The notes under the pieces were generated by a model. That model worked only from the letters and a program-made list of their open reading frames with translations. It was not told the DNA's origin and ran no database searches. From NCBI GenBank assembly GCA_028876495.1, contig JAGWRO010000011.1, positions 1 to 64,000 of the forward strand: 64,000 bases of DNA, in the 5' to 3' direction. The translations under genes and the position numbers were made by a program. Source of the stretch: Bacteroidota bacterium (GTDB taxonomy: Bacteria > Bacteroidota > Bacteroidia > Chitinophagales > Chitinophagaceae). Each line of letters opens with the position of its first letter. Within the stretch, counting starts at the first letter, position 1. Below, piece after piece: positions 1-64,000 of the stretch.

Positions 1-80
1 CATTTATACACTACATGCGATAGCTTCCTATATTTATTCTCTGACATCTAACAAAATTAAGGCATAGCCCTCAGTACATT

Positions 81-106
81 ACCACCGCCCAAGGCGGTGG
101 TTTTTT
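81..106 (+). terminator. Rho-independent terminator of a gene left of the window
   Basis: A perfect 9-bp stem (ACCACCGCC / GGCGGTGGT) with a 3-base loop is followed by six T. It points rightwards, so it most likely ends a plus-strand gene lying outside the window. The stretch 107-155 holds nothing else recognisable. Confidence 0.8.
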
Positions 107-155
107 AAGAGGAAATAAAAAAACAGAAAAATTGTTTGTTTGCTGGCAATAAATA

Positions 156-1172
156 TTAGAACTTATCCACGTTTACTCCTAATCCATATCCATCCGAATA
201 GATAATTTTGCCATAATCAAATTCTACCCCTTTTGCCACATCTTCAGCCAAAAGTAATGGTCCGTCCATATCCACATAATCGAGTAAGGGCAACAATTGC
301 GCAATTGCTCCCGTGCCAATCGAACTTTCATTCATACATCCTACCATCAATTTCATTCCAAAATCCCGTGCATGTTTAATCATGCGCAATGCGGGTGTGA
401 TGCCACTGCATTTCGTGAGTTTGATATTGATACCATGAAAATATCCTTTGCATTTTTCTACATCATTTTCTGACACACAACTCTCATCAGCAATTAAAGG
501 CAATGGAGAATTTTCATACAGGAATTTCATTCCTTCCCAATCATCTTTTGCCAAAGGTTGTTCAATAAATTCCACTCCAAGGCCGGCAAGTATTTTTATT
601 TTTTCAAGGGCTTCTTTTGCTTCCCATGCAGCATTTGCATCTATGCGTAAAACAGAATCAGTATGCATTCTTAATTCCTGCATGATGGCAATATCATTGG
701 TTGTCCCTAATTTTATTTTATAAATTGGCCATGGCATTTCTTTCATTTTGGCTACCATATTTTCAACGGTATCAATGCCGATGGTAATATCGGTAAGAGG
801 ATTTTTTGAAATATCCAAATCCCACAACTGGTACAATTGTTTACGTTTCATTTTCCCGTACAAGTCCCAGGCGGCAAGGTCTAAAGCACAAACCAGGAAA
901 GGGTTTTGAGGAATAAGATGGTGCAGGTAATGCCAATATCTTTCGGGTTCTGTAAAAGAAAATTTTTCGATCATTTTCTTTTTTTCCTCAATATCAGCAA
1001 TCATTTTATCAACAGAAATGTTATAATAAGCAATCGAAGGCGCCTCGCCATAACCTTTGATACCAAAGAAATCAAGCTCAACCAATAAAGCCGACTGATG
1101 CGTTTTGGTTCCTTTTGAGATAGTAAACGGATGCTTAAATTTTAGATTGGATTTTTTGTAATTAACTTTCAT
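156..1172 (-). CDS. Dipeptide epimerase (L-Ala-D/L-Glu epimerase type), enolase superfamily
   Basis: A cytoplasmic enolase-superfamily enzyme of 338 residues, the usual family length, predicted to epimerise the second residue of L-Ala-D-Glu-like dipeptides in murein peptide recycling. Visible are the catalytic lysine motif KIKLG (K152, K154), metal ligands D178 (RIDAN), E204 (EQP) and D229 (ADES), and the second-face lysine K251 (NIKLTK). The N-terminal capping domain covers about residues 1-115 and the barrel the rest. It starts 20 bp after the stop of the upstream minus-strand glucanotransferase, so the two are probably cotranscribed. The KxK and D/E/D pattern makes the subgroup secure; the exact dipeptide substrate is inferred, and other dipeptide specificities are possible. 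Confidence 0.87.
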   Translation of the reverse strand: MKVNYKKSNLKFKHPFTISKGTKTHQSALLVELDFFGIKGYGEAPSIAYYNISVDKMIADIEEKKKMIEKFSFTEPERYWHYLHHLIPQNPFLVCALDLAAWDLYGKMKRKQLYQLWDLDISKNPLTDITIGIDTVENMVAKMKEMPWPIYKIKLGTTNDIAIMQELRMHTDSVLRIDANAAWEAKEALEKIKILAGLGVEFIEQPLAKDDWEGMKFLYENSPLPLIADESCVSENDVEKCKGYFHGINIKLTKCSGITPALRMIKHARDFGMKLMVGCMNESSIGTGAIAQLLPLLDYVDMDGPLLLAEDVAKGVEFDYGKIIYSDGYGLGVNVDKF

Positions 1173-1192
1173 TCCCCTTTAGGGGCAGGGGT

Positions 1193-3883
1193 TTACCTGC
1201 CGCTTTCTTTTATATATTTTTTTAATTCCTCATTAAACTCATCTTCCTTTAATAAAGTTTCCAGGTTTAAGTGCATTCGGTAATGCCAATAATGATTTGG
1301 ATCAGAAGGAACATTGATGCGTTCTTCCTGTGGATTTTCGGCCCTTAATTTTTCGCTCATTCCGAGTATATCCGCCAATTGAAAAATACTCCACATGGCT
1401 GGTGAATATAAATGTTGCAAAATAATTTTCTTATTAATCCAATCTTCACAAGTTTCCGGCGCTTCGCCATACTGTCCAAGCATATAATTATAAAACCTTT
1501 GTGTTTGCCCGCGGTCTTCTTCCCACCATCCCCGAATCGTACTCATGTCGTGAGTGGAAGGCATAACTACCGACAAATAAGGAGCATCATCCGGGTGAAA
1601 AAATTCTTTTCCTTCTGATTTTGGCATTCTTTCAATTTCAAGTCCAAGGATACCAATCTGATTCATTACATCCGGCACGCAAGGAGGAACCATTCCAAGA
1701 TCTTCACCACAAACGAGCATATTGGTATTTCTTTTTAAAGAAGGCAATTTTTTCATTCCTTCTTTCTTCCAAAAATCATTTTGCCTGTGATAAAAATAAT
1801 CTATGTACAAATGCCAAAGTCCATTCTTTGTATAATCATCGAGCATTTGAAAGGAAGAAGTTTTATCCATCGAAATCCTGAAATGAAATTTTTGTTCACT
1901 GGAATTTTCCGCTTCAAAAAGAATTACGTTGCTGATCAGGTCAAACAAACCTTGCTTCAATTCTTTATCAATTGCGGTTTTTAATGTTTTGACCACTCTC
2001 GCCTGTGTATTTACAAATTCCTTCAGCGTATAAAAATTATCTGAACTGACATCAAGATATTTTTCTTTTACCTCCTCCGCCCTTTCTTTAAAGAGGTTAG
2101 CAATTATTTCGTCGTTGATAAAAGGTTTGCAATACCGGCCATAGTTAAAGTAAATGTTCCTGTAATGAAATTCAGCAACATCCACGGGAATGGCCGGCAC
2201 AAATCTTCCCATAATGCCTTCTACAGATTCCAGCGGAATGCTCCATATTCTGAAGAAACCAAGGATATGATCAATTCTGAAAGCATCAAAATAATTACTC
2301 ATCTGGTCGAAACGGCGGCGCCACCAGTTGTAGTGATCTTTACTCATCTCCTCCCAGTTGTAAGTGGGAAAACCCCAATTTTGTCCTTTTACTGCAAAAT
2401 CGTCCGGCGGTGCGCCAGCCTGTTCATCCATATTATATAAATCCGGATTTACCCATATATCGCATCCATACCGGTAAACGCCTATCGGAATATCACCTTT
2501 TAAAACGATTTTTTGCTGATGAGCATAATCAGCTACTTCTTTCAATTGCAAATGCAAATGATATTGAACAAAATACGAAAACAAGATTTCGTCATAATGC
2601 TTTTGCGAAGGCGACACGAGCTTTTGAATTGCCTCTTCATTATACTTTTTATGGCTTTTCCATTTTGATGAATCAGGCGTTTTATATTTGTCGCGCAGGT
2701 AACAAAATGCTGCATAAGGAACCAGCCAATGACGGTTTAATTCAAAGAATTCAAAATAATCAAGATCGTTTTTAAAATCCTTTTTTCCGGCATCAAACAA
2801 TTCTTTCAAAGCAGTGAGTTTAAATTTCATCACCTGCTCATAATCAAATTGCTTTAGGTCATTTAATTGTTTTTGTTTTCTTTTTAATGGTTTGATGATA
2901 GAAGAAAATTCTTTACCTGCCACCTTTTCAAGATTGATGTAAATAGGATGCAAAGCAAAAGCTGAAATAGCTGCATACGGATATGACTCGTGCCATGAAT
3001 GATTGGCAGTGGTATCATTAACAGGCAACAACTGAATTAGTTTTATACCAGTCTCGTTAGCCCAATCAATCAATAATTTAATATCTGAAAATTCTCCTAC
3101 ACCAAAACTTTTTTTACTTCTTAAACTGAAAACAGGAATAGAAACACCTGCGCCTTTCCATAAGCCCGGTTGGTGGTTTACAAAGCCATCATTAAAGATG
3201 ATAAGTCCTTTTTCTTCCTCTTCAAACTTCCTGATCATCCGGTTTTCGCCTAACTCAAATACTATCAACTTCTTTTCGCTGATATTATAAATACCATATT
3301 TATAGCTTGCAGGCCATTCGTTTTCTTCCAGGAAAATTTTGGTAGAGTACCAGTTGTTATGCGGAGTTAATATAATGGGATCTTCGGTATTCCAGTTCTT
3401 TAAATGCGTGGTAGACCCGCACAGACAAATGGTTTCGCCAGGTTTTAGTAACGGCGCCTTTACCCTGAAGATGTGTGTAAATTTCCTGGGGGCAGGCACT
3501 TTTACCTTGGTAACCGGAGGCAGCAATATTTTGCTGAAAGCGGCTGTAAAAAAAACATTCCATAAATTTCCCGCACTATTCCATGTATCGAAAACTGAGT
3601 AAGATTTTTGTTTTTTTATTGAAAGATCAATGTAGCGGTTTTCTTCGCCGTCAAATATCTTAATTCCTTTGATGTCTTTTAGAATATATTTATAATGAAT
3701 TTCATCATCAAAATCGTCAGGAAAATCAATGGTTGCCATCCAAAAATCGTCATTATACCAATGAAGCCGAATGGCATTAACAGAATTGTTATCGCCCAGG
3801 AATTTATTATTACCGGTTATAAATAACTCTTCACCTAAAACTGTGTGATACCTTAAGTAAAAATTGATCTTCATTATCTGCAA
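1193..3883 (-). CDS. malQ: 4-alpha-glucanotransferase with two N-terminal CBM20 domains (DPE2 type)
   Basis: GH77 amylomaltase of 896 residues that transfers alpha-1,4-glucan segments between malto-oligosaccharides or glycogen. Two starch-binding CBM20-like domains lie at about 1-115 and 130-230, and the GH77 barrel covers about 245-890. Catalytic signatures are visible: the nucleophile Asp in FRIDHILGFFRIW, the acid/base Glu in VCGEDLGMVP and the third carboxylate in PSTHDMSTIRGWW. The CBM20-CBM20-GH77 order matches plant DPE2 and Bacteroidota homologues and differs from the shorter E. coli MalQ. There is no signal peptide, so it acts in the cytoplasm. It is first in a likely two-gene minus-strand unit with the dipeptide epimerase. 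The start at 3883 (MQIMKINF) could also be the ATG three codons later. Confidence 0.92.
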   Translation of the reverse strand: MQIMKINFYLRYHTVLGEELFITGNNKFLGDNNSVNAIRLHWYNDDFWMATIDFPDDFDDEIHYKYILKDIKGIKIFDGEENRYIDLSIKKQKSYSVFDTWNSAGNLWNVFFTAAFSKILLPPVTKVKVPAPRKFTHIFRVKAPLLKPGETICLCGSTTHLKNWNTEDPIILTPHNNWYSTKIFLEENEWPASYKYGIYNISEKKLIVFELGENRMIRKFEEEEKGLIIFNDGFVNHQPGLWKGAGVSIPVFSLRSKKSFGVGEFSDIKLLIDWANETGIKLIQLLPVNDTTANHSWHESYPYAAISAFALHPIYINLEKVAGKEFSSIIKPLKRKQKQLNDLKQFDYEQVMKFKLTALKELFDAGKKDFKNDLDYFEFFELNRHWLVPYAAFCYLRDKYKTPDSSKWKSHKKYNEEAIQKLVSPSQKHYDEILFSYFVQYHLHLQLKEVADYAHQQKIVLKGDIPIGVYRYGCDIWVNPDLYNMDEQAGAPPDDFAVKGQNWGFPTYNWEEMSKDHYNWWRRRFDQMSNYFDAFRIDHILGFFRIWSIPLESVEGIMGRFVPAIPVDVAEFHYRNIYFNYGRYCKPFINDEIIANLFKERAEEVKEKYLDVSSDNFYTLKEFVNTQARVVKTLKTAIDKELKQGLFDLISNVILFEAENSSEQKFHFRISMDKTSSFQMLDDYTKNGLWHLYIDYFYHRQNDFWKKEGMKKLPSLKRNTNMLVCGEDLGMVPPCVPDVMNQIGILGLEIERMPKSEGKEFFHPDDAPYLSVVMPSTHDMSTIRGWWEEDRGQTQRFYNYMLGQYGEAPETCEDWINKKIILQHLYSPAMWSIFQLADILGMSEKLRAENPQEERINVPSDPNHYWHYRMHLNLETLLKEDEFNEELKKYIKESGR

Positions 3884-4032
3884 AAATTAAATAAAACAGC
3901 AATTTAACTTCTTTGTTTTGAAATGTAAAATATACACAACCAATATTTCAAAATCATTATTGGCCAGTAAACAAACTTTTTAATAATATTCCTGTTTTCC
4001 GGTAAAGTTAGCATTCATTTCCTCTTGAGTGC

Positions 4033-4064
4033 ATAAAAAAGAAGGCTGCCCTTAGACAGCCTTC
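4033..4064 (-). terminator. Rho-independent terminator of dnaK
   Basis: An 8-bp stem (GAAGGCTG / CAGCCTTC, 4041-4048 and 4057-4064) lies just past the dnaK stop. On the minus strand it is followed by TTTTTT. Confidence 0.85.
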
Positions 4065-4084
4065 ATTAACCTATTGCTTAAACT

Positions 4085-6004
4085 TTATTTTACTTCTTCA
4101 AATTCAGCATCTGTAACATCACCTCCTGCATTTGCTTCAGCGCCCTCATGTTGCTCCTGTCCTGCATTTGGCTGTCCATTTCCACCTTGCGCCTCTGCAC
4201 CCTGGCTGGCTTTGTACATTTCTTCACTGGCTGCTGTCCATGCTGTATTCAATTCTGCAGTTGCTGAATCGACATCAGCAATATTCTGACTTTTGTGAGC
4301 TTCTTTTAGTTTTTGTAAAGCAGATTCTATCGGTGCTTTTTTATCGACAGAAACTTTATCTCCAAACTCTTTCAATTGCTTTTCAGTCTGGAAGATCAAA
4401 CTATCGGCCTGGTTCATCTTATCCACTTTCTCTCTTTCTGCTTTATCTGCTGCTTCATTGGCTTTCGCTTCATTCTTCATTTTTTCTATTTCTTCTTTGC
4501 TCAAACCACTACCTGCTTCGATACGAATATTGTGAGATTTTCCGGTTCCTTTATCTTTCGCCGATACATTCAAAATACCATTTGCATCAATATCAAATGT
4601 AACTTCTACTTGTGGTACGCCACGTGGAGCCGGTGGAATTCCGTCGAGGTTGAAAGTACCCAGGCTCTTATTTTGAGATGCCATTGGGCGTTCACCTTGT
4701 AAAACATGAATTTGTACACCCGGTTGGTTATCACTCGCTGTAGAGAAAACTTCTGTTTTCTTTGTAGGAATAGTGGTGTTAGATTCAATCAATCTTGTCA
4801 TTACACCTCCCATGGTTTCAATTCCTAAAGAAAGTGGAGTAACATCGAGCAACAATACATCTTTTACTTCTCCGGTTAATACACCACCCTGGATGGCTGC
4901 ACCAATAGCAACTACTTCGTCAGGGTTTACACCTTTGTGTGGTTTTTTTCCGAAGAAATTTTCTACCAGTTCCTGCACTTTAGGAATACGGGTAGAACCA
5001 CCCACAAGAATTACTTCATTAATATCATTTTTGCTTAAACCAGCATCTTTCAATGCAGCTTCGCAAGGTTTTAAACAACGGGTAAATAATTCGTCAGCCA
5101 ATTTTTCAAACTGTGAACGGGTTAATTTTTTTACCAAATGTTTTGGAACACCATCAACTGCTGTTATATAAGGAAGATTAATCTCTGTTTCTGTAGAAGA
5201 AGACAATTCGATTTTTGCTTTTTCTGCTGCTTCTTTCAAACGCTGCCAGCTCATCGGATCTTTATGAAGATCAATTGCTTCATCTTTTTTAAATTCTGCG
5301 GCAAGCCAGTCCATGATCACTTTATCAAAATCATCACCACCCAGGTGAGTATCACCATTGGTTGATTTTACCTCAAAAACACCTTCTCCCAATTCAAGAA
5401 TTGAAATATCGAAAGTACCACCACCCAGGTCAAACACAGCCACTTTCTGATCTACACTTTTTTTATCCAAACCATACGCCAAAGCCGCTGCTGTAGGTTC
5501 GTTAATAATACGACGAACTTTCAGCCCTGCAATTTCACCAGCTTCTTTGGTTGCCTGTCTTTGAGAGTCATTAAAATAGGCTGGAACGGTAATAACAGCT
5601 TCGGTAACTTCCTGACCCAGGTAATCCTCTGCAGTCTTTTTCATCTTTTGAAGAATCATTGCAGAAATTTCCTGTGGAGTATATTGTCTTCCATCTATAT
5701 CAATTCGAATAGTATCATTGTCACCTTTTACCAATTTATAACTCTGGTGAGACGCTTCGGTAGTTACTTCATCCCATTTATGCCCCATAAAACGCTTTAC
5801 ACTCATGATTGTATTTTGAGGATTGGTAATCGCCTGTCTTTTTGCAGGATCACCCACTTTACGTTCTCCATTTTTCAAAAATGCAACTACCGAAGGCGTT
5901 GTGCGGCGGCCTTCGTCATTGGGTATCACTACCGGTTCATTTCCTTCCATTACTGCCACGCAACTATTTGTAGTTCCGAGGTCAATACCTATAATCTTTG
6001 CCAT
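4085..6004 (-). CDS. dnaK: Molecular chaperone DnaK (Hsp70)
   Basis: Full-length Hsp70 of 639 residues that folds clients in the cytosol in an ATP cycle with DnaJ and GrpE. The phosphate-binding motif [13 protein letters not shown] is at the N-terminus, [12 protein letters not shown] near residue 195, and the interdomain linker reads [12 protein letters not shown] near residue 390, followed by the beta-sandwich substrate domain and helical lid. The tail is Gly/Gln/Ala-rich and ends in EFEEVK, like the bacterial EEVK/EEVD-like ends. It is monocistronic here, with no dnaJ or grpE beside it. It is divergent from ppsA. No CIRCE-type inverted repeat was seen in the 176-bp divergent gap. Confidence 0.98.
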
Positions 6005-6099
6005 AACTTATAATTTTATTTTAATAGTTTTATTTTTTATGACAAGGTTTGTGCCAACACAAGAAAAGTGCAAAAATGGCAGTATTCACTTTTTCCACT

Positions 6100-6165
6100 C
6101 TAACTGCTATCATACAAGTGAATGATGATGATCATAACAAAAACAATACAATTGAAAGAAATTTG
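6100..6165 (+). promoter_or_regulatory. CRP/FNR-type operator pair and promoter of ppsA-pfkB
   Basis: A perfect TGAT-GATG-ATCA palindrome occupies 6123-6134, and a weaker copy, TAACTGCTATCA, 6100-6111. A -7-like box GAAATTTG starts at 6158, 29.5 bp from the proximal palindrome centre. That is the geometry seen at the stress-island promoters of this window. Centre-to-centre spacing is 23 bp rather than 22. The proximal site ends 46 bp before the chosen ATG. Confidence 0.6.
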
Positions 6166-6180
6166 AGAAAAAGTAAGCTC

Positions 6181-8598
6181 ATGCTAATAAAAAAATTCAA
6201 TAGCATCCACATTTCCGATGTTCCTTCTGTTGGTGGAAAAAATGCTTCATTGGGCGAAATGTTCAATGAACTCTCTTCAAAGGGAATTGTAATTCCGGAT
6301 GGATTTGCTACAACTGCTGATGCATTCCGATATTTTTTAGACTATAATTCGATAACCACTTCCCTAAAAAAATTGCTCGATACACTCGATACCCAAACTT
6401 TCAAAAATCTGAAAGAAATTGGAGCAAAGGCAAGAAGCACCATTGAAAATGCGAACATTCCGGATGATCTTTCGAAAGAAATAATCAATGCCTATAAAGA
6501 TTTATGCAGCAACGAATATTTTGAAGTAGCGGTAAGAAGCAGTGCCACTGCTGAGGATCTACCACAGGCGAGTTTTGCAGGCCAGCATGAAAGCTACCTC
6601 AATATAAAAGGAGAAAACGAATTACTGAAAGCAATACAACGGTGTTATGCTTCTTTATATACAGACAGGGCCATTAAATACAGGGAAGACAATGGCTTTG
6701 CACATGAAAAAGTTGCACTATCTGTTGGCGTACAAAAAATGGCACGAAGTGATAAAGCCTGTTCCGGTGTAGCTTTTACACTGGAGCCTGAATCGGGCTT
6801 TAGAAATGTAATTCATATTGCCGGGGTATGGGGGCTTGGAGAAAACATGGTACAGGGAACAGTAAATCCTGATGAGTTCCTGGTTTTTAAACCCACCCTG
6901 GAGCAAGGGAAAAATGCGATCATTCAAAAAAGAATGGGCGACAAAAACAAAACCATGATCTATACGAATGATGAAGAAAATCCTGTAATAAACATTGACA
7001 CCCCCGAAGAAAAAAAGAACCAATATGTTTTAAAAAATTCAGAAATAGAACTGCTTGCAAAGTGGGCTTCAATAATAGAAAAGCATTATAATAAGCCGAT
7101 GGATATCGAGTGGGCAAAAGACGGAATTACCAATGAGTTTTTTATTATCCAGGCAAGGCCTGAAACTGTGCATTCACAGATCAATCCTTTACTAATAAAA
7201 GAATACCAATTGCTTGAAAAAGGTAAACTGCTTGCATCGGGCGAAGCAATAGGAAGCAAGATCGCCTGCGGAATTGCCAGAATTTTAAATTCTCCTGAAG
7301 AATCGGATAAATTAAAACCTGGCGAAATTGTAGTAACCGACCTTACCAGTCCCGACTGGGATCCGATCCTGAAAAATGCAGGGGCTATTGTAACCAATAA
7401 AGGCGGACGCACCAGCCATGCATCTATTGTTGCCAGGGAAATTGGCGCTCCTGCGGTTGTTGGCTGCAGCGATGCTACCTCAAAGATAAAAGATGGTGAA
7501 ATAATCACCGTTTCTTGTTGCGAAGGAAAAGAAGGTTTTATTTATGAAGGGGAATCAAAGTTTGTTACTAAAGAACTTGATTTCACTAAAATCGAATTGC
7601 CGAAAAAGACAAAAGTGATGATGATCGTCGGTGATCCCGAGAAAGCATTTAAATTTTCTTTTTATCCGAATGATGGTGTGGGTTTAATGCGGCTGGAGTT
7701 CATCATCACCAATGCCATTCAAATTCACCCGATGGCACTGGTAAAGTTTGATGAACTAAAAGATGAAAAAGTAAAGGAACAAATTGAACAACTTACTCAC
7801 CATTATCCCGATAAGGAAAAATATTTTACAGAGAAACTGGCAGAAGCTGTAGCAACTACTGCTGCTGCATTCTATCCTAAAGAAGTAATCGTTAGAATGA
7901 GCGATTTTAAAACCAATGAATATGCCAGTTTGTTGGGAGGAAAAGATTTTGAACCTGTAGAAGAAAATCCAATGCTCGGATTTCGTGGCGCATCACGGTA
8001 CTATAACGATCGTTATAAGAACGGGTTCAGGCTTGAATGTGAGGCATTAAAGATCGTAAGAGATGAAATGGGCCTTACCAATATAAGAGTAATGATACCT
8101 TTTTGCAGAACGGTTGAAGAAGGGAAAAAAGTGGTGGAAGTAATGAAAAATTTCGGACTAGAACAGGGAGTGAATGGCCTTGAGATTTATGTAATGGCTG
8201 AAATCCCCAACAATGTTTTCCTGGCAGAAAAATTCGCAGAAATATTTGACGGTTTCTCTATCGGTTCTAACGACTTAACGCAATTGATACTGGGTATCGA
8301 CCGCGATTCTGCGATCATTTCCGACCTCTTCAGTGAACAAAACGAAGGCGTAAAACAACAGATTGCCGTAATGATTGATAAAGCAAAAAAAGCAGGTGTA
8401 AAAATCGGTTTATGCGGACAAGCACCAAGTGATTTTCCCGAGTTTGCACAATTTTTGGTGGCAGAACATATTGACAGTATTTCTTTCAACCCGGATGCCA
8501 TTTTGAAAGGAATTGAAAATATAAACCAGGCTGAAAAAAGTCTATTGAAAGAAAATTTATCTAAAGAAAAAATTACCGATTCGATAATCATCATTTAA
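6181..8598 (+). CDS. ppsA: Phosphoenolpyruvate synthase
   Basis: Converts pyruvate plus ATP and water to PEP, AMP and phosphate, the gluconeogenic bypass of pyruvate kinase. From 6181 it is 805 residues, close to E. coli PpsA (792). The frame is open up to 6049, but the extra 44 codons run through the palindromes and -7 box and carry no family sequence, while MLIKKFNSIHISDVPSVGGKN matches the family N-terminus. Domains: ATP-grasp PPDK_N (about 1-345), phosphohistidine swivel GGRTSHASIVAREIGAPAVVG (about 395-425, catalytic His), and the TIM-barrel PEP/pyruvate domain with GSNDLTQLILGIDRD and the catalytic Cys in GLCGQAPSD. pfkB follows 18 bp later. Pairing a gluconeogenic enzyme with a glycolytic kinase under an FNR-like site points to carbon rerouting when respiration fails. 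Confidence 0.95.
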   Translation: MLIKKFNSIHISDVPSVGGKNASLGEMFNELSSKGIVIPDGFATTADAFRYFLDYNSITTSLKKLLDTLDTQTFKNLKEIGAKARSTIENANIPDDLSKEIINAYKDLCSNEYFEVAVRSSATAEDLPQASFAGQHESYLNIKGENELLKAIQRCYASLYTDRAIKYREDNGFAHEKVALSVGVQKMARSDKACSGVAFTLEPESGFRNVIHIAGVWGLGENMVQGTVNPDEFLVFKPTLEQGKNAIIQKRMGDKNKTMIYTNDEENPVINIDTPEEKKNQYVLKNSEIELLAKWASIIEKHYNKPMDIEWAKDGITNEFFIIQARPETVHSQINPLLIKEYQLLEKGKLLASGEAIGSKIACGIARILNSPEESDKLKPGEIVVTDLTSPDWDPILKNAGAIVTNKGGRTSHASIVAREIGAPAVVGCSDATSKIKDGEIITVSCCEGKEGFIYEGESKFVTKELDFTKIELPKKTKVMMIVGDPEKAFKFSFYPNDGVGLMRLEFIITNAIQIHPMALVKFDELKDEKVKEQIEQLTHHYPDKEKYFTEKLAEAVATTAAAFYPKEVIVRMSDFKTNEYASLLGGKDFEPVEENPMLGFRGASRYYNDRYKNGFRLECEALKIVRDEMGLTNIRVMIPFCRTVEEGKKVVEVMKNFGLEQGVNGLEIYVMAEIPNNVFLAEKFAEIFDGFSIGSNDLTQLILGIDRDSAIISDLFSEQNEGVKQQIAVMIDKAKKAGVKIGLCGQAPSDFPEFAQFLVAEHIDSISFNPDAILKGIENINQAEKSLLKENLSKEKITDSIIII

Positions 8599-8616
8599 AT
8601 AAAAACGAAAACCTAT

Positions 8617-9549
8617 ATGCCTGCCATTGTAACCATTACTTTTAATCCTGCTATTGATAAAAGCACAACGATCAGCAGCCTGATTCCCGAAAAAAAACTG
8701 AAATGTACCCCCCCGGTTTTTGAGCCAGGCGGTGGAGGAATAAATGTAGCGAGGGCGATCAAAAAACTCGGTGGAAATGCCACAGCCATTTACCTTGCCG
8801 GCGGTTATTCCGGAAAATTTTTAACACAGTTGCTGGAAGAAGAACACATTCATTCCATTGTTATTGAAACGGCTCATCATTCAAGAGAAAATCTTATTGT
8901 TCTGGACATTTCGTCAAATCTTCAATATCGTTTCGGAATGCCCGGCCCGGTAACCAATGAAAACGAATGGAGGCAGGTTCTTGAAGAAATTGAAAAAATG
9001 AATGATATCGGGTTTATCGTTGCCAGTGGTAGTTTGCCTTCAGGTGTTCCGAAGGATATTTTCGCAAGAATTGCAGATATCAGCAAAAGAAAAAAAGCAA
9101 AATTTATCGTAGACACTTCCGGAGAAGCTTTGAAAGATGCAGTAGATGAAGGTATTTATTTATTAAAACCCAACCTGAGTGAATTAAGTTCGCTGGCGCA
9201 TAAGGAAGAGCTAAACGGAAATGAAGTGGAGAATGTGGCAAAAAGCCTTATCGAAAAAGGAAAATGTGAAGTAATTGTTGTTTCACTGGGAGCTGCGGGT
9301 GCCATCCTGGTAACCAAAGATATAATCCATCACATTACTCCTCCGCCTGTAAAAAAGAACAGTGCTGTAGGTGCGGGCGATAGTATGCTGGCTGGTATCG
9401 TATTAAGTTTATCAGAAAAAAAATCGCTGCTGGAGGCTGCTCAATATGGTGTAGCCTGTGGCACTGCCGCCTCTATGACCTATGGCACACAATTGTGCCG
9501 GTTAAGCGATACTGAAAAATTGTATGCAGAAATCAGGAACAGCAAATAA
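8617..9549 (+). CDS. pfkB: 6-phosphofructokinase of the PfkB (ribokinase) family
   Basis: A sugar-phosphate kinase of 310 residues. The N-terminal block VFEPGGGGINVARAIKKLGG is almost the E. coli Pfk-2 sequence, so fructose 6-phosphate is the more likely substrate over fructose 1-phosphate or tagatose 6-phosphate. The C-terminal signature SAVGAGDSMLAG carries the catalytic Asp and the anion hole. It starts 18 bp after ppsA and is almost certainly cotranscribed. The stretch 9550-9615 between this gene and the convergent gene is too short and AT-rich to show a convincing terminator. Confidence 0.88.
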   Translation: MPAIVTITFNPAIDKSTTISSLIPEKKLKCTPPVFEPGGGGINVARAIKKLGGNATAIYLAGGYSGKFLTQLLEEEHIHSIVIETAHHSRENLIVLDISSNLQYRFGMPGPVTNENEWRQVLEEIEKMNDIGFIVASGSLPSGVPKDIFARIADISKRKKAKFIVDTSGEALKDAVDEGIYLLKPNLSELSSLAHKEELNGNEVENVAKSLIEKGKCEVIVVSLGAAGAILVTKDIIHHITPPPVKKNSAVGAGDSMLAGIVLSLSEKKSLLEAAQYGVACGTAASMTYGTQLCRLSDTEKLYAEIRNSK

Positions 9550-9615
9550 AAAGTTTAGCGTGCATTTACAGTGAACCAACTTTTAAAGCATTTTTTTATT
9601 TTATGACTTTGTGCT

Positions 9616-12465
9616 TTATTGTTTTTCATCCTTCACACATCGAAAACCAACTGTAGCATTTCGCTCGAACCCAGGGGAAACTCTCAATAAATATTGCCTG
9701 TAAGTTAATGGCCGAGGGCCGCCCTGCACATACCACCAACTGGAAGAAGGATTAAAATAACTTCCGCCTTTCATGATGATGCAACGATAACTTCCATTTT
9801 CATAAACATCATTGGTGAGTTGCCAAACGCAGCCAACCAAATCCTGCAGGCCATAAGGATTTGCACCTTTCTTATATTTACCCACCGGGTATAATTTCCC
9901 GTCTCCAAGATTACAAAAGGTTGAATCAATTCCTTCAGGTTTCTGCACTGTCAAAGTACTGGTAATTTCCTGTGTTGTCCATTTTACAGGCTCTTTTTGT
10001 TTCCATGGCCACTCATTTAAAGAAGGCGTTTGCGCTGCATACTGCCATTCTGTTTCTGTAGGCAATCTTTTACCTGCCCATCTTGCATACGCTTCTGCAT
10101 CTTCATACGAAATATACACCACAGGAAAATTTTCTTCTCCTGCCGGAATTTTGCCATCAATCCAGTTTTTCAAAAAATTACTGGTGTCTTGCGGATGATA
10201 ATGGGTTGCCTCCAGGAAGGTTTTAAATTGCCGGTTGGTTACCGGAAATTGGTCCATATAAAATGAAGGCATACTGTAGCTGCTATCTTCATTAAAATCC
10301 GGATAAGGAATAAAATCATCACCATGCGTTGTATAAAATGTAAACCTTCCTGCAGGTATTGCCACCATTCCTTTCGGTGCTTTATCAGCCAATATAGAGA
10401 ATTCTTTTTTGCTTACCAGGCGAGGCTTTCCGGGTTTTATTTCAATTATTCTTTCATCAATAATCTCGTCCTTATTAAAAAGCTGAATCACAAATTTCCC
10501 TTCATACCTTTCGAAAAGATCAGTGAGATGTACAGAATGGATTCCGGGTTTTAATATTACCGGCTTTTTATTATAAGAAGGTTCTCCGGCCCAAATCCTT
10601 ATCTCAGTTCCTTCTCTTCCATTTATATGTAAAACATCTCCTGAAAGATTTATGTCTAAAAGTTCAGGAAATTCGGCGATACAATCCACCGCACCCTCAT
10701 TATTAGTTCCCAGCAAAGAAGCATTGAAACTATTGGTAGAAACAGGAATCTTCACTTTATCACCGACAGGTATTGGCCTTAATTCCTCATGGTGCCAAAT
10801 ATCAACCAAGTGTGTATTGGAAAGAGGTGTTAGTGCAAATAAGAAATCTTTAAACCCTTGCGGGATAATGCTATAAATAGTATAAATCGTTTTTGCAGCA
10901 GAAGGCCATTCATTAACCCAAATACTATCCCTGGAAGTAGAAATTAATGGAGTATAATCTTTGGCGGTAAAATTATCACTGTTCTCACGGAGGATTCGGG
11001 TTGTTTTTCCAAGGTAACGATATTCTTCATCAAGGTTTGCAGGAATGCCGGGTGCAAACATATTGATCTCTGTTCCATAACCGTTAAAAAAAGCAAGTGA
11101 AAATTCTCTTCGTATTGGTTCTTTATATACTTCTGCTACTCTGAAAATAGCAAAATCAGGTTTAATGAATTTATTCAAATTTAGCATCGGCGGATAATAC
11201 AGCGCATTATGAACCCGGCCTGCAACAACACCTTGCATGTCTTTAGGAACAGCCATTCCTTCAGGATACATAATCACTCCTGGCTTTACACTATCTGCCG
11301 CTGCCTGTAACCGGCGACTCGATTTTCCTTGTGTATCCAATACGGTACCGTCAGCATTTGTTTCCCGGATAATATTGGCAATGCCGGAAAGATGCCCTTC
11401 ATTTCTTGTACTTTCATCCCACGGATTGTAACAAATAAATAAATGACTGTTTTTTTTATGACAGGTGGATGCAAGCTCTCTTATTTTTGCAAGCCCACCG
11501 GGAAGGTCCCGAAAAAGATCAAACTGATTTCGCTGATCAATCCCTAATGAAGGCCATGTTGGCCAGATTCCAACCACATCATCTCCTCCATATAAAGATT
11601 GTCCTTTTTTCAAAAAATCGGTTAAATGATAAGATTGATCTTTATCATCATAAAATTGTTTATCCCACGCCATCAACAAATGAATCACATAAGATTTCCT
11701 TATCCATTTTAAATCATTTCTTTGATAAAGGCTGTCGTCAAAATTTTTTACATCATACAGATATTTTTTTTGAAAAATTTGACGCAGGCCATTCTGCCAT
11801 TCGCCTGTATATAAGTCGGCGTAAAGTTGATAAGAAATAGTTCCTCCGGGGTACAAAATTGTTTCAAATCTATGTAACCTACCTTTTTGGAAATGCTTTG
11901 TATTTCTCCTTGCCAGCGCAGAAACAAACAAAGAATCTTTTACCTGCGATTCAGAAAAACCAAGTTCCCATGCATTATCAGGAACGATCACATTTACTGG
12001 TTGACGATCGGGCAAAAATAAATACGTGCGTGAAAGAGGATTGTTCCCCAAACCTGTGATATAAACCTTTTCAGGTGATTGTCCGAAAGGAACAACGTTG
12101 GAAATACTTATCGTATCTGCTGAAATATTTTTAAAAATGATGGTTCCACTAATGCCCGGAGAAAAGGATAGATCAGGCGTATAAGCAATAGTCAGTTTTT
12201 GTTTCCAGCCTTCTGTTGCAAAGGTACTGCACTTTATTCCATCAAGTTCAAAATCTGCTAATGATAAAGTTTTTTTGAGTTTGTATAACTCTTGATTATT
12301 AGCTGTAAAGGAAGAAACAGTTAAATTATCAGTTTGCAAACTATTTAAAGATTGAGCGGAACTAAAAGAAGGTGTAAACAATATTAAGTAGGCAATAAAT
12401 AAAAATAAAACAAGACTGTTTTTAATAGGTCTTTTGAGAGCTGGTGCAGAAAAAAATCGATTCAT
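9616..12465 (-). CDS. Exported protein: glycosidase-like N-terminal region plus FGE/sulfatase-modifying-factor-like C-terminal domain
   Basis: A 949-residue secreted or surface protein. A hydrophobic signal segment occurs at about residues 16-37 (ending SFSSAQS). Residues about 40-650 contain an early beta-sandwich-like part and a barrel-like part with motifs resembling alpha-galactosidase or melibiase-like enzymes (VGIWPTWPSLGIDQRNQFD, LFICYNPWDES, TVLDTQGKSS); I cannot assign a GH family. Residues about 695-945 are a formylglycine-generating-enzyme-type fold (GMVAIPAGRF, MDQFPVTNRQFKTFLEA, AYARWAGKRLPTETEWQYAA, GCVWQLTNDVY, NATVGFRC). The region around GGSYFNPSSSWWYVQGG lacks the cysteine pair of true FGE, so this is probably a binding or accessory domain, not a sulfatase activator. 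No sulfatase is nearby. Monocistronic, convergent with pfkB. Confidence 0.72.
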   Translation of the reverse strand: MNRFFSAPALKRPIKNSLVLFLFIAYLILFTPSFSSAQSLNSLQTDNLTVSSFTANNQELYKLKKTLSLADFELDGIKCSTFATEGWKQKLTIAYTPDLSFSPGISGTIIFKNISADTISISNVVPFGQSPEKVYITGLGNNPLSRTYLFLPDRQPVNVIVPDNAWELGFSESQVKDSLFVSALARRNTKHFQKGRLHRFETILYPGGTISYQLYADLYTGEWQNGLRQIFQKKYLYDVKNFDDSLYQRNDLKWIRKSYVIHLLMAWDKQFYDDKDQSYHLTDFLKKGQSLYGGDDVVGIWPTWPSLGIDQRNQFDLFRDLPGGLAKIRELASTCHKKNSHLFICYNPWDESTRNEGHLSGIANIIRETNADGTVLDTQGKSSRRLQAAADSVKPGVIMYPEGMAVPKDMQGVVAGRVHNALYYPPMLNLNKFIKPDFAIFRVAEVYKEPIRREFSLAFFNGYGTEINMFAPGIPANLDEEYRYLGKTTRILRENSDNFTAKDYTPLISTSRDSIWVNEWPSAAKTIYTIYSIIPQGFKDFLFALTPLSNTHLVDIWHHEELRPIPVGDKVKIPVSTNSFNASLLGTNNEGAVDCIAEFPELLDINLSGDVLHINGREGTEIRIWAGEPSYNKKPVILKPGIHSVHLTDLFERYEGKFVIQLFNKDEIIDERIIEIKPGKPRLVSKKEFSILADKAPKGMVAIPAGRFTFYTTHGDDFIPYPDFNEDSSYSMPSFYMDQFPVTNRQFKTFLEATHYHPQDTSNFLKNWIDGKIPAGEENFPVVYISYEDAEAYARWAGKRLPTETEWQYAAQTPSLNEWPWKQKEPVKWTTQEITSTLTVQKPEGIDSTFCNLGDGKLYPVGKYKKGANPYGLQDLVGCVWQLTNDVYENGSYRCIIMKGGSYFNPSSSWWYVQGGPRPLTYRQYLLRVSPGFERNATVGFRCVKDEKQ

Positions 12466-12553
12466 GGAAGATTATTATTTTTTGAAAACATTCAAAGCTA
12501 CAGAATAGAAATGTAGTAGTAAATCAATAAAAAAGAAGAATTTTTCATTTGGC

Positions 12554-12612
12554 AAAAAAGAAAGCCGGATAAAAATCCAGCTTTGATTTAATACTATATA
12601 TTATGAAAAGAC
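12554..12612 (-). ncRNA. Small RNA candidate, fourth member of the 60-nt family
   Basis: On the minus strand a -7 box TACTTTTA (12625-12618) is followed by an RNA starting near 12612. It ends in a 10-bp hairpin (AAAGCTGGAT / ATCCGGCTTT, 12584-12575 and 12570-12561) and a T tract (12560-12554). Its 5' part (..CTTTTCATAATATATAG..) aligns position by position with the three tandem units at 27.5-27.9 kb, including the hairpin loop length. No start codon is conserved across the copies. Transcription is inferred from promoter, family conservation and terminator. Confidence 0.6.
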
Positions 12613-12617
12613 CGGTG

Positions 12618-12682
12618 TAAAAGTATTAGCAGATCAATTATAAAAATATGATAATAATCATTTAAAAACCTGAGTAATATAA
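12618..12682 (-). promoter_or_regulatory. CRP/FNR-type operator and promoter of the minus-strand sRNA
   Basis: The perfect palindrome TGAT-TATT-ATCA (12660-12649 on the minus strand) is centred 29.5 bp before the -7 box TACTTTTA. A degenerate copy lies 22 bp upstream (12682-12671). This is the same layout as at the stress genes. Confidence 0.55.
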
Positions 12683-12746
12683 GATTGTCATCCTGGTTTT
12701 ATTGCGCTTAATTTAAGACTTTTGTGCATTCTCCTCTTCCCTATTA

Positions 12747-12811
12747 TGACTATTGTCAACCTTTCTTTTGACCAATGTCATTGATAAAAAAAATAACGAG
12801 AGATAGTTTTA
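12747..12811 (+). promoter_or_regulatory. Tandem CRP/FNR-type operators and promoter of the small-peptide/HdeD unit
   Basis: Two strong palindromes, TGACTATTGTCA (12747-12758) and TGACCAATGTCA (12769-12780), are spaced exactly 22 bp centre to centre. A -7-like box TAGTTTTA starts at 12804, 29.5 bp from the proximal centre. The first downstream ATG is at 12826. This is the clearest operator pair in the window. Confidence 0.7.
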
Positions 12812-12825
12812 CAAAAAATCTGTTT

Positions 12826-12942
12826 ATGTTTAAAAATATTTCTTTGAAAAAAAATGACACTATCATTGAAGTACTTTACTGGCTATTCCTTTTTGTAATA
12901 TTATCAATCCTTATTTTGATCTTCTTTATTTTGTATATTTAG
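12826..12942 (+). CDS. Putative 38-residue single-span membrane peptide
   Basis: A short open frame from ATG 12826 to TAG 12942. The first 17 or so residues are polar and charged (MFKNISLKKNDTIIEVL), followed by about 20 hydrophobic residues (YWLFLFVILSILILIFFILYI), which is the shape of a single transmembrane microprotein. Its ATG lies 46 bp after the proximal operator and about 8 bp past the expected transcription start, the same spacing as the real genes of this regulon. HdeD follows 81 bp later and is probably on the same transcript. It is too short for family recognition; peptide mass data or ribosome profiling would decide. Confidence 0.45.
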   Translation: MFKNISLKKNDTIIEVLYWLFLFVILSILILIFFILYI

Positions 12943-13023
12943 GATAAAAAGGGCTCTCTCAGAAATTGTCGACCTTAGTAATCTAACGGGTAACCATTCT
13001 TTTAAGCCATTAAAATATCAATC

Positions 13024-13578
13024 ATGATTAAATCAAAAAACTGGTGGCTGATAACTATCAAAGGATTGATCTTTATTTTCCTCGGATTTTACATTTTGAA
13101 ATTTCCGATAAGCGGGATGCTTGGCCTGATCATTTATGGCAGCATTTCATTGTTTATTTCAGGATTGGTGCTGGCCACTTTCGCCGTCGTCACGAGAAAA
13201 ACCCATAAAGGCTGGGGCTGGCAAATGGCAGAAGGTCTATTGGATATCATACTCGCGGTAATACTACTTTTAAATATCGGCCTTACTGCTTTAACCCTCC
13301 CCTATGTTTTTGCTTTTTATGGAATTTTTACAGGAATTTTCTGGATCTTTCAATCCATCTTTTTTAAAAATAATCAATATAAATTTTGGGGAGTTGTTCT
13401 AATCGCCGGCCTGCTGAGCTTGATGGTAGGCATACTCCTGTTTTTTCAGCCCCTGATCACTGCCTTAACTATTGTGGCCATTATCGGAATCATGTTAATC
13501 GTCCAGGGCTTTTTTCTTACGCTTTTTTCATTTGAAATCAGCCGCGCGCATAAAAAAGGTAATTACGGAAATGATTAA
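13024..13578 (+). CDS. HdeD family (DUF308) acid-resistance-type membrane protein
   Basis: 184 residues with about six transmembrane helices in the repeated DUF308/HdeD pattern (WWLITIKGLIFIFLGFYIL, then ALTLPYVFAFYGIFTGIFWI and a final LTIVAIIGIMLIVQGFFLTL). In E. coli HdeD is linked to high-density acid resistance, but the molecular role is unknown. It lies downstream of the strongest operator pair in the window, probably cotranscribed with the 38-residue peptide. The tail is short and basic (SRAHKKGNYGND). Confidence 0.82.
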   Translation: MIKSKNWWLITIKGLIFIFLGFYILKFPISGMLGLIIYGSISLFISGLVLATFAVVTRKTHKGWGWQMAEGLLDIILAVILLLNIGLTALTLPYVFAFYGIFTGIFWIFQSIFFKNNQYKFWGVVLIAGLLSLMVGILLFFQPLITALTIVAIIGIMLIVQGFFLTLFSFEISRAHKKGNYGND

Positions 13579-13624
13579 AGAATAAAAATCCCTGTTTCAG
13601 TAAACAAATAAAAAGTAATACTTT

Positions 13625-14383
13625 TTATTTTGCTGTATATCCTCCGTCAATCACCAACTCGCTTCCTGTTACAAATTTCGATTCATCTGAAACAAGATAA
13701 AGAATTCCGTAAGCAATATCAATTGGTTCGCCGATATGACCTAATGGATGCAAACTATTCATTTGCTCAAAAAATCCAGGCACATCTTTTCCAAAATTTT
13801 CAACCATTGGTGTAAGAATATATCCGGGGTGAACAGAATTAACCCGGATCTTATTTTTTGCATATGCAATGGCATCATTTTTTGCCATCAGCCTAACTGC
13901 TCCTTTGGAAGCATGATATGGAGGCGCATCACCCGCGCCAATCAATCCATAAATGGAAGACAAATTCACAATACTACCACTACCGTTGGTAAGCATGTGC
14001 TGCACTGCATACTTGGTGCAAAAGAAAACACCTTTAACGTTAACAGCCATCAGTGCATCCCATTCCGCTTCACTTATTTCATGCGTCAGTTTATTGGTAC
14101 CTGATATTCCTGCATTATTAACAGAAGCGTCCAGTTTGCCAAAATATTTTGCCACATCCGCATATACCTGCTCAACTTCTTTCTCATCGGCAACGTTTAA
14201 ATGCCAATATTTGGCCACTCCACCAAACGCATTTATTTCCTCAGCCAATTTTTCGCCTTCTTTGTCAAGAAGGTCTGTGATGGCCACTTTGGCGCCTTCT
14301 TTTGCTAATAAAATACAGGTTTCTCTTCCTATTCCCAAAGAGCCCCCCGTTACTATTACTACTTTATTTTCTACTCTTTTCAT
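13625..14383 (-). CDS. Short-chain dehydrogenase/reductase (classical SDR)
   Basis: An NAD(P)-dependent oxidoreductase of 252 residues, the typical classical SDR length. The nucleotide-binding motif TGGSLGIGRE is near residue 12, the structural NNAG near 89, and the catalytic Ser (IVNLSSIYG) and YxxxK (YHASK) near 143 and 156; the C-terminal block GSELVIDGGYTAK is typical. An Asp after beta-2 (AITDLLD) suggests NAD rather than NADP. The substrate cannot be told; annotations such as glucose 1-dehydrogenase or 3-oxoacyl-ACP reductase are equally plausible. It is convergent with hdeD and has no operator of the island type upstream, so it is probably not in the regulon. Confidence 0.85.
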   Translation of the reverse strand: MKRVENKVVIVTGGSLGIGRETCILLAKEGAKVAITDLLDKEGEKLAEEINAFGGVAKYWHLNVADEKEVEQVYADVAKYFGKLDASVNNAGISGTNKLTHEISEAEWDALMAVNVKGVFFCTKYAVQHMLTNGSGSIVNLSSIYGLIGAGDAPPYHASKGAVRLMAKNDAIAYAKNKIRVNSVHPGYILTPMVENFGKDVPGFFEQMNSLHPLGHIGEPIDIAYGILYLVSDESKFVTGSELVIDGGYTAK

Positions 14384-14623
14384 GATTTATTTTATTTATG
14401 TGTTTATATCCATTTGTGTTCAAAGTTCCTGAAAAAGCATGGATGTTAAAATATTAAGTATCAGCCAGACCATTGCCTTCCGTCATCTTTTTTATACAAT
14501 CAATATATAACTATCATGCTCAAACGAACTTATTATTTGAAATAATCCAAAATAATTTCCGCTTCTAAATCTCCACTTTTAAAAAATCATGCCAAAGCAA
14601 ACTCTTTTTTAAAGCAATTTCAA
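14384..14623. other. Intergenic stretch without recognisable gene
   Basis: AT-rich spacer between the divergent SDR and yciF genes. Apart from the yciF operators and promoter that follow at 14624-14688, I see no ORF, repeat or hairpin of note. Confidence 0.5.
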
Positions 14624-14688
14624 TGATAACAGTTTTAGTTTTTACTGACTATGGTCATTCTCCGGGGATGATGAAGCCAATAAATTTG
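14624..14688 (+). promoter_or_regulatory. CRP/FNR-type operator pair and promoter of the yciF-like gene
   Basis: Proximal palindrome TGACTATGGTCA (14646-14657), degenerate distal copy TGATAACAGTTT (14624-14635) exactly 22 bp upstream, and a perfect Bacteroidota -7 box TAAATTTG (14681-14688) 29.5 bp from the proximal centre. The ATG follows at 14706. Confidence 0.68.
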
Positions 14689-14705
14689 CTTGAAAAATCA
14701 GAATC

Positions 14706-15230
14706 ATGTCAGAAAATAATTTAACTATCACCACGTTACACGACCTCCTGGATTTTGAAGGTCGTAAATTCATTAGTGCTGAAATACAGCTAAAAAAGGT
14801 TTTACCACAATGGATCAATATTGCCGGTTCAATAAAACTTAAAAATGTATTGCAGAAGTATATGGACTTTGTTGAACAGCATATTGAAAATATGCAAGAT
14901 TTTTACGAAGAGGAACACATTAACTCGCTCTCGTTACACAATAAGATAATGGAGGCCTTTATCGAAGAGGCAGAAGACAAACTCAAAAACTGCACTGATT
15001 CTGCAGTAAAAGATGCGTGCCTCCTTGCAAGTGTACAGTCAATTAACCATTTTAAAATAAGCATTTTCGGCACAGCTGCTGCATTTGCAGATTTGTTGAG
15101 CCTGGAAAAAACATCTGTAGTGTTTCACCAGGCATCGGTCAATGAGAAACAGATCGATGACAGGTTAACGCAGTTAGCACAGTTTGAAATCAATAGCAAA
15201 GCCAAAGCTCCTATTGAATTGAATGCATGA
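14706..15230 (+). CDS. YciF-like ferritin-fold stress protein (DUF892)
   Basis: 174 residues, all helical, with the DUF892 pattern of E. coli YciF: LHDLLDFEGRKFISAEIQLKKVLPQW at the start, central HIENMQDFYEEEHI and EAFIEEAEDKL, then ACLLASVQSINHFKISIFGTAAAFADLL. The family forms ferritin-like four-helix dimers and is induced by general stress; the carboxylates and histidines could bind a di-iron centre, but this is unproven. It is monocistronic, with its own operator pair upstream and a long-loop terminator downstream. Confidence 0.85.
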   Translation: MSENNLTITTLHDLLDFEGRKFISAEIQLKKVLPQWINIAGSIKLKNVLQKYMDFVEQHIENMQDFYEEEHINSLSLHNKIMEAFIEEAEDKLKNCTDSAVKDACLLASVQSINHFKISIFGTAAAFADLLSLEKTSVVFHQASVNEKQIDDRLTQLAQFEINSKAKAPIELNA

Positions 15231-15259
15231 CAAGCAAGTAAAGGCCGCACAAATGCTTT

Positions 15260-15322
15260 GCCGGTTCATCTAAATGACATGAATATCTTTCCCGGTGTAT
15301 AAGTTGATGAACCGGCTTTTTT
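15260..15322 (+). terminator. Terminator after the yciF-like gene
   Basis: An 11-bp perfect stem (GCCGGTTCATC at 15260-15270 with GATGAACCGGC at 15306-15316) encloses a 35-nt loop and is followed by six T. The loop is long for a terminator. Confidence 0.75.
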
Positions 15323-15325
15323 ATG

Positions 15326-15390
15326 CGATTGTAATCATAAAAATGACTGATTTTGGTCAGTGTCTTATTAATTCATTAAAGATATATTGC
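15326..15390 (+). promoter_or_regulatory. CRP/FNR-type operator pair and promoter of the usp-baeRF-usp operon
   Basis: Proximal site TGATTTTGGTCA (15348-15359) and distal site CGATTGTAATCA (15326-15337) are centred 22 bp apart. The -7-like box TATATTGC starts at 15383, 29.5 bp from the proximal centre. The ATG of the first usp gene is at 15411. Confidence 0.62.
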
Positions 15391-15410
15391 ATTAACATAA
15401 AAATTTAACA

Positions 15411-16253
15411 ATGAAAAAGTTCCTCGCAGTTTTCGATGGTTATAAAATGTCAATGAGCACATTGCAGTATTCAATTGAGTTAGCAAAACTCGAAGAGGCA
15501 CACCTTGTGGGTGTTTTTTTAGATGAATTTATTTATCACAGTTACAGTGTGTATGAAGTAATGACCAAGGAAAAGAATGCAAAAAAAGTGTTGGAAAAAC
15601 TGGATGAAAAAGATAAAAAATTGAGAGACGAGTCAGTGCTGCAATTTCAAAAAGCCTGTAACAAAGCGGGCATACACTTTTCCATTCATAGAGATGAAAA
15701 TATTGCGTTACAGGAATTGAAAGAAGAAAGCATGTTTGCTGACCTGGTAATCATTAATGAATATGAAACATTTACCCGTTACAAAGAGAAAATTCCGGGC
15801 CGGTTTATAAAAGATCTCCTGGCGGATGTGCAATGCCCTGTATTGGTAGTACCCGCTTTATATAAAGAAATTGATAAAATTTTATTGTTGTATGATGGAG
15901 GGCCTTCGTCTTTATATGCTATCAAAATGTTCAGTTATCTTCTTGGCCACCTGAAATCTTTGCCTGTTGAAGTGTACACAGTAAAGGAAAATTATATGGC
16001 GACGCTGCGCCTCCCTGGAAATAAAAGAATGAGAGAGTTTATCAAATGGCATTTTCCAAAAGCTAAGGTTACAGTGGAAAAAGGAATCGCGGAAGAGCAA
16101 GTACCGGGCTACCTGCGAAACCATAAAGAAAATGAATTAGTGATTCTGGGAGCTTACCGTCGTGGCGAGCTTTCGCGCTGGTTCAAAACAAGCATGGCCG
16201 ACATTTTAATGAGAGAAACAGATACACCGTTGTTCATCGCGCATAATAAATAA
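15411..16253 (+). CDS. Universal stress protein, tandem UspA domains
   Basis: 280 residues made of two UspA folds (about 1-145 and 148-280). The second half ends VILGAYRRGELSRWFKTSMADILMRETDTPLFIAHNK, a degenerate version of the G-x2-G-x9-G(S/T) nucleotide motif, so ATP binding is doubtful. Double-domain Usps of this kind are usual in Bacteroidota. It is the first gene of a tight run with the baeRF-like gene (32-bp gap) and a second double Usp (10-bp gap). Induction under redox stress or low oxygen is inferred from the operators upstream. Confidence 0.85.
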   Translation: MKKFLAVFDGYKMSMSTLQYSIELAKLEEAHLVGVFLDEFIYHSYSVYEVMTKEKNAKKVLEKLDEKDKKLRDESVLQFQKACNKAGIHFSIHRDENIALQELKEESMFADLVIINEYETFTRYKEKIPGRFIKDLLADVQCPVLVVPALYKEIDKILLLYDGGPSSLYAIKMFSYLLGHLKSLPVEVYTVKENYMATLRLPGNKRMREFIKWHFPKAKVTVEKGIAEEQVPGYLRNHKENELVILGAYRRGELSRWFKTSMADILMRETDTPLFIAHNK

Positions 16254-16285
16254 ATCCATTTGTTCATCCTGTTAATACTAAAATT

Positions 16286-17371
16286 ATGATCACACTTCCT
16301 GAAATTAAAATCGATAACCCGGATATAAAGGAGATTGGCTCCGGAATTTATTCACTGGGTTTGGTAATTCCTTTTCAACCTTCTATGGCTGACACGATCA
16401 CGTTAAAAGGAATGCTGAATTATACACTGGAAGTGGTTCAGATAAAACTTGAAGGAAGCTATGAAACCGGAGAAATAAAAGCAGTAATTGGCAGGCTGAA
16501 AAAGATATTCAGCAAATTGAATTATAATTCTCACCGTAAAAGTGTGGCAATAATGATTGAAGGCGAAGAAGAAAAAGTTATTTACCTGAATTACAACGGC
16601 AAACCGGTTGTTTATTTTAATGATCCATTTTCTCTTTTAGATCTTGTTGCCGATTCTGTAGGAACCCCGGAATTTGAAATATTAGTATTAAACCACACAG
16701 GAGCTGAACTGTATGAATATTTCAATAATTCGCTACATAAAGTGTTTGAACAGAAAGAAGATTCATGTATTGACCCCAAAAACGCGCAAGAATGTCTTTT
16801 GCAAAGAATTTCAAATATTATCAAATTAGTCAATAAAAAAAATGACAAACCAGTATTTATTTTTTCGGAAAAGGAACAGCAAACCAACAAATTTTGCGAA
16901 TTCTTCCCTTTTAGAGAAATCGTATTTAAAATAAATAATTCTTCAACGAAAGTTGAAGACATGACTTCAAAAATGAAAACCCTTGCCGCAAAAATCATCA
17001 GCCAGTGGGATTATTGGCAATCAAGATTAGTGAAAGGACAAATCACAATCGCTAAAAGATCCAATAGCCTGTTTAGCCATCTTGAAAACGTAACAAAAGC
17101 GCTGAAACATAGTAATGACGGCCTTTTACTTATTGATAGTTTTATGAAAGAAGAAATCCATAAAACCTTATTAAATGAAACACTTTTTGTGGCCACTAAA
17201 AAACTCACAGACGAAATTGAAAAGTTTTTAGCAAGAGGAAACAGGATTGAAATTACTGAAGGAGGGCTGTTGGAAAATTTCGGTGGTATTGCTTTTATCA
17301 AAGAAAATCATTCTAAATTTCAATCTTATCGCGTAACCGGGAATTTCAAAGAAGAAGATTTTATGGCTTAA
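16286..17371 (+). CDS. baeRF-like protein (bacterial archaeo-eukaryotic release factor family)
   Basis: 361 residues, soluble, no signal. The layout resembles bacterial homologues of archaeo-eukaryotic release factor 1: an alpha/beta N-terminal part (AIMIEGEEEKVIYLNYNGKPVVYFND), a central domain (FEILVLNHTGAELYEYFNN) and a C-terminal pelota/eRF1-like end (RGNRIEITEGGLLENFGGIAFIKEN). Families in this group have been proposed to act on ribosomes in stress, possibly splitting or rescuing stalled ones, but no bacterial role is settled. A GGQ peptide-release loop is not visible. It sits between two double Usp genes with 32-bp and 10-bp gaps, so its role is very likely tied to the same dormancy-like response. 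Family assignment is by pattern memory and needs a profile search. Confidence 0.55.
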   Translation: MITLPEIKIDNPDIKEIGSGIYSLGLVIPFQPSMADTITLKGMLNYTLEVVQIKLEGSYETGEIKAVIGRLKKIFSKLNYNSHRKSVAIMIEGEEEKVIYLNYNGKPVVYFNDPFSLLDLVADSVGTPEFEILVLNHTGAELYEYFNNSLHKVFEQKEDSCIDPKNAQECLLQRISNIIKLVNKKNDKPVFIFSEKEQQTNKFCEFFPFREIVFKINNSSTKVEDMTSKMKTLAAKIISQWDYWQSRLVKGQITIAKRSNSLFSHLENVTKALKHSNDGLLLIDSFMKEEIHKTLLNETLFVATKKLTDEIEKFLARGNRIEITEGGLLENFGGIAFIKENHSKFQSYRVTGNFKEEDFMA

Positions 17372-17381
17372 ACAGAATGTT

Positions 17382-18218
17382 ATGATACGGATTTTAGTAC
17401 CTACCGATTTTTCACCAACCGCCGAGAGAGCTTTTCGTTTTGCAGCGGAACTGGCTTCTAAAAGCAAGGGCACTATCATTCTTTTTCATGTAAATGAGAA
17501 AGAAGAAATCCCTTACTTTGATTCGACTGAAAAAAAGGATGAATATCAGAAACAACTTGAAACAAAACAACTGAAAAGGCTTCAACGTTTAAAAAAGAAA
17601 GTGGTAAGCCACGAAATGAATGTAATGGTTTCCACGGTTGTTTCTCAAAAACCTGTTGTAAAAAATATGCTCTCATTTGCTAAACAAACCCAGGTTGAAT
17701 TGATCGTAATGGGAACACAAGGTGCCTCAGGCCTTAAAAAAACAATTGTTGGAAGTAATGCCTCCCGCATCATCGAAAGGTCTAAGATTCCGGTACTGGT
17801 AGTTCCTGAAAAATATGATTGGAAAGATCCCAAAGAGATTGTTTTTGCAACTAATTATCATTGTGAAGACAGGCCGGCACTGTCATTCACACTTTCTGTT
17901 GCAAAAGTTTTTAATGCTAATGTTACTGTTGTGCATGTTAACCAGGATGAAATTGATAAAGATACCGCACAGTGTTTTTCCAATTATGCTTATTTCCTGC
18001 AAAGAACTTTTAATGATTCTCAAATCAAGTTTAAGGAATTAAAAAGCACTCATATTAAAAATTCTCTCGAACATTTGCAGGATACAATCCCTTTTGACAT
18101 ATTGGTAATGGTCAGGCGCAATAAGAAATTTCTTGATAAAATTTTTTTAAAAAGCTTTACCAAAAATATGGCCTGTACCACGAAACTTCCATTACTGGTA
18201 GTACCTGAGGAAGAATAA
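17382..18218 (+). CDS. Universal stress protein, tandem UspA domains
   Basis: 278 residues, two UspA folds. The first half keeps a full ATP-type motif (VMGTQGASGLKKTIVGSNASRII, G-x2-G-x9-G-S), while the second ends in a degenerate form (KNMACTTKLPLLVVPEEE). One half nucleotide-binding and one not is common in double Usps. It lies 10 bp after the baeRF-like gene and 41 bp before the broken exchanger gene, so the transcript may continue into the Ca-ATPase. Confidence 0.88.
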   Translation: MIRILVPTDFSPTAERAFRFAAELASKSKGTIILFHVNEKEEIPYFDSTEKKDEYQKQLETKQLKRLQRLKKKVVSHEMNVMVSTVVSQKPVVKNMLSFAKQTQVELIVMGTQGASGLKKTIVGSNASRIIERSKIPVLVVPEKYDWKDPKEIVFATNYHCEDRPALSFTLSVAKVFNANVTVVHVNQDEIDKDTAQCFSNYAYFLQRTFNDSQIKFKELKSTHIKNSLEHLQDTIPFDILVMVRRNKKFLDKIFLKSFTKNMACTTKLPLLVVPEEE

Positions 18219-18259
18219 AGATTAATAGTAACTTCACATAAAATCGTTCACAGTGTGTA

Positions 18260-18501
18260 ATGCCAGCATTAATATTTACCATAACCGGATTTGTTGCCTG
18301 CTCAGCTATCATTATTTATAGCGGGGCGAGACTTTCAAAATATGGAGATATTATTACCAATCTTACAGGTATAGGCAAAGCATGGTTTGGCTTGATTTTA
18401 ATGTCTACAGTAACTTCCTGCCTGAGCTTTTTACAGGCGTTAGTTCCATTCTTATTGCGCTTTATACAATTTTAATGTTGGCAATTTACAAAATGACTTA
18501 A
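18260..18501 (+). pseudogene. Remnant of a sodium/calcium exchanger family gene
   Basis: The first about 54 codons read as the N-terminal alpha-1 region of a Na/Ca-exchanger-type antiporter ([34 protein letters not shown]). Near 18417 the reading shifts by one: the old frame gives [11 protein letters not shown] and stops at 18475, while the neighbouring frame restores the family sequence [11 protein letters not shown] and then a short hydrophobic end stopping at 18501. The expected roughly 300 further residues are absent, so the gene is both frameshifted and internally deleted. The remnant ends 8 bp before the Ca-ATPase start, so it may still serve as leader. Confidence 0.75.
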
Positions 18502-18509
18502 ATTCAATT

Positions 18510-21098
18510 ATGAAGTGGTACAGCCTAAACATATCAAAAGTTTTTGAACTATTAGATTCCGGCCCACAAGGGATTTCTTCTTCTGCTGCAGGAGAAAGAT
18601 TGGCCAAAACAGGGCCGAACCAGTTGCAGGAAGGAAAGAAAAAAAACATTGCCGGGATTTTATTATCGCAGTTTAAAGATGTAATGATCTTAATACTTTT
18701 TGCTGCAGCCATTATCTCCGGTTTTATCGGCGACATCACTGATACCATCGTTATTCTTGTTATCGTCGTATTAAACGGCATAATCGGTTTTATTCAGGAA
18801 TACCGTGCAGAAAAAGCAATGCTTGCTTTGAAAAAAATGTCTGTAGCCGATGCAAAAGTTTTTCGTGATGGAAAAATCCACTGGTTACCATCTACACAAT
18901 TAGTACCAGGCGATGTGGTGTTACTTGAAGCAGGAAATGCAGTGCCGGCTGATATCCGGATCAGTGAATCACAAAGCTTAAAAATTGAAGAAGCAGCCCT
19001 TACCGGGGAATCGAACGCCGTTGATAAAACTTCGTTAGAATTAAACAACGAAGATCTGCCTGTAGGTGACAGAAAAAATATCGCCTTTAAAGGGACCTAT
19101 GTAACCTATGGTCGCGGGAGAGGTGTGGTAATTGCAACAGGCATGCAAACTGAATTAGGGAGAATCGCCAAGATGTTGCAGGGAGAAGAAGTACTTACTC
19201 CTTTACAGCAACGAATGGCAGAATTTGGCAAAAAACTTTCTTTACTGGTATTGTTTCTTTGTATTGTATTTTTTGTCTCAGGCTGGTTGCGTGGTGAAGA
19301 CCTTATCAAAATGGCGCTGACAAGTATTTCGCTTGCAGTTGCCGCTATTCCTGAAGCTTTACCCGCTGTCATTACCATATCACTGGCGTTGGCAGCAAAA
19401 AGAATGATACGGTTTAACTGCCTGATCAGAAAATTGCCGGCTGTAGAAACACTTGGCTCTGTTACTTATATATGTACTGATAAAACCGGAACACTCACGA
19501 AAAATAAAATGTATGTGGAACAGGTTTTTGTAAACGGAAATATATATCAAATCAAAGATTTAAAACCTCTGCTGCACAATGAAAATGTTTCTTTGCTACT
19601 GCACGCATTTGCTTTGAACAATGACGTAATTCCCGATGGAAAAAGTTTTAAAGGTGATCCGACGGAAATTGCTTTGCAGGAAACTGCAGCAGCCGAAAAC
19701 ATCCTTTCTGATTCATGGCCACGCCTTTCTGAAATTGCTTTTGATGCAGGACGAAAACTCATGACCACTTTTCATCCTTATAAAGGCAAGGTGATTTCGT
19801 TTACAAAAGGCGCTCCGGATATTTTACTGCAAAAATGTAAAGAGGTTGATCTTACAGCCTTAGATGGGCAAGTAGACGAAATGGCTTCAAAAGGCTTGCG
19901 TGTATTAGGTTTTGCTTACCGGGTATGGGAAGAATTGCCTGATGAATCCGAAAGCGAATTAAATGAAAATGAATTACAATTTTTAGGGTTAACCGGAATG
20001 ATCGATCCGCCGCGTGAAGAAGTTTTTGCCTCTATTGCAGAATGCAAAACTGCAGGTATTGTGCCGGTAATGATTACGGGAGATCATCCTCTTACAGCAG
20101 AGACCATTGCCCGGCGCATAGGCATATTAAGCAGCAGCAATGATTTAATCATAACTGGTCGCGAGCTTGCAGCCTTAGACAATGAAACCTTTCTTGAAAA
20201 AATAGAAAAAATAAGAGTGTATGCAAGGGTATCGCCGGAGCAAAAATTGCAAATCGTAAAAACATTGCAGCAGAAAGGGCATTTTGTAGCCATGACCGGC
20301 GATGGAGTGAATGATGCCCCATCGCTTAAACGGGCCAACATTGGCATAGCGATGGGTATCACAGGGACAGACGTTTCGAAAGAAGCGGCACACATGATTC
20401 TGCTGGATGATAATTTTTCAACCATTGTAAAAGCAGTAAGGGAAGGAAGAAGAATTTACGATAACATTTTAAAATTCATTCGCTACCTGATGACGACCAA
20501 TTCAGGCGAACTGTGGACGTTATTGTTAGGCCCGTTGATGGGTTTGCCGATTGCACTTTTACCCATTCACATATTATGGATGAACCTTGTTTCTGACGGT
20601 TTGCCCGCGATCACTTTATCATTTGAGAAAGCAGAAAAAAATATAATGAACCGGCCACCCAGGTCACCACAGGAAAGTGTTTTTGCCAATGGAAGAGGTT
20701 TGCACATGATCTGGGTGGGCATCCTGATGGCAGGAATTGCATTAGCGGCACAAAGCTTTGCTATCAAAAATGGCTTACACTGGCAAACAATTGTTTTTAA
20801 TTTGCTTTGCATAAGCCAGATGGCTCACCTGTTGGCAATACGTTCGCAAAACCAGTCTTTGTTTACCATCGGTCTGTTTTCAAACAAGCCTCTGATCGGC
20901 GCTGTATTGCTCACCTTATTGTTACAGTTGGGGGTAACTTACACTCCTGCCCTTCAGCCTATATTTAAAACACAATCACTAAGTTTTTTTGAATTCCTTG
21001 GAGTGGGCGCCGCATCATCATTAGTGTTTTTTGGAGTAGAAATAGAAAAAGCAATTTCGAGAAAAAAAATGTCAAAAAAAACCAACAATGCTTTATAA
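18510..21098 (+). CDS. Ca2+-type P-type ATPase (P2A)
   Basis: 862 residues. An ATP-driven cation pump, probably exporting Ca2+ from the cytosol. Visible: A-domain LTGESNAV, TM4 motif AAIPEALPAVIT typical of SERCA-like pumps, phosphorylation site CTDKTGTLT with Asp324, the hinge MTGDGVNDAPSLKRANIGIAMG, and the TM6-type NLVSDGLPAITL with acidic ligand. N-terminal cation_ATPase_N domain at about 1-70. The chain ends in a basic tail (SRKKMSKKTNNAL). It follows the Na/Ca-exchanger remnant by 8 bp, so an exchanger-plus-pump calcium pair seems to have lost one partner. YitT follows 11 bp later. Cation specificity is inferred from motifs. Confidence 0.88.
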   Translation: MKWYSLNISKVFELLDSGPQGISSSAAGERLAKTGPNQLQEGKKKNIAGILLSQFKDVMILILFAAAIISGFIGDITDTIVILVIVVLNGIIGFIQEYRAEKAMLALKKMSVADAKVFRDGKIHWLPSTQLVPGDVVLLEAGNAVPADIRISESQSLKIEEAALTGESNAVDKTSLELNNEDLPVGDRKNIAFKGTYVTYGRGRGVVIATGMQTELGRIAKMLQGEEVLTPLQQRMAEFGKKLSLLVLFLCIVFFVSGWLRGEDLIKMALTSISLAVAAIPEALPAVITISLALAAKRMIRFNCLIRKLPAVETLGSVTYICTDKTGTLTKNKMYVEQVFVNGNIYQIKDLKPLLHNENVSLLLHAFALNNDVIPDGKSFKGDPTEIALQETAAAENILSDSWPRLSEIAFDAGRKLMTTFHPYKGKVISFTKGAPDILLQKCKEVDLTALDGQVDEMASKGLRVLGFAYRVWEELPDESESELNENELQFLGLTGMIDPPREEVFASIAECKTAGIVPVMITGDHPLTAETIARRIGILSSSNDLIITGRELAALDNETFLEKIEKIRVYARVSPEQKLQIVKTLQQKGHFVAMTGDGVNDAPSLKRANIGIAMGITGTDVSKEAAHMILLDDNFSTIVKAVREGRRIYDNILKFIRYLMTTNSGELWTLLLGPLMGLPIALLPIHILWMNLVSDGLPAITLSFEKAEKNIMNRPPRSPQESVFANGRGLHMIWVGILMAGIALAAQSFAIKNGLHWQTIVFNLLCISQMAHLLAIRSQNQSLFTIGLFSNKPLIGAVLLTLLLQLGVTYTPALQPIFKTQSLSFFEFLGVGAASSLVFFGVEIEKAISRKKMSKKTNNAL

Positions 21099-21109
21099 TA
21101 TAAATAAAA

Positions 21110-22072
21110 ATGAACAATATTCTGTCGCGTTTTGTTGTGCAAAAAATTCTCGGAATTGAAAAAAATGCTAAAGGTTCCAAATACGAACTGGGCAAATATT
21201 TCTTTACTATAAAAATTGGTATCAGGAGATTTTTCATCAACCTCTTTTTTATTGTTTGTGGTATTTTATCAGCGGGTTTCGGACTTAAAAGCTTCTTGCT
21301 TCCCAATAAATTTATCGATGGCGGCGCTACAGGAATCGCTTTATTAATTGCAGGGCTAACTAATTTCCAGCTTTCATTTTTATTGATCCTGATAAATATC
21401 CCCTTCATGTTTCTTGCGTTTAAAGTAATAGGTAAAGCCTTTGCCATTAAAACCTTACTCGCTATTGCAGGCCTGGCCATTTGCACCGCGGTAATTCATT
21501 ATCCCGAAGTAACCCATGATAAATTACTGGTAGCCGTTTTTGGCGGATTCTTTTTAGGAGCAGGTATCGGCTTTGCGGTAAGAGGTGGCGCAGTCATTGA
21601 TGGAACTGAAGTACTGGCTATTTTTTTAAGCAAAAAATTCAGGATTACCATTGGTGATGTAATACTGCTTTTTAATATCCTTATCTTTTCGGTAGTAGCA
21701 TACCTCCTTTCTGTTGAAACTGCTCTGTATTCTATTCTTACTTACCTCGCAGCCTCTAAAACCGTAGATTTTGTTATTGAAGGAATTGAAGAATACACAG
21801 GTGTAACTATTATTTCTCATAAAGCCGAAACCATCAGGTTGATGATCATTCAAAAAATCGGTCGTGGCGTAACCGTTTACCAGGGAAAAAGGGGCTTCGG
21901 AACCAAAGGCGAAAACAAAAGCAACATGGAAATAATTTACACAGTTATCACCAGGCTTGAAGTAAACAAACTTACCAGCGAAATTGAGAAAATCGATCCG
22001 GAAGCTTTTGTGGTAATGAGCAGCGTAAAAGATACGCGTGGAGGAATGATCAAAAAAAGGCCGCTTAAATAA
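21110..22072 (+). CDS. YitT family membrane protein (DUF161 + DUF2179)
   Basis: 320 residues. After a 40-residue polar N-terminus there are six hydrophobic segments with the YitT signatures SAGFGLKSFLLPNKFIDGGATGIALL and AVRGGAVIDGTEVLAIFLSKKF, then a cytosolic DUF2179 domain (YTGVTIISHKAETIRLMIIQKIGRGVTVYQGKRG). The transport or sensory function is unknown. It starts 11 bp after the Ca-ATPase and is very likely cotranscribed with it. Confidence 0.85.
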   Translation: MNNILSRFVVQKILGIEKNAKGSKYELGKYFFTIKIGIRRFFINLFFIVCGILSAGFGLKSFLLPNKFIDGGATGIALLIAGLTNFQLSFLLILINIPFMFLAFKVIGKAFAIKTLLAIAGLAICTAVIHYPEVTHDKLLVAVFGGFFLGAGIGFAVRGGAVIDGTEVLAIFLSKKFRITIGDVILLFNILIFSVVAYLLSVETALYSILTYLAASKTVDFVIEGIEEYTGVTIISHKAETIRLMIIQKIGRGVTVYQGKRGFGTKGENKSNMEIIYTVITRLEVNKLTSEIEKIDPEAFVVMSSVKDTRGGMIKKRPLK

Positions 22073-22144
22073 TTTCTACCTATTAAACTTATTATTTATA
22101 GTAAACAAAGGAATATCCCGAATTCTTATTTAGAGAACCTGTGC

Positions 22145-22209
22145 TGACCACTGTCATTAAAACTGCTGACAGCAGGCATTTGCAGAAAGCACTAGTTTTT
22201 CTTTCTTTG
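22145..22209 (+). promoter_or_regulatory. CRP/FNR-type operator pair and promoter of the BON gene
   Basis: TGACCACTGTCA (22145-22156) and TGACAGCAGGCA (22167-22178) are centred 22 bp apart. TTTCTTTG (22202-22209), one base off the -7 consensus, starts 29.5 bp after the proximal centre. Here the stronger palindrome is the distal one, and the ATG (22249) is 70 bp away, longer than elsewhere. Confidence 0.6.
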
Positions 22210-22248
22210 AGATGAAAAAATCTCCAAAAAAATCAAAAACTTATAATC

Positions 22249-22923
22249 ATGAAAACAGATATTGAAATTCAGAAAGATGTGATGGAGCAACTAAAATGGG
22301 AACCGTTTCTGGATGCTTCAGAAATTGGCGTAGCTGTTAAAAACGGAATTGTAACACTTGCCGGAATAGTAGATTCATATTCGAAAAAGATATTGGCAGA
22401 GAAAGTGGCAAAAAAAATTGCAGGTGTAAGGGCAATCGCTTTAGATATACAGGTTGGCCTTTCTCCTGCGTATAGAAAAACAGACGCTGAAGTTGCAGAG
22501 GCAGTTGTCAATGCTTTAAAATGGCATACCATGATACCTGATCAAAAAATTACAGTAAGCGTTGAAAACGGAAGTGTAAAACTGGAAGGTGAGGTAGATT
22601 GGGATTATCAGCGCAAGCAGGCATTAAAAGCTGTTCAGGATTTGATCGGTGTACGTTCTGTAACCAACCTTTTAAAAGTAAAAGACAGAGTAACCTCAAC
22701 CGATATTCAAAAAGCAATTACATCTGCTTTTCAAAGAAGTGCAAGCATTGATGCTGATAAAATAAAAATAGAGGTTCAGGGAAGCAAGGTAACAATTTTG
22801 GGATCCGTTCGGTCATTGCCTGAAAAAGAAGATGCAGAAAATGCGGTTTGGTTTGCCAAAGGGGTTACCAGCGTGGATAACAAACTAAAAATAGAAGAAC
22901 CGGAATATTCTTTTGAAGATTAA
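22249..22923 (+). CDS. Triple BON-domain protein (OsmY-like)
   Basis: 224 residues with three consecutive BON domains (about 2-70, 75-143 and 148-217), each with the hydrophobic-Gly core (VKNGIVTLAGIVDSYSKK; VENGSVKLEGEVDWDYQRKQA; VQGSKVTILGSVRSLPEKEDA). No signal peptide is visible, unlike periplasmic OsmY, so it is probably cytoplasmic, or exported by an unknown route. BON proteins are thought to bind phospholipid or membranes and are commonly osmotic or stationary-phase stress proteins. Monocistronic, with its own operators. Confidence 0.87.
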   Translation: MKTDIEIQKDVMEQLKWEPFLDASEIGVAVKNGIVTLAGIVDSYSKKILAEKVAKKIAGVRAIALDIQVGLSPAYRKTDAEVAEAVVNALKWHTMIPDQKITVSVENGSVKLEGEVDWDYQRKQALKAVQDLIGVRSVTNLLKVKDRVTSTDIQKAITSAFQRSASIDADKIKIEVQGSKVTILGSVRSLPEKEDAENAVWFAKGVTSVDNKLKIEEPEYSFED

Positions 22924-23052
22924 AAATTTGAACTTCACCTCCAGAAGAAAATCGTAAAATGAAATAATCCATTTCTTTATGGAGTAATATTAAAATAACT
23001 GGTTACAAATGAAATTAGTGTGGTTATTTTTATAAATTTTAGAAAATAATTT

Positions 23053-23424
23053 ATGAACACAATTCTGGTGGTAGAAGACAATGAAATGATGCGTGAAAAC
23101 ACTACGGAAATACTTGAACTTTCCCTTTACCATGTGCTGTCTGCAGAAAATTGCTGCAGGGGAATTGAACTGGCAGAAAAGGATCATCCTGATCTCATCA
23201 TTTGTGATGTAACGATGAAGGAAATTGACGGGGGCTGTTCATTCGAAAAGTTAAATAACACAGCAAAAGCAAATAAAATTCCTGTCATTGTTCTAACCAC
23301 AGGCAAAGAAAAATTTGAAATAACCAGCCCCGTTTCAAGCACACATGATGGGGCCTTAAATAAACCTTATCACGGCGAGGAATTATTAAAAATGGTTGCA
23401 GTATTCTTACCATCGCTTTTGTAA
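23053..23424 (+). CDS. Orphan single-domain response regulator
   Basis: 123 residues, a CheY-like receiver only. Acidic pocket E8 and D9 (VVEDNE), phospho-acceptor D52 (IICDVTM), the switch Thr in VLTTG (82-83) and K104 (LNKPY) are all present, so it can probably be phosphorylated. The segment between about 85 and 100 (KEKFEITSPVSSTHDG) is unusual where receivers normally have alpha-4 with AxxxGA. There is no output domain and no kinase nearby; it may relay or sequester phosphate. No clear island operator lies in front, although a -7-like TAAATTTT is at 23033. Confidence 0.82.
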   Translation: MNTILVVEDNEMMRENTTEILELSLYHVLSAENCCRGIELAEKDHPDLIICDVTMKEIDGGCSFEKLNNTAKANKIPVIVLTTGKEKFEITSPVSSTHDGALNKPYHGEELLKMVAVFLPSLL

Positions 23425-23498
23425 GTTGTTAAAAAAGGAGTTGAAATTGAATCTGCTTTCCAATCGGTAGATCAGGGCATAATTTTTGTTTGATATAA

Positions 23499-23564
23499 TA
23501 ACCACTGTCAGTATTTTAACTAATATATATCAGTGGTATTATTTGAACGAATAGTTTAACTTTA
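23499..23564 (+). promoter_or_regulatory. CRP/FNR-type operator pair and promoter of hsp20
   Basis: TAACCACTGTCA (23499-23510) and TAATATATATCA (23521-23532), each one base off the palindrome consensus, are centred 22 bp apart. The -7 box TAACTTTA starts at 23557, 30.5 bp from the proximal centre. The ATG is at 23582, 49 bp past the proximal site. Confidence 0.55.
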
Positions 23565-23581
23565 ACAAAAAATAACCCGCC

Positions 23582-24028
23582 ATGAAACAGTTATCACCCA
23601 GAGAACCGGACTGTTCCATTTACCCGGGGGAATATGTTCCTTTTCTAAATGAAAAAGAAGTAAAAGAAGCAATCAACCGTACCGATAAAAGAGACATTAT
23701 TCAGCCTGCGGTGAATATTACAGAACAACCTGACGCATATAAAATAGAAGTAGTAATACCAGGCGTAAAACGAGATGAACTATTGATATGCGCCAATGGG
23801 AACATTTTATCGATTTGTGCGATTAATAAGGAAAAAGTAAATTCTACTCTAAGGAATTTGCAGGTGCATGAGTTTAGCTATAAATGGTTCGACAGGCATA
23901 TTTTTATACCCGAAGATGCGGATACCACCTTTATAAGCGCGGAATATAAATCCGGCATACTTACATTGCTGCTTCCCAAAGCAAGCAGGCCCATCAATAA
24001 TCCGCATACTCGAATCATTGTTTATTAA
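23582..24028 (+). CDS. Small heat-shock protein (Hsp20/alpha-crystallin)
   Basis: 148 residues, an ATP-independent holdase. The alpha-crystallin domain covers about 40-137, opening with PAVNITEQPDAYKIEVVIPGVKRDEL and closing with AEYKSGILTLLLPK, the canonical end motif. The C-terminal HTRIIVY provides an I-x-V-like tail for oligomer contacts. Its last 14 bp overlap the 3' end of the convergent mgtA gene. Two FNR-like half-perfect sites precede it, placing it with the Usp, BON and YciF genes. Confidence 0.9.
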   Translation: MKQLSPREPDCSIYPGEYVPFLNEKEVKEAINRTDKRDIIQPAVNITEQPDAYKIEVVIPGVKRDELLICANGNILSICAINKEKVNSTLRNLQVHEFSYKWFDRHIFIPEDADTTFISAEYKSGILTLLLPKASRPINNPHTRIIVY

Positions 24029-26543
24029 ATCTACTATAGATAAATCTTTTTACCCATTCAGCAGTAAACAAATAAATAATCACGATTCCTATTATGTACA
24101 ATAATACATGCCCCGGTAGTTTTTCAAAACCAGCCAATTTGGAAAACGGCAAATAAGGCAACGCCCATCCTGCGGCAAGGCAAAGCGATACACTGATCAC
24201 CAAATTCTTTGAAGGCCTGCTTTCTTTAAAAGGAACGTGCCAGGTACGGATAACGAATACTACCAGTATTTGTGTAGCCAATGATTCTAAAAACCATCCC
24301 GTGCGAAATTGCGCCTGGCTAACATTAAAAAATTGATACAACACAAAAAAAGTAAGTAAGTCAAATACAGAACTGGTAATACCGAAAATGAGCATGTAAC
24401 TATAAATCATCTTAAGGTTCCAACGCTGCGGTTTCTGGATATAAGATTTATCTACATTATCTCCCGGAATGGTAACCTGTGAGGTATCATACAAAAAATT
24501 ATTAATCAGTATCTGAACGGGTAACATGGGCAGAAAAGGAAGAAATATAGTAGCAGCCGCCACAGAAAACATATTTCCGAAGTTGGAACTTAATCCCATC
24601 AAAATATATTTCATCGTGTTGCCAAAAGTCTTACGGCCTTCAAGAATTCCTTCTTTCAATACCATCAAATCTTTTTGTGTGAGAATAATATCAGCAGCTT
24701 CTTTAGTAACATCTGTTGCACTATTTACAGAGATACCCACGTCAGCGGTTTTTAAAGAAGGCGCATCATTAATGCCATCGCCCATATAACCCACCACACC
24801 ATAATACGCTTTAAGCGCAAGGATCACACGGTTTTTTTGTTCCGGTGAAAACCTGGTAAAAATGGTAGTGCGCTTCACTCTTTGCCTCAATGCATCATCT
24901 GAAAGCCCGGGCATTTCATGTCCGTGCAGAATGCCTTTTACAGGCAGCCCGATTTCTTTACAAACTTTTTGCGTTACCAAATGATTATCCCCGGTAATGA
25001 TCTTTACAGCAACCCCTATTTTTTTTAATGCCGCAATCACTTCACCGGCATCTTCTTTTGGAGGATCAAAAAAAGCAATAAAGCCTTGAAAAATCATTTC
25101 AGCTTCATCTTCTTTTGTAAAAACTTCGTCTACGCCTGTCTGTTTGGTAGCAACTGCCAATACACGAAACCCTTCCATGCTAAGGCTCTCATAATTTTTT
25201 CCGGCAATATTTTTATCCTCTTCATTCATTGAGCAGGCTTTAAATATTTCCTCGGGAGCGCCTTTACAAATAAGGATATTTTTGTCGTGGAAAGTAACTA
25301 CAACGCTCATCCTCTTGCGTGAAAAGTCAAATGGGATCTCATCTTTCTTTTTATAGCCGCTAATATCTACTTTTCGAAAAGAGACTACCGCATCATCGAG
25401 CGGATTTTTTATACCGGTTTGATAAAAACTATTTAAATAAGCAAGCAGCAATACATTTTCAGAATCCTTTCCCTCTTTATCAACATATTTAATCAAATGA
25501 ATAACATCTTCAGTGATGGTGCCTGTTTTATCTGTGCACAAAACTTCCATGCTTCCAAAATCAGGAATAGTCGACAACTTTTTTACAATTACTCCTTTTT
25601 TCGCCATATGCGATGATCCCCGGGCCATGGTAACTGCCATAATCATTGGTAGAAGTTCCGGCGTTAAGCCTACGGCTACCGCAAGCGAAAATATAAATGA
25701 TTCCAATAAATCCCTTTTCAGTATGGCATTAATCAAAAAAATAAAAAGCACCAAAACGATGGTTACTTTCATAATAAGGTAACCAAAATCTTTGATGCCT
25801 TTACTAAACTCATTCTCAATACCAGGCACTGCCAACTTTTGAGCAATCTTACCAAACTCAGTACCTGCACCGGTTCTAACCACTATTGCTTTGCCGGTAC
25901 CACTAATAACGCTGGAGCCCATAAACACTGTATTGGTAAAATCTACCAGGTTTTGGTTATCGCCTGTAACGGCTTCGCTGTTTTTTTCCGAGGGAAACGA
26001 TTCGCCTGTTAGTGACGACTGATTTACAAAAAAGTCTTTGGCATAAAGTATACGTGCATCTGCCGGAACTATTTTGCCGGCATTCAATAAAATAATATCT
26101 CCGATCGCCAATTCTTCATGAAAGATTTCTTCTTCATGATTGTTGCGAATAATCGTCGCCTTATTTTTTACACTTTCTTTCAGCCGTTCTGCCGCATTCC
26201 GTGCGTCTCTTTCCTGGTAAAAGTCTATGGCAACACTTGCAAGAATAATAAAAAGAATGATCGAGGCGTTAATCGTTTCCCCCAAAGAAAAGGAAATCAG
26301 TGTTGCCGTAATAAGTATCAAAATCAAAGGGTTTTTGAATTGCCGCAACAATTCAAACAATGAATTTTTTCTTTTTGCAGTGGGAAGTGCGTTCTCTCCA
26401 AATTGTTTTATTCGTTTTTCAGCTTCTTCATTTGTAAGTCCTGACGCTTCATTACTCTCCAATTTCTCAACCACTTCTTTTACACTTAATGCGGAAATAT
26501 AACCGGGTAAAAAATTGGTATCAGTCATTGGATGAAGAATCAA
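24015..26543 (-). CDS. mgtA: Magnesium-translocating P-type ATPase (MgtA, P3B)
   Basis: 842 residues. Imports Mg2+ across the inner membrane using ATP. Visible: an N-terminal cation_ATPase_N domain, SSLTGESFPSEK in the A-domain, the P3B-type TM4 VGLTPELLPMIMAVTMARGS, the phosphorylation site CTDKTGTITED (Asp338 from this start), MGDGINDAPSLKTADVGISV and INNFLYDTSQVTIPGDNVD, which is diagnostic of MgtA/B. The second Met (MTDTNF, 26528) is an equally good start. Its 3' end overlaps hsp20 by 14 bp in convergent orientation, so transcription of one may affect the other. No island-type operator was found upstream, and no Mg riboswitch was seen. Confidence 0.93.
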   Translation of the reverse strand: MILHPMTDTNFLPGYISALSVKEVVEKLESNEASGLTNEEAEKRIKQFGENALPTAKRKNSLFELLRQFKNPLILILITATLISFSLGETINASIILFIILASVAIDFYQERDARNAAERLKESVKNKATIIRNNHEEEIFHEELAIGDIILLNAGKIVPADARILYAKDFFVNQSSLTGESFPSEKNSEAVTGDNQNLVDFTNTVFMGSSVISGTGKAIVVRTGAGTEFGKIAQKLAVPGIENEFSKGIKDFGYLIMKVTIVLVLFIFLINAILKRDLLESFIFSLAVAVGLTPELLPMIMAVTMARGSSHMAKKGVIVKKLSTIPDFGSMEVLCTDKTGTITEDVIHLIKYVDKEGKDSENVLLLAYLNSFYQTGIKNPLDDAVVSFRKVDISGYKKKDEIPFDFSRKRMSVVVTFHDKNILICKGAPEEIFKACSMNEEDKNIAGKNYESLSMEGFRVLAVATKQTGVDEVFTKEDEAEMIFQGFIAFFDPPKEDAGEVIAALKKIGVAVKIITGDNHLVTQKVCKEIGLPVKGILHGHEMPGLSDDALRQRVKRTTIFTRFSPEQKNRVILALKAYYGVVGYMGDGINDAPSLKTADVGISVNSATDVTKEAADIILTQKDLMVLKEGILEGRKTFGNTMKYILMGLSSNFGNMFSVAAATIFLPFLPMLPVQILINNFLYDTSQVTIPGDNVDKSYIQKPQRWNLKMIYSYMLIFGITSSVFDLLTFFVLYQFFNVSQAQFRTGWFLESLATQILVVFVIRTWHVPFKESRPSKNLVISVSLCLAAGWALPYLPFSKLAGFEKLPGHVLLYIIGIVIIYLFTAEWVKRFIYSRFNKQ

Positions 26544-26632
26544 ATTACATACTTAGAAGAATGAAATTACATACTTATTTACAATAAAGGGCGCTACACT
26601 GATGTTGAGCACATTTCAAATTGTCGCCGGTT

Positions 26633-26678
26633 AGAGACACCAACCTGGCAGACCGCCGTGGGCGGTGTCCAAATCTCT
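26633..26678. repeat. Imperfect inverted repeat, REP-like
   Basis: GAGACACC and ACCGCC on the left mirror GGCGGTGTC and CTCTC on the right, giving a GC-rich hairpin in an AT-rich 276-bp gap upstream of mgtA. It lacks a T tract on either strand and is therefore not a normal terminator. Confidence 0.5.
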
Positions 26679-26819
26679 CACAAGCATCATGACCATGCTA
26701 CAATTATATATAACACCAGGTGTAACCAAATGAAAATAAATTTTTTAATTTTTACAAGGTGTATACTGCTTTTGTTGCGCGGCCTGAACAGGAGGAATTT
26801 GAAATGCACCCCTTTTCTT

Positions 26820-27302
26820 TTACGATTTATTAAACCGCTGTACTTCTTCAAGCTCGCTGTTTTCAACACGTGCAATCACATAATTATTCATTCCTTCCAG
26901 ATTTACCACCCAAATATCCCTGCCTTCTTCCACTACACGGAATACGCGTATGATCTTATGGTCCGGATAGGCATCTTCTACTATCTGACGATGTTGATCA
27001 GGTAAATTTTCTGCATAGCCAAAGCTTACATCATATTTCATCCAACCATTTTTCTTAAAGAGTGAGTTATGCTCCATATCGTTTTCAATAAACTTTACCA
27101 GGTAATCTTTGTCAAACTTGTACCAATTGACATTGATGGCATCCGGAAAGGCTTTAAAAAAAGCATCATTCAACTCATTGCTGACTTGAGTAGTAGACGT
27201 CACCGTAATTGTTGGCAATGAAACAATCGAATCTTTTTGTGCCATTAACCAACTATTACTAAATAGTAAAACAGCTATTATAAACACGAATTTCTTTTTC
27301 AT
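26820..27302 (-). CDS. Secreted PepSY-like (DUF2874-type) small protein
   Basis: 160 residues with a clear signal peptide (MKKKFVFIIAVLLFSNSWLMAQ). The mature part contains ELNDAFFKAFPDAINVNWYKFDKDYLVKFIEN, the W-x3-D-x2-Y-x-V/K-F pattern of the periplasmic PepSY-like family abundant in Bacteroidota. The function of these proteins is not known; binding of ligands or inhibition of enzymes has been proposed. It is monocistronic and minus strand, with an operator pair upstream like the stress genes. Confidence 0.68.
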   Translation of the reverse strand: MKKKFVFIIAVLLFSNSWLMAQKDSIVSLPTITVTSTTQVSNELNDAFFKAFPDAINVNWYKFDKDYLVKFIENDMEHNSLFKKNGWMKYDVSFGYAENLPDQHRQIVEDAYPDHKIIRVFRVVEEGRDIWVVNLEGMNNYVIARVENSELEEVQRFNKS

Positions 27303-27356
27303 AATAAAAAATTTAATAGTTAAGAAAATAATATCCCTTTCTTTAAAAAGATTTAA

Positions 27357-27422
27357 TCAAGATAAGCCGGGGGAGAGGCTTTTATCTATGACCATAGTCA
27401 ACCATTTAATTGATTGTAGTTA
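27357..27422 (-). promoter_or_regulatory. CRP/FNR-type operator pair and promoter of the PepSY-like gene
   Basis: The perfect palindrome TGACCATAGTCA (27389-27400) lies downstream (on the minus strand) of a second site TGATTGTAGTTA (27411-27422, plus-strand reading), centred 22 bp away. On the minus strand a -7-like TATCTTGA starts at 27364, 30.5 bp from the proximal centre. Confidence 0.6.
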
Positions 27423-27439
27423 CGAACACAAAATTATTA

Positions 27440-27505
27440 AAACAATAATCATTGTTTTAACTGACCATTATCATTGTATTTATATATTCCCTGCATCTAT
27501 ATTTG
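27440..27505 (+). promoter_or_regulatory. CRP/FNR-type operator and promoter of sRNA unit 1
   Basis: TGACCATTATCA (27462-27473), with a half-conserved copy AAACAATAATCA 22 bp upstream, precedes a perfect -7 box TATATTTG (27498-27505) by 30.5 bp. Confidence 0.6.
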
Positions 27506-27510
27506 CTCAG

Positions 27511-27570
27511 GTTTTTCATAGGATATTGGATTAGATACAGAGCTGGATTTCTATCCAGCTCTCTTGTTTT
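27511..27570 (+). ncRNA. Small RNA candidate, tandem unit 1
   Basis: A predicted RNA of about 60 nt. The 5' segment (GTTTTTCATAGGATATTGG, then ATTAGATAC) is shared with unit 2, then a 10-bp perfect hairpin (AGAGCTGGAT 27539-27548 / ATCCAGCTCT 27553-27562) and a T-rich end (TTGTTTT). The copies differ by indels that break any common reading frame, favouring RNA over peptide. The start is inferred from the -7 box. Confidence 0.65.
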
Positions 27571-27654
27571 AAATAAGGAAAAAAATATTAACAGGCTGTG
27601 CATAACAAAAATGATTTTTGTGTAAAATGATTTTCACAGGTACATAAATGACCT

Positions 27655-27725
27655 TACATTTGCTGTAGGTTTTTCATAGGATATTGGATTAAAACGAGCT
27701 GGATTTCTATCCGGCTCTTATTTTT
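27655..27725 (+). ncRNA. Small RNA candidate, tandem unit 2 (with -7 box)
   Basis: The -7 box TACATTTG (27655-27662) is followed by an RNA from about 27668 with the same 5' block (TTTTTCATAGGATATTGG), a 9-bp hairpin (GAGCTGGAT 27696-27704 / ATCCGGCTC 27709-27717, one G-U pair) and a T tract to 27725. Unlike its neighbours it has no clear TGAY-N4-RTCA site at the expected place. A perfect odd-length palindrome, ACAAAAATGATTTTTGT (27605-27621), lies somewhat upstream instead. Confidence 0.58.
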
Positions 27726-27778
27726 CATGAACGAGATAACCATCTTTCTTCAGTTCATCTGCGAAATCTTTTCAACTC

Positions 27779-27844
27779 TAACAGTTATCATTTTTTTTAC
27801 TGACGAAAGTCATTGCATTGTGCTATTACTTGCCTTTACATTTA
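27779..27844 (+). promoter_or_regulatory. CRP/FNR-type operator pair and promoter of sRNA unit 3 / tolC
   Basis: TAACAGTTATCA (27779-27790) and TGACGAAAGTCA (27801-27812) are centred 22 bp apart. The -7-like TACATTTA starts at 27837, 30.5 bp from the proximal centre. It may serve both the small RNA and the efflux operon. Confidence 0.62.
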
Positions 27845-27849
27845 CATCA

Positions 27850-27909
27850 GTTTTTAATGAAATATTGGATTAAAATCAGAGCTGGATTCTATCCGGCTCT
27901 GTATTTTTT
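27850..27909 (+). ncRNA. Small RNA candidate, tandem unit 3, also 5' leader of tolC
   Basis: About 60 nt: a 5' block (TTTTTAATGAAATATTGG), a hairpin AGAGCTGGAT (27878-27887) / ATCCGGCTCT (27891-27900) with a 3-nt loop, then TATTTTTTA. The tolC ATG lies only 42 bp past the end, so the hairpin is either the end of an sRNA or a leaky terminator/attenuator in the leader of the efflux operon. Confidence 0.6.
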
Positions 27910-27951
27910 AGATTCATTTTTTGGACAAGAAGTCCTTCAATTTTTTTACGA

Positions 27952-29301
27952 ATGAAACAGCTACCTCGATTTGCTTTCATTTTTTTAGCAATAATTTCTG
28001 TCAATTATGCGAATGCACAATTTAATGGCAATGAGAAAAAATGGAGCATCAACGATTGTTTCAAATATGCAGAAGAACATAATATCCAGGTAAGTACCCT
28101 GCGCTTAAATGAACAATCTTCACTACAGGATTTGATGGCTTCCAGGGCCGAAAAGATACCCAACCTTTCTGCTACTGTCGGTAATACATTTAATAATGCC
28201 AATAACCAGGTAGATGGAAATGGCAAACTTCTGAACCAATTAACGAACAGTGGAAATTATACGCTTAATTCATCCCTCATTTTATGGAATGGCAATTATA
28301 TCAATAATACCATCCGCCAAAGAGAATTACTCTCACAATCAGCGCGTCTTTCTATTAATGAATCAATCAATAATATCACTTTATTAATTACACAGGCTTA
28401 CCTGGATATATTATTGGCAAAAGAAAACCTGACGTATATCAACGACTTGGTAAATGCATCGGCGGCGAGAGTAAGCCAGGGACAAATGTTCTATGAAGCA
28501 GGCAGCATTGCCAAAAAAGATCTGTTACAATTGCAGGCGCAACTCGCAAGTGATAAATATTTATTGGTACAAACGCAAAACGCCATACGCCAAAATATAT
28601 TGATCCTAAAACAAATTCTGCAATTGCCTACAAGCGCTGAATTTGATATTGCCACACCTGATTCTGTTTCTGTAGCGCCGCAATTAATTCCTTTAAGTGA
28701 AGTGCAACAAGCAGCGCAACGTGAGTTTCCGGAAATTAAAATCAGTCAACTGGATGTAAATATCGCTTCTCTTGACATTGCCAGGGCTAAAGCCGGGTTT
28801 AAACCAGTATTAAGTGCCAACGCCGCATTAGGCTCTGGATATAGTGATGTTTTCACCAATTCAGTTTTACCCAAAACCAATTTATTTATACAAACAGGTA
28901 ATAATTTTTACCAGCGACTGGGATGGACCTTGTCTATTCCCATTTTTTCAAACCGGATCAACCAAACCAATCTTGAAAAAGCAAACATAGGATTTCGCGT
29001 AGCCAACCTAAATCTTCAAAACACTGAATTGATTTTATCCCAGGCTGTTGAACAGGCTTATCTGAATGCTGAAAATGCGATGCATTCTTACGATGCCGCC
29101 AAACAGCAATTAGCATTTGCAACCGAAAGCTATCGCATCGAAAATGAGCAATTCAAACTTGGAGGAACCAATACTTACGATCTGTTACAACAACGAAACC
29201 AATATATACAGGCGGTACAAGCTTTTACACAGGCAAAGTACAGCGCGGTACTTCAACAAAAAATTTATGAATTCTACATGGGCAAGCCGGTAACATTATA
29301 A
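27952..29301 (+). CDS. TolC family outer-membrane efflux protein
   Basis: 449 residues. Signal peptide at 1-22 (..FLAIISVNYANA). Two OEP repeats of long coiled helices follow, e.g. ITLLITQAYLDILLAKENLTYINDLVNASAARVSQGQ, with the family end motif QFKLGGTNTYDLLQQRNQYIQAVQAFTQAKYSAVLQQK. It forms the outer-membrane channel of the tripartite pump encoded by the next three genes (gaps of 10, 18 and 37 bp). Its leader contains sRNA unit 3. Confidence 0.92.
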   Translation: MKQLPRFAFIFLAIISVNYANAQFNGNEKKWSINDCFKYAEEHNIQVSTLRLNEQSSLQDLMASRAEKIPNLSATVGNTFNNANNQVDGNGKLLNQLTNSGNYTLNSSLILWNGNYINNTIRQRELLSQSARLSINESINNITLLITQAYLDILLAKENLTYINDLVNASAARVSQGQMFYEAGSIAKKDLLQLQAQLASDKYLLVQTQNAIRQNILILKQILQLPTSAEFDIATPDSVSVAPQLIPLSEVQQAAQREFPEIKISQLDVNIASLDIARAKAGFKPVLSANAALGSGYSDVFTNSVLPKTNLFIQTGNNFYQRLGWTLSIPIFSNRINQTNLEKANIGFRVANLNLQNTELILSQAVEQAYLNAENAMHSYDAAKQQLAFATESYRIENEQFKLGGTNTYDLLQQRNQYIQAVQAFTQAKYSAVLQQKIYEFYMGKPVTL

Positions 29302-29311
29302 AAAAATACAC

Positions 29312-30592
29312 ATGAAAATAAAGACGATTATTATACTTTCTGTTTTGGTGCTTGCCGCCGCTGCAGCGATATTCTATTTCACTTCAGGTAAAAAAGAAAA
29401 GGCGGTAACTTTTATTACCGCTAAAGCACAGTATGGATATATTGCTAAAAGCATAACCGCAACAGGAACGGTTCAGCCGGTTGATACGGTGTCAGTTGGG
29501 GCGCAGGTATCAGGCGTGATAAAATATGTGTATGTTGATTTTAACAGTATAGTTAAACAAGGAGAATTGCTGGCAAAGGTAGACCCTTCAATCATCCAGG
29601 CACAAACAGAACAATCAAAAGCAAATCTTGCCAATACACAAAGCAATCTCGATTACCAGCAAAGCAATTTTGAAAGGCAAAATAAATTATTCAATCTTGG
29701 AGCGATAAGTAAAGCCGATTACCAGGTAGCGTTAAACCAATACAATAGCGCCAAAGCCGCCATAGCCAATGCTGCAGCCCAGCTAAGACTTGCCGAAAGA
29801 AATCTTTCTTATACCAATATTTATTCACCCATAAATGGAGTGGTGCTTAACAGGAATGTAAGTGCCGGGCAAACCATTGCTTCGAGTTTTAATGCCCCTA
29901 CTCTATTCGTGATTGCAAAAGATCTTACCAAAATGCAGGTGCGTGCTGCCGTTGATGAAGCGGATATCGGGGGAGTGCGTTCGGGGCAACCTGTTTCATT
30001 TACCGTTGATGCTTTTCCTGATGATATTTTTGAGGGAACGGTACAACAAATTTTACTTCATCCTGCCGTTTCTGCCAACGTGGTTACCTACACTACTTTA
30101 ATAAATGTTGACAACAAAGCGATGAAACTAAAACCCGGCATGACAGCCACTATTACTATTTATTTAGAAGAAGATACCAACGCATTACTTATTCCTTCCA
30201 GGGCATTAACCTTTAAGCCTGATTCATCAACCTTAAAAAAATATACGATCAAAAAATTGCTGAAAAATACAAATGACCAAAAGAATTCCGGCAACAAGAA
30301 AAAATCAAATCGCCCTGACTCATCAAACAACACGAAACAAGGAAAGGCCGAAATCCGGAAATCATTTGTGTGGACAAGAAACGGCGATACACTGGTTGAA
30401 AAAAGAATCATAACCGGCTTAAATGATGATTCTTACGTGAGGGTAATAAAGGGATTACTGTCAGGCGAAGAAGTGATAACGGGTGTGGTAATCGGCGAAA
30501 ATCCAAATAACACCAACAATACAGAAAGAAGTCCGTTTATGCCGCAAATGCGAAGAAGAACAACCACAACAGGACAAAGCAATAGCCGATAA
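29312..30592 (+). CDS. macA: MacA-like periplasmic adaptor (membrane fusion protein)
   Basis: 426 residues. An N-terminal anchor helix (IIILSVLVLAAAAAIFYF), then a biotinyl-lipoyl half (TGTVQPVDTVSVGAQVSG), an alpha-helical hairpin (about 95-170), the second lipoyl half (SPINGVVLNRNVSAGQTI), a beta-barrel and a membrane-proximal domain. A Lys/Asn/Ser-rich insertion (about 305-345) and an Asn/Arg/Thr-rich tail are unusual and probably unstructured. It links the TolC-family channel to the MacB-type ABC transporter encoded downstream. Substrate not predictable; macrolides, peptides or lipids are known for relatives. Confidence 0.87.
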   Translation: MKIKTIIILSVLVLAAAAAIFYFTSGKKEKAVTFITAKAQYGYIAKSITATGTVQPVDTVSVGAQVSGVIKYVYVDFNSIVKQGELLAKVDPSIIQAQTEQSKANLANTQSNLDYQQSNFERQNKLFNLGAISKADYQVALNQYNSAKAAIANAAAQLRLAERNLSYTNIYSPINGVVLNRNVSAGQTIASSFNAPTLFVIAKDLTKMQVRAAVDEADIGGVRSGQPVSFTVDAFPDDIFEGTVQQILLHPAVSANVVTYTTLINVDNKAMKLKPGMTATITIYLEEDTNALLIPSRALTFKPDSSTLKKYTIKKLLKNTNDQKNSGNKKKSNRPDSSNNTKQGKAEIRKSFVWTRNGDTLVEKRIITGLNDDSYVRVIKGLLSGEEVITGVVIGENPNNTNNTERSPFMPQMRRRTTTTGQSNSR

Positions 30593-30610
30593 TTTTTTAA
30601 AAAAATTACA

Positions 30611-31372
30611 GTGAACGAAGTAATTGTTGATATTTTAAATCTGAAACGGGAATTCAAAATGGGAGAAGAAATTGTTATGGCTCTTAATGATGTCAGCTTT
30701 ACCATCAGCTCAGGAGAATTTATCACCATTATGGGAAGCAGCGGATCCGGCAAAACAACTTTATTGAATATTTTAGGTTGTCTTGATAAACCGACTTCAG
30801 GGGAATATATTCTTAACGAAACACACGTGAGCCAACTTTCCCGCAATGAATTGGCAAAGTTGCGCAACAGAAAACTTGGCTTTGTTTTTCAATCTTATAA
30901 TTTACTACCCAGAACATCTGCTATTGAAAATGTAGAATTGCCCTTGTTGTATAACAATGAAATTTCTGCGAAACAAAGAAAAGAAAAAGCACTAAAGGCA
31001 CTGGAGGCAGTGGGCCTCTCAGAAAGGATACATTATTTGCCCAGCCAACTTTCCGGGGGGCAGCAACAAAGAGTGGCCATTGCAAGAGCACTGATAAACG
31101 ATCCTATAATTATACTGGCAGATGAAGCGACCGGAAATCTTGACTCACGCACTTCTTATAGCATCATGAGTTTGATACAGGAATTGAACGCTAACGGAAA
31201 AACGATTGTATTCATTACACATGAACCGGATATTGCTTCGTTTAGTAAACGCACCATTACATTAAGAGATGGAAAGATTGTAAAGGATGCAGTAAATGAA
31301 CATGTGCGAAGTGCAAAAGATGTATTGAACAGTCTTCAACCTATAAATGAACTCTCTACACCGGAGGCATGA
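30611..31372 (+). CDS. MacB-type ABC transporter ATP-binding protein
   Basis: 253 residues, GTG start at 30611 (the next in-frame ATG would remove the first beta strand). Walker A GSSGSGKT (about 45), Q-loop VFQSYNLLP, signature [15 protein letters not shown], Walker [13 protein letters not shown] and the switch His in FITHEPDIA. LolD/MacB-type ATPase. It is encoded separately from the permease, whereas in E. coli MacB both are fused. Gaps of 18 and 37 bp to its neighbours indicate one operon. Confidence 0.92.
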
Positions 31373-31409
31373 AAGAAAAAAATAAAACCGATAAATATAA
31401 AAACGACTC

Positions 31410-32630
31410 ATGAAATTAATTAACCTGTTAACGATAGCCTGGAAGGCCATTAAGCGCAATAAGATGAGAACCTTTCTCACCATGCTGGGCATTATCATTG
31501 GCGTAGGCGCGGTTATCGCTATGATTGCTATCGGGCAAGGTTCCAGGCAAAGTATTCAAAGCCAGATTACAGGAATGGGAAGCAACATGATCAACATAAG
31601 AGCGGTTAGTAATGTAATGGGTGGCGTAAGATTGGATAACGCAAATATACAGGCCCTTGAAGAGCCGGATGTAATCGCCTTGCAAAAAAAAGCAGAATAT
31701 ATCAGTGCCGTTTCTCCTTCTGTAAGTGCAAGAGGACAGGCGATAAACGGACCTAATAACTGGTCAACCAGTATGCAAGGGGTTTACCCGGAATATTTAT
31801 CGATACGTGGCTGGCCTTTGCAGAGCGGCGTTTCATTTACCAGCCAGGATGTAAAAACCGCTGCAAAAGTTTGTTTACTGGGTCAAACGGTTATGAACAA
31901 CCTGTTTCCTGATGGGGCAGATCCTGTTGGCAGAATCATCCGGTTTAAAAACATTCCATTTAAGGTTATCGGGATATTGAGTAAAAAAGGAGAAAATACT
32001 TTTGGCCAGGACCAGGACGATGTAATACTCACACCGGTAACCACGGTACAGAAACGCTTACTCGCTACAACCTATTATCAAACGATATTTGCATCAGCCA
32101 TTGATGAAAAATCAACAGACAAGGCAGCTTCGGAAATAGAAGATATCTTAAGAGCCTCTCATAAATTACAAAAAGGAGTTGATAATGATTTTACTGTAAG
32201 AACACAAGCAGAGTTGATCAGCACGTTTACTTCTACCAGTAAAATATTAACTACACTTCTTGCTGTGATAGCGGGAATATCATTGGTGGTGGGTGGTATT
32301 GGCATCATGAATATCATGTATGTTTCAGTAACGGAGCGCACCAAAGAAATCGGGTTAAGAATGTCGATTGGAGCAAGAGGAATCGATATCCTGATGCAGT
32401 TTTTGATTGAAGCCATTATGATCAGCATTGCCGGCGGCCTGATCGGAGTCGGACTCGGTATCACGGCAACAAAACTGGTAACGATGTTTTTGCACTGGCC
32501 CACTTTTGTAACGCAATCTTCCGTAATCCTTTCCTTTTTGGTTTGTTTTTTTACCGGCGTGTTTTTTGGGTATTACCCGGCTTTAAAAGCATCGCGGCTG
32601 GATCCGATAGAGGCATTAAGGTATGAATGA
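31410..32630 (+). CDS. MacB-type ABC transporter permease (FtsX domain)
   Basis: 406 residues. N-terminal amphipathic and TM1 segment (WKAIKRNKMRTFLTMLGIIIGVGAVIAMIAIGQGS), a large periplasmic MacB_PCD domain (about 45-265), then three TM helices of the FtsX domain (LLAVIAGISLVVGGIGIMNIMYVSVTERTKEIGLRMSIGAR). Ends with the usual LKASRLDPIEALRYE. Last gene of the tolC-macA-ATPase-permease operon. It acts as a mechanotransmission pump moving periplasmic substrates through TolC. Confidence 0.92.
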   Translation: MKLINLLTIAWKAIKRNKMRTFLTMLGIIIGVGAVIAMIAIGQGSRQSIQSQITGMGSNMINIRAVSNVMGGVRLDNANIQALEEPDVIALQKKAEYISAVSPSVSARGQAINGPNNWSTSMQGVYPEYLSIRGWPLQSGVSFTSQDVKTAAKVCLLGQTVMNNLFPDGADPVGRIIRFKNIPFKVIGILSKKGENTFGQDQDDVILTPVTTVQKRLLATTYYQTIFASAIDEKSTDKAASEIEDILRASHKLQKGVDNDFTVRTQAELISTFTSTSKILTTLLAVIAGISLVVGGIGIMNIMYVSVTERTKEIGLRMSIGARGIDILMQFLIEAIMISIAGGLIGVGLGITATKLVTMFLHWPTFVTQSSVILSFLVCFFTGVFFGYYPALKASRLDPIEALRYE

Positions 32631-32682
32631 TCTTTCCCTTTTTCTTTAGAAATTTAATGAGCAAACCAAAACTTATTTTTTA

Positions 32683-33450
32683 TCAGGCTGCTTTTTTAGA
32701 AGCACTTTTAACTGCTTCAAACTTTTCATCATAATCCTTTCTTATAGTGTTCATCCAGCGATCCCACCACAAAAAATACAAGCTGTAATTTCCTTTAAAA
32801 TACTGGTGATGTTGGTTGTGGTTTACGGAGGTATTGATCCATTTGCCCAGCCAATGAGTATTGAAACCTTTTGGATATAACTCATAGCCCAAATGTCCAT
32901 AAACATTATAAACAATCATCAGAAAAAAGAAAATGACGAGATGCAAAGGGCTTATAGGCATGGTAAAAAGAAATACACCGAAGATGCCTGCTTCTACAAT
33001 TGCCTCCAACGGATGAAATGAATACGCAGCCCACGGTGAAGGATTGGTAGATTGATGATGCACCAAATGAAACCACCTGAATAATTTTTTATGATGCATC
33101 AGCCGGTGAGTCCAGTAAAAATAAGTGTCGTGAATAAGGAACATTAGCGGGAAAGCGAGAAAAAAATAAACCCATCCATATTGATGAATATCCGTATAAA
33201 AGAAAGTGCGGGTACGCATGGCCGGTACATGAAGTATCATCAATGGAACAAGGGCAAAAATGCAAATAGTAAGTATTGAATAACCAATCTCTCTTGCATA
33301 GTCTTTTGAGCGAGGAAATTTTTGCTGGATCTTTTTATAACTAATCCTGTTTTTTATCAAAAAATAAAACAGCACAAAAGCAAAGCCCGCAACCATAAAA
33401 TAACGACTTCCTATTTTTTGAAGATAAAAGAAATAATTTGACCAATTCAT
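32683..33450 (-). CDS. Sterol desaturase / fatty acid hydroxylase family membrane protein
   Basis: 255 residues, 4-5 transmembrane helices and the three histidine clusters of di-iron membrane hydroxylases: HDTYFYWTHRLMHH, HLVHHQSTNPSPWAAYSFHP and NHNQHHQYF. It hydroxylates or desaturates a lipid in the inner membrane, using O2. Carotenoid, sphingolipid or fatty-acid substrates are all possible in Bacteroidota. Monocistronic; convergent with the efflux operon. Confidence 0.85.
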   Translation of the reverse strand: MNWSNYFFYLQKIGSRYFMVAGFAFVLFYFLIKNRISYKKIQQKFPRSKDYAREIGYSILTICIFALVPLMILHVPAMRTRTFFYTDIHQYGWVYFFLAFPLMFLIHDTYFYWTHRLMHHKKLFRWFHLVHHQSTNPSPWAAYSFHPLEAIVEAGIFGVFLFTMPISPLHLVIFFFLMIVYNVYGHLGYELYPKGFNTHWLGKWINTSVNHNQHHQYFKGNYSLYFLWWDRWMNTIRKDYDEKFEAVKSASKKAA

Positions 33451-33561
33451 ATAAACCTTTTCAGGTAAATAAATTTACATCAAATCCGGAATAATTTCGG
33501 GTAAGGGAAAATAAGGCGATGATAATTTTACTTAAAGTTTTGGCTGGTCTGATGCCTTTTA

Positions 33562-34104
33562 TCAGGGGCTTTCTTTTTTGGGAGTTGCAGTTCCTTTGTG
33601 ATCAGATAGTTCTTCGAAAAATTCAGGCGTATGCTGGTTCGTTACCGCCACCCATTGCCACATCGTATTTCTTTTTTGTGCACTGATAGACATAAGGCCA
33701 AACTCTTTATAAAGTATCTTACCCGGCTGTTTGATATTATACCAATCCATTTCCCACGGGTAATAGATCAAAGCATTATTGCCATCTAGCATTCTTAAAT
33801 CAACATTTCCCGACGAATAGTTGTAAGTAATTGTGTCAAGATGATTCATTGTATTGTAATACTCCTCTATTTCTTTTTTATTGGCATAAAAATATCCGGC
33901 AGGATTTACCAAACTGGCATCATCAGCAAATGGTTTCATGACTGCAGAAAGGTCTTTCCTTTGCATGGCAAACTGCTGTGTTTGCATCATGCTTAATATA
34001 ATCAGGCTGTCGGGTGCATATGCGCTTTGGCAATTGGCCGGCTTTGCCGCAGAACAAAAAATCAATAAAAAAACAATTGCTTTTATTATTGAAGGGTACT
34101 TCAT
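33562..34104 (-). CDS. Secreted SnoaL/NTF2-like protein
   Basis: 180 residues with a signal peptide (1-25, ending AKPANCQS). The mature part shows the NTF2/SnoaL-like layout: an N-terminal helix (DSLIILSMMQTQQFAMQRKDLSAVMKPFADDASLVNPAG) followed by curved beta strands (ALIYYPWEMDWYN, TMWQWVAVTNQHT). The function is unknown. The last 17 residues are Lys/Thr/Pro-rich. It is divergent from the DsrE-like gene; nothing else links them. Confidence 0.55.
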   Translation of the reverse strand: MKYPSIIKAIVFLLIFCSAAKPANCQSAYAPDSLIILSMMQTQQFAMQRKDLSAVMKPFADDASLVNPAGYFYANKKEIEEYYNTMNHLDTITYNYSSGNVDLRMLDGNNALIYYPWEMDWYNIKQPGKILYKEFGLMSISAQKRNTMWQWVAVTNQHTPEFFEELSDHKGTATPKKESP

Positions 34105-34295
34105 ATAAATGCATTTAAGGTGTGAGGTTAAACAAGCCGCTAAATTATGAATTAAAGCTGAAAGGAAAGAGTGATAAAAGCATTCATGATTATCTCCTTA
34201 AAAAATCATTAATCTTTATTATATCTTCGTCAACGATGAGTGATAAAAATTCCATTCTCTCATTTTTTTCATCACTGCTAAAAAAAATTGATTTT

Positions 34296-34913
34296 ATGAA
34301 AAAAAGTATCCTGCTTTTAATTGTAATTTTTTCATTCGCCTATCCTTCATTTTCTCAGAAAGGCGAAAGTTTGCCACCTATCTTTAAAGACTCTGCAAAA
34401 CTTAGTCAACTAAAAGCAATGGCTTATTACCCGCTTTTCAATGCAGGCCTATATTCAAGCGTATTACCTGTAGAAGGGGTTGATGAAATACCTGACCCAA
34501 ACAAAGACTATAAATTATTGTTTGAATTTACCGTTGGCAATAGCGACTCCACCCATAAAAGCCTTAGTCCCGGATTGGTAGAAATAGCAAGGATAATCAA
34601 TCTTCATATTGCTTCAGGAATACCGATCTCCCACATCCATGTAGTAGTAGCCACCCATGGCCCTTCACTTTACTCCATAGAAACCAACGATGCTTATAAG
34701 AAAAGGTATGGTATAGATAATCCTAACATCAAACTTATACAGCAGATGATGCAAAACGGTTTCAAATTTATTGCATGCGGCCAGGCCATGCACCTGTTTA
34801 TGCTCGATAAGCCTGATCTGTATCCAGGAACCAAAGTTTCATTAACGGCACAAACGGTACTATCCAATTATGCAGAGCAGGGTTATGTTTGGTATAAGAT
34901 TGACCAGGAATAA
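34296..34913 (+). CDS. Exported DsrE/DsrF family protein
   Basis: 205 residues from the ATG at 34296, which begins a good signal peptide (MKKSILLLIVIFSFAYPSFSQ). The frame stays open upstream to 34122, but those 58 codons show no family sequence. The fold is DsrE-like: LLFEFTVGN near the start, then HVVVATHGPSLYSIETNDAYKKRYG, NPNIKLIQQMMQNGFKFIACGQAM with the single conserved Cys, and a final ALTAQTVLSNYAEQGYVW-like stretch. Relatives handle sulfur in the cytosol; this one is periplasmic, a common Bacteroidota variant of unknown function. Confidence 0.75.
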   Translation: MKKSILLLIVIFSFAYPSFSQKGESLPPIFKDSAKLSQLKAMAYYPLFNAGLYSSVLPVEGVDEIPDPNKDYKLLFEFTVGNSDSTHKSLSPGLVEIARIINLHIASGIPISHIHVVVATHGPSLYSIETNDAYKKRYGIDNPNIKLIQQMMQNGFKFIACGQAMHLFMLDKPDLYPGTKVSLTAQTVLSNYAEQGYVWYKIDQE

Positions 34914-35358
34914 GCTTAAAGTCAGAACCATTGATCTTTCCAGTTTACGGATTACCAGGAATGGAACACAATAAGGGATATCAGTAAATTAAATGATTCA
35001 GTAATAAAGATAATTTTCACAGTAAAGAAACTTTAATTGGGTATTCTTATTTTGTTTGAAATCCCATCTTACTTTTTGTGCCTCCAATCAGTAAAAAAAG
35101 ATAATTTAAAAAAAGAAACCAGGAAGGCAGACAGAGAAAGTAAAATTGCCACTTTTCGTTCCATCAGGAAGGGTAAAATGATTTTGAAAAATCTAAAAAC
35201 TTAATAACTTTGATCTATAGCTTTATTCAAAGACTGAAAAAGTTATAACCCTCCAGCATCCAATTTACCCCTTGAATAACAAACAAATTTCCAAGCCTTT
35301 TCTTTAATTACCATATCAAGGATGTCCTACAACCCCACATACCAGAAAATTTAGTACA
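34914..35358. other. 445-bp intergenic stretch with an interspersed-repeat relic and a promoter
   Basis: 34927-34970 is a diverged copy of the repeat found in tandem at 41.3-41.6 kb (GTCAGAACC.. GGATTACCAGGAA..). A typical Bacteroidota promoter is at 35184-35212. No ORF of note. Confidence 0.5.
35184..35212 (+). promoter_or_regulatory. Predicted promoter of the 405-residue lipoprotein gene
   Basis: TTG (35184-35186), an 18-bp spacer and TAACTTTG (35205-35212) match the Bacteroidota -33/-7 consensus. This would give a leader of about 140 nt before the ATG at 35359. Confidence 0.45.
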
Positions 35359-36576
35359 ATGAAAAATAAATTAGCCTCTTCCAGGTTATTATTTATGGCA
35401 ATACTAATTTGCCTTATACATATTGGTTGCAATGCGCAACCTTCCGGTAAGCCGCAAGAGGTTTCAGTTTCAGTTTCCGGCATTGACTATGATGATGCAA
35501 GCTTCACTTTATTGCGTGAAAAACTGAAAAGTAACAGGAATGTAAGCGATCTCAAAGAAAGTTATAACAACGGTTCTGCGGCGATTACTTTCACCTATAC
35601 CAATACTGCCATAAACTTGTGGGATCAAATGCCTTCTTCAGTAAAACAGCTCTTTAAGGTAACCTCTATTGATGACCAGCATATTATTTTAAGCGGTAAA
35701 AACAGTAGTTCTGCTGCTCCATCAACTACAGCCAATAACTACTCAACCTCTAAAGACGATGATTGCAAAACCTGCTATTACAACCTTTGCAAATATGATG
35801 AAACGAAAACCTTCCAGGGAGTGCTTTACAAAGGGATTAACTGGGACCAGGGAACTTATTATTACAACTGTGATAATGGAGTTGTAACCAGAAAAATAAT
35901 CACAACAAACGCTGCCGGTGTTATTACAAGTATTACTACGGATACACTTATTATGAGTAACGTACCCGCCGGCACTTCATGGGAAGTAACTCAATCCGAT
36001 GATGGCACTTCCTATTCCGGTTACACGCTTATTGCCAAAAATCTTTCTGTGAATGTAAATAACAAACAATATAATGATGTGATAATAGTGAACATAAGGC
36101 AGTATAATCATTATGTAAATACCGGCTCGTCCATCAATTATTATTATGCAAGAGGTGTTGGATTAATCGCATCAGATCAACTCGATTACAAAAAAGACCC
36201 GATGCAGGTTTACCAAAGTAATCTAAAAGCTGAAGCTATTGCAAAAAGCCTACCGGGGCAAATTGATCCGCGGATTGTTGGGGTTTGGAAATGGGGTCCT
36301 CCTAATGATATTAATACTATCTATAAATTCAATAGTGACGGCACTTTTAATTATTATACAGGAAGCAATCCTACCACCGGGCAGGATATGTATAAGAACA
36401 GCAAAAATTTCTGGAGATTAAATGGCAATACGCTGGAGGTTTACTATTCAGGTATGAATATAAAAGCAGAATACGGTTTGCAAAAAACTACTGATGCCGC
36501 TACAGGAAAGCCCGCATTAAACATTCAATTCAGAGGCACAGAATACAGAACATACGTAGAGTTAGATAGTAAATAA
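35359..36576 (+). CDS. Predicted lipoprotein with lipocalin-like C-terminal domain
   Basis: 405 residues. A lipoprotein signal ends LIHIGC (Cys24). Residues about 32-110 look like a small alpha/beta domain (VSVSVSGIDYDDASFTLLREKLKSNRNVSDL), followed by a low-complexity Ser/Thr/Asn linker and a Cys cluster (DDDCKTCYYNLCKYDE). A beta-rich middle (about 150-285) comes next, then a lipocalin-like end (VGVWKWGPPNDINTIYKFNSDGTFNYYTGSN ... FWRLNGNTLEVYY). I do not recognise the overall family. Monocistronic. Confidence 0.6.
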   Translation: MKNKLASSRLLFMAILICLIHIGCNAQPSGKPQEVSVSVSGIDYDDASFTLLREKLKSNRNVSDLKESYNNGSAAITFTYTNTAINLWDQMPSSVKQLFKVTSIDDQHIILSGKNSSSAAPSTTANNYSTSKDDDCKTCYYNLCKYDETKTFQGVLYKGINWDQGTYYYNCDNGVVTRKIITTNAAGVITSITTDTLIMSNVPAGTSWEVTQSDDGTSYSGYTLIAKNLSVNVNNKQYNDVIIVNIRQYNHYVNTGSSINYYYARGVGLIASDQLDYKKDPMQVYQSNLKAEAIAKSLPGQIDPRIVGVWKWGPPNDINTIYKFNSDGTFNYYTGSNPTTGQDMYKNSKNFWRLNGNTLEVYYSGMNIKAEYGLQKTTDAATGKPALNIQFRGTEYRTYVELDSK

Positions 36577-36851
36577 AATTGAGAAATAAACTTCAATATT
36601 GGATATTAGGTTTAAAGAATGAATATAAACGAGAGCCATATCTATTGATTTTACTGGTTTATTTATCACCAGGAATAAGACTCAATTAGAGTAATTTTTT
36701 AATTCCTTATAATCTTTGATACTGATAACCTAATCTCTATGGTTAAAAAAAAATTGCCGGGCAAAATTTATTTACGAATTCATTTCTTTGCTATAACTTC
36801 AATATCACATTTCAGCATTATTTTATTAAACTTTATTTCATTTTTTGCATC

Positions 36852-38063
36852 ATGGCAAAACCAAACGGCGAAAATATGGCCCCTTCGCGCAAGCAGGCAT
36901 TTGAGAAATTGAAAATCCCCACCACTTCAAGGGCTATACTTTGTCTTGATGGTGGCGGCATTCGCGGCATACTAACCATTCAGCTATTAAAAAAACTGGA
37001 AGAAACTGCGGGGATGCCTTGCTACGAACTTTTTGATATGGTTGCCGGAACCTCCACCGGCGGTATCATTGCAAGCCTTATAACTACAGGACATGCGGCG
37101 GCGGATATTGAAGAAATGTACGAGGAACTGGTGACAAAAGTTTTTGAAAAAAAATTCTTCAGGGGAAGATTTTTAAATCCTCCTGCTTTTACCAAAAACA
37201 ATTACAGGGGTATTTTAAAAAAACTTATGGGAGATATGACTCTTGAAAAAGCATGTGCCCTGCACGACCTGGATCTCATGATCACTGCCAGTGATATTTC
37301 TGCAGGAGAAGAAACTTTCTTTTCCTGTTTTAAACAGGAAGATGGTACCTATCATGGTACGTATAAAGAAGTGCTGTTGCGCGCCGCGATGGAAGCCACG
37401 ATGAGCGCTCCTACTTATTTTTATCCTATGGAACGTTTTCTCGATGGAGGAACAACTACTTACAACAATCCTGCGCTGGCCGCTTTTATTGAAGCCACTT
37501 CTTACAGTGCCGATAAAGATAAATCGTCTCCTTACTCTGTTTCTGCTATCAGCCTTTTCAGTTTTGGTACAGGCATGTCGCGACAATTTAAAAATTTTAA
37601 GCAGACAATCAGGCCGAAAGGATTGGCAATTACTTTTTGGCTGCATTGGATCATGAACCAAACCGGGCAGGATGCGAGTATGATGCAGATGAATACCTTT
37701 CGTTCGCCCGTCTTTAAAAAGATACTTGACCTGAGAAGATTTGAAATCTCGCTCGATCAACGTGCTTTAAAAAAATTAGAGAACACCGGGACCCTAAACG
37801 AAAAAAAATACGGAACTGCATGGCTGCACGATTTAACTTCAAAAGTGCTGGACAATATTGATCTTGCCGATATAAGAAAATTCGACCTGATGAAAACGAT
37901 TGGGGAGCAAATGGCAAAGTATATTGTTTCAAGTGGAAATAATTTTGAAACTGACCTGTTGGATGAACACGAACATGATGCGCTCGTTTCTTTCTTTGGC
38001 GATGTTGCCTGTATTAAAAAGCAGATGAGCAGTGCCCATTGGATTGATAAAAGACTTGCGTAA
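36852..38063 (+). CDS. Patatin-like phospholipase (CBASS-effector-like length)
   Basis: 403 residues, soluble. Oxyanion motif DGGGIRG (33-39), nucleophile Ser68 in GTSTGG, catalytic Asp198 in LDGGTTTYNNPA. It hydrolyses acyl esters of membrane lipids or other acyl esters. Patatins of this form are known both as housekeeping lipases and as CBASS or other defence effectors (CapV), but no nucleotidyltransferase lies next to it, so a defence role is unsupported. MAPSRKQ eight residues in is an alternative start. The 275-bp gap upstream shows only AT-rich sequence. Confidence 0.85.
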   Translation: MAKPNGENMAPSRKQAFEKLKIPTTSRAILCLDGGGIRGILTIQLLKKLEETAGMPCYELFDMVAGTSTGGIIASLITTGHAAADIEEMYEELVTKVFEKKFFRGRFLNPPAFTKNNYRGILKKLMGDMTLEKACALHDLDLMITASDISAGEETFFSCFKQEDGTYHGTYKEVLLRAAMEATMSAPTYFYPMERFLDGGTTTYNNPALAAFIEATSYSADKDKSSPYSVSAISLFSFGTGMSRQFKNFKQTIRPKGLAITFWLHWIMNQTGQDASMMQMNTFRSPVFKKILDLRRFEISLDQRALKKLENTGTLNEKKYGTAWLHDLTSKVLDNIDLADIRKFDLMKTIGEQMAKYIVSSGNNFETDLLDEHEHDALVSFFGDVACIKKQMSSAHWIDKRLA

Positions 38064-38161
38064 AAAATTTATTCATTCAGAGCGATACAGTAAACAAACT
38101 TTTATTACTGATTTTTATCTCTATAGCCGGTATGCTTACCAGCCATTAAACCTCTTTCCCT

Positions 38162-38632
38162 TTATATCCACCTTCTTACCCTTTTCCTGTAATCATTATA
38201 CACTTGGCCAAATGCACTTGCCAGGTAACCTTCTTCTTTTTTAATTATCGATAGTTGAACACTTAAAATAAGCAACGGAATCAAAATGAAAGTCCACCAG
38301 TTACCCAACAAAGTAGCAAGACCGCTATATAAGAGCAACAAGCCAAAGTACATCGGGTTGCGGCTATAAGAATAAATTCCACTTGTTTCCAATGACCTTG
38401 CCGGCTTATGAGGATTCAAAGTATTTTTAGTAATAAAAAACTTTCTTAATGCACTAAAGTTAAATAAGAGACTCAGCGCTATTAATGCCCACCCTATCAC
38501 ATTTGCCTGTAGGGTATGCAGCCAGCTTTGGTCGAGCGGAATACGTTTTTGCATCCAGACTGATAGAAAGAAAAAGGCAACATAAATAAAAGGCGGCGGC
38601 ACATACACGCCGGCGTTATTTTTTTGTTTCAT
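38162..38632 (-). CDS. Isoprenylcysteine carboxyl methyltransferase-like membrane protein
   Basis: 156 residues, four hydrophobic segments and the ICMT/PEMT-type SAM-binding end: GIYSYSRNPMYFGLLLLYSGLATLLGNWW and EEGYLASAFGQVYNDYRKRVRRW. Such small bacterial members methylate unknown small molecules or lipids. Starts 3 bp after the stop of the SnoaL-like gene upstream on the minus strand, so cotranscribed. Confidence 0.8.
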   Translation of the reverse strand: MKQKNNAGVYVPPPFIYVAFFFLSVWMQKRIPLDQSWLHTLQANVIGWALIALSLLFNFSALRKFFITKNTLNPHKPARSLETSGIYSYSRNPMYFGLLLLYSGLATLLGNWWTFILIPLLILSVQLSIIKKEEGYLASAFGQVYNDYRKRVRRWI

Positions 38633-38635
38633 ACT

Positions 38636-39052
38636 TTATTTTTTTGAAGGTTCTAAAAATCCTAATTGCATCATAAGGGCAAAACGATCAGGAACACCCC
38701 AGTGTTCTGTAATTTTTCCCTCTTCAATTTTGGCAATGTCCATAACATCAATGGTAATCTTTTTGTTGGTTGGCGCATGCCCCATGAATGGGCCAGTATG
38801 CGTTGCGGTATAGCGGTAATGCACCCAAACCATATTGCCATCAATAGCATGATGTACCAGTTCATAATTACGATCTGAAAAAGCTTCGGCCAGGCTTAGG
38901 ATCGCTTTTTTTAAACCCTCCTTTCCGCCACGCGTACCAAACTGGTGTTCTAATAATTGGTCGCTCATTATTTGATCGATCACGTAAAGGTCTGCATTGC
39001 CAAAACCTTCCTCCACTACCTGCCTTAACAGGTTCAAATGACTGTTATCCAT
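38636..39052 (-). CDS. SnoaL-like polyketide-cyclase/ester-cyclase family protein
   Basis: 138 residues of an NTF2-like fold: LRQVVEEGFGNADLYVIDQIMSDQLLEHQFG, then ILSLAEAFSDRNYELVHHAIDGNMVWVHYRYTATHTGPFMGHAPTNKKITIDVMDIAKIEEGKITEHWG, the classic SnoaL ending, where His and Asp line the pocket. Cytosolic; reaction unknown. In an apparent operon with the methyltransferase-like gene; the AraC regulator is encoded just upstream on the same strand (126-bp gap) and may control both. Confidence 0.82.
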   Translation of the reverse strand: MDNSHLNLLRQVVEEGFGNADLYVIDQIMSDQLLEHQFGTRGGKEGLKKAILSLAEAFSDRNYELVHHAIDGNMVWVHYRYTATHTGPFMGHAPTNKKITIDVMDIAKIEEGKITEHWGVPDRFALMMQLGFLEPSKK

Positions 39053-39178
39053 AAAATAATTTTTGTGTGATGAAATGTATCAGCTTAGCCGGCTTTCAGA
39101 AAACATTTTCCAAATTGCTGATTGCAGAACAAATGTATAAAGCGCTTTTTCAAAAGCTTGGTAAAAAACCGACATTCT

Positions 39179-40006
39179 TTACCCTGTAGGAAATTCGCTG
39201 TAACCACTGGTAGGTTGTTCATAAAATTTGCTGGGAGGAAATTCAGCAAATTCTTTAAACTCCCTCAACAGGTGCGACGAATCAGTGTATCCGCCTGCAG
39301 CCGCGATGTTGCTCCAGCTTTTATCAGGATAATCATTTTTAATTTTCATGGCATGCTCAAAGCGGGTAATGCGAATAAATAATTTAGGAGAGATGCCTAC
39401 ACGTGTAATGAAATTGCGTTCGAACTGCCTTGGGCTGAGGCAAGCCATCGAAGCCCATTCTTCAATACTGTATTCATTAAGCGGGTCAAGCATTTGTATA
39501 GCTACAAGGTCAATTGGTTCTTCGGGTCTGCACAAACGATCAAACTTTTTTTCTATAAAAGAGGATACTATTTCAATCATTTGGTCGTAAGATGACGTGT
39601 TTCGTAGCTGTTTTAAAACTTCATACACATCATCACCCCAAAAGCTGGTTGCATCAATACCTGCGTTTACCGTTTGCTGCATATTGATGCCCAATAAGCG
39701 ATAGGTACCGGTAGGATGAAACGCAATCTTAATCATCAGGTGATTTTTACCAAACAATAAACCTACAGGTTTGTATTTGGGGCCTGTTACAATAACCGGC
39801 GGAGCCGGAACTTCTACCTTTAAAGCGGGTACCACTTTCATCTGATCATGAATGTAGAAATAAAGATTCTGCTCCGTATTGGCAAGGCAGGTAATATAAG
39901 GTGCAGGAAGATTTTCTTCCTCATTCCAGTTGGAATGAAATACCTGGAAGTCGCGGATAAGCGTACTTAATGAGGCAGGAGGAGGATAAACCTTAAAGTA
40001 GGGCAT
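39179..40006 (-). CDS. AraC family transcriptional regulator
   Basis: 275 residues. The N-terminal about 150 residues form a beta-rich sensor of the type common in Bacteroidota (PPPASLSTLIRDFQVFHSNW ... FHPTGTYRLLGINMQQTVNAG). The C-terminal about 100 residues are a double HTH: YSIEEWASMACLSPRQFERNFITRVGISPKLFIRITRFEHAMK and SWSNIAAAGGYTDSSHLLREFKEFAEFPPSKF. Probably senses a small molecule and acts on the SnoaL/methyltransferase pair. Confidence 0.88.
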   Translation of the reverse strand: MPYFKVYPPPASLSTLIRDFQVFHSNWNEEENLPAPYITCLANTEQNLYFYIHDQMKVVPALKVEVPAPPVIVTGPKYKPVGLLFGKNHLMIKIAFHPTGTYRLLGINMQQTVNAGIDATSFWGDDVYEVLKQLRNTSSYDQMIEIVSSFIEKKFDRLCRPEEPIDLVAIQMLDPLNEYSIEEWASMACLSPRQFERNFITRVGISPKLFIRITRFEHAMKIKNDYPDKSWSNIAAAGGYTDSSHLLREFKEFAEFPPSKFYEQPTSGYSEFPTG

Positions 40007-40190
40007 GCATAGAACATTTTATATTATTCTAAAATTAATGAAAGTAAGTCAATTGTAAACGTAAGGAAGTCAGAACCTCAGATTTTCCTGATTTACTGAT
40101 TACCAGGAACGGCTTCATTGGGAAATATTGAATAACGAACAGGAAATATTGAATGATGAAGGAAAGGCAAAAAAAGTCAGAACTGCAGAT
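40007..40190. repeat. Interspersed repeat copies in the gap upstream of the AraC gene
   Basis: 40069-40123 is a copy of the 102-bp unit (GTCAGAACCTCAGATTTTCC ... TACCAGGAACGG), with a truncated second copy beginning near 40176 (GTCAGAACTGCAGAT). No gene. Confidence 0.65.
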
Positions 40191-40274
40191 TTATACCAAT
40201 GTTTCAAAAAATGTTTGGGCATCGAGCCCCAAAAATTTTACCCAGAAACTTCGCTCAGGTTCAACATTACCTGA
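40191..40274 (+). pseudogene. C-terminal remnant of an AraC-type regulator
   Basis: Read on the plus strand this gives LYQCFKKCFGIEPQKFYPET, then SLRFNIT and a stop, the end of an AraC DNA-binding domain (F-K-K-x-F-G-x-x-P-x-x-x-Y). Everything upstream is replaced by an interspersed repeat copy, so only the last 27 codons survive. Confidence 0.6.
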
Positions 40275-40397
40275 TGTTTGGAAAATATTTTTGACACAAT
40301 TTATTTTACACTCCCACTCCCAATGAATAAGACCCAATTTTACAACCGGGCTCACCCACCTGTGGTGGTTCTTTACTGATATCTTTAATAATAATCG

Positions 40398-40808
40398 CTA
40401 CACCATTAAAGCCTCAGAGGTTACTCCATCAAATTCTTCTGCATCGGCTTCAGCTTCTTTTTTTGTAGCTCTTACAATTCCATCTTTATGATGTGCCGGA
40501 GAATAGATGGTGTACATTTTAAGCGCATCGGTTTTACTGGTATTTATTATATTATGTTCTGCCCCTGCAGGAATCACAATGGCATCTCCTTCTTTTAATA
40601 GATATTCATACTCATCAATGATACATTTTCCTTTGCCGGCCTCGATGCGGAAGAACTGGTCATTGCCAGGATGCACCTCTTTTCCAATTTCTTCTTTTGG
40701 ATTAAGCGTCATCAGTACCAGTTGGCTATGGGGCCCGGTATATAAAACCTTACGAAAATTTTCATTTTCGGATGTTACTTTTTCGATATTAATTTTAAAA
40801 CCTTTCAT
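40398..40808 (-). CDS. Cupin domain protein
   Basis: 136 residues. Cupin motif 1 is HPGNDQFFRIEAGKGKCIID and motif 2 GDAIVIPAGAEHNIIN; His and Glu ligands for a metal are only partly kept (first motif HxxxxxF instead of HxHxxxxE). A single double-stranded beta-helix, cytosolic, possibly an isomerase or a small-molecule binder. Monocistronic. Confidence 0.82.
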   Translation of the reverse strand: MKGFKINIEKVTSENENFRKVLYTGPHSQLVLMTLNPKEEIGKEVHPGNDQFFRIEAGKGKCIIDEYEYLLKEGDAIVIPAGAEHNIINTSKTDALKMYTIYSPAHHKDGIVRATKKEAEADAEEFDGVTSEALMV

Positions 40809-40959
40809 GATCCCTAAATTTTAATTGTGAAAAACCATTTTATTTTTGTTGCACAGGAGCAAGCAATTTAACCCTGGTAAAATTTATTTCCTATGATCAA
40901 TATCAGTTAGGACGGTGACGGCTATCAAAAACTGGCGCAATCCTAAAACAACAACCAGA

Positions 40960-41201
40960 ACTGCAGGAGTTCTGCACTACTTTCGGCATTTACCTTCCCT
41001 TAGAGAAAAGTGAGGATACTGATGTGTAAAGAACATGCTACCAAGCAAATTGCAGCGGTTATGAACGTTAGCACCCACACCATAAAGTCGCACGAAAAAT
41101 CGCTGAGGATAAAAACAGGATCTGTTTCAGAATTAGGTGTTGCAATTTTTGCCGTTAAAAACAATATATTCATGTTCACCTTCGTTATTAGCCTGCATTA
41201 A
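40960..41201 (+). pseudogene. Decayed copy of a small LuxR-type HTH gene
   Basis: From the ATG at 41010 a 63-residue frame reads ILMCKEHATKQIAAVMNVSTHTIKSHEKSLRIKTGSVSELGVAIFAVKNNIFMF, clearly paralogous to the intact gene at 43374. Upstream sequence from about 40950 (ACAACAACCAGAACTGCAGG) still matches the paralogue at DNA level, but indels break the reading frame before 41010. Half of the N-terminus is lost, though the HTH itself is intact. A terminator of the same design as the paralogue's follows. Confidence 0.65.
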
Positions 41202-41244
41202 CCGCATTATTAATTGCTTATAACCCCATAGATTTCAAACTAAA

Positions 41245-41273
41245 AATGGCTGTATTTGTACAGTCATTTTTTA
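41245..41273 (+). terminator. Terminator after the decayed HTH gene
   Basis: A 10-bp stem (AATGGCTGTA / TACAGTCATT, with a G-T pair) around a 4-nt loop is followed by T-rich sequence. It mirrors the terminator at 43714, consistent with duplication of a whole gene-terminator unit. Confidence 0.75.
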
Positions 41274-41300
41274 TTTATGGTAAATGATAAGGAAAAGCAA

Positions 41301-41605
41301 AAGTCTGAACCTCAGATTTTCCTGATTTACCGATTACCGGGAACGGCTTCATCAGGGCAATCAGTCAATCTCTTTAATCAGTGGTGCAGATATTATTACA
41401 AAAAAGTCTGAAACGCAGATTTTCCTGATTTACCAATTAACGGGAACGGCTTCATCAGGCCTATCAGTCAATCTCTTTAATCGTGGTGCAGATATTATTA
41501 CAAAAAAGTCAGAACCTCAGATTTTCCTGATTTACTGACTACCAGGAACGGCTTCACAGGCCAATCAGTCAATCTCTTTAATCAGTGGTACAGATACTAT
41601 CAATA
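41301..41605. repeat. Tandem array of three 102-103-bp units
   Basis: Units begin at 41301, 41404 and 41506 with AAGTC(T/A)GAA and share CAGATTTTCCTGATTTAC, GGGAACGGCTTCA and CAATCTCTTTAATC. Single diverged copies occur at 40069, 40176 and 34927. Not coding in any frame. This is an intergenic family of a type common in Bacteroidota. Confidence 0.85.
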
Positions 41606-41701
41606 ATGGAATTTTTCTTGCAAAAGCTGATCTGTTTCGTTTATATTGTGTTAGCGCTCATTGTAAATTGACACCGACAACTTTTTTTTAATTAGCTTTA
41701 A

Positions 41702-42226
41702 ATGGGAGACAGAAACTTCAAACCATTTCCAATTTTGAGAACAGGAAGGTTGACATTGAGACAACTTGTAAGCAGTGATGACAATGAAATATTTGCTTTG
41801 CGTTCAAACGAGAACGTAAACAAATATCTTGACAGGAAACCAAGTAAATCAATTGATGACGCAAAGACTTTCATTCAGACTATTAATGAAAACATCCAGA
41901 ATAACAATTCAATTTATTGGGCAATTACATTGAACGGTACTAATAAATTAATTGGAACAATCTGTTTATTTGACTTTTCGGCCGACAATTTGAAAGCAGA
42001 AATTGGATATGAATTATTACCGGAATTTCAGGGAAAAGGAATAATGCAAGAAGCGATTTTAAAAGTAATAGACTTTGGAATTCAGCATATCGGATTAAAT
42101 TCGATAGAAGCCTATACTCATTCTGAAAACCAAAGTTCAACAAGACTTTTGGAGAAATTTAATTTTAAAAAACATAGCGTTGATGGCAACAACTTAATGA
42201 TATTTAAATTAACATCTAATGCCTGA
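41702..42226 (+). CDS. GNAT family N-acetyltransferase (RimJ/RimL type)
   Basis: 174 residues, typical RimJ/RimL length. N-terminal FPILRTGRLTLRQLVSSDDNEIFALRSN and the acetyl-CoA site near GYELLPEFQGKGIMQEAILKVIDFG (Q/RxxGxG/A-like QGKGIM), then the C-terminal EAYTHSENQSSTRLLEKFNFKKHS. Transfers an acetyl group to an amine, target unknown (ribosomal protein, antibiotic or small molecule). Monocistronic. Confidence 0.9.
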   Translation: MGDRNFKPFPILRTGRLTLRQLVSSDDNEIFALRSNENVNKYLDRKPSKSIDDAKTFIQTINENIQNNNSIYWAITLNGTNKLIGTICLFDFSADNLKAEIGYELLPEFQGKGIMQEAILKVIDFGIQHIGLNSIEAYTHSENQSSTRLLEKFNFKKHSVDGNNLMIFKLTSNA

Positions 42227-42629
42227 AAGAAAGAGCAACGAACCGCTAATGGGTTTGGCGTTATTGGGGGGCAGGAGGTTGTTAGCTTCGGTTTTGGCTC
42301 GACGTTCAATTTTCAGCTTTAGTTCATAACTTAAACTTTTAAAACATAACCGGGCAGCAGTTCCGGGAGGGACTGACCGAAATCTCTTAGCAAATGAACA
42401 AATAATCCACTTTTTCATTTACATCCGGCTAAGGGTTCAGGCCTGAAAATCTTTATCGATCGATAGAGTAAACAATGAACTTTTAATTTTATATTTGGAA
42501 ACGCTTCGGGCAGACTGGAATTCTATTTCCCCACCTGCAGCAAGCCGTAGAACGTAGTGCGTCCCTTTGAATTGACATTTTACTATATTTCAAATGATTC
42601 ATTAAGGATTAAAAGCTAAATCAAATACT
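42227..42629. other. 403-bp intergenic stretch with a promoter-bearing repeat
   Basis: 42466-42540 (AGTAAACAATGAACTTTTAA ... TATATTTGG ... GGGCAGACTGGAATTC) matches a copy at 52640-52715. It contains a -7-like TATATTTG, so it may drive the following lipoprotein gene. The rest shows nothing recognisable. Confidence 0.45.
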
Positions 42630-43127
42630 ATGTGGAAAATATTCGTAATAATTTTTGCAGCCTTGAATTGCTATGGCTTGCTCTCCTGTAATCAACAGAA
42701 CTCAGAAAAATCCGCTAATACTACCGCTCAAAATCCGGCCTTCGACCAACAATGGGCAAAATCATTTATCGATAGCATTAATACAAAATTTTCAGAACAA
42801 ATCGCTGCCGGCGATTCTTTTGCGTTAGCATCACATTATTGGGCAGATGCTGAGTTATTGCTTGACAATAGCGAAGTCGTAAAAGGAAATGACATTCTTA
42901 ATGCATGGGGTTCTGCGATACGCATGGGGATCAAAGAAATGACCTTTTCCACTACTGATATCACCGGAGATCCAACATTTGTGATTGAAACCGGCAATTA
43001 TGAAATGAAAGATGGAAATAAATCAATAATCGATAGAGGCAAATATGTGGTGGTATGGGAAAAGCGAAATGGCGAGTGGAAATTGTATCGTGACATTGGA
43101 AGTACAAGCATGCCAGCGACAAAATAA
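42630..43127 (+). CDS. SnoaL/DUF4440-like lipoprotein
   Basis: 165 residues. Lipoprotein signal ending GLLSC (Cys20). The mature domain is NTF2-like: WAKSFIDSINTKFSEQIAAGDSFALASHYWADAELLLDNSEVVKGNDILNAWGSAI, then MTFSTTDITGDPTFVIETGNYEMKDGNKSIIDRGKYVVVWEKRNGEWKLYRDIGSTS, the DUF4440/SnoaL_3 ending. Function unknown, periplasmic or outer-membrane anchored. Preceded by a promoter-bearing repeat. Confidence 0.75.
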   Translation: MWKIFVIIFAALNCYGLLSCNQQNSEKSANTTAQNPAFDQQWAKSFIDSINTKFSEQIAAGDSFALASHYWADAELLLDNSEVVKGNDILNAWGSAIRMGIKEMTFSTTDITGDPTFVIETGNYEMKDGNKSIIDRGKYVVVWEKRNGEWKLYRDIGSTSMPATK

Positions 43128-43373
43128 AATCTTCACTCCAACCCCGGCTCAATAAAATTTAAACGAAAAAGCAAACGCAACAAGGGGCTTGCTTTTATGC
43201 AGAAGAAGATTATATCTTTTGCATATCTGTAAATCTTTTTAAAAAGTTGGTTATTTACCGTTGGTCGTATCTTTAATCTTCCCTCATGCCGTTCGCTGGA
43301 GAATAGACGGCAGCAGCCTCCACAATATTTTAATCAAAAATGTGTTTATACATATTCTTTAATTATGTAACGT

Positions 43374-43661
43374 ATGACTTACCAAAACAACAACCATAAC
43401 TGCAGGAGTGCCGCTGCGCTTTCGCTATTAAAGCACCGGGCCATTTTACTTTCTATAAGAGAAACCGAAGTGGCGATACTGATGTGTAAAGAACTCTCTA
43501 CCAAGCAAATTGCCGCAGTATTAAAAATAAGCCCCCACACGGTAGATTCGCACAAAAAATCATTGAGGATAAAAACAGGTTCATTTACAGAAATAGGCGT
43601 TGTCATCTACGCGGTAAAAAACAATATATTTCTGTTTGTCTGCGTTATTACCATGTGTTGA
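43374..43661 (+). CDS. Small LuxR/GerE-type HTH protein
   Basis: 95 residues. The C-terminal 55 or so form a LuxR-type tetrahelical HTH: SIRETEVAILMCKELSTKQIAAVLKISPHTVDSHKKSLRIKTGSFTEIGVVIYAVKNNIFLF. The N-terminal 35 residues are polar and no receiver or ligand domain exists, so it is a free-standing DNA-binding module. It ends with an unusual hydrophobic run. A decayed paralogue lies 2.4 kb upstream. Target unknown. Confidence 0.75.
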   Translation: MTYQNNNHNCRSAAALSLLKHRAILLSIRETEVAILMCKELSTKQIAAVLKISPHTVDSHKKSLRIKTGSFTEIGVVIYAVKNNIFLFVCVITMC

Positions 43662-43713
43662 GATTTAGTTTTTGATTTTCAATAATAATTAAAGCCCCTT
43701 GGGGGTAAAAAAA

Positions 43714-43742
43714 AATGACTGTTTTCTACAGTCATTTTTTTT
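43714..43742. terminator. Bidirectional terminator between the HTH and Fn3 genes
   Basis: A 9-bp perfect stem (AATGACTGT / ACAGTCATT, 43714-43722 and 43728-43736) is flanked by an A tract on the left and a T tract on the right, so it can end transcripts from both sides. Confidence 0.8.
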
Positions 43743-43759
43743 AAAGCTAACGCGCTCTC

Positions 43760-44377
43760 CTATTGCGCTATGCGGCTTACCGCATCACTGTACACCAACT
43801 GGTTGTAAGGCCCTATTACGGCTACGCGGCACCAATACTTTTTAGCAGGTTCCAGGTTGGTAAACGTGTACTTGCTGGTAGTGGTCATAAAGGCCGTCCA
43901 CTGGCTGCCGGTTGTCAGCGGGTCGGTAGTGTACTGGGGGCCGTAGCCGATGCTACCCTTTACCCGTGGCACTTTTACTACCAGTTCGCCGGCATTCAGC
44001 CCGTCGGTAAGCGAGATGCTTGCCGGTTTTACGATGGGCGTGGTTTCGCCTTCTTTGGCAAGCTCAAAGCCAGAGCTGATCAGCATGGTTTTGTCGCCAT
44101 TGGCGGTAGTCATTACCGAATTGGCAAGCTGGATCAGGAGCCCTGTCAGGTTGTCCCTCATCTGGTTTTTAATGGCCACTGCATTCTTCTCTTTCTGTTG
44201 CGCGGCAATAAAAGCAGACGAGTAAGCCTGTATAGCTTCATCTATTACAGTCAATGCAGGCGTAGGCGTTAGAAAATTTTTGTTTTCAAACATCGAAGCA
44301 TAAATGCTTTCGGCGGTGGTTTGAAAGTTCGGGTCAGACAACCCGTCGAAGCCGGTGTTTAAACGAGGCTTTTTCAT
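43760..44377 (-). CDS. Fibronectin type III domain protein
   Basis: 205 residues. Residues 1-115 are helical with no named domain (TVIDEAIQAYSSAFIAAQQKEKNAVAIKNQMRDNLTGLLIQLANSV); 118-205 are an Fn3-like sandwich (TTPIVKPASISLTDGLNAGELVVKVPRVKGSIGYGPQYTTD ... YTFTNLEPAKKYWCRVAVIGPYNQLVYSDAVSRIA). No signal peptide. The gene is visibly richer in G and C at third positions than its neighbours, which suggests a different origin or strong codon selection. Function unknown. Confidence 0.7.
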   Translation of the reverse strand: MKKPRLNTGFDGLSDPNFQTTAESIYASMFENKNFLTPTPALTVIDEAIQAYSSAFIAAQQKEKNAVAIKNQMRDNLTGLLIQLANSVMTTANGDKTMLISSGFELAKEGETTPIVKPASISLTDGLNAGELVVKVPRVKGSIGYGPQYTTDPLTTGSQWTAFMTTTSKYTFTNLEPAKKYWCRVAVIGPYNQLVYSDAVSRIAQ

Positions 44378-44701
44378 AACAAATAATTTTGATTAAAATT
44401 TCCTGCAAGCAGCAGGGTTAACGGAGGCAAACCAAAAACTTTTGATCCGTTGGTGCAATCCCTATATTCAGGGATACCGGGTATGGAAATAATTGCTTTC
44501 ATTCCCATTATTTTAAAGCTGAAACGATGCCCAAACGAAACCCTAAAAAGGCAAAAAAGGACCCAACTTTTTTTTAATTGCGGAAATTATTCCGGGAAAA
44601 CGGCGTAGAAATACCCCTTTTTTTGCCGGGCGATGAAAACCATCCGTAGTTTTTTTAAAACAAGAACCCTAAAAATGGCTTTAAAAGAGCCGTTTTTGAA
44701 A

Positions 44702-44939
44702 GAAGAAATCCGGAAAGTGTAGAAAAAAATCGCGATTTTTTAAGAAGGAATTGGGAATGTGTAGTTAAGAATTGCGATTTTTTAAGAAGAAATCGCGAAA
44801 GTGTACTAAATGATCGCGATCTTTTAAGAAGGAATCGGAAAAATGTCCTACACTTTTGCGATTTTGTAAGAAGGAATCGGGAATGTGTAGTAAAGAATCG
44901 CGAATGTGTAAGAAGGAATCGGGAAAATGACAGACACTC
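44702..44939. repeat. 42-bp minisatellite, 5.6 units
   Basis: Five consecutive units of exactly 42 bp plus a partial sixth begin GAAGRAATCGGGAA, contain GTGTAGTAAA-like and end ATCGCGATTTTTTAA. Units start at 44702, 44744, 44786, 44828, 44870 and 44912. Stops occur in the frames, so it is not coding now, although 42 = 14 codons. Confidence 0.85.
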
Positions 44940-45487
44940 TTAGTCTCCCGGGGATAAATTTTGCAATAGGTATAGGCACTTTAGAAAAAATAAACGAAAG
45001 GATAAATATAGCTTACGATAAGCCCGGCTAAATTATCAACAGGGCGGTGAACATTTTTTATATAATTATATTATTAGAAATAATTACCTTGATGGCTTAT
45101 TGAGATCCTCACGATTGAAAACTAACTGTTGATCCAAATAAAAATAGAGGGAATTTGTTGGTTTGCTGGTCGATGAGGTTTGGCAACTACTGAAGTGTTA
45201 CATACAAACAGGATTTTATTGACGCAACTAACAATAAAAAAAACGAAGAAAATGATTATTGAAAATGAAGGCGTTCTAAATTTGGTAATTGCGCCTTATT
45301 CATAAATATAAACGTTGCGGTTATGCTATGGCGAAAGCGTTTAACATAAATCAAACTAACAAAATAGACAGCCCACGCTTCAACAAAAACAAAAGAGGTG
45401 CACAATTGTTTATTTTTATTTTTGTATGCACCACATTTGCTTTTGCGCCAACACACAAAGACAGGTTCATAATTATCCTTTACAAAT

Positions 45488-45495
45488 TATTTTTG
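45488..45495 (+). promoter_or_regulatory. -7 box of the helicase-nuclease gene
   Basis: TATTTTTG, a perfect TAnnTTTG, lies 16 bp before the ATG at 45512. A clear TTG -33 element is not visible at the right distance. Confidence 0.45.
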
Positions 45496-45511
45496 ACTGA
45501 CAAATAAGAAC

Positions 45512-48500
45512 ATGCCTGAATTTACAACTCCTTTAGAAAATCTCTTCCTTTACATAAGGGACATATTCGGCAATCCAACGACTTGCACTGATTTTGAGAA
45601 GGAGAGGAACAACGAGAAAGCAAAAGACATAAATTATTGGGACATTGGAAGCGTTTATGAAATTGCAAGAAAGACTAAACAACAAAATATCACCGAGTTT
45701 GAATTCGTTCTAACTTCTGACATAGAAGTTTTCGGAAGTACGCTTTTGACCATCAAAAAAATTTCTGTTCCACTTCCACCCACGCCACCGACAGAAATTC
45801 AGGACTGGGTTGAAATAAACAATACCCTTAATTCATTCCCGACAATTTCCTTTAAAAAAGAAATTGAACAGAGGCAGAACTTTGAAAATTCACAGCAGAG
45901 GATTAATACTTTTAAGAAATATAAAGATGAATCGCAAAATCCTTTATTTCCAATCACTGTTCCTGAAATTTTAGAAGGGTGGATTACCACCGAAAACAAC
46001 CAGCTTGAAATCATTTCTGAACGAGTAATGAAAATAAAGTTTGAAGAGGATATGAACAGGGTTTCTAAGTATAAAAGATTTGAAACCGAGTTTAATGATT
46101 ATCACAAGCGGTATGAAATTCCAATAAGAATTAATAAGATTTATGACGGCCTCCATAAACTTCACTATGACATTAAAGGCCGGGATAACATAAAACTTTA
46201 TTTTTCTTTTGGGCTTATCAGTGGTAAAATTGGAAAAAATAATTATCGAAACTTCACATTCCATATACCACTCAAAATGACTTTGAAAAGTCATCAGTTG
46301 AAAATTGAGTTTGACACATTCAGCAGTAAGATTTTTGCAGAGCAAAATTTTGCTGGATTACTTTACGAGCATTTTAGTGGCGAATCTGCAAATTCAATAG
46401 AATCAAAAAAGAATGAAGTAATAACTGCTATTGAAAATTTTAACGCCCAACAACAGCAATTCATTTTTGATAGAGATTTTATTAGAGGCACTTTTTACAA
46501 CAATGCCTTAGAAATCTTAAACATCTTTCCAGCTAAAGAAAACGATTTTCTTAAAGGTGAAGAATTAAACTTTGAATATGACAAATCAACAACACCAAAC
46601 ATTCGTTTTAGTTTCTCTCCAATAATTCAAACGAAATTAACTGAATCAAAAATTGATGTTGCAAATGATGCTCAAAATATTGCGAGAAAAATATTTGAGC
46701 TTAAACAAAAAGGTTTGATTGATTTAATTCCTGACTTTTTCAAAAAACTTTTTGGAACAGAAGATATTAATCCCGATTCAATAAGCAATGGTGGAACTAA
46801 TCCAAGACCAGAGAACGAAGGAATAAATACTAACGCATTAATCACATTGCAGTATTTATTTCCATTGCCATTCAACGATGAGCAATTTGAAATCGCTAGG
46901 CGTTTACAAGAACAAGATGCCGTAACAGTTAAAGGACCTCCAGGTACAGGCAAAAGCCATACTATTGCAAATCTTGTTTCTCATTTTGTAGCACAAGGGA
47001 AATCTATCTTAGTTGTTTCTCAAAACTCAAAAGCGTTAAGTGTAATTAAAGACAAGTTGCCAAAGGGAATCCAAAACCTTTCAATCTCGTTAGTGAACGA
47101 AGGACAAGGCAGCGAAACTTTAAAGACATCTGTAAATGCAATCATTACAAACATTTCCAAAGAGCACAATGAAAATAAAATAAAGGAAATAAGTAAGGAG
47201 CAAGAAAATCTTGAAAAGAAGTATTCTGATACACTTCAAAAGATTTACAATTTAATTCAAGCAAACAGCAAACTATTTAAAACTTTCAATCCATTCAAGA
47301 ATGAAATTGAAAGTAAGACCGCAACAGAATGGGCGGAATATTATTTTCAAAACAAGTTTGATGAAAACTATTTCATCATTGACAAGGTAGAATTTGCAGT
47401 CAATAAGGAAAACTTCTCAAAGGAAATTTTAGAATTAATCAAGACAGGCGAAAAACTCAGCGGCAGTGACTTTGAATTACACAAATACAATTTCATTGAG
47501 AGGGAAGAATTTGTTTCACTAACCGAGTTAAGAAAAATTGAGGATTCATTAAATACGATCCTGTCGCAAATAAACCTACACCAATTCGAAAAGGTAAACT
47601 ACCAATTAATTGACGAAACATTTTTAACTGAATTAGAAAAGTTTAATGCTCAATACAACAAACTGAAAGAAAAAAGAACCGCCTTTCATCTTTTGAAAAA
47701 TTCAAATTTTCAAGTCAGCGAACTCAAAGAAATCATAAACGGTAATCAAGAGTTAATTGAACAAATCGAAAATGCAGAAAGGATTTTACTTAATTATAAC
47801 ATTGATATTACACCCATTGCTAATGGAAATCCTTTTGAGCTGCATATTCAAATTAACCAACTTATTTTAAAGTTTGGCGAGAACAATAGTCTTAACTTCT
47901 TTCAGAAAAAGTTATTGAATAAACAATTAAATAGCTTTTTAGAATGTACAGTAAATTATAGTAAGGCTACAAATATTGAACAGATTAAAATAATTGAAAC
48001 TGAAATCCAAAAACGAAAATCCCTTGAGCAGTTAAAAATCACTTTTGGTAATTATTTTCAAAAGAATCAATTAGGAAGTATTGAAAACATTTTAGAAAAC
48101 ATCAGTAATTTAAAATATGCAATTGAATTTGATAGAACTCTTAAATTATTTAATGAAAGATTACTAGAAATAAATTATAGTGTTTTGAATGTTCATTCAA
48201 ATTCGTATGAAGAACAGCTAAGCTACTTAAATAAGATTTTTTTGTATGCACAATACAAAGAACTACATGAGGAATTAAACCAGAAAGTAAAACAAATCAC
48301 AACCCATCCGAAACAGCATCCGCTTATCAGAAAAATTGCCGACGCAATTCTTGACGTTGATAGAACATCATATGAGCGGAATTGCAATAATTACTTTGTT
48401 GAAAAAGAAAAATCAATTACGGCAAATCAATACAATAATCTTTTAGATTCCTTACTATCTCATTTGCCAGAAACAGCAAATATTTTGAACAGAAGGTTGA

Positions 48501-50170
48501 GAGGAAAGGAAAAAGTCAATGTGACGCAATTAAAACTTGAACAAGATTTGTTTTTACAGCAACTCAATAACTTTTTGGAAACTTCCCTTTCAAAAAACAA
48601 CAGCAGTGAGAAACTCTTTGACGATTTACAAACCATTAAGAAAAATCTTGAACGTAACACGGAAGAATTAATCGTAGCTAAAACTTGGTTTGAGAAATCA
48701 AAACGGGTTACTGACAATGAACTTTCTTCCCTCAATGCTTGGCTTAATGACTTAACGAGAATGGGAAAAGGTTTTGGTAGAAATTATGCAAGGGACAAGG
48801 CTGCATCTATTAGTAATATGCAAAGTGCAAAGAGAGCAGTTCCTATTTGGATTATGCAATTGGAATCAGCAATTACATTTTTTCCAGACCCAGCTCCCAA
48901 TCAGTTTGATGTTTTAATTATTGATGAAGCAAGCCAATGTGATATTAGTAGTTTGAATTTAATTTTTCGTGCAAAAAAAGCACTAATAGTTGGAGATGAA
49001 AATCAAACATCTGTTGTAGTTGACAAAAACATAAGCATTGACAGAGTGAATGAATTATTAGATAAGTATTTTTTGCACCATCAATTCAAAACTCAATTTG
49101 ATGTAACAAGCAGAACAAGCAGCGTTTATTCAATGTCAAGCGTGGTTTATCCAAACATTGTTTCACTCAAAGAACATTTTAGATGCCTTCCAGAAATTAT
49201 TGGTTACTCGAATCAATACATTTATGCTAACAGCATTATTCCACTTAAAACTGCAACAGAGCTTTTATACGGAGAGCCAACAGAAATTCAGTACGTGGAA
49301 GATGATATTTCGGACACGAAGAAATCTAAAATTGTTGAGCAAGTTTTAGAACGCATTTTACAATTCATTCAAGATTTTAAGAGCGGGAGAATTACAAAAC
49401 TTCCTACTGTTGGGGTGATTGCGTTGGAAAGTTCGAATGTCAATCACTTAACAGAATTGAATAAGATTATTGCAGGAAATGAAATAGTAAAGCAATATGA
49501 AGATGATTTAGATTTTAAGGTTGGAACTTCAAGAGAATTTCAGGGTGATGAAAGAGATATTATTTTCCTGACAATTTCTGCGACCCATACCTTTGACACG
49601 GTAAGAGGAAGTGATAATATTATTATAAAACCACCTGTAGCAGCAACAACAGAGGAGTTTATGAGAATCTATAATGTAGCAGCAAGTAGAGCAAGAGAAA
49701 AATGTATTTTGTTTCATAGTATCCACCCCGATGCAATTCCATTAATGAATAACCCTAATTGCTATCGCAAAAAATTAATTAACTACTACACAAATCCTAA
49801 TGCTCCACAAACAAGCTCTAATCAGCTTCAAGATTTATTAATTCGTTGTGATGCTAATTCAGGAGAGTTTGAAAAAGGCGTTTGTACCCTTCTTTACAAT
49901 AATAATTTCGGAAATTACATTACCCCACAGTATAAAATTGGAGGATATAAAATTGACTTTGGAATTGTTAAAGACAATAAGAAAATTGCTATTGAATGTG
50001 ATGGATATTTATCTCATTCTGGATTTGAGCAAATACGTAATGACATCAAGCGGCAAGAAATTTTAGAAAGAGTTGGTTGGAAATTTTTTCGAATCCAAAG
50101 CACAGAATGGTTTTATAAAAATGAATTTGTAAGTAGAAAATTAATACGTTGGTTAAATGGAAACAAATAA
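45512..50170 (+). CDS. SF1 helicase with C-terminal Vsr/DUF559-like nuclease, probable single-gene defence protein
   Basis: 1552 residues. The N-terminal about 450 residues have no named domain. Then a UPF1/DNA2-type SF1 helicase: Walker A GPPGTGKSHTIANL (about 475), Walker B/motif II IIDEASQCD (Asp1138), motif III KKALIVGDENQT, motif IV LKEHFRCLPEIIGYSN, motif V EFQGDERDIIFLT and motif VI VAASRAREK. A Glu/Lys-rich helical insertion of about 600 residues separates motifs I and II. The last 100 residues are a PD-(D/E)xK nuclease of the Vsr/DUF559 type: D1482 (YKIDFGI), E1495-C-D1497 (IECDGY), then GWKFFRIQSTEWF. Helicase-nuclease fusions of this sort (Nhi-like) act against phage. Monocistronic, in repeat-rich DNA; the defence role is inferred from architecture. 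Confidence 0.85.
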   Translation: MPEFTTPLENLFLYIRDIFGNPTTCTDFEKERNNEKAKDINYWDIGSVYEIARKTKQQNITEFEFVLTSDIEVFGSTLLTIKKISVPLPPTPPTEIQDWVEINNTLNSFPTISFKKEIEQRQNFENSQQRINTFKKYKDESQNPLFPITVPEILEGWITTENNQLEIISERVMKIKFEEDMNRVSKYKRFETEFNDYHKRYEIPIRINKIYDGLHKLHYDIKGRDNIKLYFSFGLISGKIGKNNYRNFTFHIPLKMTLKSHQLKIEFDTFSSKIFAEQNFAGLLYEHFSGESANSIESKKNEVITAIENFNAQQQQFIFDRDFIRGTFYNNALEILNIFPAKENDFLKGEELNFEYDKSTTPNIRFSFSPIIQTKLTESKIDVANDAQNIARKIFELKQKGLIDLIPDFFKKLFGTEDINPDSISNGGTNPRPENEGINTNALITLQYLFPLPFNDEQFEIARRLQEQDAVTVKGPPGTGKSHTIANLVSHFVAQGKSILVVSQNSKALSVIKDKLPKGIQNLSISLVNEGQGSETLKTSVNAIITNISKEHNENKIKEISKEQENLEKKYSDTLQKIYNLIQANSKLFKTFNPFKNEIESKTATEWAEYYFQNKFDENYFIIDKVEFAVNKENFSKEILELIKTGEKLSGSDFELHKYNFIEREEFVSLTELRKIEDSLNTILSQINLHQFEKVNYQLIDETFLTELEKFNAQYNKLKEKRTAFHLLKNSNFQVSELKEIINGNQELIEQIENAERILLNYNIDITPIANGNPFELHIQINQLILKFGENNSLNFFQKKLLNKQLNSFLECTVNYSKATNIEQIKIIETEIQKRKSLEQLKITFGNYFQKNQLGSIENILENISNLKYAIEFDRTLKLFNERLLEINYSVLNVHSNSYEEQLSYLNKIFLYAQYKELHEELNQKVKQITTHPKQHPLIRKIADAILDVDRTSYERNCNNYFVEKEKSITANQYNNLLDSLLSHLPETANILNRRLRGKEKVNVTQLKLEQDLFLQQLNNFLETSLSKNNSSEKLFDDLQTIKKNLERNTEELIVAKTWFEKSKRVTDNELSSLNAWLNDLTRMGKGFGRNYARDKAASISNMQSAKRAVPIWIMQLESAITFFPDPAPNQFDVLIIDEASQCDISSLNLIFRAKKALIVGDENQTSVVVDKNISIDRVNELLDKYFLHHQFKTQFDVTSRTSSVYSMSSVVYPNIVSLKEHFRCLPEIIGYSNQYIYANSIIPLKTATELLYGEPTEIQYVEDDISDTKKSKIVEQVLERILQFIQDFKSGRITKLPTVGVIALESSNVNHLTELNKIIAGNEIVKQYEDDLDFKVGTSREFQGDERDIIFLTISATHTFDTVRGSDNIIIKPPVAATTEEFMRIYNVAASRAREKCILFHSIHPDAIPLMNNPNCYRKKLINYYTNPNAPQTSSNQLQDLLIRCDANSGEFEKGVCTLLYNNNFGNYITPQYKIGGYKIDFGIVKDNKKIAIECDGYLSHSGFEQIRNDIKRQEILERVGWKFFRIQSTEWFYKNEFVSRKLIRWLNGNK

Positions 50171-50171
50171 T

Positions 50172-50285
50172 CCAACTGGCGCAGGTCTCCCGACCTGTTG
50201 CCGTTCGTTACTTTTTACAACGGTCCTTTTAGATGTTGAATAAGTAACAGTTAAGCACAGGTCGGGAGACCTGCTCTAGAAAGAT
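50172..50285. repeat. 115-bp palindrome-ended repeat, copy 1
   Basis: Starts CCAACTGGCGCAGGTCTCCC and ends GGTCGGGAGACCTGCTCTAG. Both ends contain CAGGTC-TCCC-GACCTG, or its complement, and are inverted with respect to each other. The core has CCGTTCGTTACTTTTTACAA and GTTGAATAAGTAACAGTTAA. It begins right after the helicase-nuclease stop. Confidence 0.8.
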
Positions 50286-50579
50286 ACACTACACTTAGTA
50301 TGCTCCTAACCGTTAGTTGTGCTATCCTTAGTTTGCAATCTAAGGATTTACGAAAATTAAATCTATAACAAAATTCAATCTTAATAAGCTGTATTACTTT
50401 CCATAATAATAATTCCTGGCACTGCTATAAATATCTTACATAAAATGTATTTAGTTGCAAATTAAGTACAGCAGTCCCTAATTATTTAAGCGGTGTATGA
50501 GGCAGCGCAGTAAGAGTATCTTCTTATTTAACCATTCTAAGGCCAGCATGGCGGCTACCCTGAGAATGCATCGATTTAC
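50286..50579. other. Intergenic stretch without recognisable content
   Basis: AT-rich spacer between repeat copy 1 and the DUF1398 gene; no ORF, hairpin or promoter that I can support. Confidence 0.4.
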
Positions 50580-50972
50580 TTAGAGCGCTGGAATTTTCTC
50601 TTCCAACATTTGATTGTTTGATTTGTCATAGTAAATACAAGTCATCTGATTCATATCTACTGTCCATTTTTCGACACCTGTTTCAGCAGAGTGATTACAG
50701 AATGTCGGATAGTTAGTTTGACCTTGCTGATGAATTTTTAAATACTGCTTGAATTTTTCTGCATCACTTATATCCGCAACTTCTAATGTTGAATACTTAG
50801 GTTCTGACTGTACTCGGTAATTATTTTCGCCGACGAAAGATGTGTGACCATCGCTTACGAAAGTATCATATTTAGTAACCCCTAACTTTAAAAGATCTTG
50901 AATATACTTTGGAAAGTCAGCACCACTTTTAACTTTTGAATGAGCTTCCTTAATTTCTTCCAATTGAAACAT
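50580..50972 (-). CDS. DUF1398 (YbcV-like) family protein
   Basis: 130 residues from the internal Met (MFQLEEIKEAHSKVKSGADFPKYIQDLLKLGVTKYDTFVSDG), which is where the family begins; the frame is open 17 codons further up, but that part is unrelated. The pattern VSDGHTSFVGENNYRVQSEPKYSTLEVADISDAEKFKQYLKIHQQGQTNYPTFC is typical of the DUF1398/YbcV group. Cytosolic, function unknown. It lies between two copies of the 115-bp repeat and may be part of the same mobile piece. Confidence 0.75.
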   Translation of the reverse strand: MFQLEEIKEAHSKVKSGADFPKYIQDLLKLGVTKYDTFVSDGHTSFVGENNYRVQSEPKYSTLEVADISDAEKFKQYLKIHQQGQTNYPTFCNHSAETGVEKWTVDMNQMTCIYYDKSNNQMLEEKIPAL

Positions 50973-51053
50973 TTTAATTCGTTTTAGTTCCTGCAAAAAT
51001 GATGAAATATTTAAAAAGAGCAAAGGTGCCGATTATAAAAATGTCAAATTATC

Positions 51054-51166
51054 CCAACTGGCGCAGTTCTCCTGACCTGAGGCCGTTCGTTACTTTTTAC
51101 AATGGTTCTTTTAAAGGTTGAATAAGTAACAGTTAAACACGGGTCGGGAGACCTGCGCTAGAAAGA
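51054..51166. repeat. 115-bp palindrome-ended repeat, copy 2
   Basis: Same structure and core as copy 1, with the left palindrome altered (CAGTTCTCCTGACCTG) and the right one intact (GGTCGGGAGACCTGCGCTAG). Confidence 0.8.
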
Positions 51167-51401
51167 GATAAAGGCAGTGTTATAGCACTAAATCAAAAAA
51201 GGGCTGTAAAAATTATTGAATGAAAAATATAATAGCTACTTTTAAATCATCAAGACATCTGAAACGATTGAGCAATGAGAAAAAAATGTTTTGAAGACCG
51301 AAATTTAATTTTAAAAACAATCATAAAGAAAAGAACCCGTTGATACTTTGTCCCCAATAGCAAATATTACGGCAACATCGGTCAACGCAAAAGTATACCG
51401 C
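51167..51401. other. Intergenic stretch without recognisable content
   Basis: Mostly A-rich; no open frame or repeat that I can support before the hairpin at 51402. Confidence 0.4.
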
Positions 51402-51437
51402 AAAGCCCCGCAAACTCATTTTTAATGCGGGGCTTTA
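51402..51437. terminator. Terminator-like hairpin
   Basis: A 10-11-bp stem (AAAGCCCCGCA / TGCGGGGCTTT) encloses a 13-nt A/T-rich loop. No gene ends just before it on either strand, so it is an orphan or ends an unseen transcript. Confidence 0.5.
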
Positions 51438-51527
51438 TAAGGGGGCTTTTCGGATACTTTTCTTTGTGTTAGCGGTAATCCGATGCAACGTTTTTACCTT
51501 TTTAGTGGTCACCCTTAAAAAACTCTT

Positions 51528-52538
51528 ATGAAAAAAATAATTAGATTTTCAATCCTTTACCTTTTTGTTTTGTCATGTAACAAGAGCCCGGTTGAGGTAA
51601 ATTCACAAGCTACTGGTTTTGACACAGCTTTTATTACAACAAGTTTTGGAGGATTACAATCGGTTTATTTTTTGAACGAAAAAGATGGGTTTGTTTCAAC
51701 TTATAATGGAGGATTATATAAAACTACTGATTCTGCAAAAAACTGGACTGCACTAAATTCAACAACAACTCTTCCAATCCGGGACATTTACTTTACTGAT
51801 TCACAAGTAGGTTTTGCGGTAGGAGGTTTAAATTCCTGTGGAGGCACCGGATGTATTCCACCTGGAGGTTTTATTTTAAGAACTATAGATGGTGGCCAAT
51901 CATGGAGAAATGTTTTTACCCCCACTGAAAAAATCGAAATTACGTCTATCTGTTTTGTGAATTCATCTTTAGGATTTTGCGTCGGTGATGATGTAGTTTT
52001 TAAAACAACAGATGGCGGCCAAACATGGAGTGAGCATAAAATAAATAATATTGGTGGCAAAATGATGCAAATAAAATTTACTAGTTCATCGAAAGGCTAT
52101 ATCGTATGCCTATTTGGTAAGATCCTAGTTACCGAAGATGGCGGTGCAACATGGCAAATAGAAAACCCAAACGGTAATATTGGTTATTATGCAATTTCCG
52201 AAAAAGACGGTTCTATCTTTGTTTCCGGTCAGGGTAAAATTATCAAATCTACAAATGGAGGGGGTTCATGGAGCGAATTATCAAGTTCACCAAGTGATAT
52301 TTACGCTATCCATTTTATAAGCAACCAAACGGGATTTGCATTTGGCAGCGGCAATTATTCTGGCGGAGACTCGGGCTTTCCTTTTGGCTCAATCTACTAT
52401 ACAAACGACGGCGGCGTTTCATGGGATGGAACAGGTGATATAAAAGAAGTTGGCTTAATACAAGACGTAAGTTTTCCTACAAATAAACTTGCTTATGCAA
52501 TAAGTGGAAATAAAATTATTAAGCTAACAGTGAAGTAG
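51528..52538 (+). CDS. YCF48/BNR-repeat lipoprotein
   Basis: 336 residues. Lipoprotein signal ending LFVLSC (Cys17). The mature protein is a beta propeller of YCF48-like or BNR repeats: FLNEKDGFVSTYNGGLYKTTDSAKNWT, ILRTIDGGQSWRNV, VFKTTDGGQTWSEH, ILVTEDGGATWQIE, IIKSTNGGGSWSEL and YYTNDGGVSWDGT give about six blades. Likely anchored in the outer membrane and binding glycans or proteins. No partner gene. Confidence 0.85.
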   Translation: MKKIIRFSILYLFVLSCNKSPVEVNSQATGFDTAFITTSFGGLQSVYFLNEKDGFVSTYNGGLYKTTDSAKNWTALNSTTTLPIRDIYFTDSQVGFAVGGLNSCGGTGCIPPGGFILRTIDGGQSWRNVFTPTEKIEITSICFVNSSLGFCVGDDVVFKTTDGGQTWSEHKINNIGGKMMQIKFTSSSKGYIVCLFGKILVTEDGGATWQIENPNGNIGYYAISEKDGSIFVSGQGKIIKSTNGGGSWSELSSSPSDIYAIHFISNQTGFAFGSGNYSGGDSGFPFGSIYYTNDGGVSWDGTGDIKEVGLIQDVSFPTNKLAYAISGNKIIKLTVK

Positions 52539-52845
52539 GACGGCACACAACAAGACTTTATGCAAGCCGGGCAGACGTGCTAAAAATGAGCGATAGTGCA
52601 TGTTTCAGCAATAGTTACGGGCTGAAGGAACTTTACTAGGCGATAGTAGTAACAATGAACTTTTTATTATAAATTTGGCTAACGGTTTGGGCAGACAGGA
52701 ATTCTAATTCCAGGCCTGCATAAATGCGTGGCCGTTGCAGGCAATTTAGCTCAACGTAAAATTGAAAAATACCACTCTACAAATACAAAATTTACAAGAC
52801 CACATACCAGAAACATTTAATTTTTCACGATATAAATAATTTAAA
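52539..52845. other. 307-bp intergenic stretch with a promoter-bearing repeat
   Basis: 52640-52715 (AGTAGTAACAATGAACTTTT ... TAAATTTGG ... GGGCAGACAGGAATTC) is related to 42466-42540 and carries a -7-like TAAATTTG. Nothing else seen. Confidence 0.45.
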
Positions 52846-53190
52846 ATGAAAAAGGCTATTTTATTGATACTTACCGCAACTACAATATTTGTGTCACAAT
52901 CTTTTGGACAAATAAAAATAGACAGATTTTGTCAAGTAGAGTTGGGTCTGAGAAAGCACGCAATTATTTCCGTTGGACTGGAGGACAGTTTGTTTTTATT
53001 TAAAGACAGCTCGATAATCACAAGATTAAAAATGGTAAACAAATTAACCACATCAACTGACGTTTTAAATTATATGAGTAATCTTGGTTGGACAATCATA
53101 AGCATAATTCCTTTCGGACTTAATACATTACAGGAAAAGTTATATTTCAAAAAATCCTTTGACAAAACCGAATTAATGAATGATAATTAA
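52846..53190 (+). CDS. Small secreted protein of unknown function
   Basis: 114 residues with a signal peptide (MKKAILLILTATTIFVSQSFGQ). The mature part includes LRKHAIISVGLEDSLFLFKDSSIITRLKMVNKLTTSTDVLNYMSNLGWTIISI, with no domain I recognise; similar small exported proteins occur widely in Bacteroidota. Monocistronic; followed by a perfect 15-bp inverted repeat. Confidence 0.5.
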   Translation: MKKAILLILTATTIFVSQSFGQIKIDRFCQVELGLRKHAIISVGLEDSLFLFKDSSIITRLKMVNKLTTSTDVLNYMSNLGWTIISIIPFGLNTLQEKLYFKKSFDKTELMNDN

Positions 53191-53206
53191 TGAAAAAACT
53201 GCCTGC

Positions 53207-53259
53207 AATAACTAAGGTTTCGTTTTGCCCAACGGGCAAGAAATGAAACCTTAGTTATT
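53207..53259. repeat. Perfect nested inverted repeat (cruciform)
   Basis: A 15-bp perfect stem (AATAACTAAGGTTTC / GAAACCTTAGTTATT) encloses an inner 6-bp stem (TTGCCC / GGGCAA) around AAC. No T tract follows on the plus strand, so it is not a simple terminator. Confidence 0.75.
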
Positions 53260-53309
53260 ATCCGCAATGCTTGTGCTCCGAATGAACAGCATCAGTAACT
53301 TGATATTTA

Positions 53310-54134
53310 ATGCAAGAAAGTAACATGAACAGAGTTAAAGAGAACATTAGATTTTACTTGCCTGCAATCATAGATATTGTTGGCGACACGGACTTTGGTT
53401 GGGAACGCATCGACAAATTATTTTCAGAAGAATTAATCAAGCGAACAGCAAAAGCAAACGATAACTGTGGAACTTGGACAATTCAAGCAACGATTTACGA
53501 CATAATTATTGAAGCTAAAAAGCAAAACTTAGAAGCAATGCGCTTATTAAGTTTTTTTCAACGACTCTTAGAAGAACTTTCTATGAATCTTACTGCCGAG
53601 GAGAAAAAGATTATTAGGAAAAACATTCGGGATTTCCTCACAAGATTTGACGTGAGGTATTTAGATTATGTTGGTGAGTTGGCGGTAATTAATAACCTAA
53701 TCAAATCAAAAATATATCGCCTCGAAAATGTTGAGACGAAATTAGCAAGCGAGAAAAGAATTGATTTCAAAATAAAGAAAACGAATGACGGGAAATTATA
53801 CTTAGTTGAAGTGTTAAACATTCACTTGGATAGTGAAAAGGTTGAAAGTGATGAGGAAAAAATTAAAATATTCCTGAATCACCGACTTGCAAAAAAGGTT
53901 GAAAGCAAAAAGAGCGACACTGATTTTTTCTTAGTTCCGGTTTTGTGGGGTGGCTGGCAAGACATTAAAGTTTACAGCGATTACTTCAAGAGAAATAAAA
54001 TGCATCTCACGAATGTTCTTGAACCCGTTGCCTATGCTACATTTGCCGACCCGAAGAATGAGACATTCTACTTACATCGCTTTGGAAATGTCAGTAACTT
54101 ATTTGAATCAGTGAATCTAATGATGGACGAGTAG
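53310..54134 (+). CDS. Unknown protein with possible PD-(D/E)xK nuclease-like core
   Basis: 274 residues. The N-terminal half is helical (IRFYLPAIIDIVGDTDFGWERIDKLFSEELIKRTAKAND). Between about 128 and 175 the order E (VGELAVINNLI), D (KRIDFKIKK) and VEV (LYLVEVLNI) resembles a PD-(D/E)xK fold, with Val in place of the usual Lys-containing ExK, so activity is uncertain. The C-terminal part (VPVLWGGWQDIKVYSDYFKRNKMHLTN) is unassigned. The internal Met six codons in (MNRVKEN) is an alternative start. Flanked by repeats and followed by a good terminator, it looks like an independent acquired unit. Confidence 0.55.
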   Translation: MQESNMNRVKENIRFYLPAIIDIVGDTDFGWERIDKLFSEELIKRTAKANDNCGTWTIQATIYDIIIEAKKQNLEAMRLLSFFQRLLEELSMNLTAEEKKIIRKNIRDFLTRFDVRYLDYVGELAVINNLIKSKIYRLENVETKLASEKRIDFKIKKTNDGKLYLVEVLNIHLDSEKVESDEEKIKIFLNHRLAKKVESKKSDTDFFLVPVLWGGWQDIKVYSDYFKRNKMHLTNVLEPVAYATFADPKNETFYLHRFGNVSNLFESVNLMMDE

Positions 54135-54204
54135 CACATGCTGCTAACAGTATGCGTATTGAAGAAAGCCCCTGAATTAAAAACCAGTTGGAAGAAAATA
54201 AAAG

Positions 54205-54235
54205 AAGCCCTGATCATTTAAGACCGGGGCTTTTT
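54205..54235 (+). terminator. Rho-independent terminator
   Basis: An 8-bp stem (AAGCCCTG / CGGGGCTT with one G-T pair) with a 12-nt loop and TTTTT. Ends the gene at 53310-54134. Confidence 0.75.
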
Positions 54236-54297
54236 GCAATACGATGTTCAGCGACACCGGTTATTTTAGAGCTTTATTTTCCTAAGGTGTTTTGTGG

Positions 54298-54410
54298 CCA
54301 ACTGGAGCAGGTCTCCCCACCTCCGGCCGTTCGTTACTTTTTACAATGGTTCTTTTAAAGGTTGAATAAGTAACAGTTAAGCACAGGTCGGGACCTGCGC
54401 TAGAAAGATA
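54298..54410. repeat. 115-bp palindrome-ended repeat, copy 3
   Basis: Same core as copies 1 and 2; the outer palindromes are slightly eroded (GTCTCCCCACCTC on the left, AGGTCGGGACCTGCGCTAG on the right). Confidence 0.78.
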
Positions 54411-54747
54411 TGAAAGAATCCGTCGCTGATGAAAAATTAGAATCAAAACCTAGACAAATAATTCATTTCAACAAACCATTCAGCTACTACTATCAGGTTT
54501 TAGAGAGAAAAGATAAAGGATCAGAGTAATTTTTTCCTATTTGACGCAAGATTATATCCTAGTGTTTTTTTCTCAGGAACGTCTCCGGCTACGGACGTTC
54601 CGCTGATTAAAAGTAACAGTAAACAAACTTTTATTTTGTATTTTTATTTTGTAATAAAAGATAGGATTAAGGCTTGCGGATCATCAATGAGGTTTTTCCT
54701 GCAATACTGTTTAACTTCGGATAATATTGTGTTGGCTGTTATATAAA
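54411..54747. other. Intergenic stretch with a short promoter-type repeat
   Basis: 54607-54655 (CAGTAAACAAACTTTTATTT ... TTTTATTTTGTAAT) is a copy of the sequence opening the repeats at 55218 and 57611. Otherwise nothing recognisable. Confidence 0.45.
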
Positions 54748-55176
54748 ATGACCGTAACTATAAAAAATATTCTTCTGCTTTTCCTGACAGTTTCCTTTTT
54801 AACGGGTTGCTTATTTGATAGCCATTCTGACCGAATCATTGGAAAGTATGAAGTAATATGGATTGACCTTCCTCAAAATCAAATGCTGGCTAAAGAGGAC
54901 AAATTACATTCTTCAAGTGCATCGGTAATTTTAGATCCTTATATTTTTGCTGTGGGACACAATGAAAATTACATAATCGCAAAACAACATCCAACAAATG
55001 GTTTTGAAGGCGGTTACATAATCCATACAGACACAACCAACTATTACATTATTGATATTTATAAAGAAAGAGACAAAGTCTTCGGACCTTTAACGCTTAA
55101 ACAATTTGACAGCTTAAAGACTGAGTTTAAAATTGACAACTTGCAGTTTAATAAATCTTATCCTGACAATTATTGA
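54748..55176 (+). CDS. Small lipoprotein of unknown function
   Basis: 142 residues from ATG 54748 (MTVTIKNILLLFLTVSFLTGC), which gives a proper lipoprotein signal ending LTGC; the frame is open seven codons upstream. The mature domain (DRIIGKYEVIWIDLPQNQ ... GGYIIHTDTTNYYIIDIYKERD) is beta-rich; no family recognised. Confidence 0.6.
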   Translation: MTVTIKNILLLFLTVSFLTGCLFDSHSDRIIGKYEVIWIDLPQNQMLAKEDKLHSSSASVILDPYIFAVGHNENYIIAKQHPTNGFEGGYIIHTDTTNYYIIDIYKERDKVFGPLTLKQFDSLKTEFKIDNLQFNKSYPDNY

Positions 55177-55217
55177 CAACGCTTAACCTCTGTGGGTGTT
55201 CCATTATATTAATCGAT

Positions 55218-55322
55218 ACAGTAAACCAACTTTTATTTGGTATTTTTATTTTGTAATAAAACCCCTCATCATCGCCGCAACCAGGATGATTTAAAATTAA
55301 CCCGGGGTTGTATTTACGCTAA
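55218..55322. repeat. 105-bp repeat, copy X
   Basis: Nearly identical to 57611-57715. It runs from ACAGTAAACCAACTTTTATT through CATCATCGCCGCAACCAGGA to ACCCGGGGTTGTATTTACGC. Contains the palindrome AACCCGGGGTT. Confidence 0.8.
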
Positions 55323-55487
55323 TAATGTAAAACCAAGTCTCTATTGATAAGTGATTTAAATGTATTGGGATCAAAAAATTGTTTGGTAAAATTAGTAGTA
55401 TATTTTGACCAGCCGCACTTCTGCATCAGTAATTGCCTGTACAATCATCTGTTTGTCGGTAGGCAACCAGCCAAAACAACCGGCAGA

Positions 55488-57260
55488 TCAGGAAAGAAAA
55501 TACATTTTCAATGAACCATGGTTCTTTATTTTAAATTCACCACGATATTCGCATGGAAATTCATCTTTGATTTTCAGATAAGTGGTCTCAGATAGATTCA
55601 CTTTACCTGGAATAGAGTTGACTTCCATTCGTGATGCAATGTTTACTGTATCTCCCCAAATGTCGTATTGCCATTTTTTGATTCCTACGATTCCTGCTAC
55701 TACCGGTCCTGTATTTACACCTATCCTGATTTCAAAATGGTTCAAGCCATCTGGCTTTTCAAGTTCTTCATTTACCACTGCAATCATTTCCTTTGCAGCT
55801 CTGATTATTTGTTTTGCATGCACAGGATTGGGTGTGGGCAGTCCACAAGCACACATATAAGAATCCCCAATCGTTTTTATTTTCTCCAATTTATATTTAG
55901 TACTTATTTCATCAAAAGCCCTAAAATAATAATCAATACTTTTTACCAATTGATCGGGATTTACTTTTTCAGCTTGCTTACTGAAAGATACAAAATCCGT
56001 AAACAATACGGTAACCTCGTCAAACTCCTGCGCTTCAATTTTACCATTCTGCTTTAATTCCATTGCGGTTTCTGCCGGAAGGATATTTAACAACAAGCTT
56101 TCCGCTTTCGCTTTCTCTGCTGAAATATTTCGATAATACCGGTAAAGAATAACCAATATGGCAATTGCAAGCGCTAAAATAACGAAGAGCCCAGTCATCA
56201 TAATTCGCTGGTTTTGCTTTTGCTCACGCAGAAGTTCAACCTGCGCATCCTTTTTAGACACTTCATAATTGGTACGTAAATCAGCCATTATCCGTTCCGA
56301 ATTTGGATTAACGGCACTATCCCGATACTTGATGTAATTTTTATAAAATTCGAAAGACTCTGCAATCTTTCCGGATTTTTCATACAATTGTGAGATCTTT
56401 AAACTAGCATCGCTTATCTGCTTTTTATATCCAAATTGCTGTGCCATTGTAAGACTTTCTAAAGCATAATCGAGTGCTTTCTGTTCATTTCCCTTTTTCA
56501 AATAAATATCAGACATCATGCCGAGCATAGTGCAGATGGCCAAATAATTTTGCATTTTTTCCAAAATAGAAATTGCCTGTTCGATGCTTTGTACAGCCGA
56601 ATCATATTTTCCGAGACTAGCATATAACAACCCCGTATTACTAATACTATGGGCTTCCCCGACGGGAAAATTTTTCTTTTTATAAATATTTTTTGATTCA
56701 GTAAAATATACCAGGGCGGAATCGTAATCTTTATTGTCCAGAAATGATACTCCTGCATTATTAATGGCGGCAGCAAGGGTTATTGAATCACCAACCTCCC
56801 TGAAAATTGAAATCGCTTTGCGATAATAAGTTATCGCAAAGGGATAATTATACATTGAAAAATAGATACCAGCAATTGCATTATAATCATTTGCTTCATC
56901 CCTTATAAGATTACCCTTACTTGCAATTTCAACACACTTAAAATATGCTTCAAGGGCATTACCAAAATCACCCAGCCAACGCCTTTTATTCCCTCTTTGA
57001 AAATAGCCGCTATGGAGGTACTTGTTATTTTTTGATTTTATTGCCAACCGAATCAGTTCATCAGAGTAATATAGAGAAAGATAAGGATCTCCGACTTCAT
57101 TAAAGGACAATTTTTTCAATATTTCCATCTCTTCTGTACGTGTCAATTTTTTTTCCTGGTAGATTTTTCTTAGGCTATCTGCCACTTTTTGGTCCTGCCC
57201 CCGGCCTGTAAGCTGAAGCACAAAAAAAATTATCAATAAGCAAAGAATTTTACTAAGCAT
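55488..57260 (-). CDS. TPR-containing membrane adenylate cyclase (class III)
   Basis: 590 residues. Signal-like first helix (1-22), about six TPR-type repeats (40-320, e.g. AINNAGVSFLDNKDYDSALVYFTESKNIYKKKN), a transmembrane helix near 355-375 (TGLFVILALAIAILVILYRYY) and a class III cyclase domain (about 405-590). Metal-binding Asp in VLFTDFVSF and GDSYM; Lys in LEKIKTIGDSYM and Asp in KWQYDIWGDTVNIASRM are the ATP-selecting residues, so it should make cAMP, not cGMP. The TPR part is likely periplasmic and the cyclase cytosolic, suggesting an envelope sensor. cAMP could feed a CRP/FNR-family regulator, but any link to the operators in this window is speculation. Confidence 0.88.
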   Translation of the reverse strand: MLSKILCLLIIFFVLQLTGRGQDQKVADSLRKIYQEKKLTRTEEMEILKKLSFNEVGDPYLSLYYSDELIRLAIKSKNNKYLHSGYFQRGNKRRWLGDFGNALEAYFKCVEIASKGNLIRDEANDYNAIAGIYFSMYNYPFAITYYRKAISIFREVGDSITLAAAINNAGVSFLDNKDYDSALVYFTESKNIYKKKNFPVGEAHSISNTGLLYASLGKYDSAVQSIEQAISILEKMQNYLAICTMLGMMSDIYLKKGNEQKALDYALESLTMAQQFGYKKQISDASLKISQLYEKSGKIAESFEFYKNYIKYRDSAVNPNSERIMADLRTNYEVSKKDAQVELLREQKQNQRIMMTGLFVILALAIAILVILYRYYRNISAEKAKAESLLLNILPAETAMELKQNGKIEAQEFDEVTVLFTDFVSFSKQAEKVNPDQLVKSIDYYFRAFDEISTKYKLEKIKTIGDSYMCACGLPTPNPVHAKQIIRAAKEMIAVVNEELEKPDGLNHFEIRIGVNTGPVVAGIVGIKKWQYDIWGDTVNIASRMEVNSIPGKVNLSETTYLKIKDEFPCEYRGEFKIKNHGSLKMYFLS

Positions 57261-57610
57261 AAAAATAATTTTTTATCCGTGAACACTGGAATAGAATAAA
57301 TCTCTACTCCAAGTCAAAATTTTTATTTGAGATCGTCATTGAATAATGGATCGCACCATTGCAGAAGGAGAGAGTATGCAGGAAAACTTTTGCCGACCGG
57401 AAGTTTATCCACTATTTTTTATAAGATTAAGATTATGCAAAATTAATATTGGCAGATATGTTGGAAGATGATTGTAGTCATTGAGGGGGCTGATAAATAT
57501 CAACGAACAATATATTTTTAATTTTTTTTGCCACCGTCAGTGTTCCTCCAAAAAGTTAATGCCGTAGCTTGGTCTCACCCACCAACGGCGTATGTGTGTC
57601 GTGGATAGGC
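57261..57610. other. Intergenic stretch without recognisable content
   Basis: AT-rich, with no ORF, hairpin or promoter I can support upstream of repeat copy Y. Confidence 0.4.
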
Positions 57611-57715
57611 ACAGTAAACCAACTTTTATTGGGTATTTTTATTTTGTAATAAAACCCCCTCATCATCGCCGCAACCAGGATGATTTAAAATTAACCCGGG
57701 GTTGTATTTACGCTA
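57611..57715. repeat. 105-bp repeat, copy Y
   Basis: Nearly identical to 55218-55322, including the AACCCGGGGTT palindrome, 2.4 kb away on the other side of the cyclase gene and in the same orientation. Confidence 0.8.
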
Positions 57716-57769
57716 TAATGGGAAGATGGAACCTATGTAAGGAGCCGCATGATTATTATTACTCCTCCG

Positions 57770-57837
57770 CTTCCTTTTATGAAAAAGAGATTGATAATTT
57801 CGGATTTTTAAAGCATATTGAAGCGATTTTGTAAAAG
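57770..57837 (+). pseudogene. 3' gene remnant ending YEKEIDNFGFLKHIEAIL
   Basis: The last 18 codons of an unknown gene (from about 57778 to the stop near 57832) recur almost exactly at 58959-59015 (KEIDNFGFLKHIGAIL). In both places the remnant runs straight into a GTGGTTCGTG repeat. The parent gene is not in the window. Confidence 0.55.
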
Positions 57838-58000
57838 TTAAGAGTGGTTCGTGGGACACAAACCATGGCTTAAGAGTGGTTCGTGGGACACAAACCATGG
57901 CTTAAAATTAAGAGTGGTTCGTGGGACACAAACCATGGCTTAAGAGTGGTTCGTGGGACACAAACCATGGCTTAAGAGTGGTTCGTGTCCCACGATCCAT
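57838..58000. repeat. 32-bp minisatellite with GTGGTTCGTG motif
   Basis: Five units of TTAAGAGTGGTTCGTGGGAC-ACAAACCATGGC (32 bp), with one 6-bp insertion. The last unit reads GTGGTTCGTGTCCCACGATC, with the middle inverted relative to the others. A further single unit lies at 59020-59046. Confidence 0.85.
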
Positions 58001-58097
58001 GGCGGGGGAAAATCAAGGTAAGTTAGAGATAGGTTACAAATTATCTAACTATTTATATATGATTACCTTTAGCTATCTTATTTTTAAACGGGGTGCC

Positions 58098-58880
58098 ATG
58101 AGAAAATTAATCTTAAGATTAAGAGAGCTGATAAAATTCAGATTGTTCAGGCCCCTACTGCTTGGAATTGGAAACCGAATGGGAAAATATTCAACTGTTG
58201 GCGATCATCCTATTTTTGATAACCAACAATTTACCTGGACAGATCTGTTAGAAAATAATTGGCATTCAATAAGAAAGGAACTGGAAGGCATACTTCATTT
58301 TCACCAAAAACTTCCAAACATACAGGATATTCAGCAGGAACAAAATGTATTAAACCAGGATAATTACTGGAAAACTTTTTTTCTTTTTGGTTTTGGCATT
58401 AAAGCGACACTAAATTGTCAGTCGTGTCCGGTAACAACTTCGTTACTTGAACAAATTCCGGGCATGAAAACAGCCTTTTTTTCGGTTCTTTCGCCACATA
58501 AGCACATACCAGCTCATAAAGGAATTTTTAAAGGTCTGATTCGGAGCCACCTTGGACTAATAATACCCGGCAAGCCCGGGGATTGTGTAATGCGGATTGA
58601 GAATGAATATATATATTGGCAGGAAGGCAAGTCCGTGGTTTTTGATGACACTTATGAACATGAAGTATGGAATAATACCGGTGAAGTGCGGGTTGTATTA
58701 CTTATTGATGTAATAAGGCCGTTTAAATCCCACCTCACTTTAATCAATAACAAAATAATTAATCTTATTGGAAATTCATCATATGTAAAGGAAGCAATGG
58801 AAAATCACAAAAAATGGGAAAATAATTTTTATTCTGAACCCTTGATTATTGATCAGGCTGTCAAAGATGTCAGATTATAG
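58098..58880 (+). CDS. Aspartyl/asparaginyl beta-hydroxylase family protein
   Basis: 260 residues from ATG 58098 (MRKLILRLRELIKF). The frame is open further upstream, but that part is the translated 32-bp repeat. A cupin-type Fe(II)/2-oxoglutarate enzyme: SPHKHIPAHKGIFKGLIRSHLGLIIP carries the first His ligands and the Arg for 2-oxoglutarate, and VFDDTYEHEVWNNTGEVRVVLLIDVIRP the second His and Arg. An N-terminal hydrophobic or amphipathic stretch may tether it to the membrane. Hydroxylates an Asp or Asn or a lipid head group; LpxO-like lipid A modification is possible. Confidence 0.85.
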   Translation: MRKLILRLRELIKFRLFRPLLLGIGNRMGKYSTVGDHPIFDNQQFTWTDLLENNWHSIRKELEGILHFHQKLPNIQDIQQEQNVLNQDNYWKTFFLFGFGIKATLNCQSCPVTTSLLEQIPGMKTAFFSVLSPHKHIPAHKGIFKGLIRSHLGLIIPGKPGDCVMRIENEYIYWQEGKSVVFDDTYEHEVWNNTGEVRVVLLIDVIRPFKSHLTLINNKIINLIGNSSYVKEAMENHKKWENNFYSEPLIIDQAVKDVRL

Positions 58881-58939
58881 CATAAAAATTCCCTAACTAA
58901 CAATCGTCTCGCTTTTGCAAATTAAGAGGAACAGTAAGA

Positions 58940-59046
58940 TCTTTGAAGGCACAAGCGATTATGAAAAAGAGATTGATAATTTCGGGTTTTTAAAGCATAT
59001 TGGAGCGATTTTGTAAAAGTTAAGAGTGGTTCGTGTGACACGAACC
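58940..59046. repeat. Duplicated gene remnant plus one minisatellite unit
   Basis: 58959-59015 matches 57779-57835 almost base for base, followed by AGAGTGGTTCGTGTGACACG. The proton-ATPase gene begins just after. Confidence 0.7.
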
Positions 59047-59085
59047 TGGCGTGGGTTACTACGAAAAAATTTAAAAATTAAAATC

Positions 59086-61497
59086 TTGAATGAGAAAAAT
59101 GATATCAACCAATTCGATACCAATCCTGCTAAAGGCTTGACTGAAATTGAAGTTGACAACAATCGTAAACAATACGGTTACAATGAAGTCCTGGCAAAAA
59201 AAGCAAATCCATTACTCTTATTTCTAAAGAAATTTTGGGGTCTTACTGCCTGGATGCTTGAGCTGATCATAATTCTTTCGTGGTTCTTACACAAGCATTC
59301 GGATGCATATATTGTATTGGGATTATTAATTTTCAATGCGGTAATTGGTTTTGTGCAGGAACATAATGCCGCTAACGCAGTGGAAGCCTTAAAGAAAAAA
59401 TTACAGATCAATGTAAAAGTATTAAGAGAGGGCGTATGGAAAATAGTAGCTGCGCGGGAATTGGTTCCCGGTGATATCACCCGGATCAGAATCGGAGATT
59501 TTGTACCCGCCGATATAAAAATTATTCAAGGTGAAATAAGCATAGACGAATCTGCCCTTACAGGCGAATCACTCGAAATAGAAAAGAAACAGGAAGAAAT
59601 TATTTTTTCCGGTTCAATCGTAACCAAAGGAGAAGCTACGGGAATAGTAAACCTGACAGGCGCTCACACGAAATTTGGTAAAACAATTGAATTAGTCAAA
59701 ACAGCTAAACCGAAATCACATATAAATGAAATTATTGCAAAAGTGGTGAAATGGCTTTTGCTGATAGTGGGTGCTTTATTAGCCATTGCATTGGTTGTTT
59801 CTTTTATAAGGGGTGTTGATTTATTGGAAATTTTGCCTTTGATGTTGGTGTTATTGCTCGGCGCCATTCCGGTGGCACTAACAGCCATGTTTACTGTTTG
59901 CATGGCCTTAGGATCAAATGAATTAGTGAAACAGGGTGTGTTAGTTACCCGGTTAGATGCGCCCGATGACGCAGCAAGCATGGATATATTATACGTAGAT
60001 AAAACGGGTACGCTAACCATGAACCAACTATCCGTAGCAAAGTTACAGGCAGGAAAAAGTTATACAGAAGATGATGTATTGCTTTATGGCGCATTGGCTT
60101 CACAAGAGGCAAATCGCGATTCAATCGATATGGCTTTCATCAATGCTGCAAAGCAAAAAAATATTTTAAATAATTCTTACGTACAGAAAACTTTTATTCC
60201 GTTTGATCCGAAAAACAGGAAAACAGAAGCGGTCATAATCAAAGGCAATGAAAAATTTAACGTGATGAAGGGTTCATTTAATGTTATTGCAGCAGTTTGT
60301 GGTTTGGATGAAAATGCCAAAAAAGAATTTGAAACAAGTATAAGTGATTTTGCAGAACAAGGATACAGAACATTGGCAGTGGCTAAGACAATTGGAAATG
60401 ATCAACCCGACTTTGTCGGATTGGTTGCATTGCATGATCCGCCAAGGATCGATTCGAAAAAATTGATCGACGAAATTGAAAAGCTGGGAGTAACCGTTAA
60501 AATGCTCACTGGCGATGCGCTTCCTATTGCCGGGGAAATTGCAAAAGCAGTAGATTTGAAGGGAACAATAGTTAAGGCTTCGGAATTAAAAAATATGGAC
60601 CAGGCAAATCTTGTTGAACTATTGGAAAAAAGCAGTGGGGTTGCAGAAGTTTACCCGGAAAACAAATATGAAATTGTAAAGGCTTTCCAGGCAAAAGGGC
60701 ATATCGTAGGGATGACGGGAGATGGCGTAAATGATGCTCCTGCTTTAAAACAAGCTGAAGTGGGAATTGCGGTGAGTAATGCTACCGATGTAGCGAAAGG
60801 CGCTGCCAGTATCGTACTAACGGAAGAAGGTTTGGCAAATATTCTAAGCCCCATTAAAGTAGGCAGGATGATGTTTGAAAGAATAAACACCTGGATAATT
60901 AATAAGATTGCAAGAACCATTTTAAAAACCTGTTTTATAGTAATAGCTTTCCTTTTATTGGGTAAATATGTAATTACAGCTTCGGCAATGCTGATAATGA
61001 TTTTTATGACAGATTTCGTGAAAATATCTTTGTCCACTGATAATGTAAAGGCATCAGAAAAACCATCAAAATGGAACATCCGGGACCAAGCAAAAACAGG
61101 CATCGTAATAGGCTTACTAATGACGATAGAAGCATTCGGTCTTCTGTATATCGGGTTAAATTTTTTGCATCTTGATACTGATGATAAAGCGCTCAATACT
61201 TTCTGCTTTGAATTATTACTGTTTTTTGCTTTGTTTTCAATATTCGTGGTAAGAGAGAAAAAGCATTTCTGGCAGTCAGCCCCAAGCAAGACCTTGTTCT
61301 TTCTTCTTCTTGCTGACATGATTTTAGGTGTAATTCTTTCTTCGTTCGGACTTCTCGGACTTAAGGCAATTCCTTTGAAACAAACGATTATTGTAATTGC
61401 CTATGCATTCACTTTCTCCTTAGTGATAAACGATTTTATCAAAGTTGGCCTGTGGCCCCAAACTAATTCCGGAATATCAAAAATTATTAACCAATAA
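59086..61497 (+). CDS. P3A-type proton-efflux P-type ATPase
   Basis: 803 residues from the TTG at 59086 (MNEKNDINQFDTNPAKGLTEIEVDNN); a GTG at 59026 is in frame but lies in the repeat, and no ATG fits. Visible: A-domain DESALTGES, TM4 LGAIPVALTAMFTVCMALGS (the P3A PVALP-like motif), the phosphorylation site ILYVDKTGTLT with Asp305, and MTGDGVNDAPALKQAEVGIAV. Other members usually have CSDKTG or CVDKTG; Tyr replaces Cys here. Exports H+ to hold cytosolic pH. A Usp gene follows 12 bp later. No island operator seen. Confidence 0.88.
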   Translation: MNEKNDINQFDTNPAKGLTEIEVDNNRKQYGYNEVLAKKANPLLLFLKKFWGLTAWMLELIIILSWFLHKHSDAYIVLGLLIFNAVIGFVQEHNAANAVEALKKKLQINVKVLREGVWKIVAARELVPGDITRIRIGDFVPADIKIIQGEISIDESALTGESLEIEKKQEEIIFSGSIVTKGEATGIVNLTGAHTKFGKTIELVKTAKPKSHINEIIAKVVKWLLLIVGALLAIALVVSFIRGVDLLEILPLMLVLLLGAIPVALTAMFTVCMALGSNELVKQGVLVTRLDAPDDAASMDILYVDKTGTLTMNQLSVAKLQAGKSYTEDDVLLYGALASQEANRDSIDMAFINAAKQKNILNNSYVQKTFIPFDPKNRKTEAVIIKGNEKFNVMKGSFNVIAAVCGLDENAKKEFETSISDFAEQGYRTLAVAKTIGNDQPDFVGLVALHDPPRIDSKKLIDEIEKLGVTVKMLTGDALPIAGEIAKAVDLKGTIVKASELKNMDQANLVELLEKSSGVAEVYPENKYEIVKAFQAKGHIVGMTGDGVNDAPALKQAEVGIAVSNATDVAKGAASIVLTEEGLANILSPIKVGRMMFERINTWIINKIARTILKTCFIVIAFLLLGKYVITASAMLIMIFMTDFVKISLSTDNVKASEKPSKWNIRDQAKTGIVIGLLMTIEAFGLLYIGLNFLHLDTDDKALNTFCFELLLFFALFSIFVVREKKHFWQSAPSKTLFFLLLADMILGVILSSFGLLGLKAIPLKQTIIVIAYAFTFSLVINDFIKVGLWPQTNSGISKIINQ

Positions 61498-61509
61498 AAC
61501 AAATAGAAA

Positions 61510-61938
61510 ATGACTTACCGTAAAATTTTAATTGCAGTTGACGAAAGCCCCGTTGCCGAAGAAGTGGCCATAACAGGTTTCCAATTTGGACAACAGCTAA
61601 ATGCAGAGATGGCACTTGTGAGTGTGGTTGATACTAATTTTTTAATAACCGGTGAAGGTGCAACTCCAAAAGAACTGGCTGATACAATTAAAAACGATCT
61701 CAAAAATAACCAGCAGGTACTTATAGACAAAATTTTTAAAGATTATAAAATCCGGACGTTTGTAGAAGTAGGGCAACCTTATGAAATGATACTGAAAGTA
61801 GCCACTGAATGGGCAGCAGATTTAATTGTAATAGGTACTCATGGCAAAACGGGGATCTCGAATTTATTAATGGGCAGTATAGCGGAGCATGTGGTGCGTC
61901 ATTCCAAAATCCCGGTACTGGTTGTGCCATCAAAATAG
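61510..61938 (+). CDS. Universal stress protein, single UspA domain
   Basis: 142 residues with the complete ATP motif VIGTHGKTGISNLLMGSIAEHVVRHSKIPVLVVPSK (G-x2-G-x9-G-S), so nucleotide binding is likely. It starts 12 bp after the proton ATPase, forming a two-gene operon; a pump-associated Usp may regulate the transporter. Unlike the double Usps at 15-18 kb it is a single domain. Confidence 0.92.
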   Translation: MTYRKILIAVDESPVAEEVAITGFQFGQQLNAEMALVSVVDTNFLITGEGATPKELADTIKNDLKNNQQVLIDKIFKDYKIRTFVEVGQPYEMILKVATEWAADLIVIGTHGKTGISNLLMGSIAEHVVRHSKIPVLVVPSK

Positions 61939-62320
61939 CTGTTTATTCTTCACAATACCAGGTGCGGGATGTTCTGCTAATGAAGAGAAAGTAAATGAAG
62001 TTTTATTGAGTATTTTTATTTTGTAAATGCCGGTGGTGATGGGTCTGCGGCTCTCCCCCCTGGATCGTGTCCTTTACGAACCAGATTGAGAGATGAAAAA
62101 TTTTAAAAGATCTGAGAGATGAATTTTGAGGATTTGAGCTGAAAGGCTGATTGGTTTGTGGGAACAGGTGACCATATACCTGTTATATATATAGTTACCC
62201 TGAGACACGAATCATGGGGATAGAAAATACCTTTCCAGGTTTGCGTATATTCGTGGCTGTTAGTGGCAAGCCAAACAGGAACTTAAATCTATTTATATAA
62301 ACCCAAAAAATAACAAGACT
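61939..62320. other. 382-bp intergenic stretch
   Basis: Near 61993 (AAGTTTTATTGAGTATTTTT ... ATTTTGTAAATG) there is a fragment of the repeat found at 55218 and 57611. Otherwise nothing recognisable. Confidence 0.4.
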
Positions 62321-63190
62321 TTGGTTTCAAGTATTCAAAAAGAAAAAGCTGAAAGATTCCTGAAATTTCACCAGGACAAAGAAATCCTGGTTCTGCTGAA
62401 TTCATGGGACATCGGAAGTTCTAAATTAATAGAAGCATGCGGCTATAAAGCAATTGCCACAACAAGTATGGGAATAGCTGCCTCTTTAGGTTATCCTGAC
62501 TGCCAGGTAATACAGTTGTCAGAAATGATCGATGCTATAACGGGGATCGTAAACGCTGTACAGGTTCCGGTAACTGTGGATATAGAAGCCGGATATGGAA
62601 ATAATTTAAATGAAATAATTGATTCGGTTAAGAAGATAATTGCAACAGGAATTGCAGGGATAAATATTGAAGATAGTATTGATTTAAATCCGAAATTAAT
62701 CGACGAGATGGAATTTTGTGAACGAATATCAGCTATTCGTGCATTATCAGATTCACTTGGTTTTCATTTAGTAATTAATGCAAGGACCGATTCATTTTAT
62801 ACTTCATCAGCTTCGTCACGCGAAAAATTATCTGAATCGATAAAGCGCGGCAATAAATACCGGGAAGCAGGTGCCGACTGTATATTTGTGCAACCTGTAT
62901 GGGAAAAAGAAACGATTGCAACACTGATAAAGGAAATTAATGCGCCTATTAATATTCTTTCAAACCCTACGATTGGGGCAGGATCACCACTGTCTGTACG
63001 TGAACTCCAGGATTTAGGTGTTGCCCGCTTAAGCCTGGGTTCCGGTTTGATGAAAGCTACTTTAGCCTTAATTAAAAAAGTTGCTGACGAACTATCAGAA
63101 AAAGGAACGTACCATATTTTATCAGATGCGCTAACGCCACTTTCCGACACAGCAATGGCGTATAAAATGGCAACAGGGAGTAATAAATGA
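62321..63190 (+). CDS. Isocitrate lyase / PEP mutase family enzyme
   Basis: 289 residues, TTG start (no ATG fits). TIM barrel with the family signatures LLNSWDIGSSKLIEACGYKAIATTSMGIAASLGYPD, VPVTVDIEAGYGNN (metal-binding Asp and Glu), GIAGINIEDSI and LVINARTDSFY. The KKCGH-type catalytic loop of isocitrate lyase is absent, so a PEP mutase, carboxyvinyl-carboxyphosphonate mutase-like or oxaloacetate-hydrolase-like reaction is more likely. Monocistronic. Confidence 0.87.
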   Translation: MVSSIQKEKAERFLKFHQDKEILVLLNSWDIGSSKLIEACGYKAIATTSMGIAASLGYPDCQVIQLSEMIDAITGIVNAVQVPVTVDIEAGYGNNLNEIIDSVKKIIATGIAGINIEDSIDLNPKLIDEMEFCERISAIRALSDSLGFHLVINARTDSFYTSSASSREKLSESIKRGNKYREAGADCIFVQPVWEKETIATLIKEINAPINILSNPTIGAGSPLSVRELQDLGVARLSLGSGLMKATLALIKKVADELSEKGTYHILSDALTPLSDTAMAYKMATGSNK

Positions 63191-63521
63191 AGAGCAGCGC
63201 AAGCATGAAATGTGTAAAAACCTAAGCTGCACAGGTATTTCATATAATTTTAACGGTATAGATAAGCGGAAGAGGAACCCCCGCCTGACCAAGTCCACGC
63301 CAGCCCGCCCGGATGACCTGGTAAGACAGTAATCAATCTTTCAGGCTGGAATTCGGGCAGAAAGTTTTGTTTGTTATTTTTATTACGGAATTAAAAACAT
63401 TTCTATTTATTGAAAAATATTTCGTACTCTTGACAAGCGAAAGCGAGATCCGAAACCTCTACCAAAAACAGGCAATATCCAGCCCAACTTTATTCTTGCA
63501 AAATTTTAAAATCAAACAAAG
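63191..63521. other. 331-bp intergenic stretch without recognisable gene
   Basis: Near 63366 (AAGTTTTGTTTGTTATTTTT) there is a weak resemblance to the promoter-type repeat. No ORF of note. Confidence 0.4.
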
Positions 63522-63908
63522 ATGAAACCTAAAGTTATGTTTATCATCGCGGCTGTCTACGGGCTGGTGGTGGGTGTTCCTTCAATCGTAGCTCCGCAGG
63601 CAATGGAATCAATGGTCAATCTTCAATTCCCGCCAACCATGTTGATGATGGTGCGCTTTTTGGGCATAGCCGAGTTTGGGCTGGGGCTCATCGCCTGGCT
63701 GGTTCGCAACGCTGAGGCATCAAAGACGCGTAATGCATTGGTGCTGGGCTACACTATTTATTTCGCACTGCACGCCCTCGCAAGCCTTTATGGCCAGTTT
63801 ACCGATACTGAAGTGCATGTACATTGGGTGATGGCTACCGTGCAAGGCTTGATCGCCATTGGTTTTATTGTGGCAGGCAGCGCCAATAGGCCGAAAAATG
63901 TAAGCTAA
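63522..63908 (+). CDS. Small four-helix membrane protein of unknown function
   Basis: 128 residues, four hydrophobic helices (VMFIIAAVYGLVVGVPSIVA; MMVRFLGIAEFGLGLIAWLV; ALVLGYTIYFALHALASLYG; VMATVQGLIAIGFIVAGSA). The shape fits small DUF4345-like integral membrane proteins; no catalytic motif seen. Downstream sequence to the window end shows nothing else. Confidence 0.6.
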   Translation: MKPKVMFIIAAVYGLVVGVPSIVAPQAMESMVNLQFPPTMLMMVRFLGIAEFGLGLIAWLVRNAEASKTRNALVLGYTIYFALHALASLYGQFTDTEVHVHWVMATVQGLIAIGFIVAGSANRPKNVS

Positions 63909-64000
63909 AAGCCCGCTCACTGGTATCAGCAATAATTCCAGCAGACGAACAAATATCAGCTTTTTCTATTAGCTTCATCTTTAATACTTTACGGGGCTGA

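Follow-up and report, generated by a model that had tools for sequence, protein, structure and literature searches.

Tandem units and regulator-type sites in the window

The window, i.e. the whole 64,000-nt stretch that was analyzed (C89:1-64000), is part of a 4.70-Mb draft genome. Within positions 27440-27912 of its plus strand we found three direct repeats, U1, U2 and U3, arranged head to tail, and each of these has the -7 box, 5' block, hairpin and T tract given in a preliminary description of this DNA. U1 is the RNA at 27508-27572 (covariance model R1, E 4.5e-18, and fold), consisting of the 5' block, a spacer, a terminator hairpin and a T tract. Its start would lie near G27510, its stem-loop GAGCTGGAT-TTCT-ATCCAGCTC occupies 27540-27561 on the same strand, as indicated by the fold and by covariation in the family, and its -7 box TATATTTG lies at 27498-27505. 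U2 follows at 27666-27728 (R1, E 1.1e-17, and fold) with the -7 box TACATTTG at 27655-27662, and U3 at 27847-27910 (R1, E 5.2e-10, and fold) with the -7 box TACATTTA at 27837-27844, all on the plus strand. The three boxes were read by eye, and the position of the box is conserved in the family. A shared 25-base block, AGGTTTTTCATAGGATATTGGATTA, is exact in both U1 and U2, while U3 matches it at 76% and diverges in the first half (TTTTAATGAAATATTGGATTA); the units are consequently near-identical, as had been claimed for all three, only in the case of U1 and U2. The hairpin GAGCTGGAT/ATCCRGCTC and the T tract recur in each unit, and the predicted fold has a mostly open 5' part, then one strong hairpin and then T residues, with z-scores of -2.77, -3.28 and -4.11. 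On the minus strand a further copy with a diverged block (TTTTCATAATATATAGTATTAA) was located at 12551-12615 (R1, E 1.2e-9), with the -7 box TACTTTTA, taken from the sequence, at 12618-12625. This is probably the fourth copy to which the preliminary description referred. A scan of the window against Rfam 15 returned nothing at gathering scores.

Three of the four window copies have a TGAY-N4-RTCA site, at an offset of exactly -51 from the TTTTC of the block, namely TGACCATTATCA for U1 (27462-27473, plus strand), TGACGAAAGTCA for U3 (27801-27812, plus strand) and TGATTATTATCA for the fourth copy (12649-12660, minus strand). The first two are those already described, and no such site was found upstream of U2. 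With a transcription start at the GG of the block, the center of the site would lie near -42, the class II position, and a CRP/FNR-type regulator would then activate these three copies together with the neighboring stress genes. In total, the window holds 18 TGAY-N4-RTCA sites against 4.06 expected, i.e. about fourfold, and 18 was reached in none of 100 shuffles. The sites span 1293-57502, a stretch with stress genes; nearby are genes for two Usp proteins, Hsp20, BON, DUF892, a P-type ATPase and a guanylate cyclase. A -7 box stands 20-28 nt past the site in seven out of 36 site/strand combinations (six distinct sites, as the one at 27462 counts on both strands), whereas random positions gave 0.62 on average and 5 at most. 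In the genome, six CRP/FNR-type HTH matches score above the cut-off, one of them with an internal stop.

A family of short RNAs in Chitinophagaceae

By employing R1, which was built from five copies, and a larger model, R2, built from 43 sequences, we carried out the covariance-model search that the preliminary description had proposed. In the genome of the window itself six copies were found by blastn, eight by R1 (E<=1e-6), nine by R2 (E<=0.001) and eight under a stricter R2 run, the ninth being C95:1569 (E 2.1e-6 with R2); at least three have a diverged block. R1 had a match at E<=0.01 in 115 of the 147 same-family genomes, up to a maximum of 15 in one genome, and in 105 the best match was at E<=1e-4. 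The order-wide search with R2 gave matches in 21 of 149 genomes (16 in the same family, five outside) and the phylum-wide search in 17 of 296 (10 and seven, respectively). Those outside the family are single and weak, and by eye mostly bare terminators; two of them, L096 and L099, retain part of the block. At least 118 GTDB contig stretches contain the 21-base block without a mismatch (genome_contigs scan). Among the 80 titles listed, 48 are Chitinophagaceae, either by name (25) or by one of 12 genera assigned to this family by NCBI taxonomy (23), and the others are four Chitinophagales/Chitinophagia, five Sphingobacteriales, one uncultured Bacteroidales and 22 named only Bacteroidetes or Bacteroidota. 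This distribution would place the genome of the window in Chitinophagaceae as well. No published description of the family was found by sequence or in the literature on Chitinophagaceae, Bacteroidetes, paralogous or FopS-related sRNAs, and the sRNAs mentioned in the accessible part of a Flavobacterium psychrophilum paper (PMC9723704) are other ones. The family is real and widespread in Chitinophagaceae and, so far as our searches reach, apparently undescribed.

Copy-by-copy reading of 20 copies from three genomes revealed three subfamilies in each genome: 13 copies were of type I (ATATTGGATT or near), four of type II (TTTTCATAGGGTACGGATTAAAA) and three of type III (GGTGTTTTTCATAGGTTA). The genome of the window, a fourth one, has one copy each of types II and III. 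A candidate Flavobacterium-type branch was rejected. Its eight G617 repeats with TTTTTCATAG hardly differ from one another anywhere in the stretch read, which points to an insertion-sequence-like repeat rather than a branch of the family, and the pattern TTTGN{3,8}TTTTTCATAG often arises by chance (247 out of 395 genomes, with similar control counts in many). Two single loci were also observed. The copy that lies between a HerA-like gene and recQ (L010:3194-6891) is kept in a genome of the same genus (L060, G156:C205), where there are three tandem copies. Another copy, L508:5817-5837, sits near baseplate-type genes on a 236-kb IMG/VR contig, which could be a phage or a bacterial contractile injection locus.

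The RNA character of the family was examined in 121 distinct copies picked from exact-scan loci by the 21-mer 5' block alone. A terminator-like hairpin, i.e. one of -8 kcal/mol or better plus a T tract, follows the block in 117 of these, compared with a mean of 11.8 in ten flank shuffles. The -7 box TAnnTT[TC][GA] stands at one exact offset in 58 copies and within one base in 61 (shuffled 1.3), so that about half have a recognizable box and the other half lack it by this strict pattern. In an alignment of 43 sequences (A5) seven of the nine stem pairs are changed on both sides, and eight of nine in one of 87 sequences (A7); the covariation score was reached by none of 500 shuffles in either. 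The larger set has 78 doubly changed cells against 13.1 when shuffled, the count of eight pairs itself being reached by 13 of 500 shuffles. Fitting to the model biases both alignments in its favor, and the scores drop when the partners are slid. The earlier claim of a family of RNAs about 60 nt long, in which an unpaired 5' segment is conserved and a terminator follows, is supported. Out of 95 copies with enough flank, eight overlap a called frame and 87 are intergenic. For 68 of the latter the next downstream gene is on the opposite strand, so most copies are not leaders, and a leader or attenuator reading is disfavored. Taken together, the family members are very likely trans-acting sRNAs.

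Promoter motifs differ between copies. A TGAY-N4-RTCA site starting between -75 and -30 was found in only seven of 202 collected copies (seven of the 202 had been picked up by the complement pattern by chance). This collection lacks U3 and the fourth copy, whose blocks are too far from the search word. Two tandem pairs beyond the window, in G071 (L037) and Niastella caeni (L149), have the site at -50, and the remaining two site-bearing copies, both in L060, have it at -39 and -37. CRP/FNR-type control accordingly concerns some copies only: activation by a redox or oxygen regulator, previously suggested for the units, fits the sites of U1, U3 and the minus-strand copy and does not extend to the family in general. 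The remaining counts refer to 193 copies with at most one block mismatch. A TACC-N4-8-GGTA palindrome, a candidate site of a further regulator, occurs in 30 of them, mostly at -53 from the block (shuffled 0.44); its carriers include L086, L089, L104, L154 and L196. GCARCnTTT, which we take to resemble an ECF -35 element, is present in 13 copies, mostly at -38 from the block (shuffled 0.16), namely L032-L035, L041, L044, L045, L120, L133, L203, L217, L218 and L226. Furthermore, 65 copies have a TTG with the spacing of a -33 element (shuffled 9.9). As several motifs stand in register with one start, the same RNA has apparently been placed under different controls. A different situation may apply to the C27 tandem pair (L009:4381-5230), which may be 3'-UTR-derived and processed from mRNA, since it lies directly behind a thioredoxin-like gene and is without a good -7 box. 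An upstream hairpin at this pair has arms that by eye seem to change together in relatives.

Candidate targets and competing readings

The family seed contains the complement of AUGAAAAA, and it is plausible that the 5' segment of the units pairs with targets. The outcome of the target tests was negative or weak. The 21-nt complement, searched in 20 genomes with up to three mismatches, gave only five RNA genes in the genome of the window. With ATCCTATGAAAA and at most one mismatch, 68 places were found in the same genome (31 and 37 by strand, against 18 and 25 for the reversed control). Among 30 of these that were fetched, five open a frame of 114-502 aa at that ATG (L261, L275, L279, L283 and L284, with L283 inside a longer open frame). 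A duplex test over 371 genes gave no signal, as 13, 8 and 10 out of 40 shuffled seeds were as good by three measures. Nor did secreted-like genes differ significantly from other genes in a 662-gene test (10 of 100 shuffles, p 0.06), in which shuffled seeds were scored on no more than the first 250 genes. The sampling for target prediction covered about 18% of one genome.

SusC starts were examined separately. The set from the genome of the window comprised 19 of 21 genes over cut-off, with L331 and L345 left out for an unclear start. In the 662-gene test with a 23-nt seed, its excess over other genes was matched by 39 of 100 shuffles, and its mean was as low in 26 of 100 (Mann-Whitney p 0.35). 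With a 27-nt seed, in silico pairing was as low for 11 of 200 shuffled seeds, and for 15 SusC starts of the relative G085 the family seed was equaled by six of 200. The FopS seed, paired as a positive control with 15 Bacteroides-type SusC starts, had a mean of -13.1 kcal/mol that none of 200 shuffles reached. On these Bacteroides-type starts the family seed was also low (one of 200), and the FopS seed on Chitinophagaceae SusC starts was equaled by 88 and 24 of 200 shuffles and, in the hold-out, by 180 of 400. For the family seed, the hold-out of 38 further G085 SusC starts was negative (136 of 400 shuffles as low; 341 of 400 if shuffling spared the first 11 nt), so that general SusC repression is not supported in the family, and SusC mRNAs were dropped as a general target class. 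By eye, a TGCTat-like motif recurs immediately upstream of the start codon in several G085 SusC genes (L450-L487).

The reading that we favor, with a probability of about 0.6, is that the units encode trans-acting sRNAs of about 60 nt that form a multicopy family in Chitinophagaceae, and that would pair with start codons in the manner of Bacteroides FopS and be expressed from many promoters. The 5' end would be the seed. Its UUUUUCAU is the complement of AUGAAAAA, with which mRNAs for exported proteins often start, and binding there would block translation initiation. With the same RNA under several promoters, one regulatory output could answer several stresses. The family, its structure, the register of its promoters, the positions of the sites and the likeness to the FopS seed are computational results; transcription and its start, activation and pairing at start codons are inferred.

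The preliminary description had instead proposed an FnrS analogue, which we take as a single-purpose, oxygen- or NO-responsive sRNA family under an FNR-type activator. The sites of three of the four window copies (at -51) and of the pairs L037 and L149 (at -50), the enrichment of sites around the window stress genes and the six HTH matches in the genome (one with an internal stop) fit this idea, which would nevertheless cover a minority of the family: just seven of 202 copies have the site, two of them (L060) at -39 and -37, the other promoter classes are commoner, and the Rfam frnS model (RF01796) scores 15.4 bits at 27609-27719, from 57 nt before U2, against a gathering score of 60. As a general reading it is not supported, and we regard it as rather improbable. 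We rate equally low the proposal that the units are a 3'-end element that is mobile or has been amplified, a terminator module that spread behind genes and does not regulate in trans. The upstream gene is indeed on the same strand for 63 of the 87 intergenic copies, tandem duplications occur and the C27 pair directly follows a gene; yet the -7 box fixed right before the block (58 of 121 copies against 1.3 shuffled) and the regulator-type sites in register point to own transcription, and the block appears to be kept better than a terminator would need.

That the block binds an RRM-type protein, with titration as the main function, is somewhat more credible, if still unlikely. A 20-nt block is exact in 50 out of 52 copies from the model and own-genome searches, a top-scoring and thus biased set, SusC pairing is not supported, and FopS is bound by RbpB, an RRM-1 protein, according to the accessible part of PMC11697453. 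Against this, the same part of that source has FopS itself acting by pairing, and at least three copies in the genome of the window have a diverged block. A short conserved peptide gene, finally, is very improbable. An open run of at least 19 codons from the first 40 nt to the end of the 74 nt read was seen in 134 of 193 copies; this length is given by a TTG inside the block, so the frame would start within the block and run past the terminator, while an ATG within the first 40 nt is found in only seven of 193, the spacer between block and stem varies by single bases (0-3, 5-8 and 11 nt) and the stem covaries as RNA. The earlier statement that reading frames are not conserved, for which a conserved frame in relatives had been named as the contrary observation, hence stands for ATG frames, although open runs are common. 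The estimates for these competing readings overlap, and their sum need not be one.

Beyond the sRNA family itself, a wider proposal can be put forward, to which we give slightly less than even odds: the RNAs would belong to an old Bacteroidota sRNA class whose 5' end, (G)UUUUUCAUAG, covers AUGAAAAA start codons, with FopS/GibS as one branch and the Chitinophagaceae RNAs (three subfamilies per genome, in four genomes) as another, and with the seed recruited to CRP/FNR-type, ECF-like and TACC/GGTA regulons. If true, one post-transcriptional output would be wired to many inputs, and the family would amount to one seed placed under different promoters. In the literature that we found, the functionally studied Bacteroidota sRNAs are mainly those of gut Bacteroides; the present family, if real in this sense, would be found in most sampled genomes of the large and mostly environmental Chitinophagaceae. 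It would also provide an easy way to test if seeds that cover start codons are in general use in a phylum not relying on Shine-Dalgarno sequences.

Comparison with known sRNAs

FnrS is induced without oxygen by FNR and depends on Hfq. Three of the four window copies and the two other tandem pairs would resemble it as sRNAs with a putative FNR-type site. They differ from it in that there is no significant model match, the family is multicopy and most members are without the site. Multicopy sRNA families are represented by Qrr and LhrC, whose paralogues have overlapping targets and several inputs or dosage effects according to the accessible part of PMC11697453; they belong to other phyla, and their sequence relation to the units was compared by Rfam scan alone. 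GibS, which in the accessible text of PMC7366714 pairs its 5' seed over start codons, as we propose for the family, is about 145 nt long with a second seed, R2, and middle hairpins, in contrast to the window units of about 60 nt with one strong hairpin. GibS and FopS have the R1 seed in common, as far as the accessible part of PMC11697453 tells.

The closest known kind is FopS (RF04319), with which the family has the layout and apparently also the GUUUUUCAUAG 5' seed in common. By the Rfam criterion the Chitinophagaceae RNAs are not FopS members. RF04319 aligns end to end to U2 and U1 with 17.4 and 16.9 bits, against a gathering score of 56, and unrelated Rfam families score higher in the same stretch (MicX 24.8, MicC 24.4, MicF 21.4 and RefA5 20.9). 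The model had no match at E<=0.01 in the genome of the window, and it exceeded the cut-off in two of 247 genomes of the phylum, both of another family (f31), which were taken as Bacteroides because RF04319 passes the cut-off in them, as it does in the control, Bacteroides ihuae. A weak match of 36.4 bits, with an intermediate block, was found in the same-family genome G034.

A typical FopS copy of the two f31 genomes reads TATATTTGCAGTGTG and then TTTTTCATAGTATTAGATTTAAGG, and the Chitinophagaceae family TATATTTGTCATGG and then TTTTTCATAGGATATTGGATTTTAA. Most of the FopS copies that were fetched agree with the family in all 11 nt of the 5' block GTTTTTCATAG (two read TTTTTCATGG). After it, FopS and the family have TATTrGA..TTTAA, with a 2-nt difference, the rest being similar with indels, and a FopS-like start, GTGTTTTTCATAGG, is found in subfamily III of the Chitinophagaceae genomes. 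The local score of the block against the FopS 5' end is 17.5, with two out of 20000 dinucleotide shuffles as high, in a comparison chosen after the similarity had been seen. The resemblance in the seed is short and could be of convergent origin.

Several differences separate the two: the RNAs of the window occur in another taxonomic family, their block has an extra GA, the spacer and stem look unrelated, their promoters are of several regulator types, and pairing with SusC mRNAs is not supported. The 5' end of FopS pairs with the start region of susC mRNA and stops translation, which RbpB counteracts, as described in the accessible part of PMC11697453. The likenesses are that both are multicopy, with nine copies in the genome of the window, that the -7 box directly precedes the RNA, and that a single-stranded 5' seed, predicted in the present case, is followed by a terminator. 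The family is probably like FopS in seed pairing as well.
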